Assembly (NCBI GenBank): GCA_023251805.1
Contig: JAHEYB010000003.1
Span: 46,249-110,248, forward strand
Length of the DNA: 64,000 bases
Direction: 5' to 3'
Origin: Bacteroidota bacterium
GTDB taxonomy: Bacteria; Bacteroidota; Bacteroidia; 2-12-FULL-35-15
The number at the start of each line of letters is the position of its first letter. The first letter of the stretch is position 1. Shown here piece after piece: positions 1-64,000 of this stretch. A model generated the notes under the pieces. It had not been told where the DNA came from and searched no databases. It worked only from the letters and a program-made list of their open reading frames with translations. The translations under genes were made by a program, and so were the position numbers.

Positions 1-2
1 AT

Positions 3-251
3 GAACAATTATATGCCAACTATAAATTATGGCCCGTTAATTACATTGCTTCTGATATTTCTAACAATACAAAAGATTTCAGCTCTTACTATACTTCCGA
101 AGAGAAAGAAAATTTCATCAATTACATCAAACAAAAAATAAGCAAACTAAAAGGTGACGAACAATCGCTGTACAACTTATTTATTAACCTATATGCAAAC
201 CCAGTTAAAGCAAAAAAATTATCGTCAGTACAAAAAATCATTTTAAATTAA
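3..251 (+). CDS. C-terminal end of a cut-off gene, unrecognised
   Basis: An open frame runs in from the left edge and stops with TAA at 249-251, giving 82 residues with no start codon inside that looks real. The peptide is hydrophilic and probably helical, with a YTSEEKENFINYIKQKI stretch. The phrase KLWPVNYIASDI recalls the C-terminal part of Bacteroidota lysophospholipid acyltransferase-like proteins, but this is only an impression and I do not assign a function. The next gene starts 7 bases downstream, so the two may be cotranscribed. The ORF track misses it because the start lies outside the window. Confidence 0.6.
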   Translation, partial: EQLYANYKLWPVNYIASDISNNTKDFSSYYTSEEKENFINYIKQKISKLKGDEQSLYNLFINLYANPVKAKKLSSVQKIILN

Positions 252-258
252 AAGAGTC

Positions 259-909
259 ATGAAGAAATTGTGTCTTTTAATCATTGCTCAAATCATACTC
301 ATTACTGGCTCATTTGCTCAAAAAACGTTTACAAGCGCTGATGTATTTACTGAAAAAAGCATCGTTTGGTTTGGTTTAGATTTTACGCATTGCAAATTTA
401 TTGGCCAACCTACTATTCATGGTAATTTTTACAAGTCGCCCGACTTTGTAGTGAAAAATTATTTTTATGATTGGAATATGATTCCCTTGAAAGAAGGAGA
501 AAAATACGACATAGGAAAGGCATTTGACAAAAATTATATTTATTTTGATATTGACACTGTTTTGGCAAGAGGAAAAAGATACAACAGTGATAGTTTAATT
601 GCATTTTCAAATGTTTACACGCTATCTGCATATAGCTTTCAAGAAATTATTCAATCCTACAAAGGGATTGCTACAGAAGGAATTGGGATTGTTTATCTTG
701 TTGAAAGTTATAATACAATCAACGAATTGGCAACATATTATTGTGTTGTATTTGACGTAGCAACCAAGAAAATATTATTGCAGGAAAAAATTACCGGGCG
801 ACCGCAAGGAGGGACTGTAAAAACATATTGGGCAGGCGCTTTTCATGAAGCACTAGAAAAAAATGGAAAAGTATATAAGAAATGGAAAAAGGGTGCAATG
901 ATTAAATAG
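259..909 (+). CDS. Secreted protein of unknown function
   Basis: 216 residues starting with a clear Sec signal peptide (a lysine, a hydrophobic run, then SFAQ at about residues 17-20). The mature part has many aromatic residues and alternating short strands (YFDIDTVLARGKRY) and ends in a basic KKWKKGAMIK tail. No cysteine pattern or known catalytic motif is visible and I do not recognise the family. It follows the cut-off gene by 7 bases and ends before a bidirectional terminator. Periplasmic or outer-membrane-associated location is inferred from the signal peptide alone. Confidence 0.75.
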   Translation: MKKLCLLIIAQIILITGSFAQKTFTSADVFTEKSIVWFGLDFTHCKFIGQPTIHGNFYKSPDFVVKNYFYDWNMIPLKEGEKYDIGKAFDKNYIYFDIDTVLARGKRYNSDSLIAFSNVYTLSAYSFQEIIQSYKGIATEGIGIVYLVESYNTINELATYYCVVFDVATKKILLQEKITGRPQGGTVKTYWAGAFHEALEKNGKVYKKWKKGAMIK

Positions 910-1001
910 TTGTTGGATATTCGTAGTTGGTTGTTGGATTTAAAACAAAATGTAGGTTGAGCATTCTTCTTTTCAGAAATTCAAATACAGAATAAATACA
1001 T

Positions 1002-1037
1002 AAAAAAGCGCTCCGTAATTAACGTTGCGCTTTTTTT
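1002..1037. terminator. Bidirectional terminator between convergent genes
   Basis: AAAAAAGCGC and GCGCTTTTTT flank a 15-base loop, giving a 10-bp stem with a T-run on either strand. It lies between the 259-909 gene (plus) and the T9SS gene (minus), which converge here. Confidence 0.75.
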
Positions 1038-1050
1038 ATGACTGTTTTTA

Positions 1051-1713
1051 TTATCTAGCAATGGCAAACTTCCCGTAGGAAATAGTATTACCATCCCGTG
1101 CAATAGTAAATGTATAAATGCCTGATGACAATCTAGAAACACTAATATCGTTTGTAATAGAGGAATGTTCCATCACCAGTTTACCAGTAATATCATAAAT
1201 CGCAATTGCAGCGTCATTTGAAAAATTGTTTTCCAAATGCAAAATATCATTACAAGGATTCGGGTAAACAGAAACGAAGGCCTCTGAAGCAGTTTCTGCT
1301 ATTTCTGTAGGTGTACAGGCTCCCGGAGGAAATGTGACAACCGAACACAATGTCATAGGTCCTGTGTAATTGAGGATAGTCGCTCCAATTTCGTAATTAA
1401 CTCCAAAGAACATAGTGTTTCCATGCGCATCAAATGTTCCACCACTTTTAATATATACCATTCCGTATGCTGCCGGACCCGCTTCGTAAATGCCCCCTGC
1501 CTCTATATGTATAAAACGAGTGCAGCACATTGCACTATCCATCAAATGACCTCCTGAGCACACAATTCCCATTGAATAAGAGGGGCCACTGGGCGGAAGG
1601 ACTAAACTACCTGATACTGTTAAATCGTAAGATGTTGCACCTGAAGTACATTGTGCATAAAAAGCGCTAGTAGAAAGGGAAACAGCAATGAATAGAGTAA
1701 GTATTCTTTTCAT
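1051..1713 (-). CDS. Secreted protein with T9SS type A sorting domain
   Basis: About 220 residues. The ORF track begins at 1779, but the ATG at 1713 is preferred because it opens a typical signal peptide (MKRILTLFIAVSLS, ending near FYAQ). The middle is rich in Gly, Ser, Cys and Tyr and looks like a short beta-rich surface domain (YIKSGGTFDAHG). The end holds the Por-type sorting domain: VYPNPCNDILHL, then ITGKLV, then LSSGIYTFTI and a final basic residue. Proteins of this kind are exported by Sec and then moved to the cell surface by the type IX system, which removes the C-terminal domain. The passenger function is unknown. Confidence 0.85.
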   Translation of the reverse strand: MKRILTLFIAVSLSTSAFYAQCTSGATSYDLTVSGSLVLPPSGPSYSMGIVCSGGHLMDSAMCCTRFIHIEAGGIYEAGPAAYGMVYIKSGGTFDAHGNTMFFGVNYEIGATILNYTGPMTLCSVVTFPPGACTPTEIAETASEAFVSVYPNPCNDILHLENNFSNDAAIAIYDITGKLVMEHSSITNDISVSRLSSGIYTFTIARDGNTISYGKFAIAR

Positions 1714-1878
1714 GTATTTGGTTTTTATGTGGTTAAAAATATCATAGCTATGAGGTTTATTTAGCTGAAATAGTTGCATGAACTATAATTTAGCATTAAA
1801 AAATTCCCCTTTTTTTCCTATTTTTACAGCTATCGTTATCGGAAATTAAAATTCAGTTATAACACTAGAAATTACAGT

Positions 1879-3924
1879 ATGAAATTAGAAAATTATGCTT
1901 CAGGCAATTGGATTTCCGGAGATGGAGAAGGACAAGCATTGTACAATGCAATTACCGGTGAGCAAATTACAACCGCAAGTAGTAAAGGTTTAGATTTTGC
2001 AGAAATGATGAACTATGCTCGAAAAGTGGGCGGACCGGCATTGAGAAAACTTACATTCCAAGAACGCGGTTTAATGTTAAAAGCATTGGCAATGCACTTG
2101 CAGGAAAAAAAAGAATCATTTTATAAAGTAAGTTGGGCAACAGGTGCTACTCGTAGCGATAGTTGGGTAGACATTGAAGGAGGAATTGGAAATTTATTTA
2201 CGTATGCAAGTTTACGAAGACAGTTTCCTAATGAAACATTTTGTTTGGATGGAGACACTGCAAAACTAAGTAAAAATGGCACTTTCATAGGACATCATAT
2301 TTGTGTTCCAAAAGAAGGTGTTGCCATTCATATAAACGCTTTTAACTTTCCTGTTTGGGGAATGTTAGAAAAAATTGCTGTCAATTTATTAGCTGGAGTT
2401 CCTGCAATTGTAAAACCTGCAACAGTTACATCCTTTTTAACAGAAGCTGTTGTAAAAGAAATTGCCGCTTCAAAAATTTTACCTGAAGGAGCATTGCAAT
2501 TGATATGTGGAAGTGCGAATGGAATTTTAGACCATGTTGAATCGCAAGACATAGTTACATTTACAGGTTCTGCAAGTACAGGAATGATGTTGAAAGCACA
2601 TCCTCGATTGATTCAAGAAGCTGTTCCATTTAATATGGAAGCCGATTCTTTGAATTGTTGTGTTTTAGGTGCTGATGCCGTTCCTGGAACTCCTGAGTTT
2701 GATATTTTTATCAAAGAAGTGCAACGCGAAATGACTACCAAAGCGGGACAAAAATGTACTGCTATCCGCAGAATAATTGTGCCTGAAAAATTAGTCGAAG
2801 ATGTTCAGATTGCCTTAGGAAAACGTTTGGCAACAACCATTATTGGCGACCCAAATGTAGAAGGAGTACGAATGGGTTCCTTGGCCGGAAAATCACAATT
2901 GAAAGAAGTTGCAGAAAAAGTGATGCAATTAGCCAAAACTCAAGAAATTGTTTTTGGTGACATGGAAAAATTTGAGGTAACAGGTGCCGATAAAAATAAG
3001 GGTGCTTTTATGTCACCTATCTTATTTATCAATAAAGATCCGTTCAAGTTTCAGGATTGCCACAATTTAGAAGCATTCGGTCCAGTTAGCACAATTATGC
3101 CTTACAAAACAATTGGAGATGCGATTGAATTGGCAAAAATGGGAAAAGGCTCATTGGTATGTTCAATAGTAACAGGTGATGATCAAATTGCAAAAGAATT
3201 TGTGATTGGAGCGGCATGTATGCATGGAAGAATTTTAGTGTTGAATGCAGATTGCGCCAAAGAAAGTACAGGACACGGTTCACCAATGCCATTGCTCACA
3301 CATGGTGGTCCCGGACGTGCAGGTGGAGGAGAAGAAATGGGCGGAAAACGAGGAGTATTTCATTATTTACAACGCACTGCCATTCAAGGTTCACCAACAA
3401 CATTAACAAACATAACCAACAATTATCAGTACGGTGGAAAATATATTTTAAACGATATACATCCATTCAAACGCTATTTTGAAGAATTGGTTATTGGTGA
3501 AACCCTACTTACTGCTAAACACAAAGTAACACTTGAAAATATTGAAGCGTTTGCTGAATTAAGTGGCGATAAATTTTATGCGCACATGGACGCTAATTCT
3601 TTAGAAGGAACCATTTTCACAGGAAGAGTTGCACACGGATATTATATTTTATCGAGAGCAGCAGGTTTATTTGTAGATGCTCCTAAAGGTCCGGTTTTAT
3701 TAAATTACGGAATTGATGAATGTCGATTTACAAAACCCGTTTATCCCGGTGCAGAAATTGGTGTTCGTTTTACTTGCAAAGAAAAAATTGACCAAGAAAA
3801 GAAATCGGAGGAGGACATCGCAAAAGGAATTGTAAAATGGATGGTGGATGTATATGATGAAACCGGTGAAACGGTTGCCATTGCAACCATTTTAACTATG
3901 GTAAAAAAGAAAAATCAAGACTAA
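1879..3924 (+). CDS. paaZ: PaaZ, bifunctional oxepin-CoA hydrolase / semialdehyde dehydrogenase
   Basis: 681 residues, the usual PaaZ length. The N-terminal ~510 residues form an aldehyde dehydrogenase with general base Glu254 (FNMEADSLN) and nucleophile Cys293 (AGQKCTAIRR). The C-terminal ~150 residues form a MaoC-like hotdog hydratase with catalytic Asp564 and His569 (SGDKFYAHMD). The spacing of these residues matches E. coli PaaZ (256, 295, 561, 566). The hydratase half opens the oxepin ring of the activated phenylacetyl-CoA epoxide and the dehydrogenase half oxidises the reactive aldehyde to 3-oxo-5,6-dehydrosuberyl-CoA. It lies about 46 kb from the main paa cluster at 50-60 kb. The next gene, a sensor, begins only 2 bases after its stop codon. 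Confidence 0.96.
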   Translation: MKLENYASGNWISGDGEGQALYNAITGEQITTASSKGLDFAEMMNYARKVGGPALRKLTFQERGLMLKALAMHLQEKKESFYKVSWATGATRSDSWVDIEGGIGNLFTYASLRRQFPNETFCLDGDTAKLSKNGTFIGHHICVPKEGVAIHINAFNFPVWGMLEKIAVNLLAGVPAIVKPATVTSFLTEAVVKEIAASKILPEGALQLICGSANGILDHVESQDIVTFTGSASTGMMLKAHPRLIQEAVPFNMEADSLNCCVLGADAVPGTPEFDIFIKEVQREMTTKAGQKCTAIRRIIVPEKLVEDVQIALGKRLATTIIGDPNVEGVRMGSLAGKSQLKEVAEKVMQLAKTQEIVFGDMEKFEVTGADKNKGAFMSPILFINKDPFKFQDCHNLEAFGPVSTIMPYKTIGDAIELAKMGKGSLVCSIVTGDDQIAKEFVIGAACMHGRILVLNADCAKESTGHGSPMPLLTHGGPGRAGGGEEMGGKRGVFHYLQRTAIQGSPTTLTNITNNYQYGGKYILNDIHPFKRYFEELVIGETLLTAKHKVTLENIEAFAELSGDKFYAHMDANSLEGTIFTGRVAHGYYILSRAAGLFVDAPKGPVLLNYGIDECRFTKPVYPGAEIGVRFTCKEKIDQEKKSEEDIAKGIVKWMVDVYDETGETVAIATILTMVKKKNQD

Positions 3925-3926
3925 AA

Positions 3927-5201
3927 TTGCTATCACTCGACCAAATATCAGAAAGCTTTCGGATTGAAATCGATAAAGTTCCAGACTCAATAGAAAAAGT
4001 AAAAATAATTATTGAGTTCACGAACAATTATTTTGATACGATTGGGCCAAGATGCCTGCCATTTTTAAATGAAGCATTAGCCCTTTCAAAAAAACTCAAC
4101 TACAAATCTGGGGAAGTACTTTGTTCATGCAACTTACTATTTTCAAGATACACTAGCAATGACGTATCCAACACTGAAGTAGAAATGAATCGAATAGATT
4201 TAATGCTGAATGAAATCAAGGATGAACCATTTGAATATTCTTACGCACTTAGTTTATTTGCATACTTGCATTGGTTTAGGGGGGAATTCGACAAAGCATT
4301 TGACAGAGCATTTGATGCGCTAAAATTGGTTCATCAACTTAAAGGATTTAAAGAATCGGGCTGGATTTATTATGCACTCGGAGTCTTTTATTTTGACATG
4401 AACGACTTACCGAATTCAAAAATTTATTATTCCAAAGCTGCAGATGCTTTTCGAGAAAACAACTACGACTATGGTGTTGCAAGAGCAATAAACGGAATTG
4501 CGTCCATTAAAATAAAACAAGCAAAAGCTTCAGAAGCAGTACCTCATTTAGAAGTTGCCATCCAAACCTATCGTTTAGGTAATTGTTATGCAGGTTTATC
4601 AAGAGCATTAAACGATTTGGCTTTAGTGCAAAAAGCAGAGAAAAATTATTCCGAAGCGATTAAACTTTTCAATGAAAGTCTAATAATCAGAAAAGAAACA
4701 AATAATATTCAAGGTTTGATTACCACTTTTACTGAACTTGGAGAAATCTATCAATCTTTGGATGATTCAAAAAATGCTTTGTACAATTTAACTGAAGGAA
4801 TTAAATTATCTGAATCAGTTGGTGCAAAATACAAAAGTATTCGTTTGCATAAACTTCTTTCTGACGCTTACAAAAAATTAGATAACATACAATTAGCTTT
4901 TGAGCATTTCGAAAAATTTCATGAGCTTAAATCGCTTGTATTAGGTGAAGAGTCGGCAAACAATATCCGAAAAATGCAAACCAAATTTGAAACTGAAAAA
5001 TCTGAAAAGGAAGCAGAAATAGAACGATTAAAAAATGTTGAACTAAAAAGTGCTTACGATTTAATATCTGAGCAAAAAATGGTACTAGAGGAAAAACAAA
5101 AAGAAATCCTTGATTCCATTCACTATGCCAAACGCATTCAAAGCTCACTCCTACCTACAGACACTTATATTGAAAAGTGTCTGAATAAATATAAAAAATG
5201 A
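3927..5201 (+). CDS. Split-sensor protein 1: cytoplasmic TPR protein with common tail, no output domain
   Basis: 424 residues from a TTG start two bases after the paaZ stop. No ATG exists between the upstream in-frame stop (3867) and this TTG. Unlike its neighbours it has no signal peptide and no membrane segment. Residues ~1-330 are helical TPR-like repeats (about 40 residues each). A coiled coil follows (KFETEKSEKEAEIERLK), then the shared tail EKQKEILDSIHYAKRIQSSL and LLPTDTYIEK, where the protein stops. In the fused proteins of this locus the same tail leads into a PP2C/SpoIIE phosphatase. Its stop overlaps the next start (ATGA), suggesting coupled translation. Signal and partner are unknown; a shorter product from a downstream ATG is possible. 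Confidence 0.8.
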   Translation: MLSLDQISESFRIEIDKVPDSIEKVKIIIEFTNNYFDTIGPRCLPFLNEALALSKKLNYKSGEVLCSCNLLFSRYTSNDVSNTEVEMNRIDLMLNEIKDEPFEYSYALSLFAYLHWFRGEFDKAFDRAFDALKLVHQLKGFKESGWIYYALGVFYFDMNDLPNSKIYYSKAADAFRENNYDYGVARAINGIASIKIKQAKASEAVPHLEVAIQTYRLGNCYAGLSRALNDLALVQKAEKNYSEAIKLFNESLIIRKETNNIQGLITTFTELGEIYQSLDDSKNALYNLTEGIKLSESVGAKYKSIRLHKLLSDAYKKLDNIQLAFEHFEKFHELKSLVLGEESANNIRKMQTKFETEKSEKEAEIERLKNVELKSAYDLISEQKMVLEEKQKEILDSIHYAKRIQSSLLPTDTYIEKCLNKYKK

Positions 5202-6700
5202 AAAAAAGTATTGCTTTCATACTGCTTTCATTATTTTTTCTTGACATTATAGCTCAAGAAAGTCCTATTGTTGATTCACTTAAAACAAGAATTAAAAAAT
5301 GTAAGACCGATAGCGCACGCTGCTATGAATTGGATGTATTAGCAAAAGAATATATGGATGTAACTCCCGATTCGGGCATCATTTATGCAAACAAATCTCT
5401 TTTCCTTGCAAAAAAAATAAAAAAATATCAATATCAAGTCGATGCCCTAGTTACTCTTGGAATTGTATACCGCGAAAGAGGTGAATACAATAGAGCCATC
5501 GACTCTCTTTTAATCGGGCTAGAAATTGCTAATAAAAATAAACTTGATAATTACTCTTATAAACGCTTATATACAACGCTAAATCTAGCTTATACCGAAC
5601 AAGGGAATTATACTGTTGGCATTGAATATGGATTTAAAGCAATGAAGATTATAGAACAGGAAGGCGACACACTTGCAATGGCCATGTCAAATAATAATAT
5701 TGCAAATACGTACTTTTTAATAAAACAATATCCCAAAGCAATGAAACATTATACCATTGCTTTAAATTATGCAACAGCTCTAAAAAATACATATGGACAA
5801 AGCTTACTAACTGGCAATATCGGAAGCGTTTATTATGAAATGGAAAAATTGGATAGCGCTAAAAAATATTTTGATGAATTTTTGAAACTAACAGAAGAAG
5901 TTGGTGATGTTCAGGGGCAAGGCTTGGCAATGGCCAATTTGGGAAGCTACTACCAAAAAATAAATCAAGGGAAAATTGCTATCGAATACCTTCAAAAAGC
6001 AGAAAAAATATTTGCTGAAATGAAAATGCAGCCGAATTTGGGCGATACATACTACAATTTAGCAACCTGTTATTTGTATCTGAAAGAATATAGAAAATCG
6101 GAATCATATGCGAAATTGTCCTTGGATATTGCCAACAAAATAGGAAGCTATCCTCACAAAGAACAAGCACATCTATCCTTAAAAAATGTATATGAAAAAT
6201 TAAACGATACCGACAAAGCCTATTACCATTACAAAGAATACATTGCAGCGAGAGATTCTATTTTCAACGAAAAAAATAAAAAAGACCAATTTAAAGCTGA
6301 GTTGGTTTATGAATACGATAAAAAAAAGTATGCTGATTCATTGAATCAAGCAGTTTTTGCAAAAATAAAAAATCAAGAATTAAGTATTGAAAAGGAAAAA
6401 ACTCAAACACAAAAAACATTCACTTATATCGCAATTGCAGCCAGCTGTCTATTGCTGATTGTTGCGCTTTATATTTTTATAAGCTACAAGAATAAGCAAA
6501 AGGCCAATAGAATCATTTCTGAACAGAAATATCAAGTGGAACTACAAAAAGAAGAAATAGAATTTCAGAAAACGGTATTGGAAACAAAAAATAAAGCAGT
6601 AACCGATTCTATTTATTATGCTAGTCGCATTCAAAAATCCTTGCTACCTACCGAAAAGTATATCGAAAGGAACTTATCCGAATTAAAAAAAGGTAAATAA
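5198..6700 (+). CDS. Split-sensor protein 2: secreted-side TPR, one membrane segment, common tail
   Basis: 500 residues. Signal peptide at 1-20 (ending DIIAQ), then about eight TPR-like units at ~40-360 (for example NIANTYFLIKQYPKAMKHY), a charged helix, one transmembrane segment at ~406-430 (YIAIAASCLLLIVALYIF), a cytoplasmic coiled coil, and the tail AVTDSIYYASRIQKSLLPTE with KYIERNLSELKKGK at the end. The layout puts the TPR domain in the periplasm and the tail in the cytoplasm. No phosphatase or kinase domain follows. The start overlaps the previous stop by ATGA. It is the most divergent tail of the set (AVTDS instead of EILDS). Confidence 0.85.
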   Translation: MKKSIAFILLSLFFLDIIAQESPIVDSLKTRIKKCKTDSARCYELDVLAKEYMDVTPDSGIIYANKSLFLAKKIKKYQYQVDALVTLGIVYRERGEYNRAIDSLLIGLEIANKNKLDNYSYKRLYTTLNLAYTEQGNYTVGIEYGFKAMKIIEQEGDTLAMAMSNNNIANTYFLIKQYPKAMKHYTIALNYATALKNTYGQSLLTGNIGSVYYEMEKLDSAKKYFDEFLKLTEEVGDVQGQGLAMANLGSYYQKINQGKIAIEYLQKAEKIFAEMKMQPNLGDTYYNLATCYLYLKEYRKSESYAKLSLDIANKIGSYPHKEQAHLSLKNVYEKLNDTDKAYYHYKEYIAARDSIFNEKNKKDQFKAELVYEYDKKKYADSLNQAVFAKIKNQELSIEKEKTQTQKTFTYIAIAASCLLLIVALYIFISYKNKQKANRIISEQKYQVELQKEEIEFQKTVLETKNKAVTDSIYYASRIQKSLLPTEKYIERNLSELKKGK

Positions 6701-6716
6701 ATATTTGTATCAAAAG

Positions 6717-8213
6717 ATGAAAAAAGTTTTATTATTCTGTTATTTGTTATGCACTCAGTTGCTGTTTGCACAAACAAATATTGGACTAGATACTATCAAC
6801 AGATATGATGCAGTGAAAAGTAAAACTGGAGTATGGCTGGAGGAGGTTGCGCTTGGAATGCGAATTGGAAAGTATGAATCAGGGAAAAGAACAGGCATAT
6901 GGGAAATGTATTCAAATACAGGGAGTTTAATCGGAACCGAAGCATTTATCAATGGAAAAAAAGTAAAAACAAAGGCACTAAAAGCAAAATATAGTGACAA
7001 ATCCTTTCAAAGAAAACTTGAGCTGGTAGATTCCATAACAATAGTTGCTTTGTTTAACAATCAAAAAGACATCCACCAAAAAATATCGGATATAAAACCT
7101 GTAGAAGGAGTAACAACAACAATCTATAGTATAAAACATGGTGTCGTTTCCAAAGAAGCTACATTTAATTCAGGAAATAGTACTGAACAAAAGTTCACAT
7201 TACAAAAAAACACCTACTCTTTAATTACATTTGAAAAACAAGGTTATATTTTGCAAAAAGTACTAATCGATTTCAAAAATATCGATGGATTTCCATCTTA
7301 TATATTACCATGGAAAAAAACAATACCAATAAGGCTAAACGAAAAAGTGAATACAGAGCTCTATTCTCTAAGTTCAATCTTAAATAAACCCAATCAAAAA
7401 TTAAATTTTTCTTTTTTTGATGGTCTTTACGGAGATGCCCGATATAGTTCTTATATCCAGTTTGTTGTAAATAACCTAAAAGCAACTACCAAGGATTCAC
7501 TAATTCAGTATACTGACAACAAGGTTAATCTCACCTTAATAAACGCAAAATCTTCGCTGATAGAAGCAAAATCATCATTAGAATCAAAAGAAAAACAAAT
7601 TAATCAATTAGAGGAAGATAATCTTGTGAAACAAAATGAATTGCTAAAAAAAGAAATGCTTTCACAAGCTAAACAGAAAGAAATTGAACTATTAAACAAG
7701 GATAAAGCATTGCAAAGTTTATACCTAATACAAAATCAGCAAGCGCTCAAGCAAAAGGAGCTGGAGGTTAATAAAAATGAGCAAGAATTAAAAATTGCTA
7801 ACCAGTCAAAAAAAATAAATGAAGAAGAACTGGCTAGAAAAAACTTGGAATTAGGTCATCAAATTGAACTTAAAAATCAGCAAGAAAAGGAATTGCTCCT
7901 TCAGACAAATTTGAAAAATAGTTTGCAAAAGGAAGCTAAGCAAGAGCAAATCATTAAATGGATATTTGGCGGCCTGGCGGTTTTGTTTATTTTGTTTGGA
8001 GCATTTTCATTTAATCGCTTTTTGATAACCAGAAAACAGAAAAAAATTATTGAGTTTAAAAGCATAGAAACAGAAGAACAAAAGGCGATTATTGAAGAGA
8101 AACAAAAAGAAATTTTAGCTAGTATTCACTATGCAAAGCGGATTCAACAATCCTTACTTCCTACTGAAAAGTATATTGAAAGAAATTTAAACGAATTAAA
8201 AAAGGAGAAATGA
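6717..8213 (+). CDS. Split-sensor protein 3: MORN-like and coiled-coil sensor with common tail
   Basis: 498 residues from the ATG at 6717; the track start at 6705 is a TTG ahead of a standard signal peptide (MKKVLLFCYLLCTQLLFAQ). This member has no TPR repeats. Residues ~25-90 resemble MORN/YwqK-type repeats (KRTGIWEMYSNTGSLIGTE). A beta-rich domain follows at ~100-270, then a long coiled coil at ~275-405 rich in Glu, Lys and Gln, a membrane segment at ~411-435 (GGLAVLFILFGAFSF), and the tail EKQKEILASIHYAKRIQQSL with LLPTEKYIERNLNELKKEK. Sharing the tail while having an unrelated sensing domain shows that the tail is the conserved module. Its stop overlaps the next start. Confidence 0.85.
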   Translation: MKKVLLFCYLLCTQLLFAQTNIGLDTINRYDAVKSKTGVWLEEVALGMRIGKYESGKRTGIWEMYSNTGSLIGTEAFINGKKVKTKALKAKYSDKSFQRKLELVDSITIVALFNNQKDIHQKISDIKPVEGVTTTIYSIKHGVVSKEATFNSGNSTEQKFTLQKNTYSLITFEKQGYILQKVLIDFKNIDGFPSYILPWKKTIPIRLNEKVNTELYSLSSILNKPNQKLNFSFFDGLYGDARYSSYIQFVVNNLKATTKDSLIQYTDNKVNLTLINAKSSLIEAKSSLESKEKQINQLEEDNLVKQNELLKKEMLSQAKQKEIELLNKDKALQSLYLIQNQQALKQKELEVNKNEQELKIANQSKKINEEELARKNLELGHQIELKNQQEKELLLQTNLKNSLQKEAKQEQIIKWIFGGLAVLFILFGAFSFNRFLITRKQKKIIEFKSIETEEQKAIIEEKQKEILASIHYAKRIQQSLLPTEKYIERNLNELKKEK

Positions 8214-9646
8214 AAAAAAATATTTTCTTTTCCATATTAATTGTTTTGTTGTCAAATATCACTTTTGCTCAAAAAAATAAGCGCGACTCCCTCCTTGCAG
8301 TTATTAAAATAACTTCTGTCGATACTAATAAAATAAAAATGCTCACAGCACTTTGTACTGAATATCGAATAAGTGGTGAAATGGACAAAGCTCTTCAATA
8401 CGGAAACGAAGGATTAAAATTAGCAGAAGAACTAAATTGGAAAAAAGGAGAGGCGGAAGCACTTACAAACATTGGTATTGTGCATTGGAGTACTGGAAAT
8501 TACGCCCAAGCATTAAAAAAGTATTTTGATGCATTAAAAATAGATGAAGAACTTGGCGATGAAATCAGAATTGCTACTTTATATGGAAACATCGGATTAG
8601 TGCATTGGAATCAAGGCGATTACCCGAAATCACTTACTTACTATTTTAAATCATTAAAAATAAATGAACGATTAAATAACAAGCAAGCCCAAGCAAAAAA
8701 TATAGCAAATATTGGTAACGTTTATTGGAACCAAGGTGATTTAGAGCAAGCGTTGAATTATTACTTTAAAGCTTTAAAAATTGCTGAAGAAATTGGTGAC
8801 AAAAATGGTGTATGTATCGATTTAGGAAATATCGGACTAGTATACTGGAACCAAGGAAATAATGAAGCTGCCCTAAATTACTATTTTAAAGCTTTAGCCT
8901 TGGCGGAACAATTGGATACTAAAAGTTTAATTTCTGCATGGAAAAGCAATATTGGAAATGCTTACAACTCAATGCATGAATACGATAAAGCTCTCCAGTA
9001 TTATTTTGAATCTTTAAAAACAGATGAAGAATTAGGTGACCAAGCTGGAGTTGCCACAACACTCGGAAATGTTGGCTTACTTTATTTTGACCAAAATAAA
9101 TTCCCCGAATCCAAGAAATACCTTTTAAAAGCATTGGACCTTTCCACTGCAATTGGAGCCATCTATATTCAAAAAGATCATCATCAAAGTCTAAGTAAAT
9201 TATTTGCTAAAACAAACAATTATGAATTAGCACTTATCCATTATAAAAAATACATCGCTGCCAACGACACACTGGTAAACGAAGAGAATGTAAAAAAAAC
9301 TGTGCAGTCACAAATGCAATACGAATTCGATAAGAAAGAATTACAAACCAAAGCTGAGCAGGATAAAAAAGACATACTTGATGATGAAGCCAAAAAGAAA
9401 CAACAAATTATTATTTATTTTATCACCTTCGGGCTGTTTTTGGTGCTCATTCTTGCCTCTGTTATTTTTAGAAGCCTTAAAATAAATCAACAAAAAAATA
9501 AAATTATTTCACAGCAAAAGAATGCGGTGGAAGAAAAACAAAAAGAAATATTGGACAGTATACTATATGCAAGAAGATTGCAAAACTCTTTACTACCCAC
9601 TGAAAAATACATTTCTCAAAGTTTCAATCGTTTAATAAACAGATGA
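8210..9646 (+). CDS. Split-sensor protein 4: periplasmic TPR, membrane segment, common tail
   Basis: 478 residues. Signal peptide at 1-20 (NITFAQ). About seven very regular 40-residue TPR units at ~60-320, each with a NIGLVYWNQGD-like and a YYFKALKIAEE-like helix, resembling kinesin-light-chain TPRs. A charged helix with SQMQYEFDKKE precedes the membrane segment at ~397-420 (FGLFLVLILASVIF). It ends with EKQKEILDSILYARRLQNSL and LLPTEKYISQSF, with no output domain. Both ends overlap neighbours by ATGA (8210-8213 and 9643-9646), so it is translationally coupled to the genes before and after. Confidence 0.88.
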   Translation: MKKNIFFSILIVLLSNITFAQKNKRDSLLAVIKITSVDTNKIKMLTALCTEYRISGEMDKALQYGNEGLKLAEELNWKKGEAEALTNIGIVHWSTGNYAQALKKYFDALKIDEELGDEIRIATLYGNIGLVHWNQGDYPKSLTYYFKSLKINERLNNKQAQAKNIANIGNVYWNQGDLEQALNYYFKALKIAEEIGDKNGVCIDLGNIGLVYWNQGNNEAALNYYFKALALAEQLDTKSLISAWKSNIGNAYNSMHEYDKALQYYFESLKTDEELGDQAGVATTLGNVGLLYFDQNKFPESKKYLLKALDLSTAIGAIYIQKDHHQSLSKLFAKTNNYELALIHYKKYIAANDTLVNEENVKKTVQSQMQYEFDKKELQTKAEQDKKDILDDEAKKKQQIIIYFITFGLFLVLILASVIFRSLKINQQKNKIISQQKNAVEEKQKEILDSILYARRLQNSLLPTEKYISQSFNRLINR

Positions 9647-11085
9647 AAATAAAATTTTATATACTTATTTTGTTTTTATTTACTATCCAGTTATGTTTCC
9701 CCCAACAGAAAAAGGTGGATTCACTATTACTTGCACTTAAAGCTACCAAAATTGACACTAACAGAGTAAATGTTTTAAATGAGTTGGCTGAAAAAGCTTG
9801 GGGAATGAGCAAATACGATAAGGCCATTCAGTATTCCAAACAATGTTTGGTTTTATCAGACAAATTAGGATATAAAAAAGGTATAGCAAAAGCTTATAAT
9901 ACAATTGGGCTCGTATTAAATTTGCAAGGATATTATGAGGAAGCACTACAAAATCATCAAAAAGCTTTAGCAATCAAAAAACAGTTGGGCGATAAAAAAA
10001 GTTTGTCCATTACATATAATAATATTGGCTTAGTGAATTTTAATCAAGGGAATTATATCGAGGCAGTCAAAAATCATCTTGAGTCTTTAAAATTGAAAGA
10101 AGAAATTGAAGATAAAAAAGGAATTGCGTCCTCTTATATAAATATTGGACTGGTATATAAGATGCAAAACAATCACAAAGATGCTTTAAAAAATTATTTT
10201 GCCGCCTTAAAAATTAATCAAGAAATTGATAACAAAAAATCAATGGCTACTTGCTACAATAATATTGCAAATATTTATTCACTGCAAAAAAAATTCAGTG
10301 ATGCAATACATTATTACTCACTTTCCTTGACAATCAGAAAAGAAATGAATGATAGTAGAGGGATTGGAGGGACTTACTATAATATTGGGTTTATTAATGA
10401 GCAACAGCAAGAGTATAGAAAAGCAATAGACAATTATTTAGCTTCCCTTGAGATTTGTCAAGAAACGGGCGACCTTGAGGGAATTGCAGCATCCTACAAT
10501 TCCTTAGGAAAAATGAGTGCTGAAATACATGAAATTTCGAAATCAAAACAATATCTAAACAAAGGATTGGAAATTTCTAAAAAAATAGGCAGTAAGGAAG
10601 ATATTAAGCAGAGTTACCATGGACTATATCTGACAGATAGTGCTACCGGGGATTTTAAAGCTGCTTACAACAACTATCAAAAGTACATTGGCTACCGCGA
10701 TAGCCTTAAAAATGATGAAAACACGAAAAAACTAGTTCAGTCGCAAATGCAATACGAATTTGATAAAAAAGAGGCTCAAACCCAAGCCGATCAGGAGAAA
10801 AAAGATGCATTAGCTTCAGAAGGTAAGAAAAAAAGGCAAATCACGCTGTACGCTATTAGTGCGGGTTTATTTCTCGTATTAATCTTATCATTAGTGATTT
10901 TCAGAAGTTTACAAACGAATAAAAAGAAAAATAAGATTATATCACTCCAAAAGGACCTTATGGAAGAAAAACAAACGGAAATACTCGACTCCATTAGGTA
11001 CGCAAAGAGAATACAGTACTCATTATTACCTACCGAAAAATATATTGCGAAAAGTTTGAATAGATTAAAAAATGATATAAATTAG
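9643..11085 (+). CDS. Split-sensor protein 5: periplasmic TPR, membrane segment, common tail
   Basis: 480 residues. Signal peptide at 1-20 (LCFPQ). Seven or so TPR units at ~45-330 (YNNIGLVNFNQGNYIEAVKN), the same SQMQYEFDKKE stalk as sensor 4, a membrane segment at ~400-424 (ISAGLFLVLILSLVIFRSL), and the tail EKQTEILDSIRYAKRIQYSL with LLPTEKYIAKSLNRLK. Sensors 4 and 5 are close paralogues in stalk and membrane segment but differ in their TPR faces. The stop lies 4 bases before the start of the free phosphatase gene, so the two should be made from one message. Confidence 0.88.
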   Translation: MKIKFYILILFLFTIQLCFPQQKKVDSLLLALKATKIDTNRVNVLNELAEKAWGMSKYDKAIQYSKQCLVLSDKLGYKKGIAKAYNTIGLVLNLQGYYEEALQNHQKALAIKKQLGDKKSLSITYNNIGLVNFNQGNYIEAVKNHLESLKLKEEIEDKKGIASSYINIGLVYKMQNNHKDALKNYFAALKINQEIDNKKSMATCYNNIANIYSLQKKFSDAIHYYSLSLTIRKEMNDSRGIGGTYYNIGFINEQQQEYRKAIDNYLASLEICQETGDLEGIAASYNSLGKMSAEIHEISKSKQYLNKGLEISKKIGSKEDIKQSYHGLYLTDSATGDFKAAYNNYQKYIGYRDSLKNDENTKKLVQSQMQYEFDKKEAQTQADQEKKDALASEGKKKRQITLYAISAGLFLVLILSLVIFRSLQTNKKKNKIISLQKDLMEEKQTEILDSIRYAKRIQYSLLPTEKYIAKSLNRLKNDIN

Positions 11086-11089
11086 CCAC

Positions 11090-11803
11090 ATGGAAACAAC
11101 TGCAACTGAAACTAAGAACTTTTTCATCCTTTACAAACCTAAAGATATTGTAAGTGGTGATTTTTACCATGCTATTGCTCACAAGCCAACAGGTAGCAAA
11201 ACAGAATTGTTTTATATGTGTACAGCGGATTGTACCGGACACGGAGTTCCGGGAGCTCTCATGAGTATGGTGGGGATTTCTCATTTAAATGAATCGATTA
11301 TTGAAAAAAATCTCATTCACCCAAATGATATCTTGGATAATATGAGAAAAGGTATCATTGCCTCTTTAAACCCTGAAGGCAGCGAAGAAGAAAGTAAAGA
11401 CGGTATGGATTGCGTACTTTGTGCATATGATTTCGAAAATATGAAATTGGAATTTGCTGCCGCTAATAATCCACTTTGGCTTATCAGAAATGGTGAAATG
11501 CAAGAGTTTAAGCCCGACAAAATGCCTGTAGGTATGTACCACTCTAAAACTGCTCCTTTTTCTTTGCAAACAATTGATTTGAAAAAAGGTGATATCGTTT
11601 ATACTTTTACCGATGGTTATGCCGATCAATTTGGTGGTGATAAAGGTAAAAAATACAAATACAAACAATTACAAGAAAAATTGCTACAAATTAAAGATTT
11701 ACCCCTTAGCGATCAAAAAGGAATTCTTGACAAAGAATTTGAAACTTGGAAAGGTAATTTAGAACAAGTGGATGACGTGCTTATCATTGGAGTAAAAATC
11801 TAA
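11090..11803 (+). CDS. Free-standing SpoIIE/PP2C-type serine phosphatase
   Basis: 237 residues that consist of the phosphatase domain only. Metal-binding aspartates are at Asp24 (DIVSGDFYH) and Asp47 (TADCTGHGVPG); others lie in KDGMDCVLC, TFTDGYADQFGG and the C-terminal EQVDDVLIIG. The family removes phosphate from Ser/Thr, usually on STAS-domain antagonists in partner-switching pathways. The protein begins exactly where the phosphatase starts in the two fused proteins downstream (KPKDIVxGDFY). It has no sensor, membrane segment or linker helix of its own. Five upstream genes supply that linker as their C-terminal tails, so I infer that it is controlled by them in trans. It is the last gene before a terminator. 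Confidence 0.93.
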   Translation: METTATETKNFFILYKPKDIVSGDFYHAIAHKPTGSKTELFYMCTADCTGHGVPGALMSMVGISHLNESIIEKNLIHPNDILDNMRKGIIASLNPEGSEEESKDGMDCVLCAYDFENMKLEFAAANNPLWLIRNGEMQEFKPDKMPVGMYHSKTAPFSLQTIDLKKGDIVYTFTDGYADQFGGDKGKKYKYKQLQEKLLQIKDLPLSDQKGILDKEFETWKGNLEQVDDVLIIGVKI

Positions 11804-11816
11804 ATTGATACAAAAG

Positions 11817-11851
11817 AAAAGCCCTCTTCGATTTCTCGGGGAGGGCTTTTT
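11817..11851 (+). terminator. Terminator closing the split-sensor operon
   Basis: AAAAGCCCTC and GAGGGCTTTT form a 10-bp stem followed by T residues, 14 bases after the phosphatase stop codon. It separates the split operon from the two fused sensor-phosphatase genes. Confidence 0.85.
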
Positions 11852-11876
11852 ATATTCCTATACATATCACCTCTAA

Positions 11877-14000
11877 ATGAAAAATCGGTTTCTCATTTTT
11901 TCTCTTTTTATTTTATCGCATCCCAGTTTTTCTGTGGGACAACAAATTGCTATTGATTCTCTCAAAACACTTCTCAAAACAGAAAAATACGATACAACAA
12001 AAGCTAATATTTTGCTTATTATAGCAGAAACCTCCAGCATTGACACCATTTATCGTGATTACAATCAACAAGCACTAGCTTTAGCCGAAAAAAATATTCC
12101 AATTTCAACCGGAAAAGAACTCAAAGCATTTTTAAGAATAAAAGCAAGTGCATATAATAATATTGGATACGATGAGACAACTCGTGGAAACTTAACCACT
12201 GCTCTTAACTATTATAATCAAAGCCTAAGCATTGAAAAAGAAATAAATAATGTTGCAGATATAGCATATGTACTAAACAACATTGCCGACATCTACGAAA
12301 CACAAGGAAATATTTCAGCAGCAATTAAATATTATGGTGAAAGCTTGAAAATGCATGAAAAAATAAATAATCAAAGGGGCATTGCTCAAGCTTACAATAA
12401 TTTTGGATTTATTTATTGTAATCAAGGTGATTTAGAAAAAGCACTAGATTATTATCAAAAAAGTTTTAAAATAAAAAAAGAACTGAACGACCAATCCGGA
12501 ATGGCTGTTTCGCTTAGTAATATAGGTTATGTATACATGCTTCAAAAACTGGATTACAAGGCTATGTCGTATTATCTGCTAGCACTTAAATCGGCAAAAG
12601 AAATAAATGATAAATTACGAATGGCATTGGTATATAGTAATATTGGAGGAATTTTAGAAAAACAAGGGAATCAAAACGGGGCACTTGAAAACTATACCAA
12701 AGGTTTAAAATTAAGTGAAGAAATTGAAGATGTAGACGGAATTTCTCATTACATGTCTAACCTTGGAGCACTTTATCTTAAAAGAGGTAAAACAGATAGC
12801 GCATTGTATTATGGCAACCAAGCAATGAAATATGCAAAAAGTATTGGTTCTCCCAAATTAATTTGTTTGTCATCCGAATTGCTAAAAAATGCTTACAAAG
12901 AAACTGGAAACACTGCAAAAGCGCTAGAATACTTCGAGCTCTTTTTTAAAATGAATGATAGTATCAATAACGAAGAAACTAAAAAAGCTACCTTCAAACA
13001 ACAACTTAGTTACGAGTACGACAAAAAAGAAACACTCGCTAAGGCGGAACAAGAAAAAAAAGATGTGGAAAATGCTTCTGCAATAAAACGACAACGAATT
13101 CTTACTTGGTCGATTGGCATCGGCCTGTTCATGGTTCTCGTTTTTTCTATTTTTCTTTATAAACGATTTTTGCTCACTCAAAAACAAAAGAAAATTATAG
13201 AGGAGCAAAAAATGATTGTAGATGCGAAAAATACCGAGATACTTGATTCTATTACTTATGCGAAACGTTTACAAGATGCCATTTTACCTCCGATAAAAAT
13301 AATAAAACAGCAATTTCCTCAATCCTTTGTTTTATTCAAACCGAAAGATATAGTAGCCGGTGATTTTTATTGGTTTGAGCAAATTAACGACCTTACTTTT
13401 TTTGCCGCTGCTGATTGCACTGGCCATGGCGTTCCGGGTGCTATGGTAAGTGTTGTTTGCTCAAATGCACTCAACAGAGCAGTGAAAGAGTTCGGGATTA
13501 CCGAACCTGGAAAAATTTTGGATAAAGTCAGAGAATTAGTTGTGGAAACTTTTGTCCGCAAGGACTCCTATGGAGAAAAAAGCGAAACAGATGTAAAAGA
13601 CGGAATGGACATCTCTATTTGTAGCTTCAATAAAAAAACAAATCAATTGAAATGGTCAGGCGCTAACAATCCCCTTTGGCTTATTAGAAATGCAACATTA
13701 ATTGAATACAAAGCCAACAAACAAGCAATAGGAAAAGTAGATGCTCCTATGCCGTTTACCACTCATGCTATAGACGTCCAAAAAAATGATTCCATTTATC
13801 TTTTCACAGACGGTTTCAGCGATCAATTTGGTGGGCCCAAAGGTAAAAAATTTAAGTATGCCCAATTTAAAGATGCATTAATATCCATCCAAATAATCGC
13901 AACCGAAACACAGGCGCTAGAACTAAACAAAACAATAGAAAACTGGAAAGGCCAACTAGAACAGGTTGACGATATTCTAGTGATTGGTATTAAGCTCTAA
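11877..14000 (+). CDS. Fused TPR sensor, membrane segment and SpoIIE/PP2C phosphatase 1
   Basis: 707 residues. Signal peptide (ending near SVGQQ), TPR units at ~80-340, stalk, membrane segment at ~403-424 (SIGIGLFMVLVFSIFLY), linker tail NTEILDSITYAKRLQDAILP, and a complete phosphatase from ~480 (KPKDIVAGDFYW with Asp496, ADCTGHGVPG, KDGMDIS, FTDGFSDQFGG, EQVDDILVIG). It is the assembled version of what the upstream operon encodes in pieces, although the linker reads AILPP where the split proteins have SLLPT. It follows the operon terminator, so it probably has its own promoter; none is obvious in the short gap. Confidence 0.93.
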   Translation: MKNRFLIFSLFILSHPSFSVGQQIAIDSLKTLLKTEKYDTTKANILLIIAETSSIDTIYRDYNQQALALAEKNIPISTGKELKAFLRIKASAYNNIGYDETTRGNLTTALNYYNQSLSIEKEINNVADIAYVLNNIADIYETQGNISAAIKYYGESLKMHEKINNQRGIAQAYNNFGFIYCNQGDLEKALDYYQKSFKIKKELNDQSGMAVSLSNIGYVYMLQKLDYKAMSYYLLALKSAKEINDKLRMALVYSNIGGILEKQGNQNGALENYTKGLKLSEEIEDVDGISHYMSNLGALYLKRGKTDSALYYGNQAMKYAKSIGSPKLICLSSELLKNAYKETGNTAKALEYFELFFKMNDSINNEETKKATFKQQLSYEYDKKETLAKAEQEKKDVENASAIKRQRILTWSIGIGLFMVLVFSIFLYKRFLLTQKQKKIIEEQKMIVDAKNTEILDSITYAKRLQDAILPPIKIIKQQFPQSFVLFKPKDIVAGDFYWFEQINDLTFFAAADCTGHGVPGAMVSVVCSNALNRAVKEFGITEPGKILDKVRELVVETFVRKDSYGEKSETDVKDGMDISICSFNKKTNQLKWSGANNPLWLIRNATLIEYKANKQAIGKVDAPMPFTTHAIDVQKNDSIYLFTDGFSDQFGGPKGKKFKYAQFKDALISIQIIATETQALELNKTIENWKGQLEQVDDILVIGIKL

Positions 14001-14070
14001 CATTATTAGAAAATTCCATTTTTTGATATTAGTTTTTTTGTAATAGTTATTGTATATTTATCATGTATAT

Positions 14071-16080
14071 ATGAAAAAACTTTTACTCCTATTTCTTATA
14101 ATTTTTACTCAATTAATTTTCAATATTTGCAGTTCGCAAAATATTGATTCGCTTTGGGGTGTCTATCGTAATGTCAAAATTCCCGATAGCATTCGGCTAG
14201 AAGCATTTAATGATATTGCTTGGAGCTTACTTTATACAAATCCCGACTCCACCTATATTTTAGGACATGAAGAATTGGAGATGTCCAGAGCAAAACATCT
14301 TAAAAAATGTGAAACGAATGCATTAAATACAATCGGTGCATCTTATCAAGTTCGAGGAAATTATATCATGGCCGTTGATTACTATCAACAATGTTTAAAA
14401 ATAAGAGAAGAACAAAACGACTTACGCGGTGTTGCAAAATCATTGGCAAATATCGGAAGTATTTATATTAACATCGAAAATTTTGACAAAGCACTCGAAT
14501 ATCAACTCCGAAGTTTAAAACTTGCAGAGCAACTTGGGAATAAAGAGAGTGCAGCCAGTTCCCTTAATAACATTGGAATCATCTACCATAAGTTTTCAAA
14601 ATTTGAAAAAGCCCTTTACTATAACCAAAGAAGCTTAAAGCTTTATAATGAGTTGGGCGACAAACAAGGAGTTGCTGCTTCATATGCAAATATTGGAAAC
14701 ATCTATTCTTCTTTAAAAGATTATGAAAAAGCGAAGGAGTACCAAACAAAAAGTAATTCCATAAGTATGGAAATTGGTGATAAGCGCGGAGAATCAACAT
14801 CATTAACTGCTTTAGGTATTTCTCGTTTGGCACAAAAAAAATATTCGGAAGCATTAAAAGATTTGATTCGTGCCCAGCAAATTTCAGTTGAGATAAAAGA
14901 CCTTGCTTCTGAAAAAGAAGCTACAAGTGGTTTATATGAAACCTATAAAGCAATGGGCGATAATCTTAAAGCCTTACAAAGTTACGAACGATTTTCTGTT
15001 TTAAAAGACAGCATTTTAAAAGATGATAACCAAAGAAAAATTGCAAATAAAGAATTGGAATATCAATACGAGAAAAAAGTTGCGGCCGACAGTGTTAAAA
15101 ATGAAGAAGAGCGAAAAGTAACACATGCCTTAATTCTTGCAAAAAATGCACAAATTGAACAGGACAATACACAAAAATGGGCCTTATACGGTGGTTTGTG
15201 TTTACTATTGGTTTTCGGTGGATTGATGTACAATAGATTTAGGATTACTATTAAGCAAAAAAATATTATCGAAATTCAAAAACAAAAAACGGAAAAACAA
15301 AAAGAAATTATTGAAGAAAAACAAAAAGAAATTCTTGCTTCTATCTCCTACGCAAAACGTTTGCAAGAAGCAATTTTGCCTCCACACAGTTTAATTAAAC
15401 AACATCTTCCAAATTCCTTTTTCTTTTACAAACCAAAAGACATTGTAGCTGGCGATTTTTATTGGCTCGAAACCGATCAAAAAAATAGCGATGTTTTGTT
15501 GTTTGCAGCCGCAGATTGTACCGGACACGGAGTTCCTGGAGCAATGGTAAGCGTTGTTTGCTCTAACGCTTTAAATAGGACAGTAAATGAGTTTAACATC
15601 ACAAATCCAGGTGATATTTTAGATAAAGTAAGTGAGTTGGTTGTTGAAACTTTTGAAAAAAGTGAAAGTGAAGTAAACGATGGAATGGATATTTCCTTAT
15701 GTAATTTTAATAAGAATACATTGGAATTAAAATGGAGTGGCGCAAACAATCCTCTTTGGATTATCAGAAATAAAACATTAATTGAATACAAACCAAATAA
15801 ACAACCAATTGGAAAAGTGGATGCCCCTACTCCATTTATTACTCAAACTATTCAATTACAAAAAAATGATACTATCTATATTTTTACTGACGGTTATGCC
15901 GACCAATTTGGTGGAGAGAAAGGCAAAAAATTTAAGCTTTCGAGTTTGCAAGATTTATTTTTAGAAAAATGTCAGCTTTCTATGGATCAACAATTAATTG
16001 AAGTAGAAGCCACACTAAAAAACTGGCAAGGCAGTATCGACCAAGTGGACGACATATTAATAATCGGTATAAAGATATGA
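14071..16080 (+). CDS. Fused TPR sensor, membrane segment and SpoIIE/PP2C phosphatase 2
   Basis: 669 residues from the ATG at 14071; the track start at 14050 is a TTG ahead of the true signal peptide (MKKLLLLFLIIFTQL). TPR units at ~75-300, stalk, membrane segment at ~368-390 (YGGLCLLLVFGGLMYNRF), linker EKQKEILASISYAKRLQEAI with ILPP, then the phosphatase (KPKDIVAGDFYW with Asp462, ADCTGHGVPG, NDGMDIS, FTDGYADQFGG, QVDDILIIG). The cytoplasmic linker of split sensor 3 is nearly identical to this one up to the phosphatase. No partner-switch kinase or STAS protein lies nearby. Confidence 0.93.
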   Translation: MKKLLLLFLIIFTQLIFNICSSQNIDSLWGVYRNVKIPDSIRLEAFNDIAWSLLYTNPDSTYILGHEELEMSRAKHLKKCETNALNTIGASYQVRGNYIMAVDYYQQCLKIREEQNDLRGVAKSLANIGSIYINIENFDKALEYQLRSLKLAEQLGNKESAASSLNNIGIIYHKFSKFEKALYYNQRSLKLYNELGDKQGVAASYANIGNIYSSLKDYEKAKEYQTKSNSISMEIGDKRGESTSLTALGISRLAQKKYSEALKDLIRAQQISVEIKDLASEKEATSGLYETYKAMGDNLKALQSYERFSVLKDSILKDDNQRKIANKELEYQYEKKVAADSVKNEEERKVTHALILAKNAQIEQDNTQKWALYGGLCLLLVFGGLMYNRFRITIKQKNIIEIQKQKTEKQKEIIEEKQKEILASISYAKRLQEAILPPHSLIKQHLPNSFFFYKPKDIVAGDFYWLETDQKNSDVLLFAAADCTGHGVPGAMVSVVCSNALNRTVNEFNITNPGDILDKVSELVVETFEKSESEVNDGMDISLCNFNKNTLELKWSGANNPLWIIRNKTLIEYKPNKQPIGKVDAPTPFITQTIQLQKNDTIYIFTDGYADQFGGEKGKKFKLSSLQDLFLEKCQLSMDQQLIEVEATLKNWQGSIDQVDDILIIGIKI

Positions 16081-16198
16081 AGCACCTTCACGCTGAAAAA
16101 TAGCAACAAAACGCTTAATTTCATTATAACTACCTGATTTTCAATAAATTGATAGAACCTGCTTGAACTTTAAACTCATCGAGTCATTCCTTCATTCG

Positions 16199-16223
16199 TC
16201 TACGATTTTTCAACAGTCGTAGA
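16199..16223. repeat. Short inverted repeat after the phosphatase genes
   Basis: TCTACGA and TCGTAGA are separated by 11 bases. No T-run follows, so terminator function is doubtful. The rest of 16081-16310 shows only the promoter-like motif listed next. Confidence 0.35.
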
Positions 16224-16252
16224 TATCTGTAAATCAATTGTCTAAATAATAG

Positions 16253-16281
16253 TTTGTTAGCAACTATTATCCCTATCTTTA
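16253..16281 (+). promoter_or_regulatory. Possible Bacteroidota promoter for the 16311 gene
   Basis: TTTG at 16253-16256, a 17-base spacer and TATCTTTA at 16274-16281 resemble the TTTG / TAnnTTTG pattern with one mismatch at the last base. The ATG follows 29 bases later. Confidence 0.4.
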
Positions 16282-16310
16282 CTCTCCCACATTACTTAAT
16301 ATTAAATATC

Positions 16311-16763
16311 ATGTTTGAAATTTTAAAAAGTTTTGAGTCAAAGTATGGTCACCTTAAGAAAAAAGGCTTGACTATTGAAGGATTGGCTATGGTTGATGTG
16401 AAAAAGAAAAAACATGTTATTAAAATCAGTCGACCACTGATTTTTGACAATCGTCTACTTCCTAAGAAGTTTGAAGGATTGGATATCAAAACCAATATCA
16501 AATTAAATGATGACATGCCATCTGAATTTAAAGTTGATCGTACTCAACCTGATTGGCATAAAACACAATACATTTGGGCTCCCGAACGTTTTGAAAAATA
16601 CGTTAATCGTTGTGAAAAAGAATTAAAATCACAATTAAACAGCCCTTTAATGAGCAAACAAGATTTACTAGATGCATTGTGCTTCGGTAATTTTGAAGAA
16701 CACAAGCAAAAAAGCATTCAATTAATCAAAGAAGGTAAATTGCCTGCTTATCACGAGAACTAA
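16311..16763 (+). CDS. Conserved-looking cytoplasmic protein, unrecognised
   Basis: 150 residues from the ATG at 16311; the track's upstream part (16254 on) is AT-rich leader. No signal peptide or membrane segment. The N-terminal half is lysine-rich (KKKGLTIEGLAMVDVKKKKH). The middle has a Trp pair in DRTQPDWHKTQYIWAPERFE. The end is helical and charged. I do not recognise the family. It stands alone between a possible promoter and a good terminator. Confidence 0.65.
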   Translation: MFEILKSFESKYGHLKKKGLTIEGLAMVDVKKKKHVIKISRPLIFDNRLLPKKFEGLDIKTNIKLNDDMPSEFKVDRTQPDWHKTQYIWAPERFEKYVNRCEKELKSQLNSPLMSKQDLLDALCFGNFEEHKQKSIQLIKEGKLPAYHEN

Positions 16764-16800
16764 TTAAAATTAATATAAGGGTTAAACATTGGTTTAATTG

Positions 16801-16831
16801 AGTCCCCTCGTTAATTCGGAGGGACTTTTTT
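16801..16831 (+). terminator. Terminator after the 16311 gene
   Basis: AGTCCC and GGGACT form the base of a stem, with partly paired CTCG/CGGA above it, followed by six T residues. Confidence 0.7.
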
Positions 16832-16884
16832 ATTTCTATCCAATTCGTATCACTTTATAACTGATTTTTATAATAAATTATCTC

Positions 16885-16892
16885 TAAATTTG
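16885..16892 (+). promoter_or_regulatory. Possible -7 box (TAAATTTG) before the enoyl-CoA hydratase gene
   Basis: Perfect match to TAnnTTTG, about 60 bases before the ATG. No TTTG is visible at the expected -33 distance, so support is partial. Confidence 0.4.
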
Positions 16893-16951
16893 TTTTTTGC
16901 TATAGTTTAAAACTCTACAAATTACTAATTCTACAAATCAAAAATTTTCAC

Positions 16952-17710
16952 ATGGAAGGTCATATCAAATCAACCACCGCGAACGGAATCGCAATCATTA
17001 CTTTTTTTCATCCTCAAAGTAATTCAATGCCGGGAGTGTTATTACGACAACTGGCAGAAGAAATTACAAAAGCAGGAAAAGATGAAAATGCAAAGGTGAT
17101 TGTATTGCAAAGTGAAGGCGATAAAGCTTTTTGTGCCGGTGCTTCGTTTGATGAATTAATCTCTATCAAAGACTTAGAAACAGGAAAAAAATTTTTCTCC
17201 GGTTTTGCAATGGTAATAAATGCAATTCGAACTGCTCCTAAATTTGTTATTGCTCGCGTACAAGGAAAAGCTGTTGGGGGTGGTGTTGGAATTGCATCTG
17301 CTGCTGATTATACATTAGCAATCGATTCTGCTTCTATTAAACTGAGTGAACTTGCTGTTGGTATAGGCCCATTTGTAGTTGGACCAGCAGTTGAACGTAA
17401 AGTTGGAACATCTGCTTTCACTTCCTTATCCATCAATGCTACAGAATGGCAAACTGCTTCTTGGGCTAGAGAAAAAGGATTATATGTTGATATATTTAAA
17501 TCTGTTGAAGAATTAGATGCGGCAATTGTATCACTCGCTGATAAACTTTCTAAATCAAATCCTGAAGCAATGGCAATGCTTAAAAAAGTGTTCTGGAGAG
17601 GAACCGAAAACTGGGACACTCTTTTAATTGAACGCGCAGAAATGAGTGGCAAACTTGTCCTTTCAGAATTTACAATAAACGCTATCAATAAATTTAAAGC
17701 AAAAGCGTAA
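16952..17710 (+). CDS. Enoyl-CoA hydratase/isomerase family protein, possible PaaF-type step
   Basis: 252 residues, the normal crotonase length. The oxyanion-hole regions are present (FCAGASFDEL and GKAVGGGVGIASAADYT). Against rat enoyl-CoA hydratase, the first catalytic Glu (GGGCEL) is replaced by Gly here, while the second (SELAVGIGP) is kept. This pattern is common in Bacteroidota hydratase/isomerase paralogues. The main paa cluster has PaaG but no obvious PaaF (2,3-dehydroadipyl-CoA hydratase), so this gene is a candidate for that step. A role in branched-chain acid breakdown is equally possible. The following rluF gene is on the same strand. Confidence 0.85.
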   Translation: MEGHIKSTTANGIAIITFFHPQSNSMPGVLLRQLAEEITKAGKDENAKVIVLQSEGDKAFCAGASFDELISIKDLETGKKFFSGFAMVINAIRTAPKFVIARVQGKAVGGGVGIASAADYTLAIDSASIKLSELAVGIGPFVVGPAVERKVGTSAFTSLSINATEWQTASWAREKGLYVDIFKSVEELDAAIVSLADKLSKSNPEAMAMLKKVFWRGTENWDTLLIERAEMSGKLVLSEFTINAINKFKAKA

Positions 17711-17798
17711 CTAATTAATGGTTGATGGTTTTTGGTTGTTTGATCTATATCAATACAACAATTTTCTAACAACAAATAACAAACAACTATCAACTAAC

Positions 17799-18539
17799 AT
17801 GTTAACCCGCCTCAACAAGTACATCAGCGATACCGGAACTTGCTCTAGACGCGAAGCTGATAAACTGATTGAACAAGGTCGAGTTACTGTTAATGGAAAA
17901 GTTCCTGAACTTGGAACAAAAGTTTCGGATGAAGATGTAATCACCATCGACTTAAAACCATTAAAGTCGAAAGAGAAATTAATTTACATCGCATTCAATA
18001 AACCTCCTGGAATTACTTGCACTACAGATTTAAAAGATAAAGACAATATCATTGAATTTATCAATCATCCAAAAAGAATTTTTCCAATTGGTCGATTAGA
18101 TAAACCTTCCGAAGGATTAATTTTCCTAACGAATGATGGCGACATCGTAAATAAAATTTTACGTGCTGGCAATAATCATGAAAAAGAATATTTGGTAATG
18201 GTGGATAAACCCATCTCTCCCGACTTTATCCAGAAAATGGGAAACGGAGTCGATATTGGAGATGCAGTTACGAAAAAATGTTTTGTAAAACAGGAAGCAG
18301 ATAATAAATTCAGAATTATTTTAACACAAGGCTTGAACCGACAAATCCGCAGAATGTGTGATGCATTGGATTACAAAGTGTGGAAACTTCAACGCATTCG
18401 AATTATGAATGTTAATGTGAATGGCATCAACAATGGCGGCTGGAGATATTTGACGAGTGAAGAAATGGATACGATTAATAATTTGGTAGCGAATTCAAGC
18501 AAAACGGAAGAAGCATCGGTGATCGATAATATTGATTGA
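17799..18539 (+). CDS. rluF: RluF-like 23S rRNA pseudouridine synthase
   Basis: 246 residues from the ATG at 17799; the track start at 17718 reads through an AACAAC-type repeat that ends just before the ATG. An S4 domain lies at the N terminus (LNKYISDTGTCSRREADKLI). The catalytic motif is GRLDKPSEGLIFLTNDGD with the conserved Asp, and GLNRQIRRMCDALDY lies near the C terminus. Similarity to E. coli RluF (U2604 of 23S rRNA) is strong along the whole length, including HPKRIFPIGRLD and RAGNNHEKEYLV. RluB/E-type enzymes would lack several of these stretches. Confidence 0.92.
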   Translation: MLTRLNKYISDTGTCSRREADKLIEQGRVTVNGKVPELGTKVSDEDVITIDLKPLKSKEKLIYIAFNKPPGITCTTDLKDKDNIIEFINHPKRIFPIGRLDKPSEGLIFLTNDGDIVNKILRAGNNHEKEYLVMVDKPISPDFIQKMGNGVDIGDAVTKKCFVKQEADNKFRIILTQGLNRQIRRMCDALDYKVWKLQRIRIMNVNVNGINNGGWRYLTSEEMDTINNLVANSSKTEEASVIDNID

Positions 18540-18569
18540 TGGCAATTGTTTTGTCGAAATCGGATCATG

Positions 18570-18597
18570 TCCCCCTTTGGAGGGGGCAGGGGGAGGA
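18570..18597. repeat. G/C-rich palindromic repeat, family R1
   Basis: CCCCCTTTGGAGGGGG followed by CAGGGGGAGG. One of at least eight related copies in the window (22775, 23138, 27760, 27828, 42094, 56511, and in frame at 26721). It lies between rluF and the DUF3817 gene. Confidence 0.8.
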
Positions 18598-18633
18598 AGC
18601 AATTACGATTACAACTCTTATTAAACTTAGTAC

Positions 18634-18933
18634 ATGGAAAATACAAACAACAACAAACTATTCAACATCTTTCTAAAAGTAGGTTTTGCAGAAGGAGTTT
18701 CATTCTTGCTTTTACTTTTTGTTGCAATGCCTTTGAAATATTTTATGCAAATGCCTTCTCCTGTTCGAATTGTTGGTATGGCACACGGAGTTTTGTTTAT
18801 TGGCTTTGCAATCATTTTACTTATGGCAACTATAAAATACAAATGGTCAATTAAAACTGCCCTAATCGGATTTCTATTATCCTTCTTACCTTTTGGAACG
18901 TTTTTTTTAGAAAGAATTTTGAAAAATAAATAA
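18634..18933 (+). CDS. DUF3817 small integral membrane protein
   Basis: 99 residues with three predicted membrane segments: ~20-38 (SFLLLLFVAMPLKYF), ~46-66 (GMAHGVLFIGFAIILL) and ~73-92. The pattern GFAEGVSFLLLL, then MPSPVRIVGMAHGVLF, matches DUF3817 proteins (YdzA-like) found in many bacteria. The function of the family is unknown. The start is the ATG at 18634; the overlapping ORFs at 18546 (plus) and 18627 (minus) are shadows. Confidence 0.88.
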   Translation: MENTNNNKLFNIFLKVGFAEGVSFLLLLFVAMPLKYFMQMPSPVRIVGMAHGVLFIGFAIILLMATIKYKWSIKTALIGFLLSFLPFGTFFLERILKNK

Positions 18934-18957
18934 TTTTTCTCCGCGATCCTCAGCAAT

Positions 18958-19006
18958 TCCCATAGCTATCGGGACTCTACTTATCCTGAGCGTAGACGAA
19001 GGGCGG
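18958..19006. repeat. Two short palindromic repeats: CCCATAGCTATCGGG and a CTGAGCGTAG copy
   Basis: TCCCATAGCTATCGGGA is a near-perfect palindrome. It is followed by ATCCTGAGCGTAGACGAAGG, a copy of the family (R3) also present at 46766, 56585 and 61374. The pair fills the gap between the convergent DUF3817 and helicase genes. Confidence 0.7.
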
Positions 19007-19014
19007 TTAAACCT

Positions 19015-20325
19015 TTATTTCGAAACCTCCATCTTAATCTTCCTACCCTTAATCTTCTCTTCCTTCACTAGTCTTATCAAACCCTCAATCTTATCGCGCT
19101 TCACAGCAGCATACGAAGAAAAATCCAATACCTCAATCAAACCCAATTCTTCCTTTTGCAATTTTCCTTTTTGTAAAAGCATACCAACAATATCCATCTT
19201 GTTAATCTTGTCTTTTTTACCTGCAGCAATGTACAAAGTCGACCAAGGAGTATTTTCAGGAATTTTAGTGGAAGCAGGAATTTTTTCTTCCCCCGGAGTG
19301 TCTTTAATAAATGGCGGAACAAACTCTTCTTCTCCTAAAAGCAAATACGATGTCCCCTTTGCATTCATTCTCGCGGTTCTTCCATTGCGATGAATAAACA
19401 CATCTTCGGTATGTGGCAATTGAAAATGAATAATGTTTTGTATTTCTGGAATATCCAATCCGCGTGACGCTAAATCGGTAGTAATTAAAATTTGATTGGT
19501 TCCATTTCTGAATTTTATCAAGGCTCTTTCTCTATCTTCCTGCTCCATCTTTCCGTGAAACGTTCCATGAAACAAGCCTTTCTCCAACAACAATGCGCTA
19601 ATTCTATCCACCGCATCACGGTGATTACAAAACACCAATGTTGCTGAATTTCCCGTTTTACAAATCAAAGAAAACAAAGCATCAATTTTATCTCTAGTAT
19701 CGGCTCTTACAATTTTTAATTTCAATCCTTCTGCTTTCACAGGCGTTTTGCTCAAATAATTTAATTCAACAGCATCTACCAATCCTGCAAACTCAGGAAT
19801 CGTTTTCATCTTTGTTGCTGAAGTAAGCATTCGCCTTTTTAAATTCTTCAAATGATAAATGATAAACGACATGTCTTCCTGAAAACCAAATTCCAAAGCC
19901 TTATCAAATTCATCCAACACCAAAGTGGAGATGCTTGCGGTATTGATATTTTTATTGCGAATGTGAAATGCTAATCTTCCGGGAGTTCCAATTAATACAG
20001 CAGGTGCTTCGCCTAGACTGTTTTTTTCAGTCTTTGTAGAATGTCCACCATAAGCACAATTCACTTTAAAACCGGTTTGCATTTGTTTGAATACCTGCTC
20101 AATTTGAATCGCTAATTCACGAGATGGAACAATCACCATTGCTTGAATGCCTTCTTTGCTGGCATCCAAGTTATTTAAGATCGGCAGCAGAAAACCCAAT
20201 GTTTTCCCCGAACCTGTAGGCGATAACAAAATAAGATGATTGGATTTCTTACTCGCTTCTATCGTTGACAATTGCATTTCGTTGAGCGATGCAATTTTTA
20301 AACTCTCCAGCACTTTTTGTAACAT
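19015..20325 (-). CDS. DEAD-box RNA helicase (DEFD variant)
   Basis: 436 residues from the ATG at 20325; the track start at 20346 is a TTG lying inside the promoter motif. It has a Q-motif-like LNEMQLSTI, Walker A SPTGSGKT, the box II variant LDEFD, TSATK, and motif VI HRNGRTAR. A ~75-residue C-terminal domain rich in Lys (DKINKMDIVGMLLQKGKL) resembles the DbpA RNA-binding domain. ATP-dependent unwinding in ribosome assembly is the likely role, by family. It is monocistronic, with its own promoter. Confidence 0.9.
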   Translation of the reverse strand: MLQKVLESLKIASLNEMQLSTIEASKKSNHLILLSPTGSGKTLGFLLPILNNLDASKEGIQAMVIVPSRELAIQIEQVFKQMQTGFKVNCAYGGHSTKTEKNSLGEAPAVLIGTPGRLAFHIRNKNINTASISTLVLDEFDKALEFGFQEDMSFIIYHLKNLKRRMLTSATKMKTIPEFAGLVDAVELNYLSKTPVKAEGLKLKIVRADTRDKIDALFSLICKTGNSATLVFCNHRDAVDRISALLLEKGLFHGTFHGKMEQEDRERALIKFRNGTNQILITTDLASRGLDIPEIQNIIHFQLPHTEDVFIHRNGRTARMNAKGTSYLLLGEEEFVPPFIKDTPGEEKIPASTKIPENTPWSTLYIAAGKKDKINKMDIVGMLLQKGKLQKEELGLIEVLDFSSYAAVKRDKIEGLIRLVKEEKIKGRKIKMEVSK

Positions 20326-20343
20326 AACGTTGAATTTGAACGA

Positions 20344-20351
20344 CAAAGGTA
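20344..20351 (-). promoter_or_regulatory. -7 box (TACCTTTG) of the helicase gene
   Basis: The minus strand reads TACCTTTG, a perfect TAnnTTTG, about 20 bases before the ATG. A TTTG -33 element is not seen at the expected distance. Confidence 0.55.
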
Positions 20352-20542
20352 CTATAATAAGTTTGAGGCGAATTTAAAAGCTAAAACCAACAATTATTCG
20401 TCATTTTTATCATTTTACAGAATAATATTCTAACAATATTAATTTACTTGGAATTTAAAGTAAATAAATCTATATTTAACTATACAATTATTGGGTTAGT
20501 AATACCTAACCTTTAGTTTATAAAAACTTACAGTATAAAACC

Positions 20543-22675
20543 ATGGCGGAATTAAACACTGATAAAAAAAGAAAAATCAATTCATCTATTGATGAAAACG
20601 TTTTGCTGAAAACATTTGAACTAATGTGTACAGCAAAATCAATGACTGAATTATACGAAGCGAACAAAGATATAACAGCAAAATATGTGCACGCTACTTC
20701 ACGAGGACACGAAGCCATTCAGCTTGCCGTTGGTTTACAATTATTACCTCAAGATTTTCTTTCTGCGTATTATCGTGACGACAGTATATTACTTGGAATA
20801 GGAATGGAACCTTACGAATTAATGCTGCAATTACTGGCTAAGCGCGATGATCCATTCAGTGGAGGAAGAACGTACTATTCGCATCCGAGCTTACGCAGAG
20901 ACAACATGCCCAAAATTCCAATGCAATCATCTGCAACTGGAATGCAAGCTATTCCTACAACTGGAGTGGCAATGGGAATCCAATATTTAGAAAAACAAAA
21001 TTTGTTGCCAGATTATGGTAACGATAAACCAATTGCAGTTTGTTCCTTAGGCGATGCGTGTATTACGGAAGGAGAAGTTTCTGAAGCATTTCAAATGGCC
21101 GTTTTGAAAAAAATGCCAATATTGTATGTTGTTCAAGATAATGAATGGGATATTTCGGCAAACGCAAAAGAAATTCGTGCGCAAGATGCAACCGAATATG
21201 CAAAAGGTTTTAAAGGATTAGAAACACGTACAATTGACGGAACGGATTTTGAAAAATCGTACAATACCATTAAGGAAGTGATTGCAATAATTCGTAAAGA
21301 ACGAAGACCATTTTTAATTCATGCAAAAGTTCCTTTGTTGAACCATCACACATCTGGCGTTCGCAAAGAATGGTACCGCGATGATTTGGAAGAAGCACAA
21401 AAAAGAGATCCATTTCCAAGATTGCGCAATCAAATGATTGTAGCGGGATTCCTGACTTCTGAATTAACAGAAATCGAACTCTTGGCAAAAGAAAAAGTAG
21501 AACGAGATTATCAAAAAGCATTGCTAGCCGAAGATCCTCGTCCTGAAGATTTATTTGACCACGACTTTGCTCCTACTCCTATTACCGAAGAAAAAGGTGA
21601 ACGCGAACCAGCAGGAAAAGAAAAAACAGTTATGGTAGATTCCGCACTTTTCGCGATTCGTGAATTGATGGCGAAACATCCTGAATGTTTATTATACGGA
21701 CAAGATGTTGGAGGCCGCTTAGGTGGTGTTTTCCGTGAAGCAGCAACACTTGCTCAAACGTATGGCGATCACCGCGTTTTTAATACTCCTATTCAAGAAG
21801 CATTTATAATTGGCAGTACGGTTGGAATGAGTGCAGTTGGTTGTAAACCAATTGTAGAAGTTCAGTTTGCGGATTATATTTGGCCGGGCTTAAATCAATT
21901 ATTTACAGAAGTAAGTCGCTCCTGTTATTTATCAAATGGTAAATGGCCGGTAAGTACAATCATTCGTGTTCCAATTGGCGCGTATGGAAGTGGCGGACCA
22001 TATCACTCTTCTAGTGTAGAAAGTATTTTGACAAACATACGAGGAATAAAAATTTGTTATCCTTCAACTGGTGCCGATTTAAAAGGTTTGATGAAAGCTG
22101 CCTACTACGACCCGAATCCTGTTGTAATGCTCGAACACAAAGGATTGTATTGGAGTAAAATAAAAGGCACAGAAGATGCAAAAACCATTGAACCCGATGA
22201 AGAGTATATTATTCCGTTTGGAAAAGCACGAATGGTTCAAACAGTAGGAATGGAAAATGGAGAATGGAAAATGGAAAATGGAAGTCCATCATCTACTCCA
22301 CCATCTTCGTCTTTAACAATAATAACCTATGGAATGGGAGTGTATTGGGCAAAAAATGCAAGCAAAGATTTCCCCAGACAAATAGAGATTGTTGATTTAA
22401 GAACATTAAATCCATTGGATGAAGAAACAATTCTTGCTTCCGTTAAAAAACACGGCAGATGCATGGTACTCACGGAAGAGCCATACAATAATGGTTTTCC
22501 GCAAGCATTGGCCGGAAGAATTTCTAAAAAATGTTTTGAATTTTTAGATGCGCCTGTAGAAGTAATTGGAGCAGAAAATTTACCTGCAATTCCGTTAAAC
22601 TCTACCTTAGAAGCTACAATGTTGCCTAATGCGAGCAAAGTGGCGAAAGCGATTGGAGAATTATTAAACTATTAA
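20543..22675 (+). CDS. Fused E1 alpha/beta subunit of a 2-oxoacid dehydrogenase
   Basis: 710 residues combining both E1 subunits of a branched-chain-type 2-oxoacid dehydrogenase. The alpha half (~1-345) carries the thiamine-diphosphate region (CSLGDACITEGEVSEAFQ with VVQDN about 25 residues on). The beta half (~365-710) has YGQDVGGRLGGVFREAATL, VEVQFADYIWPG and the C-terminal ILTEEPYNNGFPQ region. Such fusions are common in Bacteroidota and act with E2 and E3 encoded elsewhere. An insert-like stretch (MENGEWKMENG at 570-580, then a Ser/Pro run) interrupts the beta half just before LTIITYGMGVYWA. Confidence 0.9.
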   Translation: MAELNTDKKRKINSSIDENVLLKTFELMCTAKSMTELYEANKDITAKYVHATSRGHEAIQLAVGLQLLPQDFLSAYYRDDSILLGIGMEPYELMLQLLAKRDDPFSGGRTYYSHPSLRRDNMPKIPMQSSATGMQAIPTTGVAMGIQYLEKQNLLPDYGNDKPIAVCSLGDACITEGEVSEAFQMAVLKKMPILYVVQDNEWDISANAKEIRAQDATEYAKGFKGLETRTIDGTDFEKSYNTIKEVIAIIRKERRPFLIHAKVPLLNHHTSGVRKEWYRDDLEEAQKRDPFPRLRNQMIVAGFLTSELTEIELLAKEKVERDYQKALLAEDPRPEDLFDHDFAPTPITEEKGEREPAGKEKTVMVDSALFAIRELMAKHPECLLYGQDVGGRLGGVFREAATLAQTYGDHRVFNTPIQEAFIIGSTVGMSAVGCKPIVEVQFADYIWPGLNQLFTEVSRSCYLSNGKWPVSTIIRVPIGAYGSGGPYHSSSVESILTNIRGIKICYPSTGADLKGLMKAAYYDPNPVVMLEHKGLYWSKIKGTEDAKTIEPDEEYIIPFGKARMVQTVGMENGEWKMENGSPSSTPPSSSLTIITYGMGVYWAKNASKDFPRQIEIVDLRTLNPLDEETILASVKKHGRCMVLTEEPYNNGFPQALAGRISKKCFEFLDAPVEVIGAENLPAIPLNSTLEATMLPNASKVAKAIGELLNY
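22249..22282 (+). repeat. In-frame ATGGAAAATGG repeat inside the E1 gene
   Basis: ATGGAAAATGG units separated by an AGA spacer read MENGEWKMENG in the protein. The run is low in complexity and unlike the surrounding coding sequence. Confidence 0.7.
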
Positions 22676-22686
22676 TAGGAACGCGG

Positions 22687-22711
22687 ACCTGCCTGCTGCC
22701 GGCAGGCAGGT
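22687..22711. repeat. Palindromic repeat, family R2 (CCTGCCTGC)
   Basis: ACCTGCCTGC and GCAGGCAGGT form a 10-bp stem with a 5-base loop, 11 bases after the E1 stop. A second copy lies in frame inside the alpha-2-macroglobulin gene at 42686. Confidence 0.8.
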
Positions 22712-22774
22712 AAAGCAAAAAACAAAGATAAAAACAGATTTAATTTTTTATCGTAAAATAAATTAACGAAGCAT

Positions 22775-22800
22775 GTCCCCCTTTCAAGGGGGCAGGGGGA
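22775..22800. repeat. Palindromic repeat, family R1
   Basis: CCCCCTTTCAAGGGGG then CAGGGGGA. With its GCATGT flank it is almost identical to the reverse complement of the copy at 56511. Confidence 0.8.
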
Positions 22801-22828
22801 TGTGCTAAAGATCATTAAAAACGCAAAC

Positions 22829-23086
22829 ATGCTATCAAACAACGACATACTAAAAAAATTACGTGTAGCACTCGAACTAAAAGACGATGACGTAATCAAA
22901 ATATTAAAGCTAGTAGATTTTGAAATTTCAAAAAGTGAAGTCAATGCACTTTACAGAACTCCCGACCATCAAAATTTTAAACCTTGCGGAGATCAACTTT
23001 TACGTAATTTCTTAAACGGACTAATTATTTACAAACGCGGACCAATGCCACCCAAAAAGGAGACGACAATAGGCAATAAACAGTAG
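22829..23086 (+). CDS. DUF1456 protein, half the length of E. coli YehS
   Basis: 85 residues from the ATG at 22829; the track's GTG at 22802 is less likely. NNDILKKLRVALELKDDDVI, then YRTPDHQNFKPCGDQLLRNF, match the second of the two DUF1456 repeats in E. coli YehS (156 residues). Only one repeat is present. The last ~12 residues (MPPKKETTIGNKQ) are unlike the family and lie against repeat DNA, so the C terminus may have been replaced by repeat insertion. The family function is unknown. The gene sits between two R1 repeat copies. Confidence 0.85.
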   Translation: MLSNNDILKKLRVALELKDDDVIKILKLVDFEISKSEVNALYRTPDHQNFKPCGDQLLRNFLNGLIIYKRGPMPPKKETTIGNKQ

Positions 23087-23137
23087 GCAAAGGTTTGATA
23101 GTCCCAAACGACAATTAGAATTATAGCAGGATCAATT

Positions 23138-23164
23138 CCCCCTTTACAAAGGGGGCCAGGGGGA
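23138..23164. repeat. Palindromic repeat, family R1
   Basis: CCCCCTTTACAAAGGGGG then CCAGGGGGA, upstream of the GNAT gene. Confidence 0.75.
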
Positions 23165-23202
23165 TTTAGCAATGTCCATTTAAAGCTTCTCATACTAGAA
23201 CA

Positions 23203-23670
23203 ATGAATCACCCTTACACTTTCAAAGAACTCACAACCACCTCAGAAATGATTGAACAGCTTTCAATCATTCAACAACTACAACCTTCCTTAACACTTGA
23301 AGCATATAAACAAATGCTTCCAGAAATGATTCCAAATGGTTATTCTCAAGTAATTATTCTTGATGACAATCCTCCTTCGTCCAAAAAGGACTTCGGTGGA
23401 CAAAGTAAATGCATTGGAATTTCAGGAATTTGGATAAACACCAAACTCTACTCCGGAAAATATTTGGAAATGGACAATGTTGTGATTGACAAAGATTACC
23501 GCTCCAAAGGAATTGGGAAACTACTCTGCGATTGGTGCATCAACAAAGCAAAAGAAACCAATTGCAAAAATATAATGCTAGATGCTTATCTAGAAAATGA
23601 AAAAGCACATGCCTTTTATGAAAGAGAAGGATTTACTAAAAGAGGATATCATTTTATAAAAAACATATAA
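23203..23670 (+). CDS. GNAT-family N-acetyltransferase with repeat-derived loop
   Basis: 155 residues with the GNAT fold. The acetyl-CoA loop is seen in VIDKDYRSKGIGKLLCDW (R/Q-x-x-G-x-G/A pattern), and HAFYEREGFTKRGYHF marks the last strands. The acceptor is unknown. Residues 55-69 (DNPPSSKKDFGGQSK) are an unusual insertion in the turn between two N-terminal strands (QVIILDD and CIGISGIW). The DNA there (CCTCCTTCGTCC, then GGACTTCGGTGG) looks like an in-frame palindromic repeat. Enzyme activity could survive because the insert is in a surface turn. Confidence 0.88.
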   Translation: MNHPYTFKELTTTSEMIEQLSIIQQLQPSLTLEAYKQMLPEMIPNGYSQVIILDDNPPSSKKDFGGQSKCIGISGIWINTKLYSGKYLEMDNVVIDKDYRSKGIGKLLCDWCINKAKETNCKNIMLDAYLENEKAHAFYEREGFTKRGYHFIKNI

Positions 23671-23736
23671 AATTTTTCGCATTGAATTTCGAGCTTATAT
23701 ATTACAACGCCTAAAATATCTTTACATTAGAAAAAT

Positions 23737-23973
23737 ATGGATTCAAAAGCTGCTCAAAATCTTTATGAAGAGTGTAAAACAATCTATGAGGAGAAATTTG
23801 TTGTAAACAGTATTAATGAGGAGAAATTATTTTTAAACTCTCTTGAAGTGGTTCACCTTCCACCTTTCAATGAAACAAGTTACGAAGTTGTTGTATATGC
23901 TATAAAAGAAGGAAAGGTAATCGTTTTTAAAATGCACGATGCGATACGTCTTTTTGGTAACCAGTTATTATAG
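23737..23973 (+). CDS. Small protein of unknown function
   Basis: 78 residues, acidic helical start (AAQNLYEECKTIYEEKF) followed by strand-like segments (EVVVYAIKEGKVIVFKMHD). It has no signal peptide or recognisable motif. Codon use looks like the neighbours and the amino-acid pattern looks coding, but no family can be named. It converges with rocD. Confidence 0.55.
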   Translation: MDSKAAQNLYEECKTIYEEKFVVNSINEEKLFLNSLEVVHLPPFNETSYEVVVYAIKEGKVIVFKMHDAIRLFGNQLL

Positions 23974-23991
23974 TGTTTATAAAGTATTTAG

Positions 23992-25242
23992 TTAAAACTC
24001 CTTCACCACTTTTCTAATAATCCCTACACATTCCATAATTTGCTCTTCTGTAATAACTAAAGGGGGAGCAAAACGAATAATATCGCCATGAGTTGGTTTT
24101 GCCAACAATCCATTTTTCATTAATTCAATACAAACATCCCAAGCCGACTTTCCATTTTTTTCAGAAATCACCATCGCACAAAACAAGCCTTTCCCTCTGA
24201 CCAATTTCACCACTTCTGGAAACGAAGCTTGAATGGCTTTTAATTCATTCAAGAATAATTTTCCTAATCGCTCTGAATTTTCTGATAATTTTTCCTCTTT
24301 CAAAACTGTTAATGCTGCAATTCCAACTTTACATGCCAATGGATTTCCTCCATAAGTTGAACCATGTTGTCCTGGTTTAATACACAACATCACTTCATCA
24401 CTTGTCAATACAGCAGAAACAGGATATGTTCCACCAGACAACGCTTTTCCTAAAATTAAAATATCAGGATGAACACCATCGTGGTCACATGCCAACATTT
24501 TTCCAGTTCTTCCTAATCCCGATTGAATTTCATCTGCAATAAATAAAACATTATTGGCCTTACACAAATCGTAACATTTTTTCAAATATCCTGCATCCGG
24601 CACCACCACTCCTGCTTCACCTTGAACAGGCTCAATCAAAAATGCAGCAACCGTTTTATCCTTTAACAATTCTGATAAAGCATCTGCATTATTATATTCT
24701 ACAGAAATAATTCCCGGAGTAAACGGACCGAAATTATTTTTTGCATCCGGATCAGAACTTCCTGAAACAATAGAAATGGTTCTTCCGTGAAAATTATCTT
24801 TACAAACAATTATTTTTGCTTGATTTTCGGCAACACCTTTTTTCTCGTACGCCCATTTACGTGCTAACTTCAATGCTGTCTCCACACCTTCTGCCCCCGT
24901 ATTCATCGGCAATACTTTATCAAATCCAAAATAAGAAGTGATGAATTTTTCATATTCCCCTAATGAATCATTATAAAATGCACGAGAGGTAAGTGTTAAT
25001 TTTTGCGCTTGTTCTACTAAAGCAGAAACAATTTTTGGGTGACAATGTCCTTGGTTTACGGCACTATAAGCTGCTAGGAAATCAAAATATTGTTTTCCAT
25101 CTACATCCCAAACGTATACTCCTTCTCCACGTTCCAAAACCACTGGTAATGGATGATAGTTATGAGCTCCGTATTTATCTTCTAATTCAATCGCCTTTTG
25201 TGCGCTGATTTTATTTTGTGCCATTGTTTCCATCGTATTCAT
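23992..25242 (-). CDS. rocD: Ornithine aminotransferase
   Basis: 416 residues, class III PLP-dependent aminotransferase. The PLP lysine is Lys266 ([17 protein letters not shown]), the PLP-ring Asp is Asp237 ([14 protein letters not shown]), and the glycine-rich phosphate site is [33 protein letters not shown] near the N terminus and [10 protein letters not shown] are typical of ornithine delta-aminotransferases rather than acetylornithine transaminases. The enzyme moves the delta-amino group of ornithine to 2-oxoglutarate, giving glutamate semialdehyde. Three in-frame ATGs lie within the first seven codons; the start at 25242 is not certain. Confidence 0.94.
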
Positions 25243-25252
25243 AAATTACATA

Positions 25253-25260
25253 CAAATTTA
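25253..25260 (-). promoter_or_regulatory. Possible -7 box (TAAATTTG) of rocD
   Basis: Perfect TAnnTTTG on the minus strand, only 10 bases before the annotated ATG. This would give a very short leader, or favour one of the later ATGs. No matching -33 TTTG. Confidence 0.35.
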
Positions 25261-25314
25261 GTGAAAATAAACGAAATTATTCGTAATTATGCTCATCCTC
25301 TATCGTTTAAATAA

Positions 25315-26112
25315 ATGAATTTGTCTAAATTCAATAAACTAATTTTGCTTTTTGCGCTTTCTCTTTTCTGCGCCACTACTGTTTTTTCTCAAGAAGTAGT
25401 GGATTCCATTGCAGAAAAAGCAGAACCTGCTGCGGTTAATACCAACTCTAGCAATTATACAGATTCCGCTGCTACTGAAAAGTTTAAAAAAGTAGATCAA
25501 TTTATTTTAAAAATGAAACGCAGGAACAAACCCGTTCCTGTTCTTGCAAAAGAAATCACTGCACCCTTTACTTCGGAAGAAGAAAAAGTGCGTGCTCTTT
25601 TTATTTGGATAACAAATAATATTGGGTTTGATTGCATCACCTATCACACTAAAAAAACACCTCCAGGAAATTTTACTTATAAAACACCTGAAGAACTTGA
25701 GGCTAAACTCGATAAATATTATTACAATTATTCCATGCTCGTACTAAGAAACAAAAAAGGTGTAGCAGAAGGTTATTCTATTTTGTTTCGAGAACTTTGT
25801 AAAAGTGTTGGAATCGAATGTCAATTGGTGGAAGGAAGAGCAAGCGAAAACAAAGACAAAATAAAAAAGTTAAGAAAACGAAATAGCTTTAGCACTAACC
25901 ACACTTGGAACAAAGTAAAAATAAATGGCATTTGGTATTACATCGATGTCACTTGGGCTAGCGGATACTGCGACAAACCCGTAAAGCGTTTTTATAAAAA
26001 ATTTAATGCCTATTATTTTATAACACCTGTAGATAAATTATTTGCTACCCATGCTGAAAACATCCGTTTCACTGAGAGACGAAACAATCCTACCGGACAA
26101 GAAGGAGAATAA
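25315..26112 (+). CDS. Secreted transglutaminase-like protein lacking the catalytic cysteine
   Basis: 265 residues. Signal peptide at 1-25 (TTVFSQ). The transglutaminase-like core spans ~85-220. The family motif around the nucleophile, normally GVCxGY, reads GVAEGYSILF here, so Ala151 stands in place of Cys. The His (His196, NHTWNKV) and Asp (Asp211, YYIDVTWASG) of the triad are kept. The GCA codon is unambiguous in the given sequence. The protein is therefore probably a non-catalytic member that binds peptides or cell-wall material. A sequencing error cannot be ruled out. It lies alone, divergent from rocD. Confidence 0.87.
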   Translation: MNLSKFNKLILLFALSLFCATTVFSQEVVDSIAEKAEPAAVNTNSSNYTDSAATEKFKKVDQFILKMKRRNKPVPVLAKEITAPFTSEEEKVRALFIWITNNIGFDCITYHTKKTPPGNFTYKTPEELEAKLDKYYYNYSMLVLRNKKGVAEGYSILFRELCKSVGIECQLVEGRASENKDKIKKLRKRNSFSTNHTWNKVKINGIWYYIDVTWASGYCDKPVKRFYKKFNAYYFITPVDKLFATHAENIRFTERRNNPTGQEGE

Positions 26113-26260
26113 TGTTAGGCTGATTGGCATGATTGGCATAATAAAAACGGATTTTTATTGTTGTTCCTCCCCTGAATCCAAATAAAATCAGCGATAATCA
26201 CCAAATTTACGCATGCCCCGATTCAATTCGGGGTTCCATTTTTTTCGTACCTTCGTAGCT

Positions 26261-27733
26261 ATGAGAAATGCGAATAAAAAGCCCTTGCCAATACTTGAGA
26301 ATATTACAGTAATGGATGCTAGTTCAGACGGGCAATCGGTTGCAAAAACGGATGAATATGTTATTTTTATTAAAGGAGCCGTGCCGGGAGATATAGTTGA
26401 CCTTCAGATTACAAGAAAAAAAAGTAAATACAGGGAAGCGAATACCATTGCCATAAAACATAAATCTGATAAACGCGCAGAGCACATGTGCTCTCATTTT
26501 GGAACCTGTGGTGGATGCAAATGGCAAAATATGAGCTACGATTGGCAATTGTTTTACAAACAAAAACAAGTAACCGATGCTCTGACACGACTCGCTAAAA
26601 TTGAACTTCCTGAAATTCAGAATATTCTTCCTTCAAAAAAAGTATATCACTACCGAAATAAATTGGAATTTACTTTCTCCAATAAAAAATGGTTAACGAA
26701 AGAGCAAGTTGAGGACAAAGCCCTTTCCTTTGGAGAAGGTTTGGGTGAGGTTTCCAGAAATGCTTTAGGATTTCACATTCCGGGAATGTTTGATAAAATT
26801 TTAGATATCGAAACCTGTTACTTGCAAGAAGAACCTTCCAATGCTATTCGGAATGAAATCAGAAAATATGCCTTGGAAAATAATCTTTCTTTCTTTGATT
26901 TAAGAGAGCAAATTGGCTTTTTAAGAAACATCATCATCCGCAGCACTTCTACAGGCGAATGGATGCTGATTGTGGCTTTTCATTACGATGATAAACCAGC
27001 AATCGAAAAATTATTAAATCATTTAGCCAACCAATTTCCGCAAATCACGTCATTACAGTACGTAATCAATTCTAAACGAAATGATACAATCGGAGATTTA
27101 GATATAGTCGTATATAAAGGAAATGATAGTATCTATGAAAATATGCCTCCCCCCGCTTCTAAGGAAGCTATGGAAGGTGAAAGAATTTTAAAGTTTAAAA
27201 TAGGACCGAAAAGTTTTTATCAAACCAATTCCGATCAAGCCTACGAGCTTTATAAAGTCACACGTGATTTTGCTGGAATTAAAAACACTGATATCGTTTA
27301 TGATTTATATACAGGAACAGGTACCATCGCAAATTTTGTGGCACATCAAGCGAAAAAGGTCGTAGGAGTTGAGTACGTCCCTGCTGCTATCGATGACGCA
27401 AAAATAAATTCTGGATTAAACAATATCAACAACACTTCTTTTTATGCTGGCGACATGAAAGATGTATTAAACAACGATTTCATCAATGAAAATGGCAAAC
27501 CCGATGTAATCATTACCGATCCACCTCGTGCAGGAATGCATGAAGATGTGACAAAAAAAATATTGGAGATTGAACCGAATCGCATAGTGTATGTGAGTTG
27601 CAACCCATCTACACAAGCCCGCGATTTGCAATTACTAGATGCAAAATATAAAGTAACAAAAGTTCAACCGGTAGACATGTTCCCTCAAACACACCATGTG
27701 GAGAATGTTGTTTTACTTGAATTGAAAAATTGA
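26261..27733 (+). CDS. rlmD: RlmD-type 23S rRNA (uracil-5-)-methyltransferase
   Basis: 490 residues from the ATG at 26261; the track start at 26213 crosses a CCCCGATTCAATTCGGGG palindrome. An N-terminal TRAM domain is followed by the 4Fe-4S cysteines Cys77, Cys83, Cys86 (CSHFGTCGGCKWQ) and Cys186. SAM-binding YDLYTGTGTI and DPPRAG follow, then the nucleophile Cys447 (YVSCNPSTQARD). The enzyme makes m5U at position 1939 of 23S rRNA in E. coli. Two in-frame repeat-derived stretches interrupt it (KALSFGEGLGEV at ~153-164, MPPPASKEAMEGE at ~297-309). Both are in likely surface loops, so activity may be kept. An RlmCD-type dual specificity is possible. Confidence 0.9.
   Translation: MRNANKKPLPILENITVMDASSDGQSVAKTDEYVIFIKGAVPGDIVDLQITRKKSKYREANTIAIKHKSDKRAEHMCSHFGTCGGCKWQNMSYDWQLFYKQKQVTDALTRLAKIELPEIQNILPSKKVYHYRNKLEFTFSNKKWLTKEQVEDKALSFGEGLGEVSRNALGFHIPGMFDKILDIETCYLQEEPSNAIRNEIRKYALENNLSFFDLREQIGFLRNIIIRSTSTGEWMLIVAFHYDDKPAIEKLLNHLANQFPQITSLQYVINSKRNDTIGDLDIVVYKGNDSIYENMPPPASKEAMEGERILKFKIGPKSFYQTNSDQAYELYKVTRDFAGIKNTDIVYDLYTGTGTIANFVAHQAKKVVGVEYVPAAIDDAKINSGLNNINNTSFYAGDMKDVLNNDFINENGKPDVIITDPPRAGMHEDVTKKILEIEPNRIVYVSCNPSTQARDLQLLDAKYKVTKVQPVDMFPQTHHVENVVLLELKN
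26721..26750. repeat. R1-type palindromic repeat in frame inside rlmD
   Basis: CCCTTTCCTTTGGAGAAGG then TTTGGGTGAGG matches the R1 pattern seen between genes (for example 42094). It is translated as ALSFGEGLGE. Confidence 0.7.
27146..27177. repeat. Second repeat-like insertion inside rlmD
   Basis: CCTCCCCCCGCTTC, TAAG, then GAAGCTATGGAAGG: the central GCTTC/GAAGC pairs and the ends pair partly. It encodes PPPASKEAMEG just before the conserved LKFKIGPKSFYQTN region. Confidence 0.5.
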
Positions 27734-27759
27734 AGATTGAAAGATTATTGCGAAGCGTG

Positions 27760-27861
27760 TCCCCCTCTAGAGGGGGCAGGGGGAGGAAAAAATATATAGC
27801 TAACTAAAAATAATATTACGAAGCCGTCACCCTTCTCTTCGGAGAGAGGCCGGGGGAAAGG
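27760..27861. repeat. Two R1 repeat copies upstream of the DUF5686 gene
   Basis: Copy one is CCCCCTCTAGAGGGGG then CAGGGGGAGG (27760-27786). Copy two is ACCCTTCTCTTCGGAGAGAGG then CCGGGGGAAAGG (27828-27861), ending 4 bases before the next ATG. Together they fill most of the 132-base gap between the two genes. Confidence 0.75.
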
Positions 27862-27865
27862 TCTA

Positions 27866-30382
27866 ATGTCCATTAAAAAACTAACATATCTTTTTCTTTT
27901 GTTAAGCTTCTCCATACAAGCTCAGCAAGAAACCGTTATTTCTGGACACGTTTCTGAAATCGGCACAAATAGTGGAATTCCTTTTGTAAATGTTTATTTT
28001 AAGGGAACACTCATTGGTACTGTTACCGATTTTGACGGAAACTACTCTATTACCACCACAACCCCACAAGATTCTGTTTATATTTCTTTAATCGGTTATA
28101 AATCAAAAGCAAAAAAAGTACAAAAAGGAAAAGTTCAAGAAATTAATTTTCAATTAAGTCAGGAAGCGCTTAACCTGAACACAGTAGAAATTCGCCCAGG
28201 AATAAATCCAGCCCTTCGTATAATTAGAAAAGCACAAGTGAACAAATCGAAATACGATAGAGAAAAATTAACTTCTATTCAATATGTAAGCTACACAAAA
28301 CAAGAAGCAGATGTGGACAACATTACTCCGAAAATGCGCAGATGGAAACTCTTTCGACCATTTGCTTCTATGTGGGATAGCTTGGATGTAATTGTAGGAG
28401 AAGACAGTAAAGCTAATTTACCAGTGATGATGAGTGAAGTGATTTCTGATATTTATTCTTTTAAAGAAGCAGAAAAACATCATGAAGATGTGAACGCTGT
28501 TAAAATAAAATTTGTAGGAATGAAAGATGGAAGTGCTGTTTCACAACTTACTGGAACCGATTTTCAAAATTATAATTTTTGTAACAATAGCGTTGCCATT
28601 CAAGGAAAAGACATTCTTTCTCCAATTGCCGACAATGCAATGCTATTTTATAATTACATTTTGGTAGATAGCGTTACCATTGATAGTATGAAATGCTACA
28701 AAATTGATTGTCACCCAAAAAACAAAAAAGATTTAGCTTACACAGGATACATTTGGGTAACCGATACCACTTTTGCTATCAAACAATTAGATTTAGGGAT
28801 TACTCCCGATGTAAATGTCAACTGGATTGATCATGCGAGAATTCAACAAGTGTTAATTCCCACCGAAGCTGGTCCTTGGGTTCCTTCTCAAACACGTACA
28901 TTGGTGGATTATACAACACTCACCGATAAGTTTGTGAGTATGGTCGTTCGCACTTATAACTCCAACCAAAATTTTGTAGTGAACAAACCAAAAGAACAGG
29001 ACTTTTATAAATCTCGAATTACTTATGCCGAAAGCGCTTTAACAAAAGATACGGCTTGGTGGGGCGAAAACAGACAAGAGCCACTTACAAAGCTAGAGTC
29101 GAAATCGTATGACATGATTGATACTGTGAGAAATATTCCCTTTATTAGAAAAGGTGTAAATATTTTATACTTTTTATTTTCAGGTTATAAAGATATTGGA
29201 CCTGTGGACTTTGGACATTACATAAATGTATATGGCTACAATTCCTATGAAGGAACACGTTTACGATTGGGTTTCCGCACCAATCAAAAGTTTAGCAAAA
29301 GCTGGATTATCAGAGGATATGGCGCTTATGGCTTTAAAGATAATGGTTTCAAATACAATCTTCAGCTGGAGCGGATTCTTACACGCTACCCTTGGAGTAA
29401 AGCAGGTATTCAATACCGGGATGACATTGATCAGATTGGTACCAATTTTAATTATTCCAGCAATATGAACCTAGGACAATCATCCAATAACTTAAACACT
29501 ACGTTCTCTCAAATTGGAAATGTTTCGAAGTTGGTAAGAAAACAAGAAGCTAGAATTTGGTACGAAAAAGATTTTAATCCCGGAATCAATACAAAAGTTA
29601 CTTTTCAGAACATTCGCACCAATCCATTGTTTCCAATAAGCTTTGGCGACCAGTTCGCTATCTTTCAAACCAGAAAATATTCAATTACCGAAGTATTAAT
29701 AGATACTCGATTCTCGGTAAAAGAACGATTTGTGCAAAACGGAACAGAACGCATCAGTTTTGGCAACAACAAATCACCAATAATTACTTTTAGTTACACC
29801 CTTGGTTTAAAAAATGTTTTTGAAAGTGATTTCGAATATCATAAAGCAAGTATTTCTTTCTCTAACCGCTACCGAATGGCGACTTTGGGCTATTCACAAG
29901 TATTTATTAGAGCAGGAAAAGTATTTTCAAAAATTCCTTATACGCTTCTTGAAATTCCTCGAGGTAACGAAAATGTTTTTTATGGCAACAATATTTTCAA
30001 TCAAATGAATTATTTTGAATTTGTGAACGACCAATACATTGAAGCATTTTGGCAGCACCATTTTAATGGATTAATTTTTAATCGCATTCCGTTCATCAAA
30101 GATTATAATTACAGGGAAATTGTAGGAATAAATATGGTATATGGCACCTTGAGTCAGAGAAATAAAAATTTTAATAGCAACAATGTATTTACTGTAATGG
30201 ACGATGTGCCCTATTTTGAAGCCGATTTAGGAGTGGAGAATATTTTAGATATTATTCGTGTAGATTTTTTATACCGATTAACATATAATGACGATAGCTA
30301 CAAAAAGCAATACGAATTAAGTAACCCCGGAAACAAAATCAACAATTGGGGAATAAAAGTGGGATTGCAATTTTCCTTCTAA
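27866..30382 (+). CDS. DUF5686 outer-membrane protein with carboxypeptidase-like N-terminal domain
   Basis: 838 residues. Signal peptide (MSIKKLTYLFLLLSFSIQAQ). A carboxypeptidase-D-regulatory-like beta domain at ~25-105 (GIPFVNVYFKGTLIGTVTDF) is followed by the long DUF5686 region (PALRIIRKAQVNKSKYDREK). The C-terminal third alternates aromatic and polar residues and ends in Phe (GIKVGLQFSF), as in outer-membrane beta-barrels. No TonB box or plug domain is seen. Members are common in Bacteroidota and of unknown function. Confidence 0.9.
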   Translation: MSIKKLTYLFLLLSFSIQAQQETVISGHVSEIGTNSGIPFVNVYFKGTLIGTVTDFDGNYSITTTTPQDSVYISLIGYKSKAKKVQKGKVQEINFQLSQEALNLNTVEIRPGINPALRIIRKAQVNKSKYDREKLTSIQYVSYTKQEADVDNITPKMRRWKLFRPFASMWDSLDVIVGEDSKANLPVMMSEVISDIYSFKEAEKHHEDVNAVKIKFVGMKDGSAVSQLTGTDFQNYNFCNNSVAIQGKDILSPIADNAMLFYNYILVDSVTIDSMKCYKIDCHPKNKKDLAYTGYIWVTDTTFAIKQLDLGITPDVNVNWIDHARIQQVLIPTEAGPWVPSQTRTLVDYTTLTDKFVSMVVRTYNSNQNFVVNKPKEQDFYKSRITYAESALTKDTAWWGENRQEPLTKLESKSYDMIDTVRNIPFIRKGVNILYFLFSGYKDIGPVDFGHYINVYGYNSYEGTRLRLGFRTNQKFSKSWIIRGYGAYGFKDNGFKYNLQLERILTRYPWSKAGIQYRDDIDQIGTNFNYSSNMNLGQSSNNLNTTFSQIGNVSKLVRKQEARIWYEKDFNPGINTKVTFQNIRTNPLFPISFGDQFAIFQTRKYSITEVLIDTRFSVKERFVQNGTERISFGNNKSPIITFSYTLGLKNVFESDFEYHKASISFSNRYRMATLGYSQVFIRAGKVFSKIPYTLLEIPRGNENVFYGNNIFNQMNYFEFVNDQYIEAFWQHHFNGLIFNRIPFIKDYNYREIVGINMVYGTLSQRNKNFNSNNVFTVMDDVPYFEADLGVENILDIIRVDFLYRLTYNDDSYKKQYELSNPGNKINNWGIKVGLQFSF

Positions 30383-30390
30383 ATGTAAAA

Positions 30391-30461
30391 AAGGCTCACG
30401 CTGATTCCGCAGATATACTCAGAAAGGAATCCGCGAAAATTTGCGAAATTTGCGAGAAAAA
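30391..30461. repeat. Intergenic repeat-like DNA (CGCTGATTCCGC / TTTGCGAAATTTGCG)
   Basis: Contains CACGCTGATTCCGCAGAT and AATCCGCGAAAATTTGCG followed by AAATTTGCGAG. The wording resembles the inverted-repeat elements at 31006 and 41641 but the arms are poorly matched. Confidence 0.45.
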
Positions 30462-30491
30462 TTCTTCAAAAATCACTACCTTAGTTTTACC

Positions 30492-31001
30492 ATGAAATTA
30501 TTATTTACTCTTTTCTTTTTTTTATTGTCTTTTTTGGCTACTGCTCAAACCGATAAGAAAAAGCCTAAAACCAAGCCCCCTAAGCCTGACATACAACAAT
30601 ATTTCGCTACCAAACAGCTTAATCCTGATTCAACGTGTAACCCTTATTTATTTTATCAAGTTTACGATTGGATTGGAACACGTTATAAATATTCAGGAAA
30701 ATCAAAAGCAGGTATCGATTGCTCCGGATTTGTAAGTATCATGTATAAAAATGCCTACTGTATTGATTTAGCAGGTGGCTCAAAAGACATTTGGTTCAAA
30801 GTAAGGCCTATTGAAAAGGTCGACCTACAAGAAGGTGACATCCTTTTTTTTAAAATTAAAAAGGGGCAAATATCACATGTTGGCGTATATTTGGGGAATA
30901 ATAAATTCGCGCATGCTTCAGTTCATTCCGGAGTTATAGTCAGTGATTTAGAGGAAGAGTATTATAAAAAATATTTTTTCAAGGGCGGAAGAATATTGTA
31001 A
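30492..31001 (+). CDS. NlpC/P60 (C40) cell-wall peptidase
   Basis: 169 residues from the ATG at 30492, which opens a signal peptide (ending FLATAQ); the track start at 30441 lies in repeat DNA. After a Lys/Pro-rich linker comes an NlpC/P60 domain. Catalytic Cys77 lies in GIDCSGFVSIMY, His129 in QISHVGVYLG, and a third polar residue near His141 (FAHAS). The family cuts D-Glu-diaminopimelate links in peptidoglycan stem peptides. At one domain and 169 residues it is like the smaller members (Spr-type). Confidence 0.92.
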   Translation: MKLLFTLFFFLLSFLATAQTDKKKPKTKPPKPDIQQYFATKQLNPDSTCNPYLFYQVYDWIGTRYKYSGKSKAGIDCSGFVSIMYKNAYCIDLAGGSKDIWFKVRPIEKVDLQEGDILFFKIKKGQISHVGVYLGNNKFAHASVHSGVIVSDLEEEYYKKYFFKGGRIL

Positions 31002-31005
31002 ATTT

Positions 31006-31119
31006 GAAACGCTGATAGCACGGAAAACATAGATAATCACAGATTTTTTTATTACTTTTATTTTTTACTTAACTATTTTTATCCGTTTATATCCCTTTTT
31101 TCAGCGTCATCAGTGTTCC
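31006..31119. repeat. Inverted-repeat element, about 114 bp
   Basis: The ends GAAACGCTGATAGCACGG and CAGCGTCATCAGTGTTCC are imperfect inverted repeats. The interior is AT-rich with no ORF. Similar wording to the 192-bp element at 41641. Confidence 0.55.
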
Positions 31120-31134
31120 ATAAAATCAAAATAA

Positions 31135-31632
31135 ATGAAAACATTAGTCTTAAACAGCAAACAAATTGAACAGAAAATCAATCGAATTGCTTATGAAATA
31201 TATGAGAACAACCACGATGAAAAAGAAATAATTGTTGCGGGAATTTCTGATAATGGTTTTGTTTTTGCTAAACGATTAGCGGATGTAGTTCAAAAAATAT
31301 CCCCATTAAAAGCAAAATTAATTGAAATTAAAATCAACAAAGAGAATCCACTTGCAACGGAAATAAAAATAATTTTATCAGATAAAGAATTAAAAAACAA
31401 AGTGATTATTTTGGTGGATGATGTATTAAATTCGGGAAAAACATTAATATTTGGAGCAAAGCCTTTTTTAATCGCACCTGTGAAACGATTGACTACAGTT
31501 GTTTTGGTGGATCGTGGGCACAATCGTTATCCAATCAAAGCCGATTTTGTAGGATTGTCTTTATCCACAACACTTCAAGAACACATTACTGTTGATTTGA
31601 AAAAAGGCAAAGAAGCAGTTTACCTTTCTTAA
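31135..31632 (+). CDS. PyrR-like phosphoribosyltransferase family protein
   Basis: 165 residues. The PRPP loop VIILVDDVLNSGKTL is complete. VVLVDRGHNRYPIKADFVGL closely follows the C-terminal part of PyrR (uracil phosphoribosyltransferase / pyrimidine regulator). No pyr genes are nearby, so the role in pyrimidine regulation is uncertain and salvage is possible. It converges with aroK. Confidence 0.85.
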   Translation: MKTLVLNSKQIEQKINRIAYEIYENNHDEKEIIVAGISDNGFVFAKRLADVVQKISPLKAKLIEIKINKENPLATEIKIILSDKELKNKVIILVDDVLNSGKTLIFGAKPFLIAPVKRLTTVVLVDRGHNRYPIKADFVGLSLSTTLQEHITVDLKKGKEAVYLS

Positions 31633-31644
31633 CATTCATAATTT

Positions 31645-32160
31645 TTATACCCCCACTTGTTCCTTCACAAAAGAAGCAAGTTCTTCCACATTCAAATCCT
31701 TCGCTTTTACAGTAAATTGTGCTTGATGGTAAGTATCTTCACGTTTTTCCAATTGTCTTGTTACAAACTCCCGCAATTGCTTTTCATCTTTATTTACTAT
31801 CAGCGGACGTTTTTCTTTTGCATTCAATAATCGATTTACGAGCGAATCAGCACTCATTTTCAGATAAACAGTTGTACCATTATTATTCATCAATTCCATG
31901 TTACTGTAGTAACAAGGAGTTCCGCCTCCGCAAGCAACAACAATGTTCTCCATTTCTATTACTTTTTTCAAAGCATTGTGCTCCATTGCCCTGAATTCTT
32001 TTTCTCCTTTTGAGGAAAAAATTTCAGGAATAGTCATTTTATATTCCTGTTCAATAAATTTATCCAAGTCGATAAATTTATACCCCAATTGGCTAGCCAA
32101 TGTTTTACCGGAAGAAGATTTTCCGCTTCCCATGTACCCTGTTAAAAATATTTTTGCCAT
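31645..32160 (-). CDS. aroK: Shikimate kinase
   Basis: 171 residues, usual length. Walker A GYMGSGKSSSGK at ~8-19, the shikimate-binding FIDLDKFIEQ with Asp, the Walker-B-like ACGGGTPCY, and the lid region NAKEKRPLI with the conserved Arg. It phosphorylates shikimate at the 3-hydroxyl in chorismate synthesis. The stop-distal end abuts the 32160-32615 gene (one-base overlap of coordinates), so the two are probably cotranscribed. Confidence 0.95.
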   Translation of the reverse strand: MAKIFLTGYMGSGKSSSGKTLASQLGYKFIDLDKFIEQEYKMTIPEIFSSKGEKEFRAMEHNALKKVIEMENIVVACGGGTPCYYSNMELMNNNGTTVYLKMSADSLVNRLLNAKEKRPLIVNKDEKQLREFVTRQLEKREDTYHQAQFTVKAKDLNVEELASFVKEQVGV

Positions 32161-32615
32161 TAGTTTGGAAGGATTAGCGGTAAATCCATTTCAGATTTAC
32201 CATAATTAATAGAACTCAGTATATTTTTCTCAAAATAAAAATCGATGTTTGCCTCATCAAAACTTAATCGTTTTTCACCCCATTCGTGCAACTCGGTCTC
32301 AAAATCAGAAATTCCCTTACTCTTAAATAAATCGATGATTTGCTTTTCGGAAAAGTCGAAAATCTTTTTCCCCCATAAAATTACGTCAGAATTATCGATT
32401 TCCACACAACAAAAAATTTGTTCGTTCTTTTCATCAAAAAACAGAGAAAAACCCTGTTGCCAATAATGCCAAACGGTCGACTGACAATCTTCAATATCGT
32501 CCAAAAATTCGCTTTCCTCTGCCTTGCCAAATGTCTTTTCTGCTTCAGCCATAGTAGCGCCAAATAACAGGTCGGAAAGCCCTAAAATAGGTTTTATTTC
32601 AAGCAAAAGACTCAA
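32160..32615 (-). CDS. Unrecognised cytoplasmic protein upstream of aroK
   Basis: 151 residues, acidic, no signal peptide. It reads LGLSDLLFGATMAEAEKTFG, then WHYWQQGFSLFFDEKNEQIF. The first part resembles small SMI1-like or immunity-type proteins that scan for a folded strand-helix pattern, but I cannot assign a family. Tight coupling to aroK (its last base is the first base of aroK) suggests a shared message. Confidence 0.7.
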   Translation of the reverse strand: MSLLLEIKPILGLSDLLFGATMAEAEKTFGKAEESEFLDDIEDCQSTVWHYWQQGFSLFFDEKNEQIFCCVEIDNSDVILWGKKIFDFSEKQIIDLFKSKGISDFETELHEWGEKRLSFDEANIDFYFEKNILSSINYGKSEMDLPLILPN

Positions 32616-32783
32616 ATTCTAAAAAATAGGTTATACACAATTATACCACTTTTTTACGATATATCCATAAGATTCTGTTAAAGATTAAATCCTACAAAGA
32701 CAAGCGATTCAGAAGCTTTTTTAAGTGCAAATCGACTGGTTATCAGCTGTTAAGAAAATAATTCAGTTTTTATTAAAAAAGGC

Positions 32784-32814
32784 TTTGCAAAATTAAATAT
32801 TGCATCTATATTTG
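32784..32814 (+). promoter_or_regulatory. Consensus promoter of tRNA-Lys
   Basis: TTTG at 32784-32787, 19 bases, TATATTTG at 32807-32814: a full match to the Bacteroidota TTTG / TAnnTTTG promoter. It lies 54 bases before the mature tRNA. Confidence 0.75.
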
Positions 32815-32868
32815 CACTCCCAAAAACGATTTAATAGGTTTTGGGAACTGCAATTAAAGTGTAGATTA

Positions 32869-32941
32869 GATTCCGTAGCTCAGCTGGTAGAGCATTACAC
32901 TTTTAATGTAGGGGTCCTGGGTTCGAATCCCAGCGGGATCA
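32869..32941 (+). tRNA. tRNA-Lys (anticodon TTT)
   Basis: Full cloverleaf: acceptor GATTCCG/CGGGATC, D stem GCTC/GAGC, anticodon stem TTACA/TGTAG with loop CTTTTAA (anticodon TTT), T arm CTGGG-TTCGAAT-CCCAG, discriminator A. CCA is not encoded. The ORF at 32800-33012 overlaps it and is not real. Confidence 0.97.
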
Positions 32942-32949
32942 CAAAAAAC

Positions 32950-32984
32950 AAAAACCATTCTTCGAGGGAAGGATGGTTTTTTTT
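32950..32984 (+). terminator. Terminator after tRNA-Lys
   Basis: AAACCATTCTT and AAGGATGGTTT pair (one mismatch) around a short loop and are followed by a run of eight T. Confidence 0.8.
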
Positions 32985-33032
32985 GACCTTAACTCCAGCA
33001 ATTATAAAATAACCCACCAAAATCTCTAAAAA

Positions 33033-33068
33033 AACAAAAAAGGCCAAACTTTTCAGTTTAGCCCTTTT
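33033..33068 (-). terminator. Terminator of the SWIB gene
   Basis: On the minus strand AAAAGGGCTAAAC pairs with GTTTGGCCTTTTTT around TGAAAA, with a T-run after it. Lies 19 bases past the stop. Confidence 0.7.
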
Positions 33069-33086
33069 AAAAATTTATTTAACGAA

Positions 33087-33476
33087 TTAAGATAAATGTT
33101 TCGAAAGGTGTTTTCCCATTTCGAACATAGAAACTTGTTTGTTACCATTAAATACTGGTTTCAATTTATCATCCGCATTTATCATACGTTTATTTTTTGC
33201 ATCTTGTAATTTATTTGCTTTGATATAAATCCATAATTTTTGCACAACCTGACTACGAGAGATTGGTTTAGCACCAACAATTACTGCAAGAGCTGCACTT
33301 GGAGTGTAAGGTTTTTGAAGTCCTGAGTTAGACTTTCCTGATGATTTTTTTGCAGGAGCTTTCTTAGCTGCTTTTTTAGGAGCTGCTTTTTTTACTGCTT
33401 TTTTTGCAGGAGCTTTTTTTGCCGCTTTTTTAGCAGGAGCTTTTTTTGCTGCTTTTTTTGCTGTTTTTTTTGCCAT
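33087..33476 (-). CDS. SWIB domain protein with histone-H1-like lysine/alanine tail
   Basis: 129 residues. The first ~45 are repeats of KKAAKKAPAKK type, as in histone H1 and bacterial Hc1-like proteins, giving a very basic DNA-binding arm. Residues ~55-129 form a SWIB/MDM2 fold (ISRSQVVQKLWIYIKANKLQ, then INADDKLKPVF and MFEMGKHLSKHL). Short SWIB proteins of this kind are known in Bacteroidota and Chlamydiae and are thought to help organise DNA. The lysine repeats are encoded by GC-richer repeats (GCTTTTTTTGC on the plus strand) prone to slippage. Confidence 0.9.
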   Translation of the reverse strand: MAKKTAKKAAKKAPAKKAAKKAPAKKAVKKAAPKKAAKKAPAKKSSGKSNSGLQKPYTPSAALAVIVGAKPISRSQVVQKLWIYIKANKLQDAKNKRMINADDKLKPVFNGNKQVSMFEMGKHLSKHLS

Positions 33477-33518
33477 TGTTAAAATTGGTTTTAGGTAAGA
33501 TTTATTGATTTACTAAAG

Positions 33519-33526
33519 CAAATATA
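33519..33526 (-). promoter_or_regulatory. -7 box (TATATTTG) of the SWIB gene
   Basis: Perfect TAnnTTTG on the minus strand, 42 bases upstream of the ATG. No clear -33 TTTG. Confidence 0.5.
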
Positions 33527-33569
33527 AACCTTTTTACTTCTCATTCATAAACATTTTATAATTCATTTT

Positions 33570-35072
33570 TTACCAAAATGGGTCCTTATAAGTTCCTCTT
33601 TCCTTTGTTGCAATCACCAAACGAAAACCAATAAAAGGAGAAGCCCCTCTTTTATTGAAAGTACCACACATCTTAAGGTATTCGTCCTTGCTTTTCCAAC
33701 AGCATCCTATCACTTTTGTGCTCCCAGCTAAATCCTCCACCATCTCACAAACATGGCCTGCTTCACTACATGCTTCCATTCCCAAAGGATAACGCAATTC
33801 GTTATATCCCGCTGAAGAGCTCCTGTTCATAGTCTTGTCATTATAAGCAATTCCTTCCTGAAATATTTTTATCATCTCTGCCTCTGCCATACCATAACGA
33901 TTAATGTCCGATAATTCATCTAACCTTGTTTCCAGCTTTTTATCCCTCCTACTAAGTGAAGATGTACGTTTGTAGAAGTTTTTGTCCACCAAACCTTCCC
34001 GCGGATCATAAATGGTATTATATCCATCACATTTGGTAATTAAGGTATAAGCAACTTCTGCTGAATATATCCATTCATGATCATAAGGTAAACGAACTAA
34101 TAATTCTTTCTTTTTCCCCTTTGTTTTGGATTTTTTTTGTGGTTGTTTATTCACCTCTTCCTGCAACCACTCACAAAATAAAAATGCAGCCTCTTTGCTG
34201 ACATTCACTACTGGGAAATCGTTATAGAGCTCGTCATCAAAATATTTTTTTGCCAAAATATTGCATCCTTGCTCTTCCCACAAGCCTGATTTAGGCAACG
34301 CTTTCCTAAAATCGTCCATATTTCCATTTTTGAAAAGGTCCGCTAGAAATGCTTTGTACTCGAGATTACTTACATCAAAGTTTCGCATCACAAAAGGGTC
34401 AACTATAATCTCCTTTTCCTTATACATTACCGTTCCAGGTTCCACTTTTGCATATAATTTGTCACTAATCATAATAATACTGTTCAGCATTTTATCCTTT
34501 ACCTTAGCAAAAAAAGCCAATCCTGCTTCATCAAAATATGGCACTTCCTTTTGCTCTGATTTAGCCTCCAATTTTTCTTCTTTTTTATCGGCATAAGCAG
34601 AAGTTCCAGGTTCTATTACCGGTGATGTTAATTCTACACTGTTTCCATCCTGTGCTGGAGCTATTAATTTTTTTGTTGCTCCACTTGCACTAACAAACGG
34701 CTGCACATTTATTTTATCTGCGGAAAAATCAGGTTCTTTTTTAATTTGGGAAGGGGATGCGATTGCTGTTTTATTTGCTAGTGCTTCTTCTTGATGAGTA
34801 ATTGCATTATCATTTATTATGAGTAGTACTATCGGACTCACCAAAAACAGTAAAGCAATCCCTAACCAGAAAATATACATTCCTCCTCTTGGTTTCTTGC
34901 CCAATTTCTTCAATACTGCTGCTTCTTTTTTTGAATCAATCTTTACCGAATACTCCTGCTGAAAAACAAAATTTGAAAACGCTGCATCTGATTTTTGGCT
35001 GTAAGTTTCCAGAAACAACGCATTTAATGCACCATCCAAGTCATTTTCTTCTATTGAATGCTTCTCGCTCAT
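33570..35072 (-). CDS. Single-pass membrane protein with SUMF1/GldK-like domain, next to an ECF sigma factor
   Basis: 500 residues. An ~85-residue cytoplasmic N terminus (with ENDLDGALNALFLETY) precedes one membrane segment at ~90-110 (FWLGIALLFLVSPIVLLIIN), a linker, and a C-terminal domain of the formylglycine-generating-enzyme/SUMF1 superfamily. The latter shows VRLPYDHEWIYSAE, LGMEACSEAGHVCEMVEDLA and the terminal GASPFIGFRLV. The start overlaps the sigma-factor stop by ATGA, so the two are co-translated. A cytoplasmic tail, a single TM and a periplasmic domain next to a sigma gene is how anti-sigma factors are built, and I infer such a role. Related SUMF1-like proteins in this phylum (GldJ/GldK) serve gliding and T9SS. 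Confidence 0.8.
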   Translation of the reverse strand: MSEKHSIEENDLDGALNALFLETYSQKSDAAFSNFVFQQEYSVKIDSKKEAAVLKKLGKKPRGGMYIFWLGIALLFLVSPIVLLIINDNAITHQEEALANKTAIASPSQIKKEPDFSADKINVQPFVSASGATKKLIAPAQDGNSVELTSPVIEPGTSAYADKKEEKLEAKSEQKEVPYFDEAGLAFFAKVKDKMLNSIIMISDKLYAKVEPGTVMYKEKEIIVDPFVMRNFDVSNLEYKAFLADLFKNGNMDDFRKALPKSGLWEEQGCNILAKKYFDDELYNDFPVVNVSKEAAFLFCEWLQEEVNKQPQKKSKTKGKKKELLVRLPYDHEWIYSAEVAYTLITKCDGYNTIYDPREGLVDKNFYKRTSSLSRRDKKLETRLDELSDINRYGMAEAEMIKIFQEGIAYNDKTMNRSSSAGYNELRYPLGMEACSEAGHVCEMVEDLAGSTKVIGCCWKSKDEYLKMCGTFNKRGASPFIGFRLVIATKERGTYKDPFW

Positions 35073-35626
35073 TTGTTCTTATCCATACATTCATTCGTAT
35101 TTTTTTCTACCACTTTTTTTAAACGCATGTGGTATACTTTTAACTGCTCTCCCGGCTTCTTCACATATCCTGAAATATCTTCATAACTGTGATTCTGGGC
35201 ACGCATTAACAAAAGCATCTTTTGCCAATCTTCTAATATCTCCAAAGCCTTTTGCAAACATTTCATAAGAGGGCTCAACTGCCCCACTTCTTCATTCTCT
35301 TTTCTATCACTGCTGATTTTTTCGTGCGTTTCCAACAGCTCTGTTGTAACTATGCCTTTCGCTTTTGTATCACGATAATGGTTACGGAGATAATTAATGA
35401 AAATTTTGAAAATAAAAGCAGTAAACTTGCCTTCATCTTCAAATTTGTAATTGTCCGCCACCTGCATCACTTTATAAAGTGTTTTGTAAACAAGTTCCCA
35501 AGAATCGTCTTCTTCCAGCTTCCACTTTGTTAGGGCATACCCATTTAATTTTTTCCCATAACTATTGTATAGCCAAGCAATCGCATCTGCATCTTTGTTC
35601 TTAAGTCCTTTGGCAGGTTCAAACAT
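35069..35626 (-). CDS. ECF-type RNA polymerase sigma factor
   Basis: 185 residues from the ATG at 35626; the track start at 35662 is a TTG inside the inverted repeat and would translate the repeat. Sigma region 2 is at ~12-80 (DADAIAWLYNSYGKKLNGYA, then FTAFIFKIFINYLRNHYRD), region 4 at ~115-170 (MKCLQKALEILEDWQKMLLL and YEDISGYV). It directs RNA polymerase to a specific promoter set. It is coupled by ATGA overlap to the SUMF1-like membrane protein. A long inverted repeat overlaps its likely promoter, suggesting tight control. Confidence 0.9.
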   Translation of the reverse strand: MFEPAKGLKNKDADAIAWLYNSYGKKLNGYALTKWKLEEDDSWELVYKTLYKVMQVADNYKFEDEGKFTAFIFKIFINYLRNHYRDTKAKGIVTTELLETHEKISSDRKENEEVGQLSPLMKCLQKALEILEDWQKMLLLMRAQNHSYEDISGYVKKPGEQLKVYHMRLKKVVEKNTNECMDKNK

Positions 35627-35627
35627 T

Positions 35628-35663
35628 TTTGTATGTCCATGTGTTTTTTCATGGACATACAAA
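35628..35663 (-). promoter_or_regulatory. 14-bp inverted repeat over the sigma-factor promoter
   Basis: TTTGTATGTCCATG and CATGGACATACAAA are perfect inverted copies around an 8-base spacer. The minus-strand -7 box TAAATTTG (35660-35667) overlaps the upstream arm and the repeat ends one base before the ATG. It may be an operator or an mRNA hairpin. Confidence 0.75.
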
Positions 35664-35738
35664 TTTACAAATTAATACCAGCCGATTGACCTCCGTCCGA
35701 GCAGAGCTGAAGAGCCTCCTTCTCAATAGCGAGATTAT

Positions 35739-37124
35739 TTAAAATTTCGCGCGAATTTTGCGTTTCGCACCATATTCCCTATTTAATTTGATGCTATAAC
35801 GAAATGTTTCTCTGTCCATGTTTTTCATATCATCAATTAACACTAAGTATTCTTTTAGCTTAGTATAATACTCTCTCAAGAATAAGTTTTCACCATTGCG
35901 TTTGAAATGATCATCCAAAATAACCATTGCCTCTTTCACTTTGCCTTTTGCATCTTCGTAATGCTCCGAGTTACTTGCTTCTAATGCCTCATCATATAAT
36001 TCAGAAGTAATTCCCAGCGCATAACCTTCACTGGCAGCATGATTGTAACCACCATTAAATTCAGCTTCATTCACTGCTGGTCGCATCTCCGATTTTCTGT
36101 TATCTGTAGATGCAAGCATGGGTTCTACATTACAGTTGGAATAGGTTAAATTAGATTCAATAGTCAATGGTGCTTTTAGTTTTCCCTTTGTTTTAAAACA
36201 GATAAGAACTGATTTTTGTTCAGTGGCAAAAAGGTCGTTAAAATTCAGTTCAAGTGTATTTCCTTTTACTACGCTGTTGAAGGCAAACGTTCTTTCGTAG
36301 CTCAACACATCGGAAGGGAATGTAATTTTCAATAGCGTGTTTTTTGCAATCACTTTCGACATTCCTTTCAATTCTTCATCAAAAACTGAAGGCAATTTTT
36401 CTGGTGAAGAAATAAAATAATACAAGCCACCGCCCTGAAGTGCAATCTTAGCCATCAAATTTTCGTTGTAATCGTTCCCTACTCCAAATGTGGAAATAGA
36501 AATATGATCCTCTTGAAAAAACTCTTTCGTAATGTTGCTCAATGCCTCCGGGTCGCTCAATCCAACATTTGCTAATCCATCCGATAATAATAAAACCCTA
36601 TTAATCATTTCTGCTCTAACCAATTTTTTTGTACTCTTCACCATTTCATAGCCCTTACGAATTCCCCCTTCAAGGTTGGTAGATGAACCTGATACAATTT
36701 TATCTACTTTTTTTAATAACTCATTTCTATCTTCCAAATGCTGAGGCTGAAGTAAAACATCTACATTGCTATCGTACAAAACAATTGATAAAATATCCTT
36801 ACTATCCATATTGTTAATGATATATTTAAGCGCCTCCTTCGAGTAAGCCAATTTATCTCCTTCCATAGAGCCACTGTGATCTAGCACAACAGAAATATTC
36901 AAAGGCACATGTTCTTTTTCTCCTGTTAGTGTTTTTTCCACTCCTTGCAAATGAACATAGTAATATACTTTGCCTTCTTTATCAGGCAAAAAATTATTCA
37001 CAGGCTCTGCGCGAAAGTAAAGTGAGCCATTTGCTGCTAAATCTCCATGGTGAACTGTTTGCGAATTAATTTTTGCTGTAAACACTATAAGTGTAAAGAG
37101 CAATAGGTTGATTTTTGTTTTCAT
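35739..37124 (-). CDS. Secreted VWA-domain protein
   Basis: 461 residues. Signal peptide at 1-21 (FTAKINSQ). VIT/VWA-type architecture: beta-rich N terminus at ~25-75, a VWA domain at ~80-260 with a complete MIDAS (VVLDHSGSMEGDK, then LLSDGLANVG), a beta-sandwich, and a helical C-terminal part at ~370-461. It should bind a divalent metal and a protein ligand outside the inner membrane. Downstream is the sigma factor (113 bases away), upstream a secreted unknown on the same strand only 8 bases away. Confidence 0.88.
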   Translation of the reverse strand: MKTKINLLLFTLIVFTAKINSQTVHHGDLAANGSLYFRAEPVNNFLPDKEGKVYYYVHLQGVEKTLTGEKEHVPLNISVVLDHSGSMEGDKLAYSKEALKYIINNMDSKDILSIVLYDSNVDVLLQPQHLEDRNELLKKVDKIVSGSSTNLEGGIRKGYEMVKSTKKLVRAEMINRVLLLSDGLANVGLSDPEALSNITKEFFQEDHISISTFGVGNDYNENLMAKIALQGGGLYYFISSPEKLPSVFDEELKGMSKVIAKNTLLKITFPSDVLSYERTFAFNSVVKGNTLELNFNDLFATEQKSVLICFKTKGKLKAPLTIESNLTYSNCNVEPMLASTDNRKSEMRPAVNEAEFNGGYNHAASEGYALGITSELYDEALEASNSEHYEDAKGKVKEAMVILDDHFKRNGENLFLREYYTKLKEYLVLIDDMKNMDRETFRYSIKLNREYGAKRKIRAKF

Positions 37125-37132
37125 AGCTATTT

Positions 37133-37945
37133 TTATTTAGGTTGTTTATTTAATTGATCTTTGATTTCTTTTTGTTTTTGCTCTAATTGTTTCTTCTTTT
37201 CGTCAGCATTTTTAGAATCCACTTCCTTTTCAACACTAATTGTGGGTAACTTAAAATGAAAAGCCAAACTCACATTCACGCCATAACTGACGGTATTGAT
37301 ATGGGTTGCGCTTTCTTTGAAATAACCGCTACCCAACCCCACAAAAGGGTCTATCGAAATTTTTATTTGTTTTGACGCAAGGAAAAATTGATTAGAAATG
37401 CTGAATAAAAGAGAATGCTGAAAATGTTGCTCATTCATTTCATAAGTATTGGCAAAAGAACTTAATTCAGCTCCGCCCAAGGTGTTAATGTTTATCGAAC
37501 GATAACCTTCGTAACAAGGAACATAAAAAAGTTTGAACGAGTGATTACTTTTATTTGAACGATTGCATGACCGATAATATGCTCTTGGAATAGTAAGCGA
37601 ATACGAAATAGGAAAACACCAATAAGAAATTGTTCCATCCACCTGCGCTATACCAAACTGGTTTGTTTCAGAAAAAACACCTTGCGTTTCTTTTTGGAAA
37701 GAAATAGTATTCAAACCCATTCCTAAACCAAAACTTGCATTGCGACCATTAGCAATTTGAAAAGTAAGACCTGTGCCTTTTCCTTCCGTACGAATAATTT
37801 TTTCTGTTAATCCGTTTATAACAATCGTGCGAGGGTCGGATTTAATTCCAAAAATGGAAGCTTCAATGTTGATATAATTTTTTTGTGAGAATACAGAACA
37901 AGTAATCAGTAGTAAAAAAAACAATATTGAATGTTTGTGTATCAT
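37133..37945 (-). CDS. Secreted, barrel-like protein of unknown function
   Basis: 270 residues from the ATG at 37945, which opens a signal peptide (SILFFLLLITCSVFSQ); the track start at 37987 adds an unlikely N terminus. Alternating Gly/aromatic strands (GLGMGLNTISF, VSYGVNVSLAFHFKL) suggest an eight-strand outer-membrane barrel. It ends in a charged helix (KKKQLEQKQKEIKDQLNKQ). Eight bases separate it from the VWA gene, so they likely form one operon. Confidence 0.75.
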   Translation of the reverse strand: MIHKHSILFFLLLITCSVFSQKNYINIEASIFGIKSDPRTIVINGLTEKIIRTEGKGTGLTFQIANGRNASFGLGMGLNTISFQKETQGVFSETNQFGIAQVDGTISYWCFPISYSLTIPRAYYRSCNRSNKSNHSFKLFYVPCYEGYRSININTLGGAELSSFANTYEMNEQHFQHSLLFSISNQFFLASKQIKISIDPFVGLGSGYFKESATHINTVSYGVNVSLAFHFKLPTISVEKEVDSKNADEKKKQLEQKQKEIKDQLNKQPK

Positions 37946-38212
37946 GTTAAATTGATTTGTTTCTACTACAACACAAACAGGTAACAAATTAATGTAAAAT
38001 ATTGATAATCAATAAGTAAACGAAACAATCTTGTTTCCACTTTTTCATCTATTAATCATACAATACTTCAACATCCTCACAATATTCTTGCAACTCTGAA
38101 GTTAATCTACTATCGTCCCCTCCTTTTTTGACAAATTATTTTCTTTATGGAATTTGGCCTACTCCAACATCTATCTAAAAGATATTCGTCAAACAAAACA
38201 AAAAACCAAATC

Positions 38213-40150
38213 ATGTTAAAAAACACATTCATCTCAGCGATACTAGCAGGCATTATTTGCATTGCACTTGTATCAGCCCTACCTGCGGGTAGTGGTGATT
38301 GCTCCATTTATGGAAAGGCAATCGACAAATCAACTAACAAAATCATTCCTTATGCCAGTTTGGTTTTGTACGATAAAACTAATTCACCAATAGCAACTAC
38401 AATTACCGATGCAAATGGCGACTACTGCTTTAAGAACATCAAAAACGGAACCTATCAGCTTAGCATCTATCACAAAGATTTTACAAAAAATAAAATCAAT
38501 AACATCAGTGTTTCCGAAAAATCTCACCCTCAAGTTGACTTCAACTTATTTTCTAACAAAGCACCATTAGCCACAAACGATTCTCTAGTAATCGAAAAAA
38601 TACCGCCTCCTCCAGCAGCTTGTGAAATGATGATATCAAGCAATAAAAATATTTCCTATTGCTTAAAAGTAGGCACTTCGGCTTCGTATGGATGGTCGAG
38701 TGCTGACGGACTTTCTCGTCAAGAATTCAATACCGAAGAATACGACAAAATAAACGACAATGAATTTAAAGAAGCTTCCAAAAATCCTTTATCTACTTTT
38801 AGTATCGATGTTGACAGAGCATCTTACAGTAACGTTCGCAGATTTGTTACTCAAGGAAGTTTGCCTCCAGCTGATGCCGTTCGAGTGGAAGAACTAATAA
38901 ACTATTTCAGTTACGATTATCCTCAACCAAAAGGAAATGCTCCTTTTTCTATCACTACAGAATATACTGATTGCCCTTGGAATAAATCTCACCAATTAAT
39001 TCATGTTGGTTTACAAGGAAAAGAAATTGCATTAACAAATATGCCTGCAAACAACCTAGTTTTTTTAGTGGATGTTTCGGGTTCTATGCAATCACCTGAT
39101 AAACTTCCATTGCTACAAGCTGGTTTGCGTTTATTGGTTGATCAAATGCGACCACAAGACCAAGTTTCATTGGTTGTTTATGCAGGTGCAGCAGGAACCG
39201 TTTTGGAACCAACTTTAGGAACCGAAAAAGATAAAATTATTGCCGCATTGGACAAATTAGAAGCTGGTGGCAGCACTGCAGGTGGCGAAGGAATTGAATT
39301 GGCATACAAACAAGCAAAAGAACATTTTTTGAAAAATGGAAACAACCGTGTAATACTTGCAACCGATGGCGATTTTAATGTGGGAGTTAGTAGCAATGGC
39401 GAACTGGTAACCCTGATTGAGAAAAAACGTGAGCAAGGAATTTTCTTGACTGTTTTAGGTTTTGGCACTGGAAATTACAAAGATTCAAAAATGGAACAAT
39501 TGGCTGATAAAGGAAACGGAAATTATGCTTACATCGATGACCTCTTAGAAGCAAAAAAAGTATTGGTCAAAGAAATGGGCGGAACATTATTGACCATTGC
39601 TAAAGATGTAAAAATTCAAGTGGAATTTAATCCGGCAAAAATAAAAGGATATCGATTGGTTGGTTATGAAAACAGAGTATTAGCCAACGAAGATTTTAAT
39701 AATGATAAAAAAGATGCGGGCGAATTGGGTTCCGGACACACCGTTACGGCCATCTATGAAATTATTCCAATTGGTTCCACCGAAACTATCTCTTCGGTTG
39801 ACCCATTAAAATATCAAACAACTCCAAAAGGAGTAACCGGTTCTTTCGGTGATGAATTAATGACTGTGAAATTCCGTTACAAAGAAACAAAAGATACCAC
39901 ATCTAAATTAATTGTTCATGTGGTGCTGGATAAAAAAACACCCATAGCAACTGCATCCGAAAATTGTAAATTTTCCATTTCAGTGGCAGAATACGGAATG
40001 ATTTTGAGAGATTCAAAATTTAAAGGCCAAGCCAACTACAAAGATGTAATGGCCTTAGCAAAAGAATCGAAAGGAAAAGATGATGAAGGCTACAGAGCAG
40101 AATTTATCAGATTGGTGGAAATGACTGAATTGCTAAAGAAGCAAAAATAA
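38213..40150 (+). CDS. YfbK-like VWA protein with carboxypeptidase-regulatory domain
   Basis: 645 residues from the ATG at 38213; the track start at 38147 precedes a natural signal peptide (TFISAILAGIICIALVSA). A carboxypeptidase-regulatory-like domain lies at ~30-105. It is followed by the VWA-associated N-terminal region (FSIDVDRASYSNVRRFV and VRVEELINYFSYDYP), a VWA domain with MIDAS FLVDVSGSMQSPDK, and a C-terminal DUF3520-type region (YGMILRDSKFKGQANY). E. coli YfbK has the same order. The sequence LPAGSG right after the signal peptide resembles the translated R2 repeat but is only a partial match. It diverges from the minus-strand VWA operon. Confidence 0.9.
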   Translation: MLKNTFISAILAGIICIALVSALPAGSGDCSIYGKAIDKSTNKIIPYASLVLYDKTNSPIATTITDANGDYCFKNIKNGTYQLSIYHKDFTKNKINNISVSEKSHPQVDFNLFSNKAPLATNDSLVIEKIPPPPAACEMMISSNKNISYCLKVGTSASYGWSSADGLSRQEFNTEEYDKINDNEFKEASKNPLSTFSIDVDRASYSNVRRFVTQGSLPPADAVRVEELINYFSYDYPQPKGNAPFSITTEYTDCPWNKSHQLIHVGLQGKEIALTNMPANNLVFLVDVSGSMQSPDKLPLLQAGLRLLVDQMRPQDQVSLVVYAGAAGTVLEPTLGTEKDKIIAALDKLEAGGSTAGGEGIELAYKQAKEHFLKNGNNRVILATDGDFNVGVSSNGELVTLIEKKREQGIFLTVLGFGTGNYKDSKMEQLADKGNGNYAYIDDLLEAKKVLVKEMGGTLLTIAKDVKIQVEFNPAKIKGYRLVGYENRVLANEDFNNDKKDAGELGSGHTVTAIYEIIPIGSTETISSVDPLKYQTTPKGVTGSFGDELMTVKFRYKETKDTTSKLIVHVVLDKKTPIATASENCKFSISVAEYGMILRDSKFKGQANYKDVMALAKESKGKDDEGYRAEFIRLVEMTELLKKQK

Positions 40151-40151
40151 T

Positions 40152-40200
40152 TTTATCGTTACATCCTTTGTACTAATGCTACAAAGGATGTAACGATAAA
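40152..40200. repeat. Perfect 21-bp inverted repeat, possible terminator
   Basis: TTTATCGTTACATCCTTTGTA and its exact reverse complement are separated by 7 bases, starting two bases after the YfbK-like stop. No long T-run follows, though the stem itself ends in AAA/TTT. It is unlike the short terminators elsewhere in the window. Confidence 0.85.
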
Positions 40201-40309
40201 TTATTACTTTGTTATTTTCTTAGTAGAAACGAGACTCAGCTTAACAATATTTCAATCAATCATTTTCCCTAAATAATACTACCTTTACACTCTATTTAAA
40301 ACAAATACA

Positions 40310-41638
40310 GTGGAATTCGAACAACTGAACCTCGACAAACCTTTACTTAATGCCTTAACAGATTTAGGATATGTACAGCCTACACCTATCCAGGAAAAAG
40401 CATTTTCATTAATTATGTCGGGGCAAGATTTAGTGGGCATTGCACAAACTGGTACAGGAAAAACCTTCGCCTACCTCTTACCTATTTTACGTCAATTAAA
40501 ATATTCAGAACAAAAACATCCACGTGTACTTATTATTGTCCCAACACGCGAGTTGGTTTTACAAATCGTGAAAGAAATTGAAAAATTAACTACTTATAAA
40601 AGTATTCGCTTTTTAGCTGTATATGGTGGGACAAATATCGCCACCCAAAAACAATTGGTTTACAATGGTTCAGATATTATTGTAGCAACTCCAGGTCGTT
40701 TGGTAGATTTAGCCTTGACAGGAATCTTGCGTTTGAAAGATATCAAACAATTGGTTATAGATGAAGTCGACCAACTCCTGAGTTTAGGTTTTCGTCAACC
40801 ACTCTTAGCTTTTTTGGAAAGCTTGCCCGACAAACGCCAAAATTTATTGTTTTCAGCAACCATGAACGAGGAAATTGAAACACTCATTGGCAAATACTTT
40901 TTCGAGCCGAAGAAAATTGAAGTCGCACCACATGGAACACCATTGGAACAGATTATCCAGCTATGTTACCACGTTCCCAACTTCAATACAAAAGTGAATT
41001 TATTAGATTATCTTTTAAGAACAGATGGGGAATTAAGTAAAGTATTGGTATTCGTTTCCACAAAAAAAATGGCAGACGATTTATTTGATGACCTGAAAAA
41101 TAAATTCACAGATGACGTGGCAGTGATTCATTCCAACTTATCACAGTCAAGCCGAATAAATGCACTAAAACAATTTCACGAAGGAACAAAACGCGTATTA
41201 ATTGCAACCGATATTTTAGCAAGAGGTTTGGATATTTCAGATGTATCGCACGTTGTAAATTTTGACACACCGGAAACTCCTGAAGATTATATACATCGAA
41301 TCGGAAGAACGGGTCGCGCCAACAAAATTGGAACAGCTATTACCTTCATTAATGAAGCGGAGCAAGAGTATCAAGTAGAGATTGAGCGTGTAATGAACAA
41401 AGCTATTCCCTATGAAGCAATGCCAACGGATGTGGCCATTTCTAAAATGCTTACGGATGATGAGATGCCTAAGATGGTAGACAAAATCAAGCAGAAAAAA
41501 GGAAAAGACAAACATGTTCCCGGACCCGCTTTCCACGAAAAGAAAGAGAAAAATAAGAAAGTAAACCTTGGTGGCCCTGCACAGAAAGAAAAACTCAAAG
41601 GAAAAGACGCGAAGATTCGTACCTACAGACGAAACTAA
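40310..41638 (+). CDS. RhlE-type DEAD-box RNA helicase
   Basis: 442 residues from a GTG start; no ATG is available upstream in frame and the reading begins EFEQLNLDKPLLNAL as in RhlE homologues. Q motif YVQPTPIQEKAF, Walker A AQTGTGKT, box II DEVD, SAT, and motif VI HRIGRTGR are present. The C-terminal ~75 residues are rich in Lys and Gly (KKEKNKKVNLGGPAQKEK), a typical RNA-binding tail. A TACCTTTA (40280-40287) may be the -7 box. It is the second DEAD-box helicase in the window and is a closer match to RhlE than the one at 19015. Confidence 0.93.
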   Translation: MEFEQLNLDKPLLNALTDLGYVQPTPIQEKAFSLIMSGQDLVGIAQTGTGKTFAYLLPILRQLKYSEQKHPRVLIIVPTRELVLQIVKEIEKLTTYKSIRFLAVYGGTNIATQKQLVYNGSDIIVATPGRLVDLALTGILRLKDIKQLVIDEVDQLLSLGFRQPLLAFLESLPDKRQNLLFSATMNEEIETLIGKYFFEPKKIEVAPHGTPLEQIIQLCYHVPNFNTKVNLLDYLLRTDGELSKVLVFVSTKKMADDLFDDLKNKFTDDVAVIHSNLSQSSRINALKQFHEGTKRVLIATDILARGLDISDVSHVVNFDTPETPEDYIHRIGRTGRANKIGTAITFINEAEQEYQVEIERVMNKAIPYEAMPTDVAISKMLTDDEMPKMVDKIKQKKGKDKHVPGPAFHEKKEKNKKVNLGGPAQKEKLKGKDAKIRTYRRN

Positions 41639-41640
41639 TT

Positions 41641-41832
41641 ATTGGAACGCAGATTCTCATGATTTTTATGATAAGGTGGGATTTTATCGCCTGTGGCGAT
41701 TCTGATTAAAATGGACTTATTCAGATAAAAAATAAAATCAGTTCGCTTTAGCGAACAAACTTTTTCCTTTTTTATATCAACAGTAAAAAAATCAATTTTT
41801 TTCATGAAAATCATGATAATCTGCGTTCCAAT
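41641..41832. repeat. 192-bp element bounded by 26-bp inverted repeats
   Basis: The left arm begins ATTGGAACGCAGATTCTCAT and the right arm is its inverse with one mismatch over 26 bases. The interior is AT-rich, non-coding and includes TTCGCTTTAGCGAA. It fills the gap between the RhlE and VF530 genes. Confidence 0.8.
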
Positions 41833-41863
41833 TGCAAAAGTTAATTAGAAACAGAAATACAAT

Positions 41864-42082
41864 ATGTCAGAGTCCAACAAAGACCCACTCCACGGAAAAA
41901 CCTTAGAAATGATACTCAATCAGTTGGTCGCATATTATGGTTGGGAGAATTTGGCCTTCCATATTGATATCAATTGTTTCAAAAAAGACCCTAGCGTCAA
42001 ATCCAGCTTAAAATTCCTGAGAGCCACTCCATGGGCTCGTAAAAAAGTGGAAGATTTATACATTTCTATCCTAGAAAATTAA
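41864..42082 (+). CDS. VF530 (DUF2132) family DNA-binding protein
   Basis: 72 residues. DPLHGKTLEMILNQLVAYYG, WENLAFHIDINCF, DPSVKSSLKFLRATPWARKK: near full-length match to the VF530 family, whose founding Vibrio member has a helical, DNA-binding structure. The cellular role is unknown. Confidence 0.93.
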   Translation: MSESNKDPLHGKTLEMILNQLVAYYGWENLAFHIDINCFKKDPSVKSSLKFLRATPWARKKVEDLYISILEN

Positions 42083-42093
42083 TTACGCAGCCG

Positions 42094-42132
42094 CCCCCTC
42101 TCCTTGAACAAGGCGAGGGGCTGGGGTTGAGG
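42094..42132. repeat. Palindromic repeat, family R1
   Basis: CCCCCTCTCCTTGAACAAGG, then CGAGGGGCTGGGGTTGAGG. It is the long form with the GGGGTTGAGG tail that also appears in the rlmD copy. Confidence 0.75.
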
Positions 42133-42248
42133 TCAATGGGCATACATTTATCATTTATAATCCCTCATTTATAATTATTTTAAGTTTCCTTATGGAAATT
42201 TAAAATGAGCAGCATCTTATCGGCTAAAGAACCTAAAAATCAACCGCC

Positions 42249-45200
42249 ATGAGAAGCAAAAAAATCAGTAGAATTGTGCCAATAGCAGGATTAAGTCTTG
42301 CAATGATGGCAATGGTAGCTTGGATTGTTCCAAGCAATTACTACCAATTAGCGATGGATAATGAAATTATCAAATCCATAAAAAGTAAACTAAGCGCTTA
42401 TCAAGAACAAATGCCTGAAGACAGGATTTATGTTCAATTTGATAAGCCTTTTTATGAGCCGGGTGACAATATCTGGTTCTCCACATTTATCAGAGATGGA
42501 AAATCTTTGAAAGCTTCCACAAAAAGTGACATCGTTCACATCGAATTCTTAAATCCGAAAGGAACAATCGAAAAAAGTATTAATGTAATTGCAAAAAATG
42601 GTGTCGCAGCCGGGGATTTTGCTTTGGATGCCGAAGCCTTGGGTGGAATGTATAAAGTTCGCGCTTATACTAATTGGATGAAAAACCTGCCTGCCGGACA
42701 GGCAGGCGAAGGAAACGAATATTACTTCGAAAAAGATATTCAAGTCCAGGACTTAGTTCTTCCAAATTTAAAAATGAAACTGGATTTTGAAAAAAAAGCT
42801 TTTGGGGCAGGTGATGAAGTAGTTGCGAAATTAGAATTGAATACAAACGAAAATAAACCACTTAGTAATTATAAAATAAATTTTGTTGCTAACCTTGACG
42901 GACAACAATTTATTAGCAAAGCAGATATAACAGATGAAAACGGAATTAAATATGTAAAATTTAATTTGCCGAAAGAATTAAAAACCAACGATGGTTTATT
43001 GAATGTAATGATCGAGTATAATGGTCTTACCGAAAGCATCTCCCGCTCCATTCCAATCTTATTAAATAAAGTGCAGTTTACAATGTTCCCAGAAGGAGGC
43101 GATTTAGTTGCTGGATTAGAAAGTAATGTGGCATTTCGTGCTTTGAATGAATTTGACAAACCTGCTGATGTGGAAGGAATAATATTAAACGAAGAAGGAA
43201 AACAAGTCGCAACTTTAGCTAGTTACCATATGGGAATGGGCTCATTTAAATTTACTCCTGCTGCTAACGAAAAATATTCAGTAAAAATCACAAAACCAGA
43301 AGGTATTGCTGAAACATTTGTGTTGCCACAAACATTATCTCGCGGTTACGTGATGAATATTGATAATTCAAAAGCAGGAGAGCTCTCTGCAATTATTCAC
43401 TCAACAGAAACAGAAGAATTATCATTGGTAGCACAAGTGCGTGGTAAAATGTATTATTCAACCGTGCTAGATGCAAAAAAAGGAATCAACAAAATTGTAT
43501 TCCCAACATCCAACTTCCCTATTGGAGTTACACAAGTTACTTTGTTCGATTCTAAAGGTGTTCCTCGTTCTGAGCGCTTAGCTTTTGTCAACATGGATAA
43601 GCATTTAAATATTGCTATTGAAACAGATAAAGACAAATATCTTCCAAGAGAAAAAGTAAAAATGACCGTTACGGTAAAAGATGAACGAGGCATTCCAATG
43701 CCTGCCAATCTTGCTTTATCAGTTGTAAATGATCAATTGATTTCTTTTGCAGATGATAAATCAGGAAATATTTTATCGCAATTACTTTTGCAACAAGATG
43801 TAAAAGGAAAAATTGAAGAGCCATCTTTTTATTTCAATGCTAAAGAAGAAAAAGCAGATAAAGCGTTGGATTACTTATTAATGACAGCAGGATGGAGAAG
43901 ATTCTCTTGGGAAAAATTAATGAATGACAATTTACCTGCTCTGGCTTTCCAAGGTGAAAAAGCAGTTGTTGCTGGAACAGTATTAGATGCTAGCACAGGA
44001 AAAGCAATCACCAATGCAAAAATTAAAATAAATGGTGGAGCAGAATATGAAACAGACGACAATGGAAAATTCATTTTCAATAAATTGGATTTAACTACTC
44101 CTGTTACATTAACTTATTCTGCTTGGGGATATGCAGCGCAGGCACAATACATTCAAAATTACCAACAAGGGATGACAATGTACTTGTACGATAACAACTA
44201 TTACAATCGCTATTACAATATTCCTAGTGCAAGTTCAAATGCATCAAGAGCAGATGTGGATGATTTGATGGCGATACCTGAAGATGCGCCAATGGGTGGC
44301 GGAGAAGGAAAAATGGCGAGAAATGAAAGAGCGCCCCTAAAACATGCTGATGCTAGGGGAAATAAAAAAACTCCTTTAGGACAAAAAGCAGGTAAACCGG
44401 GAGATGGAAAAGCACCAATGAAAGAAGTAGCAGTAAATGGTCAAAACATTGTTTTATTAGCTGAGGTTGCAAAACTTGCTGTTGACAAATCCGAAAAGAA
44501 AGTAGACAGAGACCAGAAGATGGATGTTAAATCAAAAGATGCTCGCCTAGAAAAATTCAGAAAGGTAGAAGAAATGGAACTGGACGAAGAGCAAGCAAAC
44601 ATCAACCAGCAACAATTAATGGTATATTACCGTGCACGTGAATTTGCTGCTCCAGTTTATAACAAACAAGAAACAGTAGAAACCAGAACTGATTTTAGAA
44701 ATACCATTTATTGGAATCCAAATGTGGAAGTAGACAAAACAGGAACAAAAACAGTTGAGTTTTATGCTTCAGATGACATTACTTCTTTCCGCACAACTGC
44801 TGAGGGAATCGCAACAGATGGCACAGTTGGAAGAGCAGAAAAAAACTTCTTCACGCAATTGCCTTTCGCTATGACAACCAAAATTCCAGTTGAAGTGGCT
44901 ACAGAAGACAATGTATCAATTCCATTAACCTTAAAAAACAATACCGACAAACCATTGGGAGGTGCATTAACTATCACTTCTCCTGATGGATTAAAATCGC
45001 TTGTCGAAATCCCAACTGCTCAAATCATTATGCCAGGAAAAGCAAAAACTATTTATCTAGATTATAAAGTGCTGGATAAAATTGGTTATGGTGAATTCAC
45101 AATTGCATTCCGTGCTTGTGGTTTAGGAGATGCATTCACACAAAAAATAAAAATTGCTCCAAAAGGATTCCCGGTAACAGCATCCTTCTCAGGACAAGAC

Positions 45201-46760
45201 ATCGAGAAAAACTTTTCATTCGAGATGAATAAAGTAGTGAATGGTTCATTAAAAGCAAGTTTCACAGCTTATCCAAATGTTGTAAATGATTTAATGAAAG
45301 GTGTAGAAGGAATTTTATCGGAGCCTTACGGATGCTTTGAACAAACATCTTGTACAGCATATCCAAATGCTATGGTATTGGATTATTTGAAATCAACAGA
45401 TAGCAAAGACACCAAAACAATATCTTATGCAAGTGATTTATTAAACAGAGGTTATAAACGCCTAACTACTTTTGAAGCAAAAGATAAAGGATATGAGTGG
45501 TTTGGAGCATCGCCTGCACATGAAGGATTAACTGCATATGGAATTTTAGAATTTGTTGACATGAAAAAAGCAGGAGCTGATGTAGATCAAAAAATGGTTG
45601 ACAGAACATCACAATGGTTAATGAGTCACAAAGATGGTAAAGGAGGTTTCCAAAGAGAAGCACATGCTTACCACGACTTCGGAAGAATCAGCGATGATAT
45701 TTTAAACGCTTATACCGTTTATGCATTAGCAGAAGCTGGTTATACCGATATCAAAAAAGAATTTGAAACATCCTATAAAAAAGCAATGGAAACAAAAGAT
45801 CCATATATGCTGGCGATGATGGCAAATGCTTCTTACAAATTGAATGAAAACACAAAAGGAGATGACGCAATGAGTGCTTTGTTGTCGAAACAGGATAAAG
45901 ACGGAAGCTTCACTGGCACAACACATTCAATAACCTATTCACAAGGAAATTCTTTGACCATCGAAACAACATCACTAAGTATTCTTGCGATATTAAAGAC
46001 AGGAAAAAATGTAGTAGCTATGCAAAATGCAGTAAAATATTTGGTAGGTGCAAGAAGTGGTTCAGGCGTATTCAGCAGCACACAAGGAACGATACTTGCT
46101 TTGAAAGCATTGACAGAGTATGCTAAATCGAGCAAGAAAACAAGTGAAAATGGAACTGTTGAGATTTATGTTGATGGAAAAAAAGTAGCAGAAAAATCTT
46201 ATGTAGCTGGAGAAAAAGGAGCCATTGTAATTGATGGTATGGAAGAATTTGTAAAAGGAGAAGGAAAACATGATGTGAAAGTGAAATATGTGGGAGTTAA
46301 AACACCACTTCCTTATTCTGTATCAATGACCTGGAACACCACACTTCCTGTGAGTGATATAGCTTGTGCAATTGATTTGAAAACAAAAATGTCTACTAAA
46401 ACGGCTAATGTTGGAGAAACAGTTCGCTTAACAGCAACCATCACCAACAAAAAGAACGAAGAAGTTCCAAGTACAATGGCAATCATTGGAATTCCTGCAG
46501 GATTCACCGTTCAACCTTGGCAATTAAAAGAGTTGCAAGAAAAGAAAGTGTTTGATTATTATGAAATAGTTGGCAATAATATTGCGGTGTATTACCGCGG
46601 TATGGATAAAAAAGCTGTGAAAGAAATCAATCTTGATTTGAAAGCAGAAATGCCTGGAGTGTATGACGCACCTGCTTCATCAGCTTATTTGTACTACACA
46701 AACGAATTTAAAACTTGGAGTGGTGTGGATAAAGTAACAATTAAAAAAGCAGTAATATAA
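42249..46760 (+). CDS. Alpha-2-macroglobulin family protein
   Basis: 1503 residues, the size of large bacterial alpha-2-macroglobulins. An N-terminal signal/anchor (~15-30) is followed by MG domains (YVQFDKPFYEPGDNIWFS) and a carboxypeptidase-regulatory-like domain at ~575-650. A Gly/Lys-rich low-complexity stretch at ~675-775 is the likely bait region. The A2M domain contains YASDDITSFRTTAEGIATDG. The thioester site is Cys1029-Phe-Glu-Gln1032 (YGCFEQTSC), so the Cys and Gln needed for the bond are kept. Family members trap proteases in the periplasm. Residues 147-153 (LPAGQAG) come from an in-frame R2 repeat. The 165-base gap upstream holds an R1 repeat. Confidence 0.93.
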   Translation: MRSKKISRIVPIAGLSLAMMAMVAWIVPSNYYQLAMDNEIIKSIKSKLSAYQEQMPEDRIYVQFDKPFYEPGDNIWFSTFIRDGKSLKASTKSDIVHIEFLNPKGTIEKSINVIAKNGVAAGDFALDAEALGGMYKVRAYTNWMKNLPAGQAGEGNEYYFEKDIQVQDLVLPNLKMKLDFEKKAFGAGDEVVAKLELNTNENKPLSNYKINFVANLDGQQFISKADITDENGIKYVKFNLPKELKTNDGLLNVMIEYNGLTESISRSIPILLNKVQFTMFPEGGDLVAGLESNVAFRALNEFDKPADVEGIILNEEGKQVATLASYHMGMGSFKFTPAANEKYSVKITKPEGIAETFVLPQTLSRGYVMNIDNSKAGELSAIIHSTETEELSLVAQVRGKMYYSTVLDAKKGINKIVFPTSNFPIGVTQVTLFDSKGVPRSERLAFVNMDKHLNIAIETDKDKYLPREKVKMTVTVKDERGIPMPANLALSVVNDQLISFADDKSGNILSQLLLQQDVKGKIEEPSFYFNAKEEKADKALDYLLMTAGWRRFSWEKLMNDNLPALAFQGEKAVVAGTVLDASTGKAITNAKIKINGGAEYETDDNGKFIFNKLDLTTPVTLTYSAWGYAAQAQYIQNYQQGMTMYLYDNNYYNRYYNIPSASSNASRADVDDLMAIPEDAPMGGGEGKMARNERAPLKHADARGNKKTPLGQKAGKPGDGKAPMKEVAVNGQNIVLLAEVAKLAVDKSEKKVDRDQKMDVKSKDARLEKFRKVEEMELDEEQANINQQQLMVYYRAREFAAPVYNKQETVETRTDFRNTIYWNPNVEVDKTGTKTVEFYASDDITSFRTTAEGIATDGTVGRAEKNFFTQLPFAMTTKIPVEVATEDNVSIPLTLKNNTDKPLGGALTITSPDGLKSLVEIPTAQIIMPGKAKTIYLDYKVLDKIGYGEFTIAFRACGLGDAFTQKIKIAPKGFPVTASFSGQDIEKNFSFEMNKVVNGSLKASFTAYPNVVNDLMKGVEGILSEPYGCFEQTSCTAYPNAMVLDYLKSTDSKDTKTISYASDLLNRGYKRLTTFEAKDKGYEWFGASPAHEGLTAYGILEFVDMKKAGADVDQKMVDRTSQWLMSHKDGKGGFQREAHAYHDFGRISDDILNAYTVYALAEAGYTDIKKEFETSYKKAMETKDPYMLAMMANASYKLNENTKGDDAMSALLSKQDKDGSFTGTTHSITYSQGNSLTIETTSLSILAILKTGKNVVAMQNAVKYLVGARSGSGVFSSTQGTILALKALTEYAKSSKKTSENGTVEIYVDGKKVAEKSYVAGEKGAIVIDGMEEFVKGEGKHDVKVKYVGVKTPLPYSVSMTWNTTLPVSDIACAIDLKTKMSTKTANVGETVRLTATITNKKNEEVPSTMAIIGIPAGFTVQPWQLKELQEKKVFDYYEIVGNNIAVYYRGMDKKAVKEINLDLKAEMPGVYDAPASSAYLYYTNEFKTWSGVDKVTIKKAVI
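42686..42706. repeat. R2 palindromic repeat in frame inside the alpha-2-macroglobulin gene
   Basis: CCTGCCTG-CCGGA-CAGGCAGG: an 8-bp stem with a 5-base loop, translated LPAGQAG. Same family as 22687-22711 between genes. Confidence 0.85.
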
Positions 46761-46765
46761 TTTCT

Positions 46766-46813
46766 CGACTCCGCTCAGTATGACGGCCTCAAATGTCATG
46801 CTGAGCGTAGTCG
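46766..46813. repeat. R3 inverted repeat (CGACTCCGCTCAG)
   Basis: CGACTCCGCTCAGTATGAC and GTCATGCTGAGCGTAGTCG pair with two mismatches around a 10-base loop. It starts right after the alpha-2-macroglobulin stop and could help end transcription, though no T-run follows. Confidence 0.8.
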
Positions 46814-46843
46814 AAGCATAAATCTTTAAAAACATAAAACATT

Positions 46844-47401
46844 ATGAATAACCGCAGAGAGTTTAGAGAGATAATAAAGGTTTCAAGAGAAGGTAGCGCT
46901 CAACAACCTTTATTACCGAAATTATTCGGGGCTCTGCGATTATTCATTTTGTTTTTCCTTTTAAGCAGCACTGCATTTGCGCAAAACCTGCTCAACAATA
47001 AACAATACGATTTGAATGACCCTAGAAACCCCGATTGTCCTTGTCACAAATTACAGAAGCTGGCGGACGATGAATATAATCGTCAACAAAATGGAACAAA
47101 TCAGTTTGTGTCCAACTTCAACAAAATAGATCTGAACGACAACGTGGACAATCAGATTAACATTCAGCAAAATTTCAATCCAGTGAACGACAATCTAGGC
47201 AACGACAATGAATCAACTAAAAACAAATTTCATTTTGAACCGAGACGAAGTAATGGCTCTTTAGGCTTAGGAATAAGTTCTGGAAGAAATAAGAAAAAGA
47301 AAACGGGTAATTACATTATGAAAAAGATTTACCGAGCCAAAATAAAACATTCAAAAATTAAAAAGGCAAAACCAAACTATTCGGTGTGCTACAAATGGTA
47401 A
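46844..47401 (+). CDS. Secreted Asn-rich protein of unknown function
   Basis: 185 residues. A long, basic 28-residue start precedes the hydrophobic signal core (FILFFLLSSTAFAQ). The mature part is rich in Asn, Asp and Gln (NKIDLNDNVDNQINIQQNF), with a DPRNPDCPCHKLQKLADDEY motif and a very basic C terminus. The unusual N-terminal extension is encoded by CCGCAGAGAG-type repeat DNA, and TAATAAAGGTT is repeated in inverted form at 46872-46882 and 46905-46915. No better start codon is visible. Confidence 0.65.
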   Translation: MNNRREFREIIKVSREGSAQQPLLPKLFGALRLFILFFLLSSTAFAQNLLNNKQYDLNDPRNPDCPCHKLQKLADDEYNRQQNGTNQFVSNFNKIDLNDNVDNQINIQQNFNPVNDNLGNDNESTKNKFHFEPRRSNGSLGLGISSGRNKKKKTGNYIMKKIYRAKIKHSKIKKAKPNYSVCYKW

Positions 47402-47407
47402 TCCTTA

Positions 47408-47863
47408 CTATAACAATCTAAATTGTTTCGAGTGATGAATCGCATGTTTGTGAAGTAAATGCACCCATTCTTCAAAATTCAAATCTCCAAAAAAAGGATT
47501 CGTAATTTTCTCACCTTTATTTACTTCAAAATAATTAATAAAAGCAGTTACTTGATAATTGTATTCTGCAATTGCTTCTTTCATTCCCGATTTTACAACA
47601 GGACTAGGAATATCCGGCATTAAAGCATTTGGAGTTAAAGGTTTAAATTCTTTATCGCTCATGGCGAAAGACTTGTATTTATCCACCAATTCAACAGCCG
47701 TAACCAACTTTTGATTATTGCTTCCGGTAGCATAGCTAATTGAATCAGCCATGTGTTCTACCATTTGTTGTGCCTTTAAAACTCCCCACTCCCCTTTTGT
47801 TTCAGGATTTAGAGTTGCCACCAATTTAGGAAATTCTGTTTTTAAAAAATTTAGCTTGTCCAT
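47408..47863 (-). CDS. DinB-like (DUF1569) protein
   Basis: 151 residues, four-helix-bundle pattern. WGVLKAQQMVEHMADSISYA contains the first His and HLLHKHAIHHSKQFRLL holds the others, the three-His metal site typical of DinB/DUF1569. Such proteins bind zinc or nickel and include thiol-dependent transferases; no substrate can be named. The gene is 5 bases downstream of the MORN/TonB gene on the same strand. Confidence 0.8.
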   Translation of the reverse strand: MDKLNFLKTEFPKLVATLNPETKGEWGVLKAQQMVEHMADSISYATGSNNQKLVTAVELVDKYKSFAMSDKEFKPLTPNALMPDIPSPVVKSGMKEAIAEYNYQVTAFINYFEVNKGEKITNPFFGDLNFEEWVHLLHKHAIHHSKQFRLL

Positions 47864-47868
47864 TATTT

Positions 47869-49494
47869 TTATCTTAAATGATATTTAATTGGAAAATTGA
47901 ATTGAACAGATACAGGTTGTCCTGACTGCATTCCGGGGTTCCAGCGAGGCATCATTTCAACAATTCTTTTTGCTTCTATATCACAACCCTTTCCACCTGC
48001 AACTCCTCTCAATATTCTTACATCTCTAATTTCTCCAACTTGATCAACCACAAAAGTAACATAACAAGTTCCTTGTATGCCGGCTTCCTTTTCCATTTGA
48101 GGATATACAATATTTTTTTGAACAAATTCTGTCATCATTTCATTTCCTCCGGGGAAAGAAGGCATCTGTTCAGTAATTGTAAAAATATCTTCGGTTTGAT
48201 TCGTTGCAGGTTTAGTACCAGGAGGAGGCGGTGGTGGCGGTGGCGGTGGAAAAGGCGTTTGCGTGTCTTTCTTTTTATCTGCTTCTTCCTTTGTTACAAA
48301 AGCATACCCATAGTCGTAGGAAGTAGTTTCTAATCCATTTTCATCATAGGTTTTCCAAATATAAATTTTACTTCCTTTGTTATACTTCCCTTCACTCGAC
48401 AATTTTCCTTTTTTATAATACTTCGCTTCTCCATTCATCAACCCATCTGAATAATTTATTTCAGAGTAAGGCAAACCATTTTCATCATAAGAAACCCAAA
48501 GTCCAGATCTTTGGCCATTTTCATACTTTCCTTTGCCTTGAATCCCACCATTTTTTAAATAATCAACGGCATCTCCTTCCAACAATCCATTTTTATAATT
48601 TGTTTTAGCACTTAGCTCTCCGGTGGGATAATTAGTAATCCAAAGCCCCTCTCTTTTGCCGGTCATGTAGTTTCCTTCTCTACTCACCATTCCTTCTTTA
48701 TAATACTTAGCATACCCATCTAAAAAAGAATTTTTAAGTATTTCTTCACTTATTAATTTCCCGTTAGCGTCAAAAAAACGGATAGTCCCTGTACCATCTT
48801 TCAGAGTGCCATAATCAAATTTTTTTCCGTCTACTCCTAAATAAGAAATAACATTATACAAGCTTCCTTTTTTGTACATCAACTTTTCGTGCAAGGCCGC
48901 ATTTCCATAGTAAGATGTATAAATGCTGTCCTTTAAATCGCCCTTCATATACTTTTCTACTTTAAGTATTCCTGACTCATAGTATTCTTTTGAAACGCCA
49001 TTCAATGTATCACCTAAGTAAGTTGTAATTTTATGAACTTTTCCATCAGGAAAATATTCTGTAAAAGTGCCATGTACTACATCATTCACATAGGGTTTTT
49101 CAAAAGAAAGATTTCCGTTTTCATAAAAACCTTTAAAAACTCCATCATTCTTCCCCATTTTATAAGGCATTATGCAAGACAATTCTCCAGCTAAATAATA
49201 CGAACGCCATTCTCCATCTTTTAAATCATCCACATAAGAGCCTTTCTGCTGAAGATTATCGTTATATCCAGTAAATTCCCAAACACCATTTCTCTTCCCA
49301 TTTTTGTATGATCCTTTTGTTAAAGTTTTTCCGTAATAAACCATTTCATAAGAACCATTTTTAGCACCGGTAGCATCATCCACAACGTATTTTTTGTAAT
49401 ACTTACGTGCAAGTGTATCTGTTATCAACGTTTGAGCATAACTGTTCCCAATAAAAAATATCAAAAATAAAAAAAGCTTGAATTTAATTTTCAT
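47869..49494 (-). CDS. MORN-repeat protein with C-terminal TonB domain
   Basis: 541 residues. Signal peptide at 1-20. Residues ~40-405 hold about twelve MORN/YwqK-type repeats of 22-24 residues (GKRNGVWEF, LLEGDAVDYLKNG, YNKGSKIYIWKTYDENG). A nine-proline run follows, then a TonB C-terminal domain at ~455-541 (FPGGNEMMTEFVQKNIVYP, GKGCDIEAKRIVEMMPRWNP). It has no ExbB/ExbD-type N-terminal anchor apart from the signal peptide, so a normal energy-transducer role is doubtful. MORN-TonB combinations are frequent in Bacteroidota and may serve envelope assembly. Confidence 0.87.
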   Translation of the reverse strand: MKIKFKLFLFLIFFIGNSYAQTLITDTLARKYYKKYVVDDATGAKNGSYEMVYYGKTLTKGSYKNGKRNGVWEFTGYNDNLQQKGSYVDDLKDGEWRSYYLAGELSCIMPYKMGKNDGVFKGFYENGNLSFEKPYVNDVVHGTFTEYFPDGKVHKITTYLGDTLNGVSKEYYESGILKVEKYMKGDLKDSIYTSYYGNAALHEKLMYKKGSLYNVISYLGVDGKKFDYGTLKDGTGTIRFFDANGKLISEEILKNSFLDGYAKYYKEGMVSREGNYMTGKREGLWITNYPTGELSAKTNYKNGLLEGDAVDYLKNGGIQGKGKYENGQRSGLWVSYDENGLPYSEINYSDGLMNGEAKYYKKGKLSSEGKYNKGSKIYIWKTYDENGLETTSYDYGYAFVTKEEADKKKDTQTPFPPPPPPPPPPGTKPATNQTEDIFTITEQMPSFPGGNEMMTEFVQKNIVYPQMEKEAGIQGTCYVTFVVDQVGEIRDVRILRGVAGGKGCDIEAKRIVEMMPRWNPGMQSGQPVSVQFNFPIKYHLR

Positions 49495-49936
49495 TATTCT
49501 TAATTTTTTTTAATTCTTTTGGAAAGTCCGTCTTTAAAATGTAAACTCCATTCATTGGGTTTTCCATTGGCATAGCGTCTCTCAAATAAAAATACATATG
49601 CGTGTCGCCCGATTTTTCTTTTACAACTTTTTCTGTTTTCTTCACTAATTTTTTTGAAACAGCAAATTGCATTGTTTTCCCACTTTCTGTAAAGCAATCC
49701 ACAACAGACATATCCCAGATATCAAAACTGAAAGGTTTATCATCAGGAAAGAATCCAGCTAAAGTATAAATCGTGTTGTTTTTAATTTTGAATTCCTTCA
49801 CAGGCTCCGAAACTAAAAATTCGTCTTCCCACAAATGTTTGATATTGTCTTCTGACTCCTGCCCTTCGTATAAATCATCGGCTAATCCTTTGTTGAATTC
49901 GGAGTTAACCAGTATAAAATGTAGATGTAAATTCAT
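49484..49936 (-). CDS. Unknown protein coupled to the MORN/TonB gene
   Basis: 150 residues, no signal peptide. MNLHLHFILVNSEFNKGLAD, then LWEDEFLVSEPVKEFKIKNN. Acidic N-terminal and basic C-terminal halves; no known motif. Its last 11 bases overlap the start of the MORN/TonB gene, indicating coupled translation. I do not recognise the family. Confidence 0.65.
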   Translation of the reverse strand: MNLHLHFILVNSEFNKGLADDLYEGQESEDNIKHLWEDEFLVSEPVKEFKIKNNTIYTLAGFFPDDKPFSFDIWDMSVVDCFTESGKTMQFAVSKKLVKKTEKVVKEKSGDTHMYFYLRDAMPMENPMNGVYILKTDFPKELKKIKNNEN

Positions 49937-50011
49937 ATTAAAATTCTTGATTTGTAGAATTTTTTATTTTTTGATTTATTCTAAAATTCAAAAAATCTAA
50001 AATTCAAAAAA

Positions 50012-50602
50012 TTATTTTGTTTGTTTCCACGTCTTATAAATATCTTGTTGTTTGGGGCGGCCTTTCTCAATTTCTCTTAAAGGCTCACACTCTTTCAACG
50101 TTGCTTTACAATCGGCTGGCAGTTGCTGATACAACTTTGTTCCTTGTGTTTTCCATTCAATCATTTCATCACTTACCTCTTTCACTATTTTCGCAGGATT
50201 TCCCACTACAACTTTTCTTGCTTCTATAATCGTATCCGCTGGAACAAAACACAAAGCACCTACAATACAATTATCGCCAATCACCACATTGTCCATCACC
50301 ACTGCATTCATTCCTACCAAAACATTTTTTCCAATTGTTCCACCATGAATAATTGCACCATGACCAATGTGTGCAGCTTCTTTTAACAAAACAGTTGTTC
50401 CGGGAAACATGTGAATCGTACAATTTTCCTGAACATTACATCCATCTTCAATAATGATTTGTCCCCAATCGCCACGAATAGCCGCACCAGGACCAACATA
50501 AACATCCTTTCCAATAATTACGTTACCTGTAACGGTTGCATTCGGATGAATGAAAGCACTTTCATGAATGACAGGTTTATAGCCGTTGAATTCGTATATC
50601 AT
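50012..50602 (-). CDS. paaY: PaaY, hexapeptide-repeat thioesterase of the phenylacetate pathway
   Basis: 196 residues. Left-handed beta-helix (hexapeptide) repeats at ~10-130 (ATVTGNVIIGKDVYVG, AAHIGHGAIIHGGTIG), with the zinc-type His residues in ENCTIHMFPG and HIGHGAIIHG. The C-terminal helix WKTQGTKLYQQLPADC matches PaaY rather than plain gamma-carbonic anhydrases. In known systems PaaY removes dead-end CoA thioesters such as 2-hydroxycyclohepta-1,4,6-triene-1-formyl-CoA. It is the last recognised paa gene of the minus-strand cluster. Confidence 0.92.
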   Translation of the reverse strand: MIYEFNGYKPVIHESAFIHPNATVTGNVIIGKDVYVGPGAAIRGDWGQIIIEDGCNVQENCTIHMFPGTTVLLKEAAHIGHGAIIHGGTIGKNVLVGMNAVVMDNVVIGDNCIVGALCFVPADTIIEARKVVVGNPAKIVKEVSDEMIEWKTQGTKLYQQLPADCKATLKECEPLREIEKGRPKQQDIYKTWKQTK

Positions 50603-50660
50603 AAGTTAATTAAGGAATTGGTCAAATGGGTTAAATTGGGCTTAACCTAAATTAACTCAT

Positions 50661-51869
50661 TTAACATTTTTCTATTATTACTGCATAACCTTGTCCGACT
50701 CCAATACACATTGTTATCAAAGCATACTTTTTATTTTGTTCGTGCAATTCAATTGCAGCAGAATTTAAAATACGTGCTCCACTCATTCCTAATGGATGAC
50801 CTAATGCAATTGCTCCACCGTTTGGATTTATTCTTGAATCGTTATCTGCTAAACCAAGTGCTCGTGTACACGCCAATGATTGTGCAGCAAATGCTTCATT
50901 CAATTCGATGATATCAATATCTTTCATTGTTAAACCTGCACGTTTCAAGGCCATGTTAGTAGCTTCAACCGGACCGATTCCCATTATGCGCGGTTCAACA
51001 CCTGCAACACCTGAAGAAACAATTCTTGCTAATGGTCTTAGATTGTATTTTTTTACTCCTTCATCAGAAGCTAATAAAATAGCTGCTGCTCCATCATTTA
51101 ATCCAGATGCATTTCCTGCAGTTACAGTTCCGCCTTCTTTTTTAAATGCACCTTTTAATTTTGATAATCCTTCCATGGTAGTATCTGCACGCATAAATTC
51201 ATCTTTATCAAAAACCTTTGGCTCACCTTTTTTCTGTAGAATTTGTACCGCAACAATTTCTTTTGCAAATCGTCCTTTTGCTTGAGCTATAGCAGCTTTT
51301 TGTTGAGACCAAAAAGCAAATTCATCTTGATCTTCCCTAGAAATTTTATCTCTGTCTGCTAAATTTTCTGCTGTCTCGCCCATTGCATCCACTCCATAAA
51401 GTTCTTTCATCTTTGGATTGATAAATCTCCATCCAAAAGATGAATCAAACAATTGTTGATCTCTTCCAAAAGGAGAACTTGCTTTCGACATCACCCACGG
51501 TCCGCGCGTCATGTTTTCTACTCCTCCTGCAATCATCAAATCACTTTCACCAATCATAATACTACGAGCAGCAGCCATTGAAGCTGACAAACCAGAAGCA
51601 CATAAACGATTTACTGTTTCACCTGGAACTTGATAAGGCAAACCTGCAAGCAACAATGCCATACGAGCAACGTTACGATTGTCTTCACCCGATTGATTTG
51701 CACAACCCAATAACACATCGCCAATTTGTTTAGCATCTATGCTTGGATTACGAGCAATTAATTCTTTTAAAACAATAGCCGCTAAATCGTCTGTACGAAC
51801 GGTTGACAAAGTTCCTCCGAAATTTCCGATTGGAGTACGAACTCCATTAATGATGTATGCGTTTTTCAT
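50661..51869 (-). CDS. paaJ: PaaJ/PcaF-type 3-oxoadipyl-CoA thiolase
   Basis: 402 residues, the normal thiolase length. Nucleophile Cys90 (NRLCASGLSASM), the His motif GGAIALGHPLGMSGAR, and the second Cys in TMCIGVGQGYAV. GWRFINPKMKELYGVDAMGE matches the 3-oxoadipyl-CoA / 3-oxo-5,6-dehydrosuberyl-CoA thiolases. It releases acetyl-CoA and succinyl-CoA at the end of the pathway and also acts after PaaZ. The same enzyme could serve the beta-ketoadipate route. Confidence 0.92.
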   Translation of the reverse strand: MKNAYIINGVRTPIGNFGGTLSTVRTDDLAAIVLKELIARNPSIDAKQIGDVLLGCANQSGEDNRNVARMALLLAGLPYQVPGETVNRLCASGLSASMAAARSIMIGESDLMIAGGVENMTRGPWVMSKASSPFGRDQQLFDSSFGWRFINPKMKELYGVDAMGETAENLADRDKISREDQDEFAFWSQQKAAIAQAKGRFAKEIVAVQILQKKGEPKVFDKDEFMRADTTMEGLSKLKGAFKKEGGTVTAGNASGLNDGAAAILLASDEGVKKYNLRPLARIVSSGVAGVEPRIMGIGPVEATNMALKRAGLTMKDIDIIELNEAFAAQSLACTRALGLADNDSRINPNGGAIALGHPLGMSGARILNSAAIELHEQNKKYALITMCIGVGQGYAVIIEKC

Positions 51870-51883
51870 ATCATGGTATTTTT

Positions 51884-51927
51884 CAACACAGAGAAACAGA
51901 GTTTGCAGAGTTTCACAGAGAGCTCCG
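51884..51927. repeat. Interspersed CACAGAGAAACAGAG repeat
   Basis: CACAGAGAAACAGAG, then TTTCACAGAGAGCTCCGAGG. A low-complexity purine repeat with a distant likeness to the CCGCAGAGAG arms at 58886. It lies between paaJ and paaI. Confidence 0.5.
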
Positions 51928-51951
51928 AGGTCTCAATTATCTGAGATTAAT

Positions 51952-52371
51952 TTATACTTCCCAATTTTTACTTGTGCGATAAACAGTTCCTTTAAAAAAA
52001 GCTACTTTTTCTTTTTTCTGATTACTTATCTCAATGTGATAGGTTCCCGTTTTGTTTGTCAAACTTAATTCTCTCGCTTCGCAAGTTAATTCATCGTTTA
52101 CATTTACTGCCACTGCAAATGAAATAGAACATTCAAGCGCAACACTTAATCGTCCGTATGCATTAGATGCAAAAGCAAGAGCACTATCTGCAAATGAAAA
52201 TGCAATTCCTCCATGGGCAATTCCAAAACCATTGACCATTTCGTCACGCACTTTCATCTTTAAAATACAATGACCCTGCTCCACCAAAACGGTTTCGATA
52301 CCAAGCCATTGACTGAATTTATCTTCAGCCATCATCTTATTGACAATCTTATTTGCGAGTTCTTTAGACAT
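51952..52371 (-). CDS. paaI: PaaI, acyl-CoA thioesterase
   Basis: 139 residues, hotdog fold. GFGIAHGGIAFSFADSALAFASN holds the HGG motif and the catalytic Asp of PaaI. The enzyme hydrolyses hydroxyphenylacetyl-CoA type esters and prevents loss of free CoA. It is 26 bases downstream of phhA. Confidence 0.92.
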   Translation of the reverse strand: MSKELANKIVNKMMAEDKFSQWLGIETVLVEQGHCILKMKVRDEMVNGFGIAHGGIAFSFADSALAFASNAYGRLSVALECSISFAVAVNVNDELTCEARELSLTNKTGTYHIEISNQKKEKVAFFKGTVYRTSKNWEV

Positions 52372-52397
52372 GTAACAAAGTTACCAAAAGAATTGTT

Positions 52398-53144
52398 CTA
52401 CAGAACAAAATCCATGTCTTTTTCAAGCACCTTTTCTAGCTCTTTTTCTATCTCTGCCAGTGAATTATAGAGCTGTTCAAAGGATTCCACCACAAAATAC
52501 TTGTCCTGTATCACATCTGTCCTAAAATCGGTATGCAATATCAAATCCACATCAAATTCGATGAGAACTGCTTGCTTGCTCATACAAAATTCCGACTCTC
52601 CTTTTGATGAGATGATTCCAGCACCGTATACTTTGATCTCATCGTTCTCTAAGATTAATCCAAATTCGATAGTGAACCAGTAGATTCTACCCAACAGCTC
52701 AACAGCTTTTGGATTATCGATGTTTTTTAATGCGATATCACTTAATCCTTTGAAAAAGTTCACATAGTTTTGGTTGCTTAACAAAGGAACGTGAGCAAAC
52801 ACATCGTGAAACATATCCGGTTCTTCTAAATAATCCAATTGCTCCATGGTTCTTAACCAGCAAGTCGATGTAAATTTTTTCTTAGAAAGAAATTCAAAAA
52901 ATATTTTTTGTGGGCTGATGTTAGGAACCGTTTCTATGCTCCAGCCAGTCGATGGCTTTAATAACGCATCCACTTCCAGAAAGTCGGGTATTTTTTCTGA
53001 AGAAAATTTTACTTCTTCCAAAGCTTTTAGGAATTCTGATGAAGCAATTGGTTTCAAAATTTCCATTTGACGGTTGAATAATGTTTTCCAAACTAGAAAA
53101 TCATTTTCTGTGTAATTCTTGTAAATCTGTTTTGTTGGTCTCAT
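52398..53144 (-). CDS. phhA: Phenylalanine 4-monooxygenase
   Basis: 248 residues, a bacterial catalytic-domain-only enzyme. Iron ligands His113 and His118 (FHDVFAHVPLL) and Glu160 (WFTIEFGL) are all present. It hydroxylates phenylalanine to tyrosine using a pterin and oxygen. It sits between paaH and paaI, which joins phenylalanine use with phenylacetate use in one cluster. A terminator at 53291 separates it from paaH, so it may start a separate message. No pterin carbinolamine dehydratase is in the window. Confidence 0.95.
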   Translation of the reverse strand: MRPTKQIYKNYTENDFLVWKTLFNRQMEILKPIASSEFLKALEEVKFSSEKIPDFLEVDALLKPSTGWSIETVPNISPQKIFFEFLSKKKFTSTCWLRTMEQLDYLEEPDMFHDVFAHVPLLSNQNYVNFFKGLSDIALKNIDNPKAVELLGRIYWFTIEFGLILENDEIKVYGAGIISSKGESEFCMSKQAVLIEFDVDLILHTDFRTDVIQDKYFVVESFEQLYNSLAEIEKELEKVLEKDMDFVL

Positions 53145-53235
53145 AATGGTTGTTGGTTTTTAGTTATTAGTTGTTTGTTTTAAATTTAAATGGCTGAGCA
53201 ATTCATATTCATTTCGTTTTCCGCTATAAGATCCC

Positions 53236-53253
53236 GCCCCGAGTACTCGGGGC
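53236..53253. repeat. Perfect 18-bp palindrome GCCCCGAGTACTCGGGGC
   Basis: Self-complementary, with no spacer, between the phhA start and the terminator of paaH. A similar CCCCGATTCAATTCGGGG lies before rlmD at about 26217. The 397-base gap from 53145 to 53541 otherwise holds an AACAAC-type repeat (near 53150), the terminator and an R3-type repeat, with no gene. Confidence 0.8.
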
Positions 53254-53290
53254 TGGATGTGTCCGACTAAGCTTCGCAAAGTCAGGCAAC

Positions 53291-53320
53291 AAAAAAGCCC
53301 ACTCCTTTCGGAATGGGCTT
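53291..53320 (-). terminator. Terminator downstream of paaH
   Basis: On the minus strand AAGCCCATTCC and GGAGTGGGCTT pair with one mismatch around GAAA, followed by TTTT. Confidence 0.75.
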
Positions 53321-53474
53321 GTATATTGATTTTTATAAGTTTCTTAGACTATGAACAATAGATTACCATTCCGGAGCGGGAGCTACGAATTTGATAATAA
53401 TTTGTATTGTTCATTTTATGCATGGGGCAAATGTAGTAAAGAATTTAATTCAATTGCAAATTTTCTTTAAGATT

Positions 53475-53540
53475 GTCATTTCAACTGCAAGGAGAAATCT
53501 CATCCTTAAAGAAAGATTTCTCGACTCCGCTCGAAATGAC
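53475..53540. repeat. R3-related inverted repeat
   Basis: GTCATTTCAACTGCAAGGAG and CTCGACTCCGCTCGAAATGAC flank a spacer containing CATCCTTAAAGA. The right arm has the CGACTCCGCTC core of R3. Confidence 0.7.
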
Positions 53541-53541
53541 T

Positions 53542-54726
53542 CTAGAAGAATGTTTTCTCATCTCTCACCATCATCTTCAATAGAATAGAAGGTCGGTAGC
53601 GGTCTTCGTTGTAAAGCTCATACAATACATCTAAAGACGTATAGACATTCTTCAAGCCAATTTCATCTGCCCATTTTAGTAAGCCTTTTGGATAGTTTAC
53701 TCCTTTGGTCATGGCTAAATCCAAATCTTCCTTTGTTGCTAACTGCAAGTACAAGGAATCGATTGCTTCATTGATGAGCATACAAATTACACGGTTGAAA
53801 ATATATTTCCCAAGTGTTTCGTCTTGTTTTGGCTGAGGCATAGTAACACCTTCCGCATAATTATAATATCCTCTCCCCGATTTTTTTCCGAATAATTTTG
53901 CTTCGTATAAGCGTTTTTGAGTCAAGGATGGTTTAAAACGAGGCTCGAAGAAAAATTGTGTCCACACACTTTCTGTCACTTTGAAATTAATATCGTTACC
54001 AATAAAATCCATTAATTCAAACGGACCCATTTTAAAACCACCGTATGTTTTCAAAGCCCAATCTATGGTTGCAAAATCCGCCATTCCTTCTTCGTAAATA
54101 CGAATCGACTCACCATAAAAGCTTCGTGCTACCCTATTTACAATAAAACCGGGAGTATCTTTTGCAAGCACCGTTACTTTCCCCCAGCTATCAATTAATT
54201 TTTTTGACTCAACCGTAATTGCTACATCCGTCATGATACCTGGAATAATTTCCACCAATGGCATTATAGGAGCTGGATTAAAGAAATGAATTCCAATTAC
54301 ACGTTCTGCTTTTTTACAAGCAGATGCAATAGATGCGATGGATAAAGAAGAAGTATTACTTGCCAAAACACAATCTGCTGCAACGATTGCCTCCAAATCC
54401 GAAAACAATTTTTGTTTCACATCAATATTCTCAACGATTGCTTCAATGATGAGTCCGCAGTTTTTAAATTGATTTAAATCAGATGCAAATTGAGTATTAG
54501 CCGAAATTGTTTTTGCTTTTTCATCTGTTAACTTTTGCTTCTCCACCAACTTTTTTAAAGTTGCATTTAAATTTACTTTTGCTTTATCAAGAGCTGCTTG
54601 ATTGTTATCATAAACAATTACTTGATGTCCGGCTGTTGCTGCCACTTGTGCAATTCCGGCACCCATAGCCCCTGAACCTATAATTCCAATAATGTTATTA
54701 GTTGTTAGTTTTTGGTTGATAGACAT
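53542..54726 (-). CDS. paaH: 3-hydroxyacyl-CoA dehydrogenase, PaaH-type
   Basis: 394 residues. NAD-binding GIIGSGAMGAGIAQVAA, the active-site region GIHFFNPAPIMPLVEII, and two C-terminal 3HCDH regions (FIVNRVARSFYGE, and YNYAEGVTM). It oxidises 3-hydroxyadipyl-CoA. Length is shorter than the ~475-500 residues of E. coli PaaH, which has a duplicated C-terminal region. The N-terminal codons SINQKLTTNN are encoded by the AACAAC repeat found elsewhere between genes. It lies 3 bases downstream of the four-helix-bundle gene. Confidence 0.88.
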   Translation of the reverse strand: MSINQKLTTNNIIGIIGSGAMGAGIAQVAATAGHQVIVYDNNQAALDKAKVNLNATLKKLVEKQKLTDEKAKTISANTQFASDLNQFKNCGLIIEAIVENIDVKQKLFSDLEAIVAADCVLASNTSSLSIASIASACKKAERVIGIHFFNPAPIMPLVEIIPGIMTDVAITVESKKLIDSWGKVTVLAKDTPGFIVNRVARSFYGESIRIYEEGMADFATIDWALKTYGGFKMGPFELMDFIGNDINFKVTESVWTQFFFEPRFKPSLTQKRLYEAKLFGKKSGRGYYNYAEGVTMPQPKQDETLGKYIFNRVICMLINEAIDSLYLQLATKEDLDLAMTKGVNYPKGLLKWADEIGLKNVYTSLDVLYELYNEDRYRPSILLKMMVRDEKTFF

Positions 54727-54729
54727 CTC

Positions 54730-55095
54730 CTAATTAAGCGTTTGGTAGTAGTTAATAAATCCGTTTAATAATTTTTTGCACGTTGTTGTTCTTTCAATTA
54801 GCAACTTTAAAGTTTGTTCATCAATATAGTTTTGATCAAAAGAAAGATATAATTGAGTTTCTAATTCAAACAATGAACCTCTGCTGATATAAAAAAATTG
54901 TATCGAATCCTTTGTATGGTTTCGACCGCACCCTTCAGCAATATTAGAAGGTATTGATACAGCACATCTTCTAATCTGATTAGACAAACCATATAATTCT
55001 TCTTTTGGAAAACCTTTTGTAACATCATAAACCGTCTTCACTAAGGTTCTGCTTTCTCTCCAAACATCTAAATCATTGTATACTTTGTAACTCAT
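54730..55095 (-). CDS. Four-helix bundle protein of the 23S rRNA intervening-sequence family
   Basis: 121 residues. DLDVWRESRTLVKTVYDVT, then GLSNQIRRCAVSIPSNIAEG, is the signature of the S23/TIGR02436 family. The family takes its name from proteins encoded in 23S rRNA insertions, though free-standing copies are common in Bacteroidota; function unknown. This copy lies inside the paa cluster between paaG and paaH, flanked by AACAACTATCAACC-type repeats on both sides, which suggests a later insertion. Confidence 0.92.
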   Translation of the reverse strand: MSYKVYNDLDVWRESRTLVKTVYDVTKGFPKEELYGLSNQIRRCAVSIPSNIAEGCGRNHTKDSIQFFYISRGSLFELETQLYLSFDQNYIDEQTLKLLIERTTTCKKLLNGFINYYQTLN

Positions 55096-55145
55096 ATTTT
55101 ATTTTCCTTCTAACAACCAAAAACTAACAACTATCAACCAACCTA

Positions 55146-55922
55146 TTATTCGCCTTTGAATATTGCTTTTCTTTTTTCCAAAAATGCATTTACGCCTTCG
55201 GTATAATCATAAGTTAAAGTTGCTTGTACTTGAACATCTGCTTCGTAAGACAATTGTTTATCTATTGTATTCTCTAAAGATTCATTCAACAACCTTTTTG
55301 TTAAGCCCATTGCTTTTGTTGGCATTTCGCTTAATGTTTTTGCAATTAAACTTGCTTCTGCAATAAGAGTTGCGTCATCTATCACTTTGTAAATCATTCC
55401 CATTCTTTCAGCATCCAATGCTGATACTTTATCTCCCAACATCATCAAAGCAGATGCTTTTCCAAAACCAATTAATCGTGGTAAAAAAAATGTTCCACCG
55501 CTGTCAGGAATAAGTCCGATTTTACTAAATGCTTGAATAAAAGACACCGAACTTCCTGCAACAACAACATCACAAGCCAAAGCAATGTTTGCTCCCGCTC
55601 CGGCTGCAACACCATTCACAGCACAAACAACCGGCTTTTCAAGTTTCCTTATTTTTAAAATAATTGGATTATAATGTTCCCGAACAATTTTTTCAATACC
55701 AGGACCATTTACATCCATTGCTTCTGCTAAATCTTGTCCGGCACAAAATGCTTTTCCTTCTCCCGTTAATAAAACGGCACGAATAGAATGGTCGGAAGCG
55801 GCTTTATCCAAAGCGCCTTGAAGTTCCAAAGCCATTTCACGATTAAAACTATTGAACTTATCGGGGCGACTGAGTGTGATTTTCAAAACACTTCCTTCGA
55901 TTTCTGATTTAATGAAAGCCAT
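55146..55922 (-). CDS. paaG: PaaG, epoxyphenylacetyl-CoA isomerase
   Basis: 258 residues, crotonase fold. FCAGQDLAEAMDVNGPGIEK and GVAAGAGANIALACDVV form the oxyanion site. The catalytic Asp of PaaG is in FSKIGLIPDSGGTFFLPRL. It converts the ring-1,2-epoxide of phenylacetyl-CoA to oxepin-CoA, the substrate of PaaZ, and also shifts double bonds later in the route. Confidence 0.93.
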   Translation of the reverse strand: MAFIKSEIEGSVLKITLSRPDKFNSFNREMALELQGALDKAASDHSIRAVLLTGEGKAFCAGQDLAEAMDVNGPGIEKIVREHYNPIILKIRKLEKPVVCAVNGVAAGAGANIALACDVVVAGSSVSFIQAFSKIGLIPDSGGTFFLPRLIGFGKASALMMLGDKVSALDAERMGMIYKVIDDATLIAEASLIAKTLSEMPTKAMGLTKRLLNESLENTIDKQLSYEADVQVQATLTYDYTEGVNAFLEKRKAIFKGE

Positions 55923-55996
55923 ACAAATTTATTTAAGTAAATATATAAAATTATAACTAGTCTCCGCCTCATCAAACTAAGACAAGTTCTGAAAGT

Positions 55997-56491
55997 CTAC
56001 AAGCACTTAAAATAGTCGAACGGCTCTTTACAATCCAAACAACGATACAATGCCTTACAGGCTGTTGAGCCAAATTGAGAAATCATCTCTGTACGTTTGG
56101 AGCCACAAAGCGGACATTTTAAATCGCGAGCTTTGCCTAATAGTACTTTTTTATCTACTGAAGAGTGATCAGGAGGAGCAATTCCATATGCTCTTAATTT
56201 TTCTTTTGCTTCATCCGAAATCCAATCAGTCGTCCACGCAGGAGTTAAAACCAACTCCACTTTTACTTTTTCAATACCAATTTCTTTGAGTTTGATTTTG
56301 ATGTCGTCCTCAATCACTTTCATTGCAGGACAACCAGTATATGTTGGAGTGATGACAACCACACACTCGTCATCTATAAATTTCACTTCTCGTAAAATTC
56401 CTAGTTCAATAATATTGATTACAGGAATTTCTGGATCAGGAATTTCTGAAAGGAGTTTGAAAATTTCGTCTTTGGAAAAAGTAATTGGCAT
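55997..56491 (-). CDS. paaD: PaaD, accessory protein of phenylacetyl-CoA epoxidase
   Basis: 164 residues. The N-terminal DUF59/MIP18 domain (LSEIPDPEIPVINIIELGIL, then GCPAMKVIEDD) is followed by a C-terminal zinc ribbon with cysteine pairs (CPLCGSKRTEMISQFGSTAC and YRCLDC). It likely serves iron-sulfur or di-iron maturation of the epoxidase. Same strand and order as the standard paaABCDE operon. Confidence 0.93.
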   Translation of the reverse strand: MPITFSKDEIFKLLSEIPDPEIPVINIIELGILREVKFIDDECVVVITPTYTGCPAMKVIEDDIKIKLKEIGIEKVKVELVLTPAWTTDWISDEAKEKLRAYGIAPPDHSSVDKKVLLGKARDLKCPLCGSKRTEMISQFGSTACKALYRCLDCKEPFDYFKCL

Positions 56492-56510
56492 TGGAATAGT
56501 ATTAGTTCAT

Positions 56511-56536
56511 CCCCCTGCCCCCTTCAAAGGGGGACA
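56511..56536. repeat. Palindromic repeat, family R1 (reverse orientation)
   Basis: CCCCCTGCCCCCTTCAAAGG, then GGGAC. Its reverse complement nearly equals the copy at 22775, flanks included. Confidence 0.8.
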
Positions 56537-56584
56537 TGCTCCGAAATGGGCTTTATTTTTAGCAAATACAGATTTGTAATTCGT

Positions 56585-56610
56585 TGTCACCCTGAGCGTA
56601 GTCGAAGGGC
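56585..56610. repeat. R3 repeat copy
   Basis: GTCACCCTGAGCGTAGTCGA, then AGGGCG. Same core as 46766 and 61374. Lies between paaD and paaC. Confidence 0.75.
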
Positions 56611-56620
56611 GTAATTCGTA

Positions 56621-57379
56621 TTACCATTTGGCATCCGGGAACGAACGATGAACATATTGCATTTCTGCTAACAGAAATCCTAAATGCTCACTATGTTTTC
56701 CTTCTTTGCTACCTTTTTGTTTGAATTTTGTTTCAGGAACAGTTAATGTTGCTTCTGCAAAAACTTCGTTCACTTGTTTTTCCCAAGCAGCTTTTACTTT
56801 TGTTAAATCAGGAACAATTCCTTCTTTAATTAAGATAGCATCCACCTCATCCATGTCAAATAATTCAGAAGTAAACATCCACAATTCATTCACAGCATTT
56901 TGTAAACGCGTATGACTTTCTGCCGTTCCATCGCCTAAACGCAACATCCATTGTGATGTGTGACGCAAGTGGTACGTAATTTCTTTATGGGATTTTACAG
57001 CAATGGCAGCAATCGTTTCATCTTTACTATTTTTTAATTCTTCGTAAAGAAAAAACATATGAGCATCAAATAAAAACTGACGAGCAATAGTATTTGCATA
57101 ATCACCATTTGGTTGTTCAGTAATTAATAAATTTCTGTATTCGCGTTCGCCACGCATAAACGCTAAATCATCTTCATTGCGACCTTTGCCTTCCACTTTT
57201 CCTGCGTACTCTAATAGTGATGTTGCATTTCCCACAAAATCCAAAGCGATATTAATTAATGCAATGTCTTCTTCCAAGATAGGACCATGTCCGCACCACT
57301 CCGACAAACGGTGACCGATAATCAAACTGCTATCGCCCAAACGTAATAGGTATTCAAATTTTGCTTCTTGTAATGTCAT
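56621..57379 (-). CDS. paaC: PaaC, structural subunit of phenylacetyl-CoA epoxidase
   Basis: 252 residues, ferritin-like helical. RLGDSSLIIGHRLSEWCGHG at the N terminus and WMLRLGDGTAESHTRLQNAV match PaaC. It pairs with PaaA in the oxygenase core and lacks its own di-iron site. The standard neighbours PaaB and PaaD flank it. Confidence 0.94.
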   Translation of the reverse strand: MTLQEAKFEYLLRLGDSSLIIGHRLSEWCGHGPILEEDIALINIALDFVGNATSLLEYAGKVEGKGRNEDDLAFMRGEREYRNLLITEQPNGDYANTIARQFLFDAHMFFLYEELKNSKDETIAAIAVKSHKEITYHLRHTSQWMLRLGDGTAESHTRLQNAVNELWMFTSELFDMDEVDAILIKEGIVPDLTKVKAAWEKQVNEVFAEATLTVPETKFKQKGSKEGKHSEHLGFLLAEMQYVHRSFPDAKW

Positions 57380-57449
57380 TTTAAAATTAGTTTCAGGTTT
57401 AAGGTTTAATTATTTCAGGTTTAGCAAACTTGAAACATTAAACTTGAAA

Positions 57450-57737
57450 TTATAGATACTTAACTCCTTCCGGAATTTTATAAAACGTTGGGTGACGATA
57501 TGGTTTATCGTTTGAAGGTTCAAAAAATGCCCCTTGATCTTCGGGACTTGAAGCAGAAATTGCATTTGCAGGAACTACCCAAATACTAATTCCTTCGCTT
57601 CTGCGCGTATACACATCACGTGCATTTTGTATTGCCATTTCAGCATCTACAGCATGAACGTTACCAACATGTTTGTGAGATATTCCGGGGTTTGCTTGCA
57701 CAAATACTTCCCATACCGGCCATTGTGAATCTGTCAT
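57450..57737 (-). CDS. paaB: PaaB, small subunit of phenylacetyl-CoA epoxidase
   Basis: 95 residues. WPVWEVFVQANPGISHKHVG, then AIQNARDVYTRRSEGISIWV, matches PaaB, needed for the assembled epoxidase. Located between paaA and paaC as in other clusters. Confidence 0.94.
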   Translation of the reverse strand: MTDSQWPVWEVFVQANPGISHKHVGNVHAVDAEMAIQNARDVYTRRSEGISIWVVPANAISASSPEDQGAFFEPSNDKPYRHPTFYKIPEGVKYL

Positions 57738-57819
57738 AATTATTTAGTTATTTGTTGTTGGTTATTAGTTGCTGGCTGTGTTATCAAAAAACAAACAACC
57801 AAAAACTAACAACTAAAAT

Positions 57820-58761
57820 TTAAGCTACTTGTTTTTGTTTTGATTGTTTTGCTGCGTATGCTGCTGCTGCTTCACGTACCCATGCACCTTCTTTATCTGC
57901 ATCTACTCTTGCTTTTAAACGTTTTGCATTGCATGGACCATTTCCTTTTATCACATCAAAAAATTCATCCCAGTTAATTGGTCCGTGAGTATAGCTTCCT
58001 GTTTTTTCATCCAACTTCATATCCTTATCAGGAATAGTTAATCCAATAAAATCTGCTTGAGGAACTGTTCTATCAATGAAACGTTGACGAATTGCATCGT
58101 TACTTTCCATCTTTACTTTCCAACGCATCAACTGATCGGAGTTTGGTGATTGATCATCACTTGGCCCTAACATCATGATAGATGGCCACCACCAACGGTT
58201 CAACGCATCTTGCGCCAATGCTTTTTGCTCAGGAGTTCCTTGTGCCAAATGCATCATGATTTCATATCCTTGACGGTTGTGGAAACTTTCTTCTTTACAA
58301 ATACGCACCATCGCACGGCAATATGGTCCGTATGAACCACGAGCCAAGGCTGTTTGATTCATAATTGCTGCACCATCTACTAACCAACCAATCGCTCCGA
58401 TATCAGCCCATGTTAAAGTTGGATAATTAAAGATGCTGGAATATTTTGCTTTTCCGGTATGTAGTTGAGATAATAATTCGGTTCTGTCGATACCCAATGT
58501 TTCGGTAGCGCTGTATAAATATAAACCGTGTCCGGCTTCATCTTGTACTTTCGCTAAAAGAATTGCTTTTCTGCGAAGGTTCGGTGCGCGGGTGATCCAG
58601 TTTCCTTCTGGTAGCATCCCAACAATTTCGGAATGCGCATGCTGACTCATCATACGAATCAATTGCTTACGGTAAGCTTCCGGCATCCAATCCTTAGGCT
58701 CTATTTTTTGTCCCGAAGCAATTTTTGCTTCAAAGGCTTCTACTTGTTTTGCATCATCCAT
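57820..58761 (-). CDS. paaA: PaaA, catalytic subunit of phenylacetyl-CoA epoxidase
   Basis: 313 residues. Ferritin-like di-iron subunit with [20 protein letters not shown] and [20 protein letters not shown] supplying the Glu/His ligands. It inserts oxygen into phenylacetyl-CoA to make the 1,2-epoxide, with electrons from PaaE. It is the first of the A-B-C-D block. The 268-base gap upstream to paaE holds an inverted-repeat element. Confidence 0.95.
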
Positions 58762-58885
58762 CGTGTTGGGTCTATCTAATAGACTATAAAAATAGGGATT
58801 TAATCAGTTTTTACAAAATTGGGCATAAAATTCCAATAAATACAGCAGTTTTAGGGCTGATTTGTTTGGGAAAATAAGGTTAACT

Positions 58886-59025
58886 TAACCGCAGAGAGCG
58901 CAGAGAGTCGCGGAGATTTATTGTTTTAAGGCGGTAGACATATGTATTTGTTGTGACAACATTTAATAAAAAAAGATGTTATGAATAGCATCCCTTAAAT
59001 TTTTCTCTGCGTACCTCTGCGGCTA
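58886..59025. repeat. Inverted-repeat element between paaE and paaA
   Basis: The arms read TAACCGCAGAGAGCGCAGAG and TCTCTGCGTACCTCTGCGGC, an imperfect inverted pair around ~90 AT-rich bases. An inner ACAT/ATGT hairpin is also present. It separates paaE from the rest and could affect readthrough. Confidence 0.65.
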
Positions 59026-59029
59026 AACC

Positions 59030-60100
59030 CTATAAACCCTTATCGTAATTCACCACTACTTTATCAGTAGTTGGGCGGCTCTGACAAGTTAAAATAAATC
59101 CTTGTTTTACCTCAGAAGCAGAAAGCGCGTAGTTCACTGCCATTTCTACTTTACCATCTTGTAATAAAGCACGACATGTACAACAAGAACCACCTTGACA
59201 AGCATAAGGAGCATCTAATCCGATACGGATAGCTGCTTCTAAAATGGTTTCATTTTCTTCTAATACAACTGGGTACTCATCTCCATCAATAATAATAGTT
59301 GCAGAAGCTCCGGAAGCAGTATTTCCGCTAGGTTTAATTTCATCCGCTGTAACTGGCGCAGTAAAATATTCGATGTGAATTTGAGATTCTTTGATGTTTA
59401 ATTCTTTTAATGCAGCAACCACGTTCTCCATCATTGGGCCTGGACCGCAAATAAAATATTCATTGTCAGCATTTTTATCTACATAGTCATTTATCAATTC
59501 AATGTCCTTTTCTTTGGTCATCAAGCCTTTTAGGTTAGCAGGATGAGCAGCAGGAGCATTGTTTAAAACGTGTACTACATTTAATCTATCAGCATTTGCT
59601 ACAGATAGCTGTTCTATTTGTTTTTGAAAAATGATAGATGCCTCGTCATTATTTCCATAGAATAAAGTGATTCTACTATTTGGTTCTGCTTTCAACACCG
59701 TTTTCAAGATAGAAAACATTGGTGTGATTCCACTTCCACCGCCAAAAAGAATGTAGTTCTTTTTATTTGAGGGATTCATCTCCGTAAAGAAATTTCCCAT
59801 TGGCGTCATCACTTCAAACACATCACCAACTTTAAGTGTATCATTTATAAATGTAGAAACACGACCATCTTTCACCTTTTTTATTGCCACACGCAATTCA
59901 TTTTCATCAACCGGACTGCTACAAATAGAATAAGAGCGTCTTAATTCTTCCCCTTTTACATTTAACTTTAAAGTAAGGTATTGCCCTTGTTTGTATTTAT
60001 AGTCTTGTTTCAGATTTGCAGGTACTTCAAAAGCAACAGAAACGGCATCAGCAGTTTCACGCACAACATCAACAACTTTTAATGAATGGAATTTCGACAT
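59030..60100 (-). CDS. paaE: PaaE, reductase of phenylacetyl-CoA epoxidase
   Basis: 356 residues. FAD/NAD(P)H reductase domain first (RRSYSICSSPVDENELRVAI with the FAD motif, GGGSGITPMFSILKTVL), followed by a plant-type 2Fe-2S domain with ACQGGSCCTCRALLQDG and the last Cys in ILTCQSRP. It moves electrons from NADPH to PaaA. It is the first gene of the minus-strand cluster and has a consensus promoter. Confidence 0.95.
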   Translation of the reverse strand: MSKFHSLKVVDVVRETADAVSVAFEVPANLKQDYKYKQGQYLTLKLNVKGEELRRSYSICSSPVDENELRVAIKKVKDGRVSTFINDTLKVGDVFEVMTPMGNFFTEMNPSNKKNYILFGGGSGITPMFSILKTVLKAEPNSRITLFYGNNDEASIIFQKQIEQLSVANADRLNVVHVLNNAPAAHPANLKGLMTKEKDIELINDYVDKNADNEYFICGPGPMMENVVAALKELNIKESQIHIEYFTAPVTADEIKPSGNTASGASATIIIDGDEYPVVLEENETILEAAIRIGLDAPYACQGGSCCTCRALLQDGKVEMAVNYALSASEVKQGFILTCQSRPTTDKVVVNYDKGL

Positions 60101-60123
60101 TTTTTAAAATAGATTTTAGGGCG

Positions 60124-60154
60124 CAAATTTACAATTAATATAGAAACAGACAAA
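60124..60154 (-). promoter_or_regulatory. Consensus promoter of paaE
   Basis: On the minus strand TTTG (60154-60151), 19 bases, then TAAATTTG (60131-60124), with the ATG 23 bases farther on. Both boxes are perfect and the spacing equals that of the tRNA-Lys promoter. Confidence 0.8.
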
Positions 60155-60197
60155 GTTGCATAAAAATATATAAATTGCGAGCTATATTATAGTATCA

Positions 60198-61358
60198 ATG
60201 TCGGATTCCAACAAGGTATTTTTCCCAAATCTAGAAGGCTTGCGCTTTTTTGCGTTTTTTTTAGTTTTCATCAATCACGCAACGGGCTGTCTGGGCTATA
60301 ATAATCAATCAGCCAAATTTGACTTTATCCGTTCTCACTTTTTTTGGAGTGGAGATTTAGGAGTGAGTTTCTTTTTTGTATTGAGCGGATTTTTGATCAC
60401 CTATCTTTTATTAAAGGAAAAAGAACTGAGTGGAAGAATTAATATTAAAAACTTTTATATAAGAAGAGTATTACGAATTTGGCCATTGTATTTTTTGATT
60501 GTGGTGATGTGTTTATTTGTTTTTCCGATGCTTGACAACACATTACCAAAATGGTTTCCTATTGGAGTAAATATTGCTGATCTAAATAAGTGGTTTTATT
60601 TAACATTCACAGGAAATTTTGATTATATCTATAATGGAATAACCAATGTTTTGATTGGGGTTTTGTGGTCAGTTTCTATTGAGGAACAATTTTATTTGTT
60701 TTGGCCATTAATTATTGCATTTATTCCTAACAAATATTTATTAAAAACATTTCTACTAATTATTATTGGCTCAATTGCTTTTCGTTTTTTTTACGCACAG
60801 GGAAATTCAATGATCATTAAATATCATTCACTTTCATGTATTTCGGATTTAGCTTCCGGAGCGGTGATTGCTTATTTGGCTTTTCAAAAAAATGTTATTA
60901 CTTGGATGGAGAAGATTTCGAAAAGAAAAATAATTTTTGTTTATCTTTTATTAATTGTTTTGGTTCCTCTTCGATTTTATTCCTGGAAATTTGGCGTGTA
61001 TTACAATCACGCTTCCTCTATTATGCCTTTAGTTTTCTCTTCCATTTTTGCTTTTATAATAATGGAACAGAATTATGCCACAAACTCCTTTTATAAAATA
61101 AAAAACTGGAAGTTGATTTCATCTTTTGGAAAGTATACTTACGGAATGTATTGTTATCACATGATTGTATTTTTCTCAACCTTATTCATCTTTCATTTGA
61201 TGGGTATTGATATCCAAAGCATGAGCAAATACACATTTTTGTTTATTGTATTCGTTTCCTTTTTCTCAACGATATTGGTTGCGGAATTGAGTTATCATTA
61301 TTATGAATCGTTCTTTTTGAGATTGAAGAATAGATTTAGTTTTATAGAACGGGAATAG
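60198..61358 (+). CDS. Acyltransferase-3 (OafA/YrhL-like) membrane protein
   Basis: 386 residues with about ten membrane segments. The N-terminal motif FPNLEGLRFFAFFLVFINHA holds the R-x-x-A/F and His of the family. WSVSIEEQFYLFWPLIIAFI is the second signature. Members acetylate surface polysaccharides or lipids. It begins 97 bases from paaE in the opposite direction and has no link with phenylacetate. Confidence 0.93.
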   Translation: MSDSNKVFFPNLEGLRFFAFFLVFINHATGCLGYNNQSAKFDFIRSHFFWSGDLGVSFFFVLSGFLITYLLLKEKELSGRINIKNFYIRRVLRIWPLYFLIVVMCLFVFPMLDNTLPKWFPIGVNIADLNKWFYLTFTGNFDYIYNGITNVLIGVLWSVSIEEQFYLFWPLIIAFIPNKYLLKTFLLIIIGSIAFRFFYAQGNSMIIKYHSLSCISDLASGAVIAYLAFQKNVITWMEKISKRKIIFVYLLLIVLVPLRFYSWKFGVYYNHASSIMPLVFSSIFAFIIMEQNYATNSFYKIKNWKLISSFGKYTYGMYCYHMIVFFSTLFIFHLMGIDIQSMSKYTFLFIVFVSFFSTILVAELSYHYYESFFLRLKNRFSFIERE

Positions 61359-61373
61359 GAAAATAGAACTCTT

Positions 61374-61398
61374 ACCCTTCGACTACGCTCAGGGTGAC
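61374..61398. repeat. R3 repeat copy (reverse orientation)
   Basis: ACCCTTCGACTACGCTCAGG, then GTGAC. Confidence 0.75.
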
Positions 61399-61444
61399 GA
61401 AACATCGTATATGCTTCAAAGCATAATGCTCAGAGTGAGCGAAT

Positions 61445-61477
61445 AAAAAAAGCCCAGAGAAATCTCCGGGCTTTTTT
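61445..61477. terminator. Bidirectional terminator
   Basis: AAAAAAGCCC and GGGCTTTTTT flank AGAG/CTCC sequences that also pair partly. It lies between the convergent acyltransferase and T9SS genes. Confidence 0.85.
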
Positions 61478-61490
61478 ATGTTTGAAAGTT

Positions 61491-62594
61491 TTACTTCGAA
61501 ACGACAATCTTGTGTACCTCTCTACTGGAGTCGGATTGAATGATAAAGAAATAAACTCCTGAGGCTAAATCCAAATCAGAAACAGTTACTTCTTGATGAT
61601 GAGTTCCTGCAGTTTGTGTTTCATCTAAAACAATTGCAATAGTTTTACCAAAAATATCAGTCAAACTCATTTTCAAATGTGTTTTTGTACTTAGGTTATA
61701 TTGAACCGACATATTATCTACAAATGGATTTGGATAAACAGAAGAGTTAAAATTAGTGTGTCCATTTTCTGCAATTCCCAATTGAGGAACACCGGCAATA
61801 ACGGTATCAATGTATTCAACATTGGTGATGGCCATTGTTCCAAAAACATCAGAAGCATCTACTTTTAAAACGGGGATTTGCATTCCCGTAGCCAACCATT
61901 TATATTCATAACGTAGGGGACGAGGAATATTTGTTCCTATTCCAATAATATCTAATTCAACGGTATCAACGGCAGAAATGGTAGACTTTACACGCAAAGC
62001 GTTAAATGTTCCATAAGGAGTAGTAACTGTTCCCCAACCATCAACCACATTCACACGATGCCCTGTTTGTCCGTAATACCCAATAGTTGGAATAGGCAAA
62101 CCAAATTGGTAGTCGCACGAATCCGTATTTAAATAATCCATAGGAAAACGATAAATCACATCATCTGACGAGTATAAAAATGGCAAAGGAATACCATTTA
62201 TAGTATATCCTGCACCAATTTGGCGAAATTTAGATGATGATTCTTTTAGAAAATCATAAGCCATATCCAAGGTAACACCCGGAATTGGTAAAGAGGTTAA
62301 AATATTATTTTCATTCCCGTATGAGGTATTGAAAATATTAAAAATCAAATTAAAAGGAGTGGGAAAAGTAAGAGGTGAATCAAATTTTTCGTACCGTTGA
62401 AAGTCCGGAGCCAAAGTTGAATAGTCCCAAGTATAATTTGCACCCGTTAAAGTAACATCGTTGGTGTCTATATTGATGGTTACACTAATCAAAACGGAAT
62501 CACCTGCATTGGGCATATCCGAAGAGTTGATAGTTATTTGAGCATTTAAATAACCTGTAAGGAGACTTGCAAAAAAGAGTATATATTTTTTCAT
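61491..62594 (-). CDS. T9SS type A sorted secreted protein
   Basis: 367 residues. Signal peptide at 1-19 (LTGYLNAQ). A beta-rich passenger domain is followed by the C-terminal sorting domain: SVYPNPFVDNMSVQYNL, then DIFGKTIAIVL, LASGVYFFIIQ and IVVSK. It should be displayed on the surface or released by the type IX system. No enzyme motif was recognised. Confidence 0.88.
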   Translation of the reverse strand: MKKYILFFASLLTGYLNAQITINSSDMPNAGDSVLISVTINIDTNDVTLTGANYTWDYSTLAPDFQRYEKFDSPLTFPTPFNLIFNIFNTSYGNENNILTSLPIPGVTLDMAYDFLKESSSKFRQIGAGYTINGIPLPFLYSSDDVIYRFPMDYLNTDSCDYQFGLPIPTIGYYGQTGHRVNVVDGWGTVTTPYGTFNALRVKSTISAVDTVELDIIGIGTNIPRPLRYEYKWLATGMQIPVLKVDASDVFGTMAITNVEYIDTVIAGVPQLGIAENGHTNFNSSVYPNPFVDNMSVQYNLSTKTHLKMSLTDIFGKTIAIVLDETQTAGTHHQEVTVSDLDLASGVYFFIIQSDSSREVHKIVVSK

Positions 62595-62665
62595 TATCTT
62601 ATTTTAGTAAAACATTCGGTATCAAATGTATTAAAATTCAAGCAATTAAGCTCCATTTTTTTAGT

Positions 62666-62673
62666 ACCTTCGT
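62666..62673 (+). promoter_or_regulatory. Possible -7 box (TACCTTCG) of the lipoprotein gene
   Basis: One mismatch from TAnnTTTG, 18 bases before the ATG. No -33 TTTG seen. Confidence 0.35.
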
Positions 62674-62691
62674 ATCTCAAAAATCAGAACT

Positions 62692-63687
62692 ATGAAACAA
62701 TTAAAAACTCCATTATTTGTATCACTTGTATTGACAAGTGTTTTGGCTTTTAATTCTTGTAAAAAAGATAAGGACGAAGAGCCAACGAGTACTACCACAA
62801 CCACACCTCCTTATACAGCTTGTGCTCCTGCAACGGTTTATACTCCGCCAAGTGGAACTTCTCCAAAATTGATTTTCCAATTCAAATTTGATTCCACTCA
62901 GGTAAGATTAGACAATATTGGAAATCCATCTACTGTTCCTGCGGGAAATGCTGCTCAATCACCTATTTTTAATTTTATGAGTCAGCATTATATTGAATTA
63001 GCAGGAGATTTGGATTTAGTAGGAGCCGGAGAAGTTTTGCACATAGGACAACAAACAACAGCGGGTGGACTAACGGCAATTGATTATTGTGCATCCGTAC
63101 AAACGGCTGAAAATGCTACTTTCTTTTCTATTCCTATCGATTCTATCAATCCGGGTTCATACAAATGGTTAAGAGTTTCTTTGGCTTATCAAAACTATAC
63201 CATTTCTTATAAATCTACTTCGGTACCGGGCGGATTTGGGACAGGAACCATTGCTTCTTTTATAGGCTTTAGAACCTATATTACCGGATATCAAATGAAT
63301 GGTGTGAGCTACAATCCAACGGCAGCAACAGGTGGACAAGGCAATCACAACCAGGGATATTGGGGTTTTCAAACAAATGTTGCAGGCACCAATTATTTCA
63401 TAGATGGACAATCCGCTGGTACAACAGTACCTAATCCACTGTTTGCTACATCCCCTATTCCTGCAGGAAGTTGTTTAGTCACTGGTCAGTTTGTAGACAA
63501 CACACTTGTGAATTCTCCTTTAGTTATAACAGGACTGGAGACTGCTGACATTGTAATTACGGTTTCTTTATCCACAAATAAAAGTTTTGAGTGGGTTGAT
63601 TCTACTCCGGATGGCTATTTTGAGCCGAGCATTGGTGAGGCAGTTGTAGACATGGGAATCAGAGGATTGATACCAATCAAAAACTAA
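62692..63687 (+). CDS. Lipoprotein of unknown function
   Basis: 331 residues. Lipobox-type signal (VLAFNSCKKDKDEE) with the modified Cys at ~23. An acidic and Thr-rich linker (EEPTSTTTTTPPY) typical of Bacteroidota surface lipoproteins comes before a beta-rich domain. I do not recognise the fold. Followed by a good terminator. Confidence 0.85.
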   Translation: MKQLKTPLFVSLVLTSVLAFNSCKKDKDEEPTSTTTTTPPYTACAPATVYTPPSGTSPKLIFQFKFDSTQVRLDNIGNPSTVPAGNAAQSPIFNFMSQHYIELAGDLDLVGAGEVLHIGQQTTAGGLTAIDYCASVQTAENATFFSIPIDSINPGSYKWLRVSLAYQNYTISYKSTSVPGGFGTGTIASFIGFRTYITGYQMNGVSYNPTAATGGQGNHNQGYWGFQTNVAGTNYFIDGQSAGTTVPNPLFATSPIPAGSCLVTGQFVDNTLVNSPLVITGLETADIVITVSLSTNKSFEWVDSTPDGYFEPSIGEAVVDMGIRGLIPIKN

Positions 63688-63707
63688 AAAAAACATCAAA
63701 AATATTG

Positions 63708-63738
63708 AAACCTCTCTGATTTTCGGGGAGGTTTTTTT
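63708..63738 (+). terminator. Terminator after the lipoprotein gene
   Basis: AAACCTC and GAGGTTT pair around a 13-base loop, followed by a T-run. Confidence 0.8.
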
Positions 63739-63809
63739 GTGCTTTATTGGCAATAAAAAGCATACTTTTTCGTTGTTAAAAATTGTACCTGAATAGCATA
63801 ATAAATGTG

Positions 63810-63817
63810 TACTTTTG
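63810..63817 (+). promoter_or_regulatory. -7 box (TACTTTTG) of the last gene
   Basis: Perfect TAnnTTTG, 23 bases before the ATG at 63841. The -33 region has only ATTG at a longer distance. Confidence 0.45.
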
Positions 63818-63840
63818 AGTACTTATATCTATTAAAAGAA

Positions 63841-64000
63841 ATGAAACGGATTATATACATTTTAGTGCTTACTTTTTTTATTCCACTTTTTTCATTGGCA
63901 CAAAAAAAAGCAGTTGCTTGGCAAGACGGGAAACATGATTTAGTGCAATTTTCAGGAGTAGTTGTTGAAGGAGATAGTTTGAGACCAATTCCTTATGCCA
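63841..64000 (+). CDS. Start of a secreted protein, probably with a carboxypeptidase-regulatory-like domain
   Basis: The frame runs off the right edge after 53 codons. A signal peptide (MKRIIYILVLTFFIPLFSLAQ) is followed by FSGVVVEGDSLRPIPYA. The last phrase is the usual start of a carboxypeptidase-D-regulatory-like domain in Bacteroidota outer-membrane proteins. What follows is unknown. The ORF track omits it because there is no stop in the window. Confidence 0.75.
   Translation, partial: MKRIIYILVLTFFIPLFSLAQKKAVAWQDGKHDLVQFSGVVVEGDSLRPIPYA

Follow-up and report, generated by a model that had tools for sequence, protein, structure and literature searches.

Chemoreceptors combine variable input domains with a constant tip, and act on one output enzyme, CheA, a histidine kinase that works with CheW in arrays. 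In the PPM phosphatase RsbU, a linker dimerizes the phosphatase via switch helices and thereby activates it, and the sensors attached to such linkers are thought to be exchangeable (PMC12143880). The phosphatase domain of SiaA from the Pseudomonas aeruginosa SiaABCD system (PDB 6K4E) forms a dimer through helices 1–3 (PMC7647112). The locus described here lies in a 64,000-nucleotide stretch of DNA from a Bacteroidota bacterium (the window), and centers on a gene, S3, whose product carries a sensor-type architecture but ends in a short cytoplasmic tail. S3 probably belongs to a large set of non-catalytic sensors in a split receptor-phosphatase, in which many sensors would serve one enzyme by docking it on their tails. 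A split many-to-one PPM receptor system of this kind was not found in the published literature that was searched, which comprised open-licence papers.

Anatomy of S3 and its transcription unit

The S3 open reading frame runs from an ATG at 6717 to a stop at 8213 and specifies a product of 498 aa (Table 1). Searches of Pfam and NCBIfam yielded neither a TPR nor any other family match in S3, even when Pfam hits with E up to 10 were considered. This result bears out the sequence-only reading that S3 lacks TPRs; the four sensor neighbors and the two fused proteins F1 and F2 are TPR-rich. The Pfam search also gave no PF07228 match in S3, the chain of which stops ahead of the catalytic domain. The same reading had proposed MORN-like repeats and a long coiled coil. 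The repeats are supported through relatives but not by a direct match: MORN_2 (PF07661) did not match S3 itself, yet the MORN-like part is ~40% identical to MORN_2-array proteins (E about 1e-8), and the arrays in S3-matching relatives gave strong PF07661 matches (2e-45 for L167 and 2e-19 for L170). The coiled coil was recovered as a coiled-coil-like stretch from composition and repeat pattern. For the S3 input, where the reading had placed a beta-rich domain as well, an AlphaFold model built from the single sequence had a mean pLDDT of 40 and was set aside.

In a sister genome (G007, L033), the S3 input domain recurs as a direct fusion to a phosphatase, with 24% identity across the input. The same input is thus used in both formats, tail-only in S3 and phosphatase-fused in L033, and this fusion supports the modular exchange that had been suggested for the locus.

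Table 1. Positions of the genes, S3 segments and terminator in the window
Feature	Positions	Strand	Basis
S1, soluble TPR sensor, same tail as S3	3927..5201	+	Pfam TPR, tail match
S2, TPR sensor, same tail as S3	5198..6700	+	Pfam, tail; 4-base overlap with S1
S3, sensor, no catalytic domain, no TPR	6717..8213	+	ORF and translation; no Pfam/NCBIfam family
S3 signal peptide, aa 1–19, MKKVLLFCYLLCTQLLFAQ	6717..6773	+	hydropathy
S3 MORN-like repeats, aa about 34–83	6816..6965	+	similarity to MORN_2 array proteins
S3 long coiled-coil-like stretch preceding membrane helix, aa about 265–400	7509..7916	+	composition, repeat pattern
S3 single membrane helix, aa about 411–438	7947..8030	+	hydropathy
S3 tail, aa 455–498	8079..8210	+	alignments, conservation, homology to 6K4E N-terminal helical part
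S4, TPR sensor, same tail as S3	8210..9646	+	Pfam, tail; 4-base overlap with S3
S5, TPR sensor, same tail as S3	9643..11085	+	Pfam, tail; 4-base overlap with S4
PP, solo SpoIIE/PPM catalytic domain, 237 aa, without tail helix	11090..11803	+	PF07228 5.8e-19
Intrinsic terminator ending the S1-S5-PP unit	11816..11851	+	stem-loop prediction
F1, one chain: TPR-membrane helix-linker-tail-SpoIIE	11877..14000	+	Pfam; fused-type tail; separate unit beyond terminator
F2, one chain: TPR-membrane helix-linker-tail-SpoIIE	14071..16080	+	Pfam; AlphaFold pLDDT 90.6, best PDB match 6K4E

S1 to S5 and PP (3927–11803) are six plus-strand genes joined by 4-base overlaps or separated by gaps of 4–16 bases. A strong intrinsic terminator follows 12 bases past the PP stop codon. 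Its 16-bp stem and 4-base loop lead into a T-rich run, and it scores −24.7 kcal/mol with a z of −5.1. From the gene spacing and the terminator we conclude that S1-S5-PP constitutes one transcription unit; the fused F1 and F2 genes are located past the terminator that ends it. S1 combines TPRs and the tail without a signal peptide or membrane helix, indicating that the tail serves a soluble sensor as well.

The tail and the solo catalytic gene

The S3 tail was compared with those of its operon neighbors, partners that were picked by position rather than by sequence. Identity amounted to 25–29 of 40 residues with the four TPR sensors, and to 16 and 22 of 40 with F1 and F2. Forty-residue windows across aa 1–400 of S3, including the coiled coil, shared 7–13 of 40 residues with the neighbors, equivalent to the level of shuffled sequences (mean 9.3). 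BLASTP with the S3 C-terminal region gave E values of 4.7e-23 to F2 (14071) and 3e-15 to S1 (3927). The linker (aa 431–475) was closest to F2, and the last ~25 residues were of a tail-only type absent from F2. The earlier claim that the tail is nearly the same as in the TPR members and in the fused protein at 14071 therefore held for the TPR sensors and, as regards the fused protein, for the linker but not for these last residues.

In 165 tail-only sensors, the tail averaged 2.77 bits per column versus 1.12 for the coiled coil and membrane stretch ahead of it; a tail profile was used to find these sensors and raises their apparent tail conservation, a bias from which the positional comparison in the window is free. 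Across 76 orthologue pairs, identity was 69% in the tail, 61% in the coiled coil, 56% in the linker, 54% in the membrane helix and 47% in the input. The tail exceeded the coiled coil in 57 of the 76 pairs (p 3e-6), although by a modest margin. The comparison of substitution rates that had been suggested was carried out as amino-acid identity instead of dN/dS because synonymous sites were saturated (pS about 0.75–0.8), and the tail was more conserved than the coiled coil by both measures. Thus the tail, and not the input, is what is kept constant, as the sequence-only reading had maintained.

The residues P-T-E-K-Y-I...L (tail offsets 13–18 and 25) are conserved in the tail-only sensors and far less so in the fused proteins. 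A TEKYI..L..L motif is common to the tail-only sensors, while the fused phosphatases lack it and their tails end in AILPP...I or similar. The tail is best explained as an interface to a common partner and not simply as a linker open to exchange. In some lineages (L113, L114, L115, L116, L117 and L122), ALLTSxxYIERN or a similar segment replaces SLLPTEKYI in the tail, a variant in which tail and enzyme may possibly be changing together.

Judged by alignment, the tail corresponds to the linker of a SpoIIE/PPM phosphatase domain together with its first helix or helices, apparently cut where the catalytic domain should begin. In the fused proteins, the tail is followed by ...YAKRLQEAILPPHSLIKQHLPNSFFFYKPKDIVAGDFYW, the phosphatase start. 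S3 ends with ...YAKRIQQSLLPTEKYIERNLNELKKEK and a stop codon, and PP begins with METTATETKNFFILYKPKDIVSGDFYH; PP and its 47 orthologues all begin at the first strand of the catalytic domain. Because the tail stops before this strand and PP starts there, we conclude that the S3 tail and PP are complementary halves. The initial reading was thus right as to a constant tail but incomplete, having missed both the origin of the tail as the front part of a phosphatase and the separate catalytic gene.

PP scored 69.2 bits against PF07228 (cut-off 25), which places it in the SpoIIE/PPM family. It carries the metal-binding aspartates and the DxxGHG, TDG and DD motifs, equivalent to SiaA residues (PMC7647112), and its metal site (D24, D47/G50, D175/G176 and D228/D229) is conserved in at least 97% of the 47 orthologues and the window copy. 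In the AlphaFold model of the F2 C-terminus (pLDDT 90.6), the tail comprised helices 3–44 and 48–54, with the catalytic part starting from strand 58. The fused C-terminus matched 6K4E, the tail helix included. At E≤0.001 this entry was the sole PDB sequence match of F2 (4e-28), and it was the best fold match as well (TM 0.91 on target). From the alignment and the traced residues, helix 1 of 6K4E was identified as the tail helix. By analogy, the S3 tail would be the counterpart of the SiaA/RsbU helix in the activity-controlling dimer interface. Residues specific to the solo enzymes were enriched in the two switch helices (8/20, p 0.01).

Occurrence of solo enzymes and tail-only sensors

Among the 36 genomes of the window's genus, 10 contain one solo enzyme each (72–100% identical), the remaining matches being fused and at most 65% identical. 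These same 10 genomes carry 2–32 tail-only sensors each, with 32 in the window's genome. In a class-wide set of 395 genomes, 24 had a solo enzyme, and none had more than one. Nineteen genomes, all of them among these 24, contained tail-only sensors at E≤1e-20, and none of the 371 others did (Fisher 3.7e-28, a test that counts genomes without phylogenetic correction, kinship being addressed only by the enzyme tree). The other five enzyme-containing genomes had weaker-scoring tail-only sensors, bringing the total to 24 of 24; the looser sensor cut-off was applied to enzyme-free genomes within the window's genus only. In the tree of the enzymes with their fused relatives, the solo enzymes fell on one side of one branch (support 66), and their co-occurrence with the sensors may partly reflect shared descent. 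A fused protein in G423 (L212:6708-10412) is 63–64% identical to the solo enzyme in its catalytic part, which ranks it with the nearest fused relatives.

A scan of named genomes recovered 46 complete solo enzymes and one truncated at the edge of its contig. Their genomes are labeled Bacteroidota, except for one record labeled Saccharibacteria that is presumably mis-binned. All 38 of the scanned enzyme-containing genomes that were searched gave tail matches, with up to 87 per genome when fused tails are counted in. A tail-only sensor lies ~10 bases upstream of the solo enzyme in many genomes, and in some the enzyme adjoins no sensor. Counter to the pairing, two genomes of the window's genus had tail-only genes and no solo enzyme that could be found. 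One of them (G003) has 29 tail-only sensors, and its matching cluster, which adjoins the same neighboring gene as the cluster in the window, breaks off within the second sensor, where contig C3 ends. The other (G026) has a single isolated 83-aa fragment (contig C30, L155:7712-) in which the tail is well preserved, perhaps a relic of loss.

Several sensors were found run together in one frame, with five tails in 2412 aa (L204:2817-10055, G037), four tails in 2085 aa (L205:4341-10598, G041), and two tails in each of three further frames (L206:2464-5343, L207:4021-6906 and L208:4466-7417). In these frames each tail passes directly into the next signal peptide with no start codon between them. Such sensors might be separated by signal peptidase, or they may be multi-pass chains.

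Proposed mechanism, alternatives and known systems

In the proposed split receptor-phosphatase, a variable input, MORN-like repeats plus coiled coil in S3 and mostly TPRs elsewhere, would read a signal, mostly outside the inner membrane. A sensor dimer would display its two tails as a crossing coiled coil, on which two PP catalytic subunits would dock, thereby completing a dimer interface in which the switch helices lie. Tail geometry would then shift with the sensor state, such that docked PP is rendered active or inactive. S1, which has no membrane helix, would act likewise from the cytoplasm, and dozens of sensors could feed one enzyme. The likely substrate of PP would be a phosphoprotein of the SiaC type, with a SiaB-type protein as its kinase. 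Elsewhere in the window's genome, SiaB-like (DUF6272) and SiaC-like genes are adjacent to each other near two fused SpoIIE proteins (G000 contig C74, L230:4258-5194), and SiaC is present in all 24 solo-enzyme genomes but in 213 of 395 overall, such that it is uninformative alone as a pathway marker. SiaC is nevertheless a plausible PP substrate because the SiaB-SiaC pair is in the genome and SiaC accompanies every solo enzyme of the class set.

An alternative is that the tail-only sensors target fused phosphatases (F1, F2 and ~30 others), tuning or poisoning them through mixed coiled coils, and that the solo enzyme is unrelated to the sensors. The abundance of fused phosphatases in the window's genome (35 SpoIIE matches) fits this explanation, as does the S3 linker, which is nearest to one neighbor at 28–29 of 40 residues, F2 by BLASTP. 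However, genomes that are rich in fused phosphatases and lack the solo enzyme also lack tail-only sensors (e.g. G018 and G001), conservation of the TEKYI motif does not extend to fused tails, and the terminator divides the sensors from F1 and F2; we regard this explanation as unlikely. If the tail instead bound a different common partner, for example a scaffold, and the solo enzyme merely co-traveled, this would be in line with a tail-only C-terminal motif that is new relative to fused tails and with the indirect case for tail-enzyme binding. Yet the homology of the tail is to the phosphatase domain itself, in its N-terminal helical part, exactly the part that the solo enzyme is without, and the enzyme and sensors have a common transcription unit and genome distribution, which leaves such a partner quite improbable.

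Within the split arrangement itself the logic could be the opposite, with a solo enzyme that is active alone and is sequestered or inhibited by the sensors via the tail. Although sequence does not fix the sign of regulation, coiled-coil formation by the RsbU linker is activating (PMC12143880), and we consider this sub-form very unlikely. Each tail-only gene resembles a fused protein cut at one place, and the 83-aa fragment of G026 could be taken for a remnant, so that the tail-only genes might be decaying or mis-assembled leftovers of fused phosphatases. This possibility is exceedingly remote, as the tail-only genes have uniform, conserved ends, in many cases the next gene starts at once or overlaps without any phosphatase remnant, tails are more conserved than other sensor parts, and many independent assemblies agree. 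Decay, frameshift or assembly artefact was accordingly rejected given the uniform ends in many genomes.

If the split receptor-phosphatase is correct, it would explain proteins otherwise annotated only as TPR or hypothetical, 32 in the window's genome and as many as several dozen in related ones, as receptors of one phosphatase. The published idea of an exchangeable coiled-coil linker would also become directly testable, because the enzyme could be supplied with the linker as a separate piece or left without it, and the question arises how one enzyme, fed by dozens of sensors, keeps their signals separate or integrates them. For several Bacteroidota lineages, the chances seem evenly balanced that tens of envelope sensors either compete for one detached PPM catalytic subunit or control it jointly, in an array resembling that of chemoreceptors and CheA.

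Among known proteins, the fused TPR-SpoIIE proteins of Bacteroidota such as F1 and F2 have the same layout and the same linker and tail, with the catalytic domain attached; they differ in a tail end without TEKYI..L..L and are present with or without the solo enzyme. SiaA, with RsbU the closest known counterpart, resembles the present system in having its PPM domain after the same helix motif (QKKIGDSLDYASLIQRAILP versus QKEILASIHYAKRIQQSLLP), in its dimer through helices 1–3, and in its SiaB and SiaC partners, the genes for which have adjacent counterparts in the window's genome. In SiaA a single chain includes the sensor, whereas here the sensor and helix are apart from the catalytic core and the sensors are many. 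PP and F2 reached 127 and 157 bits against the SiaA profile NF038263 (cut-off 700) and over its C-terminal part only, which leaves both outside that family. In RsbU and RsbP, a helical linker likewise connects the sensor with the PPM domain, but it is covalent to the phosphatase, and RsbT and RsbQ bind the linker rather than supply it; the RsbU-type combination of linker/helix 0 and PPM domain in the same chain is found in F1 and F2 but not in the S3-PP pair. Chemoreceptors share with the proposed system the use of many receptors for one enzyme and differ in their histidine kinase/CheW arrays, and no sequence kinship with them is claimed.
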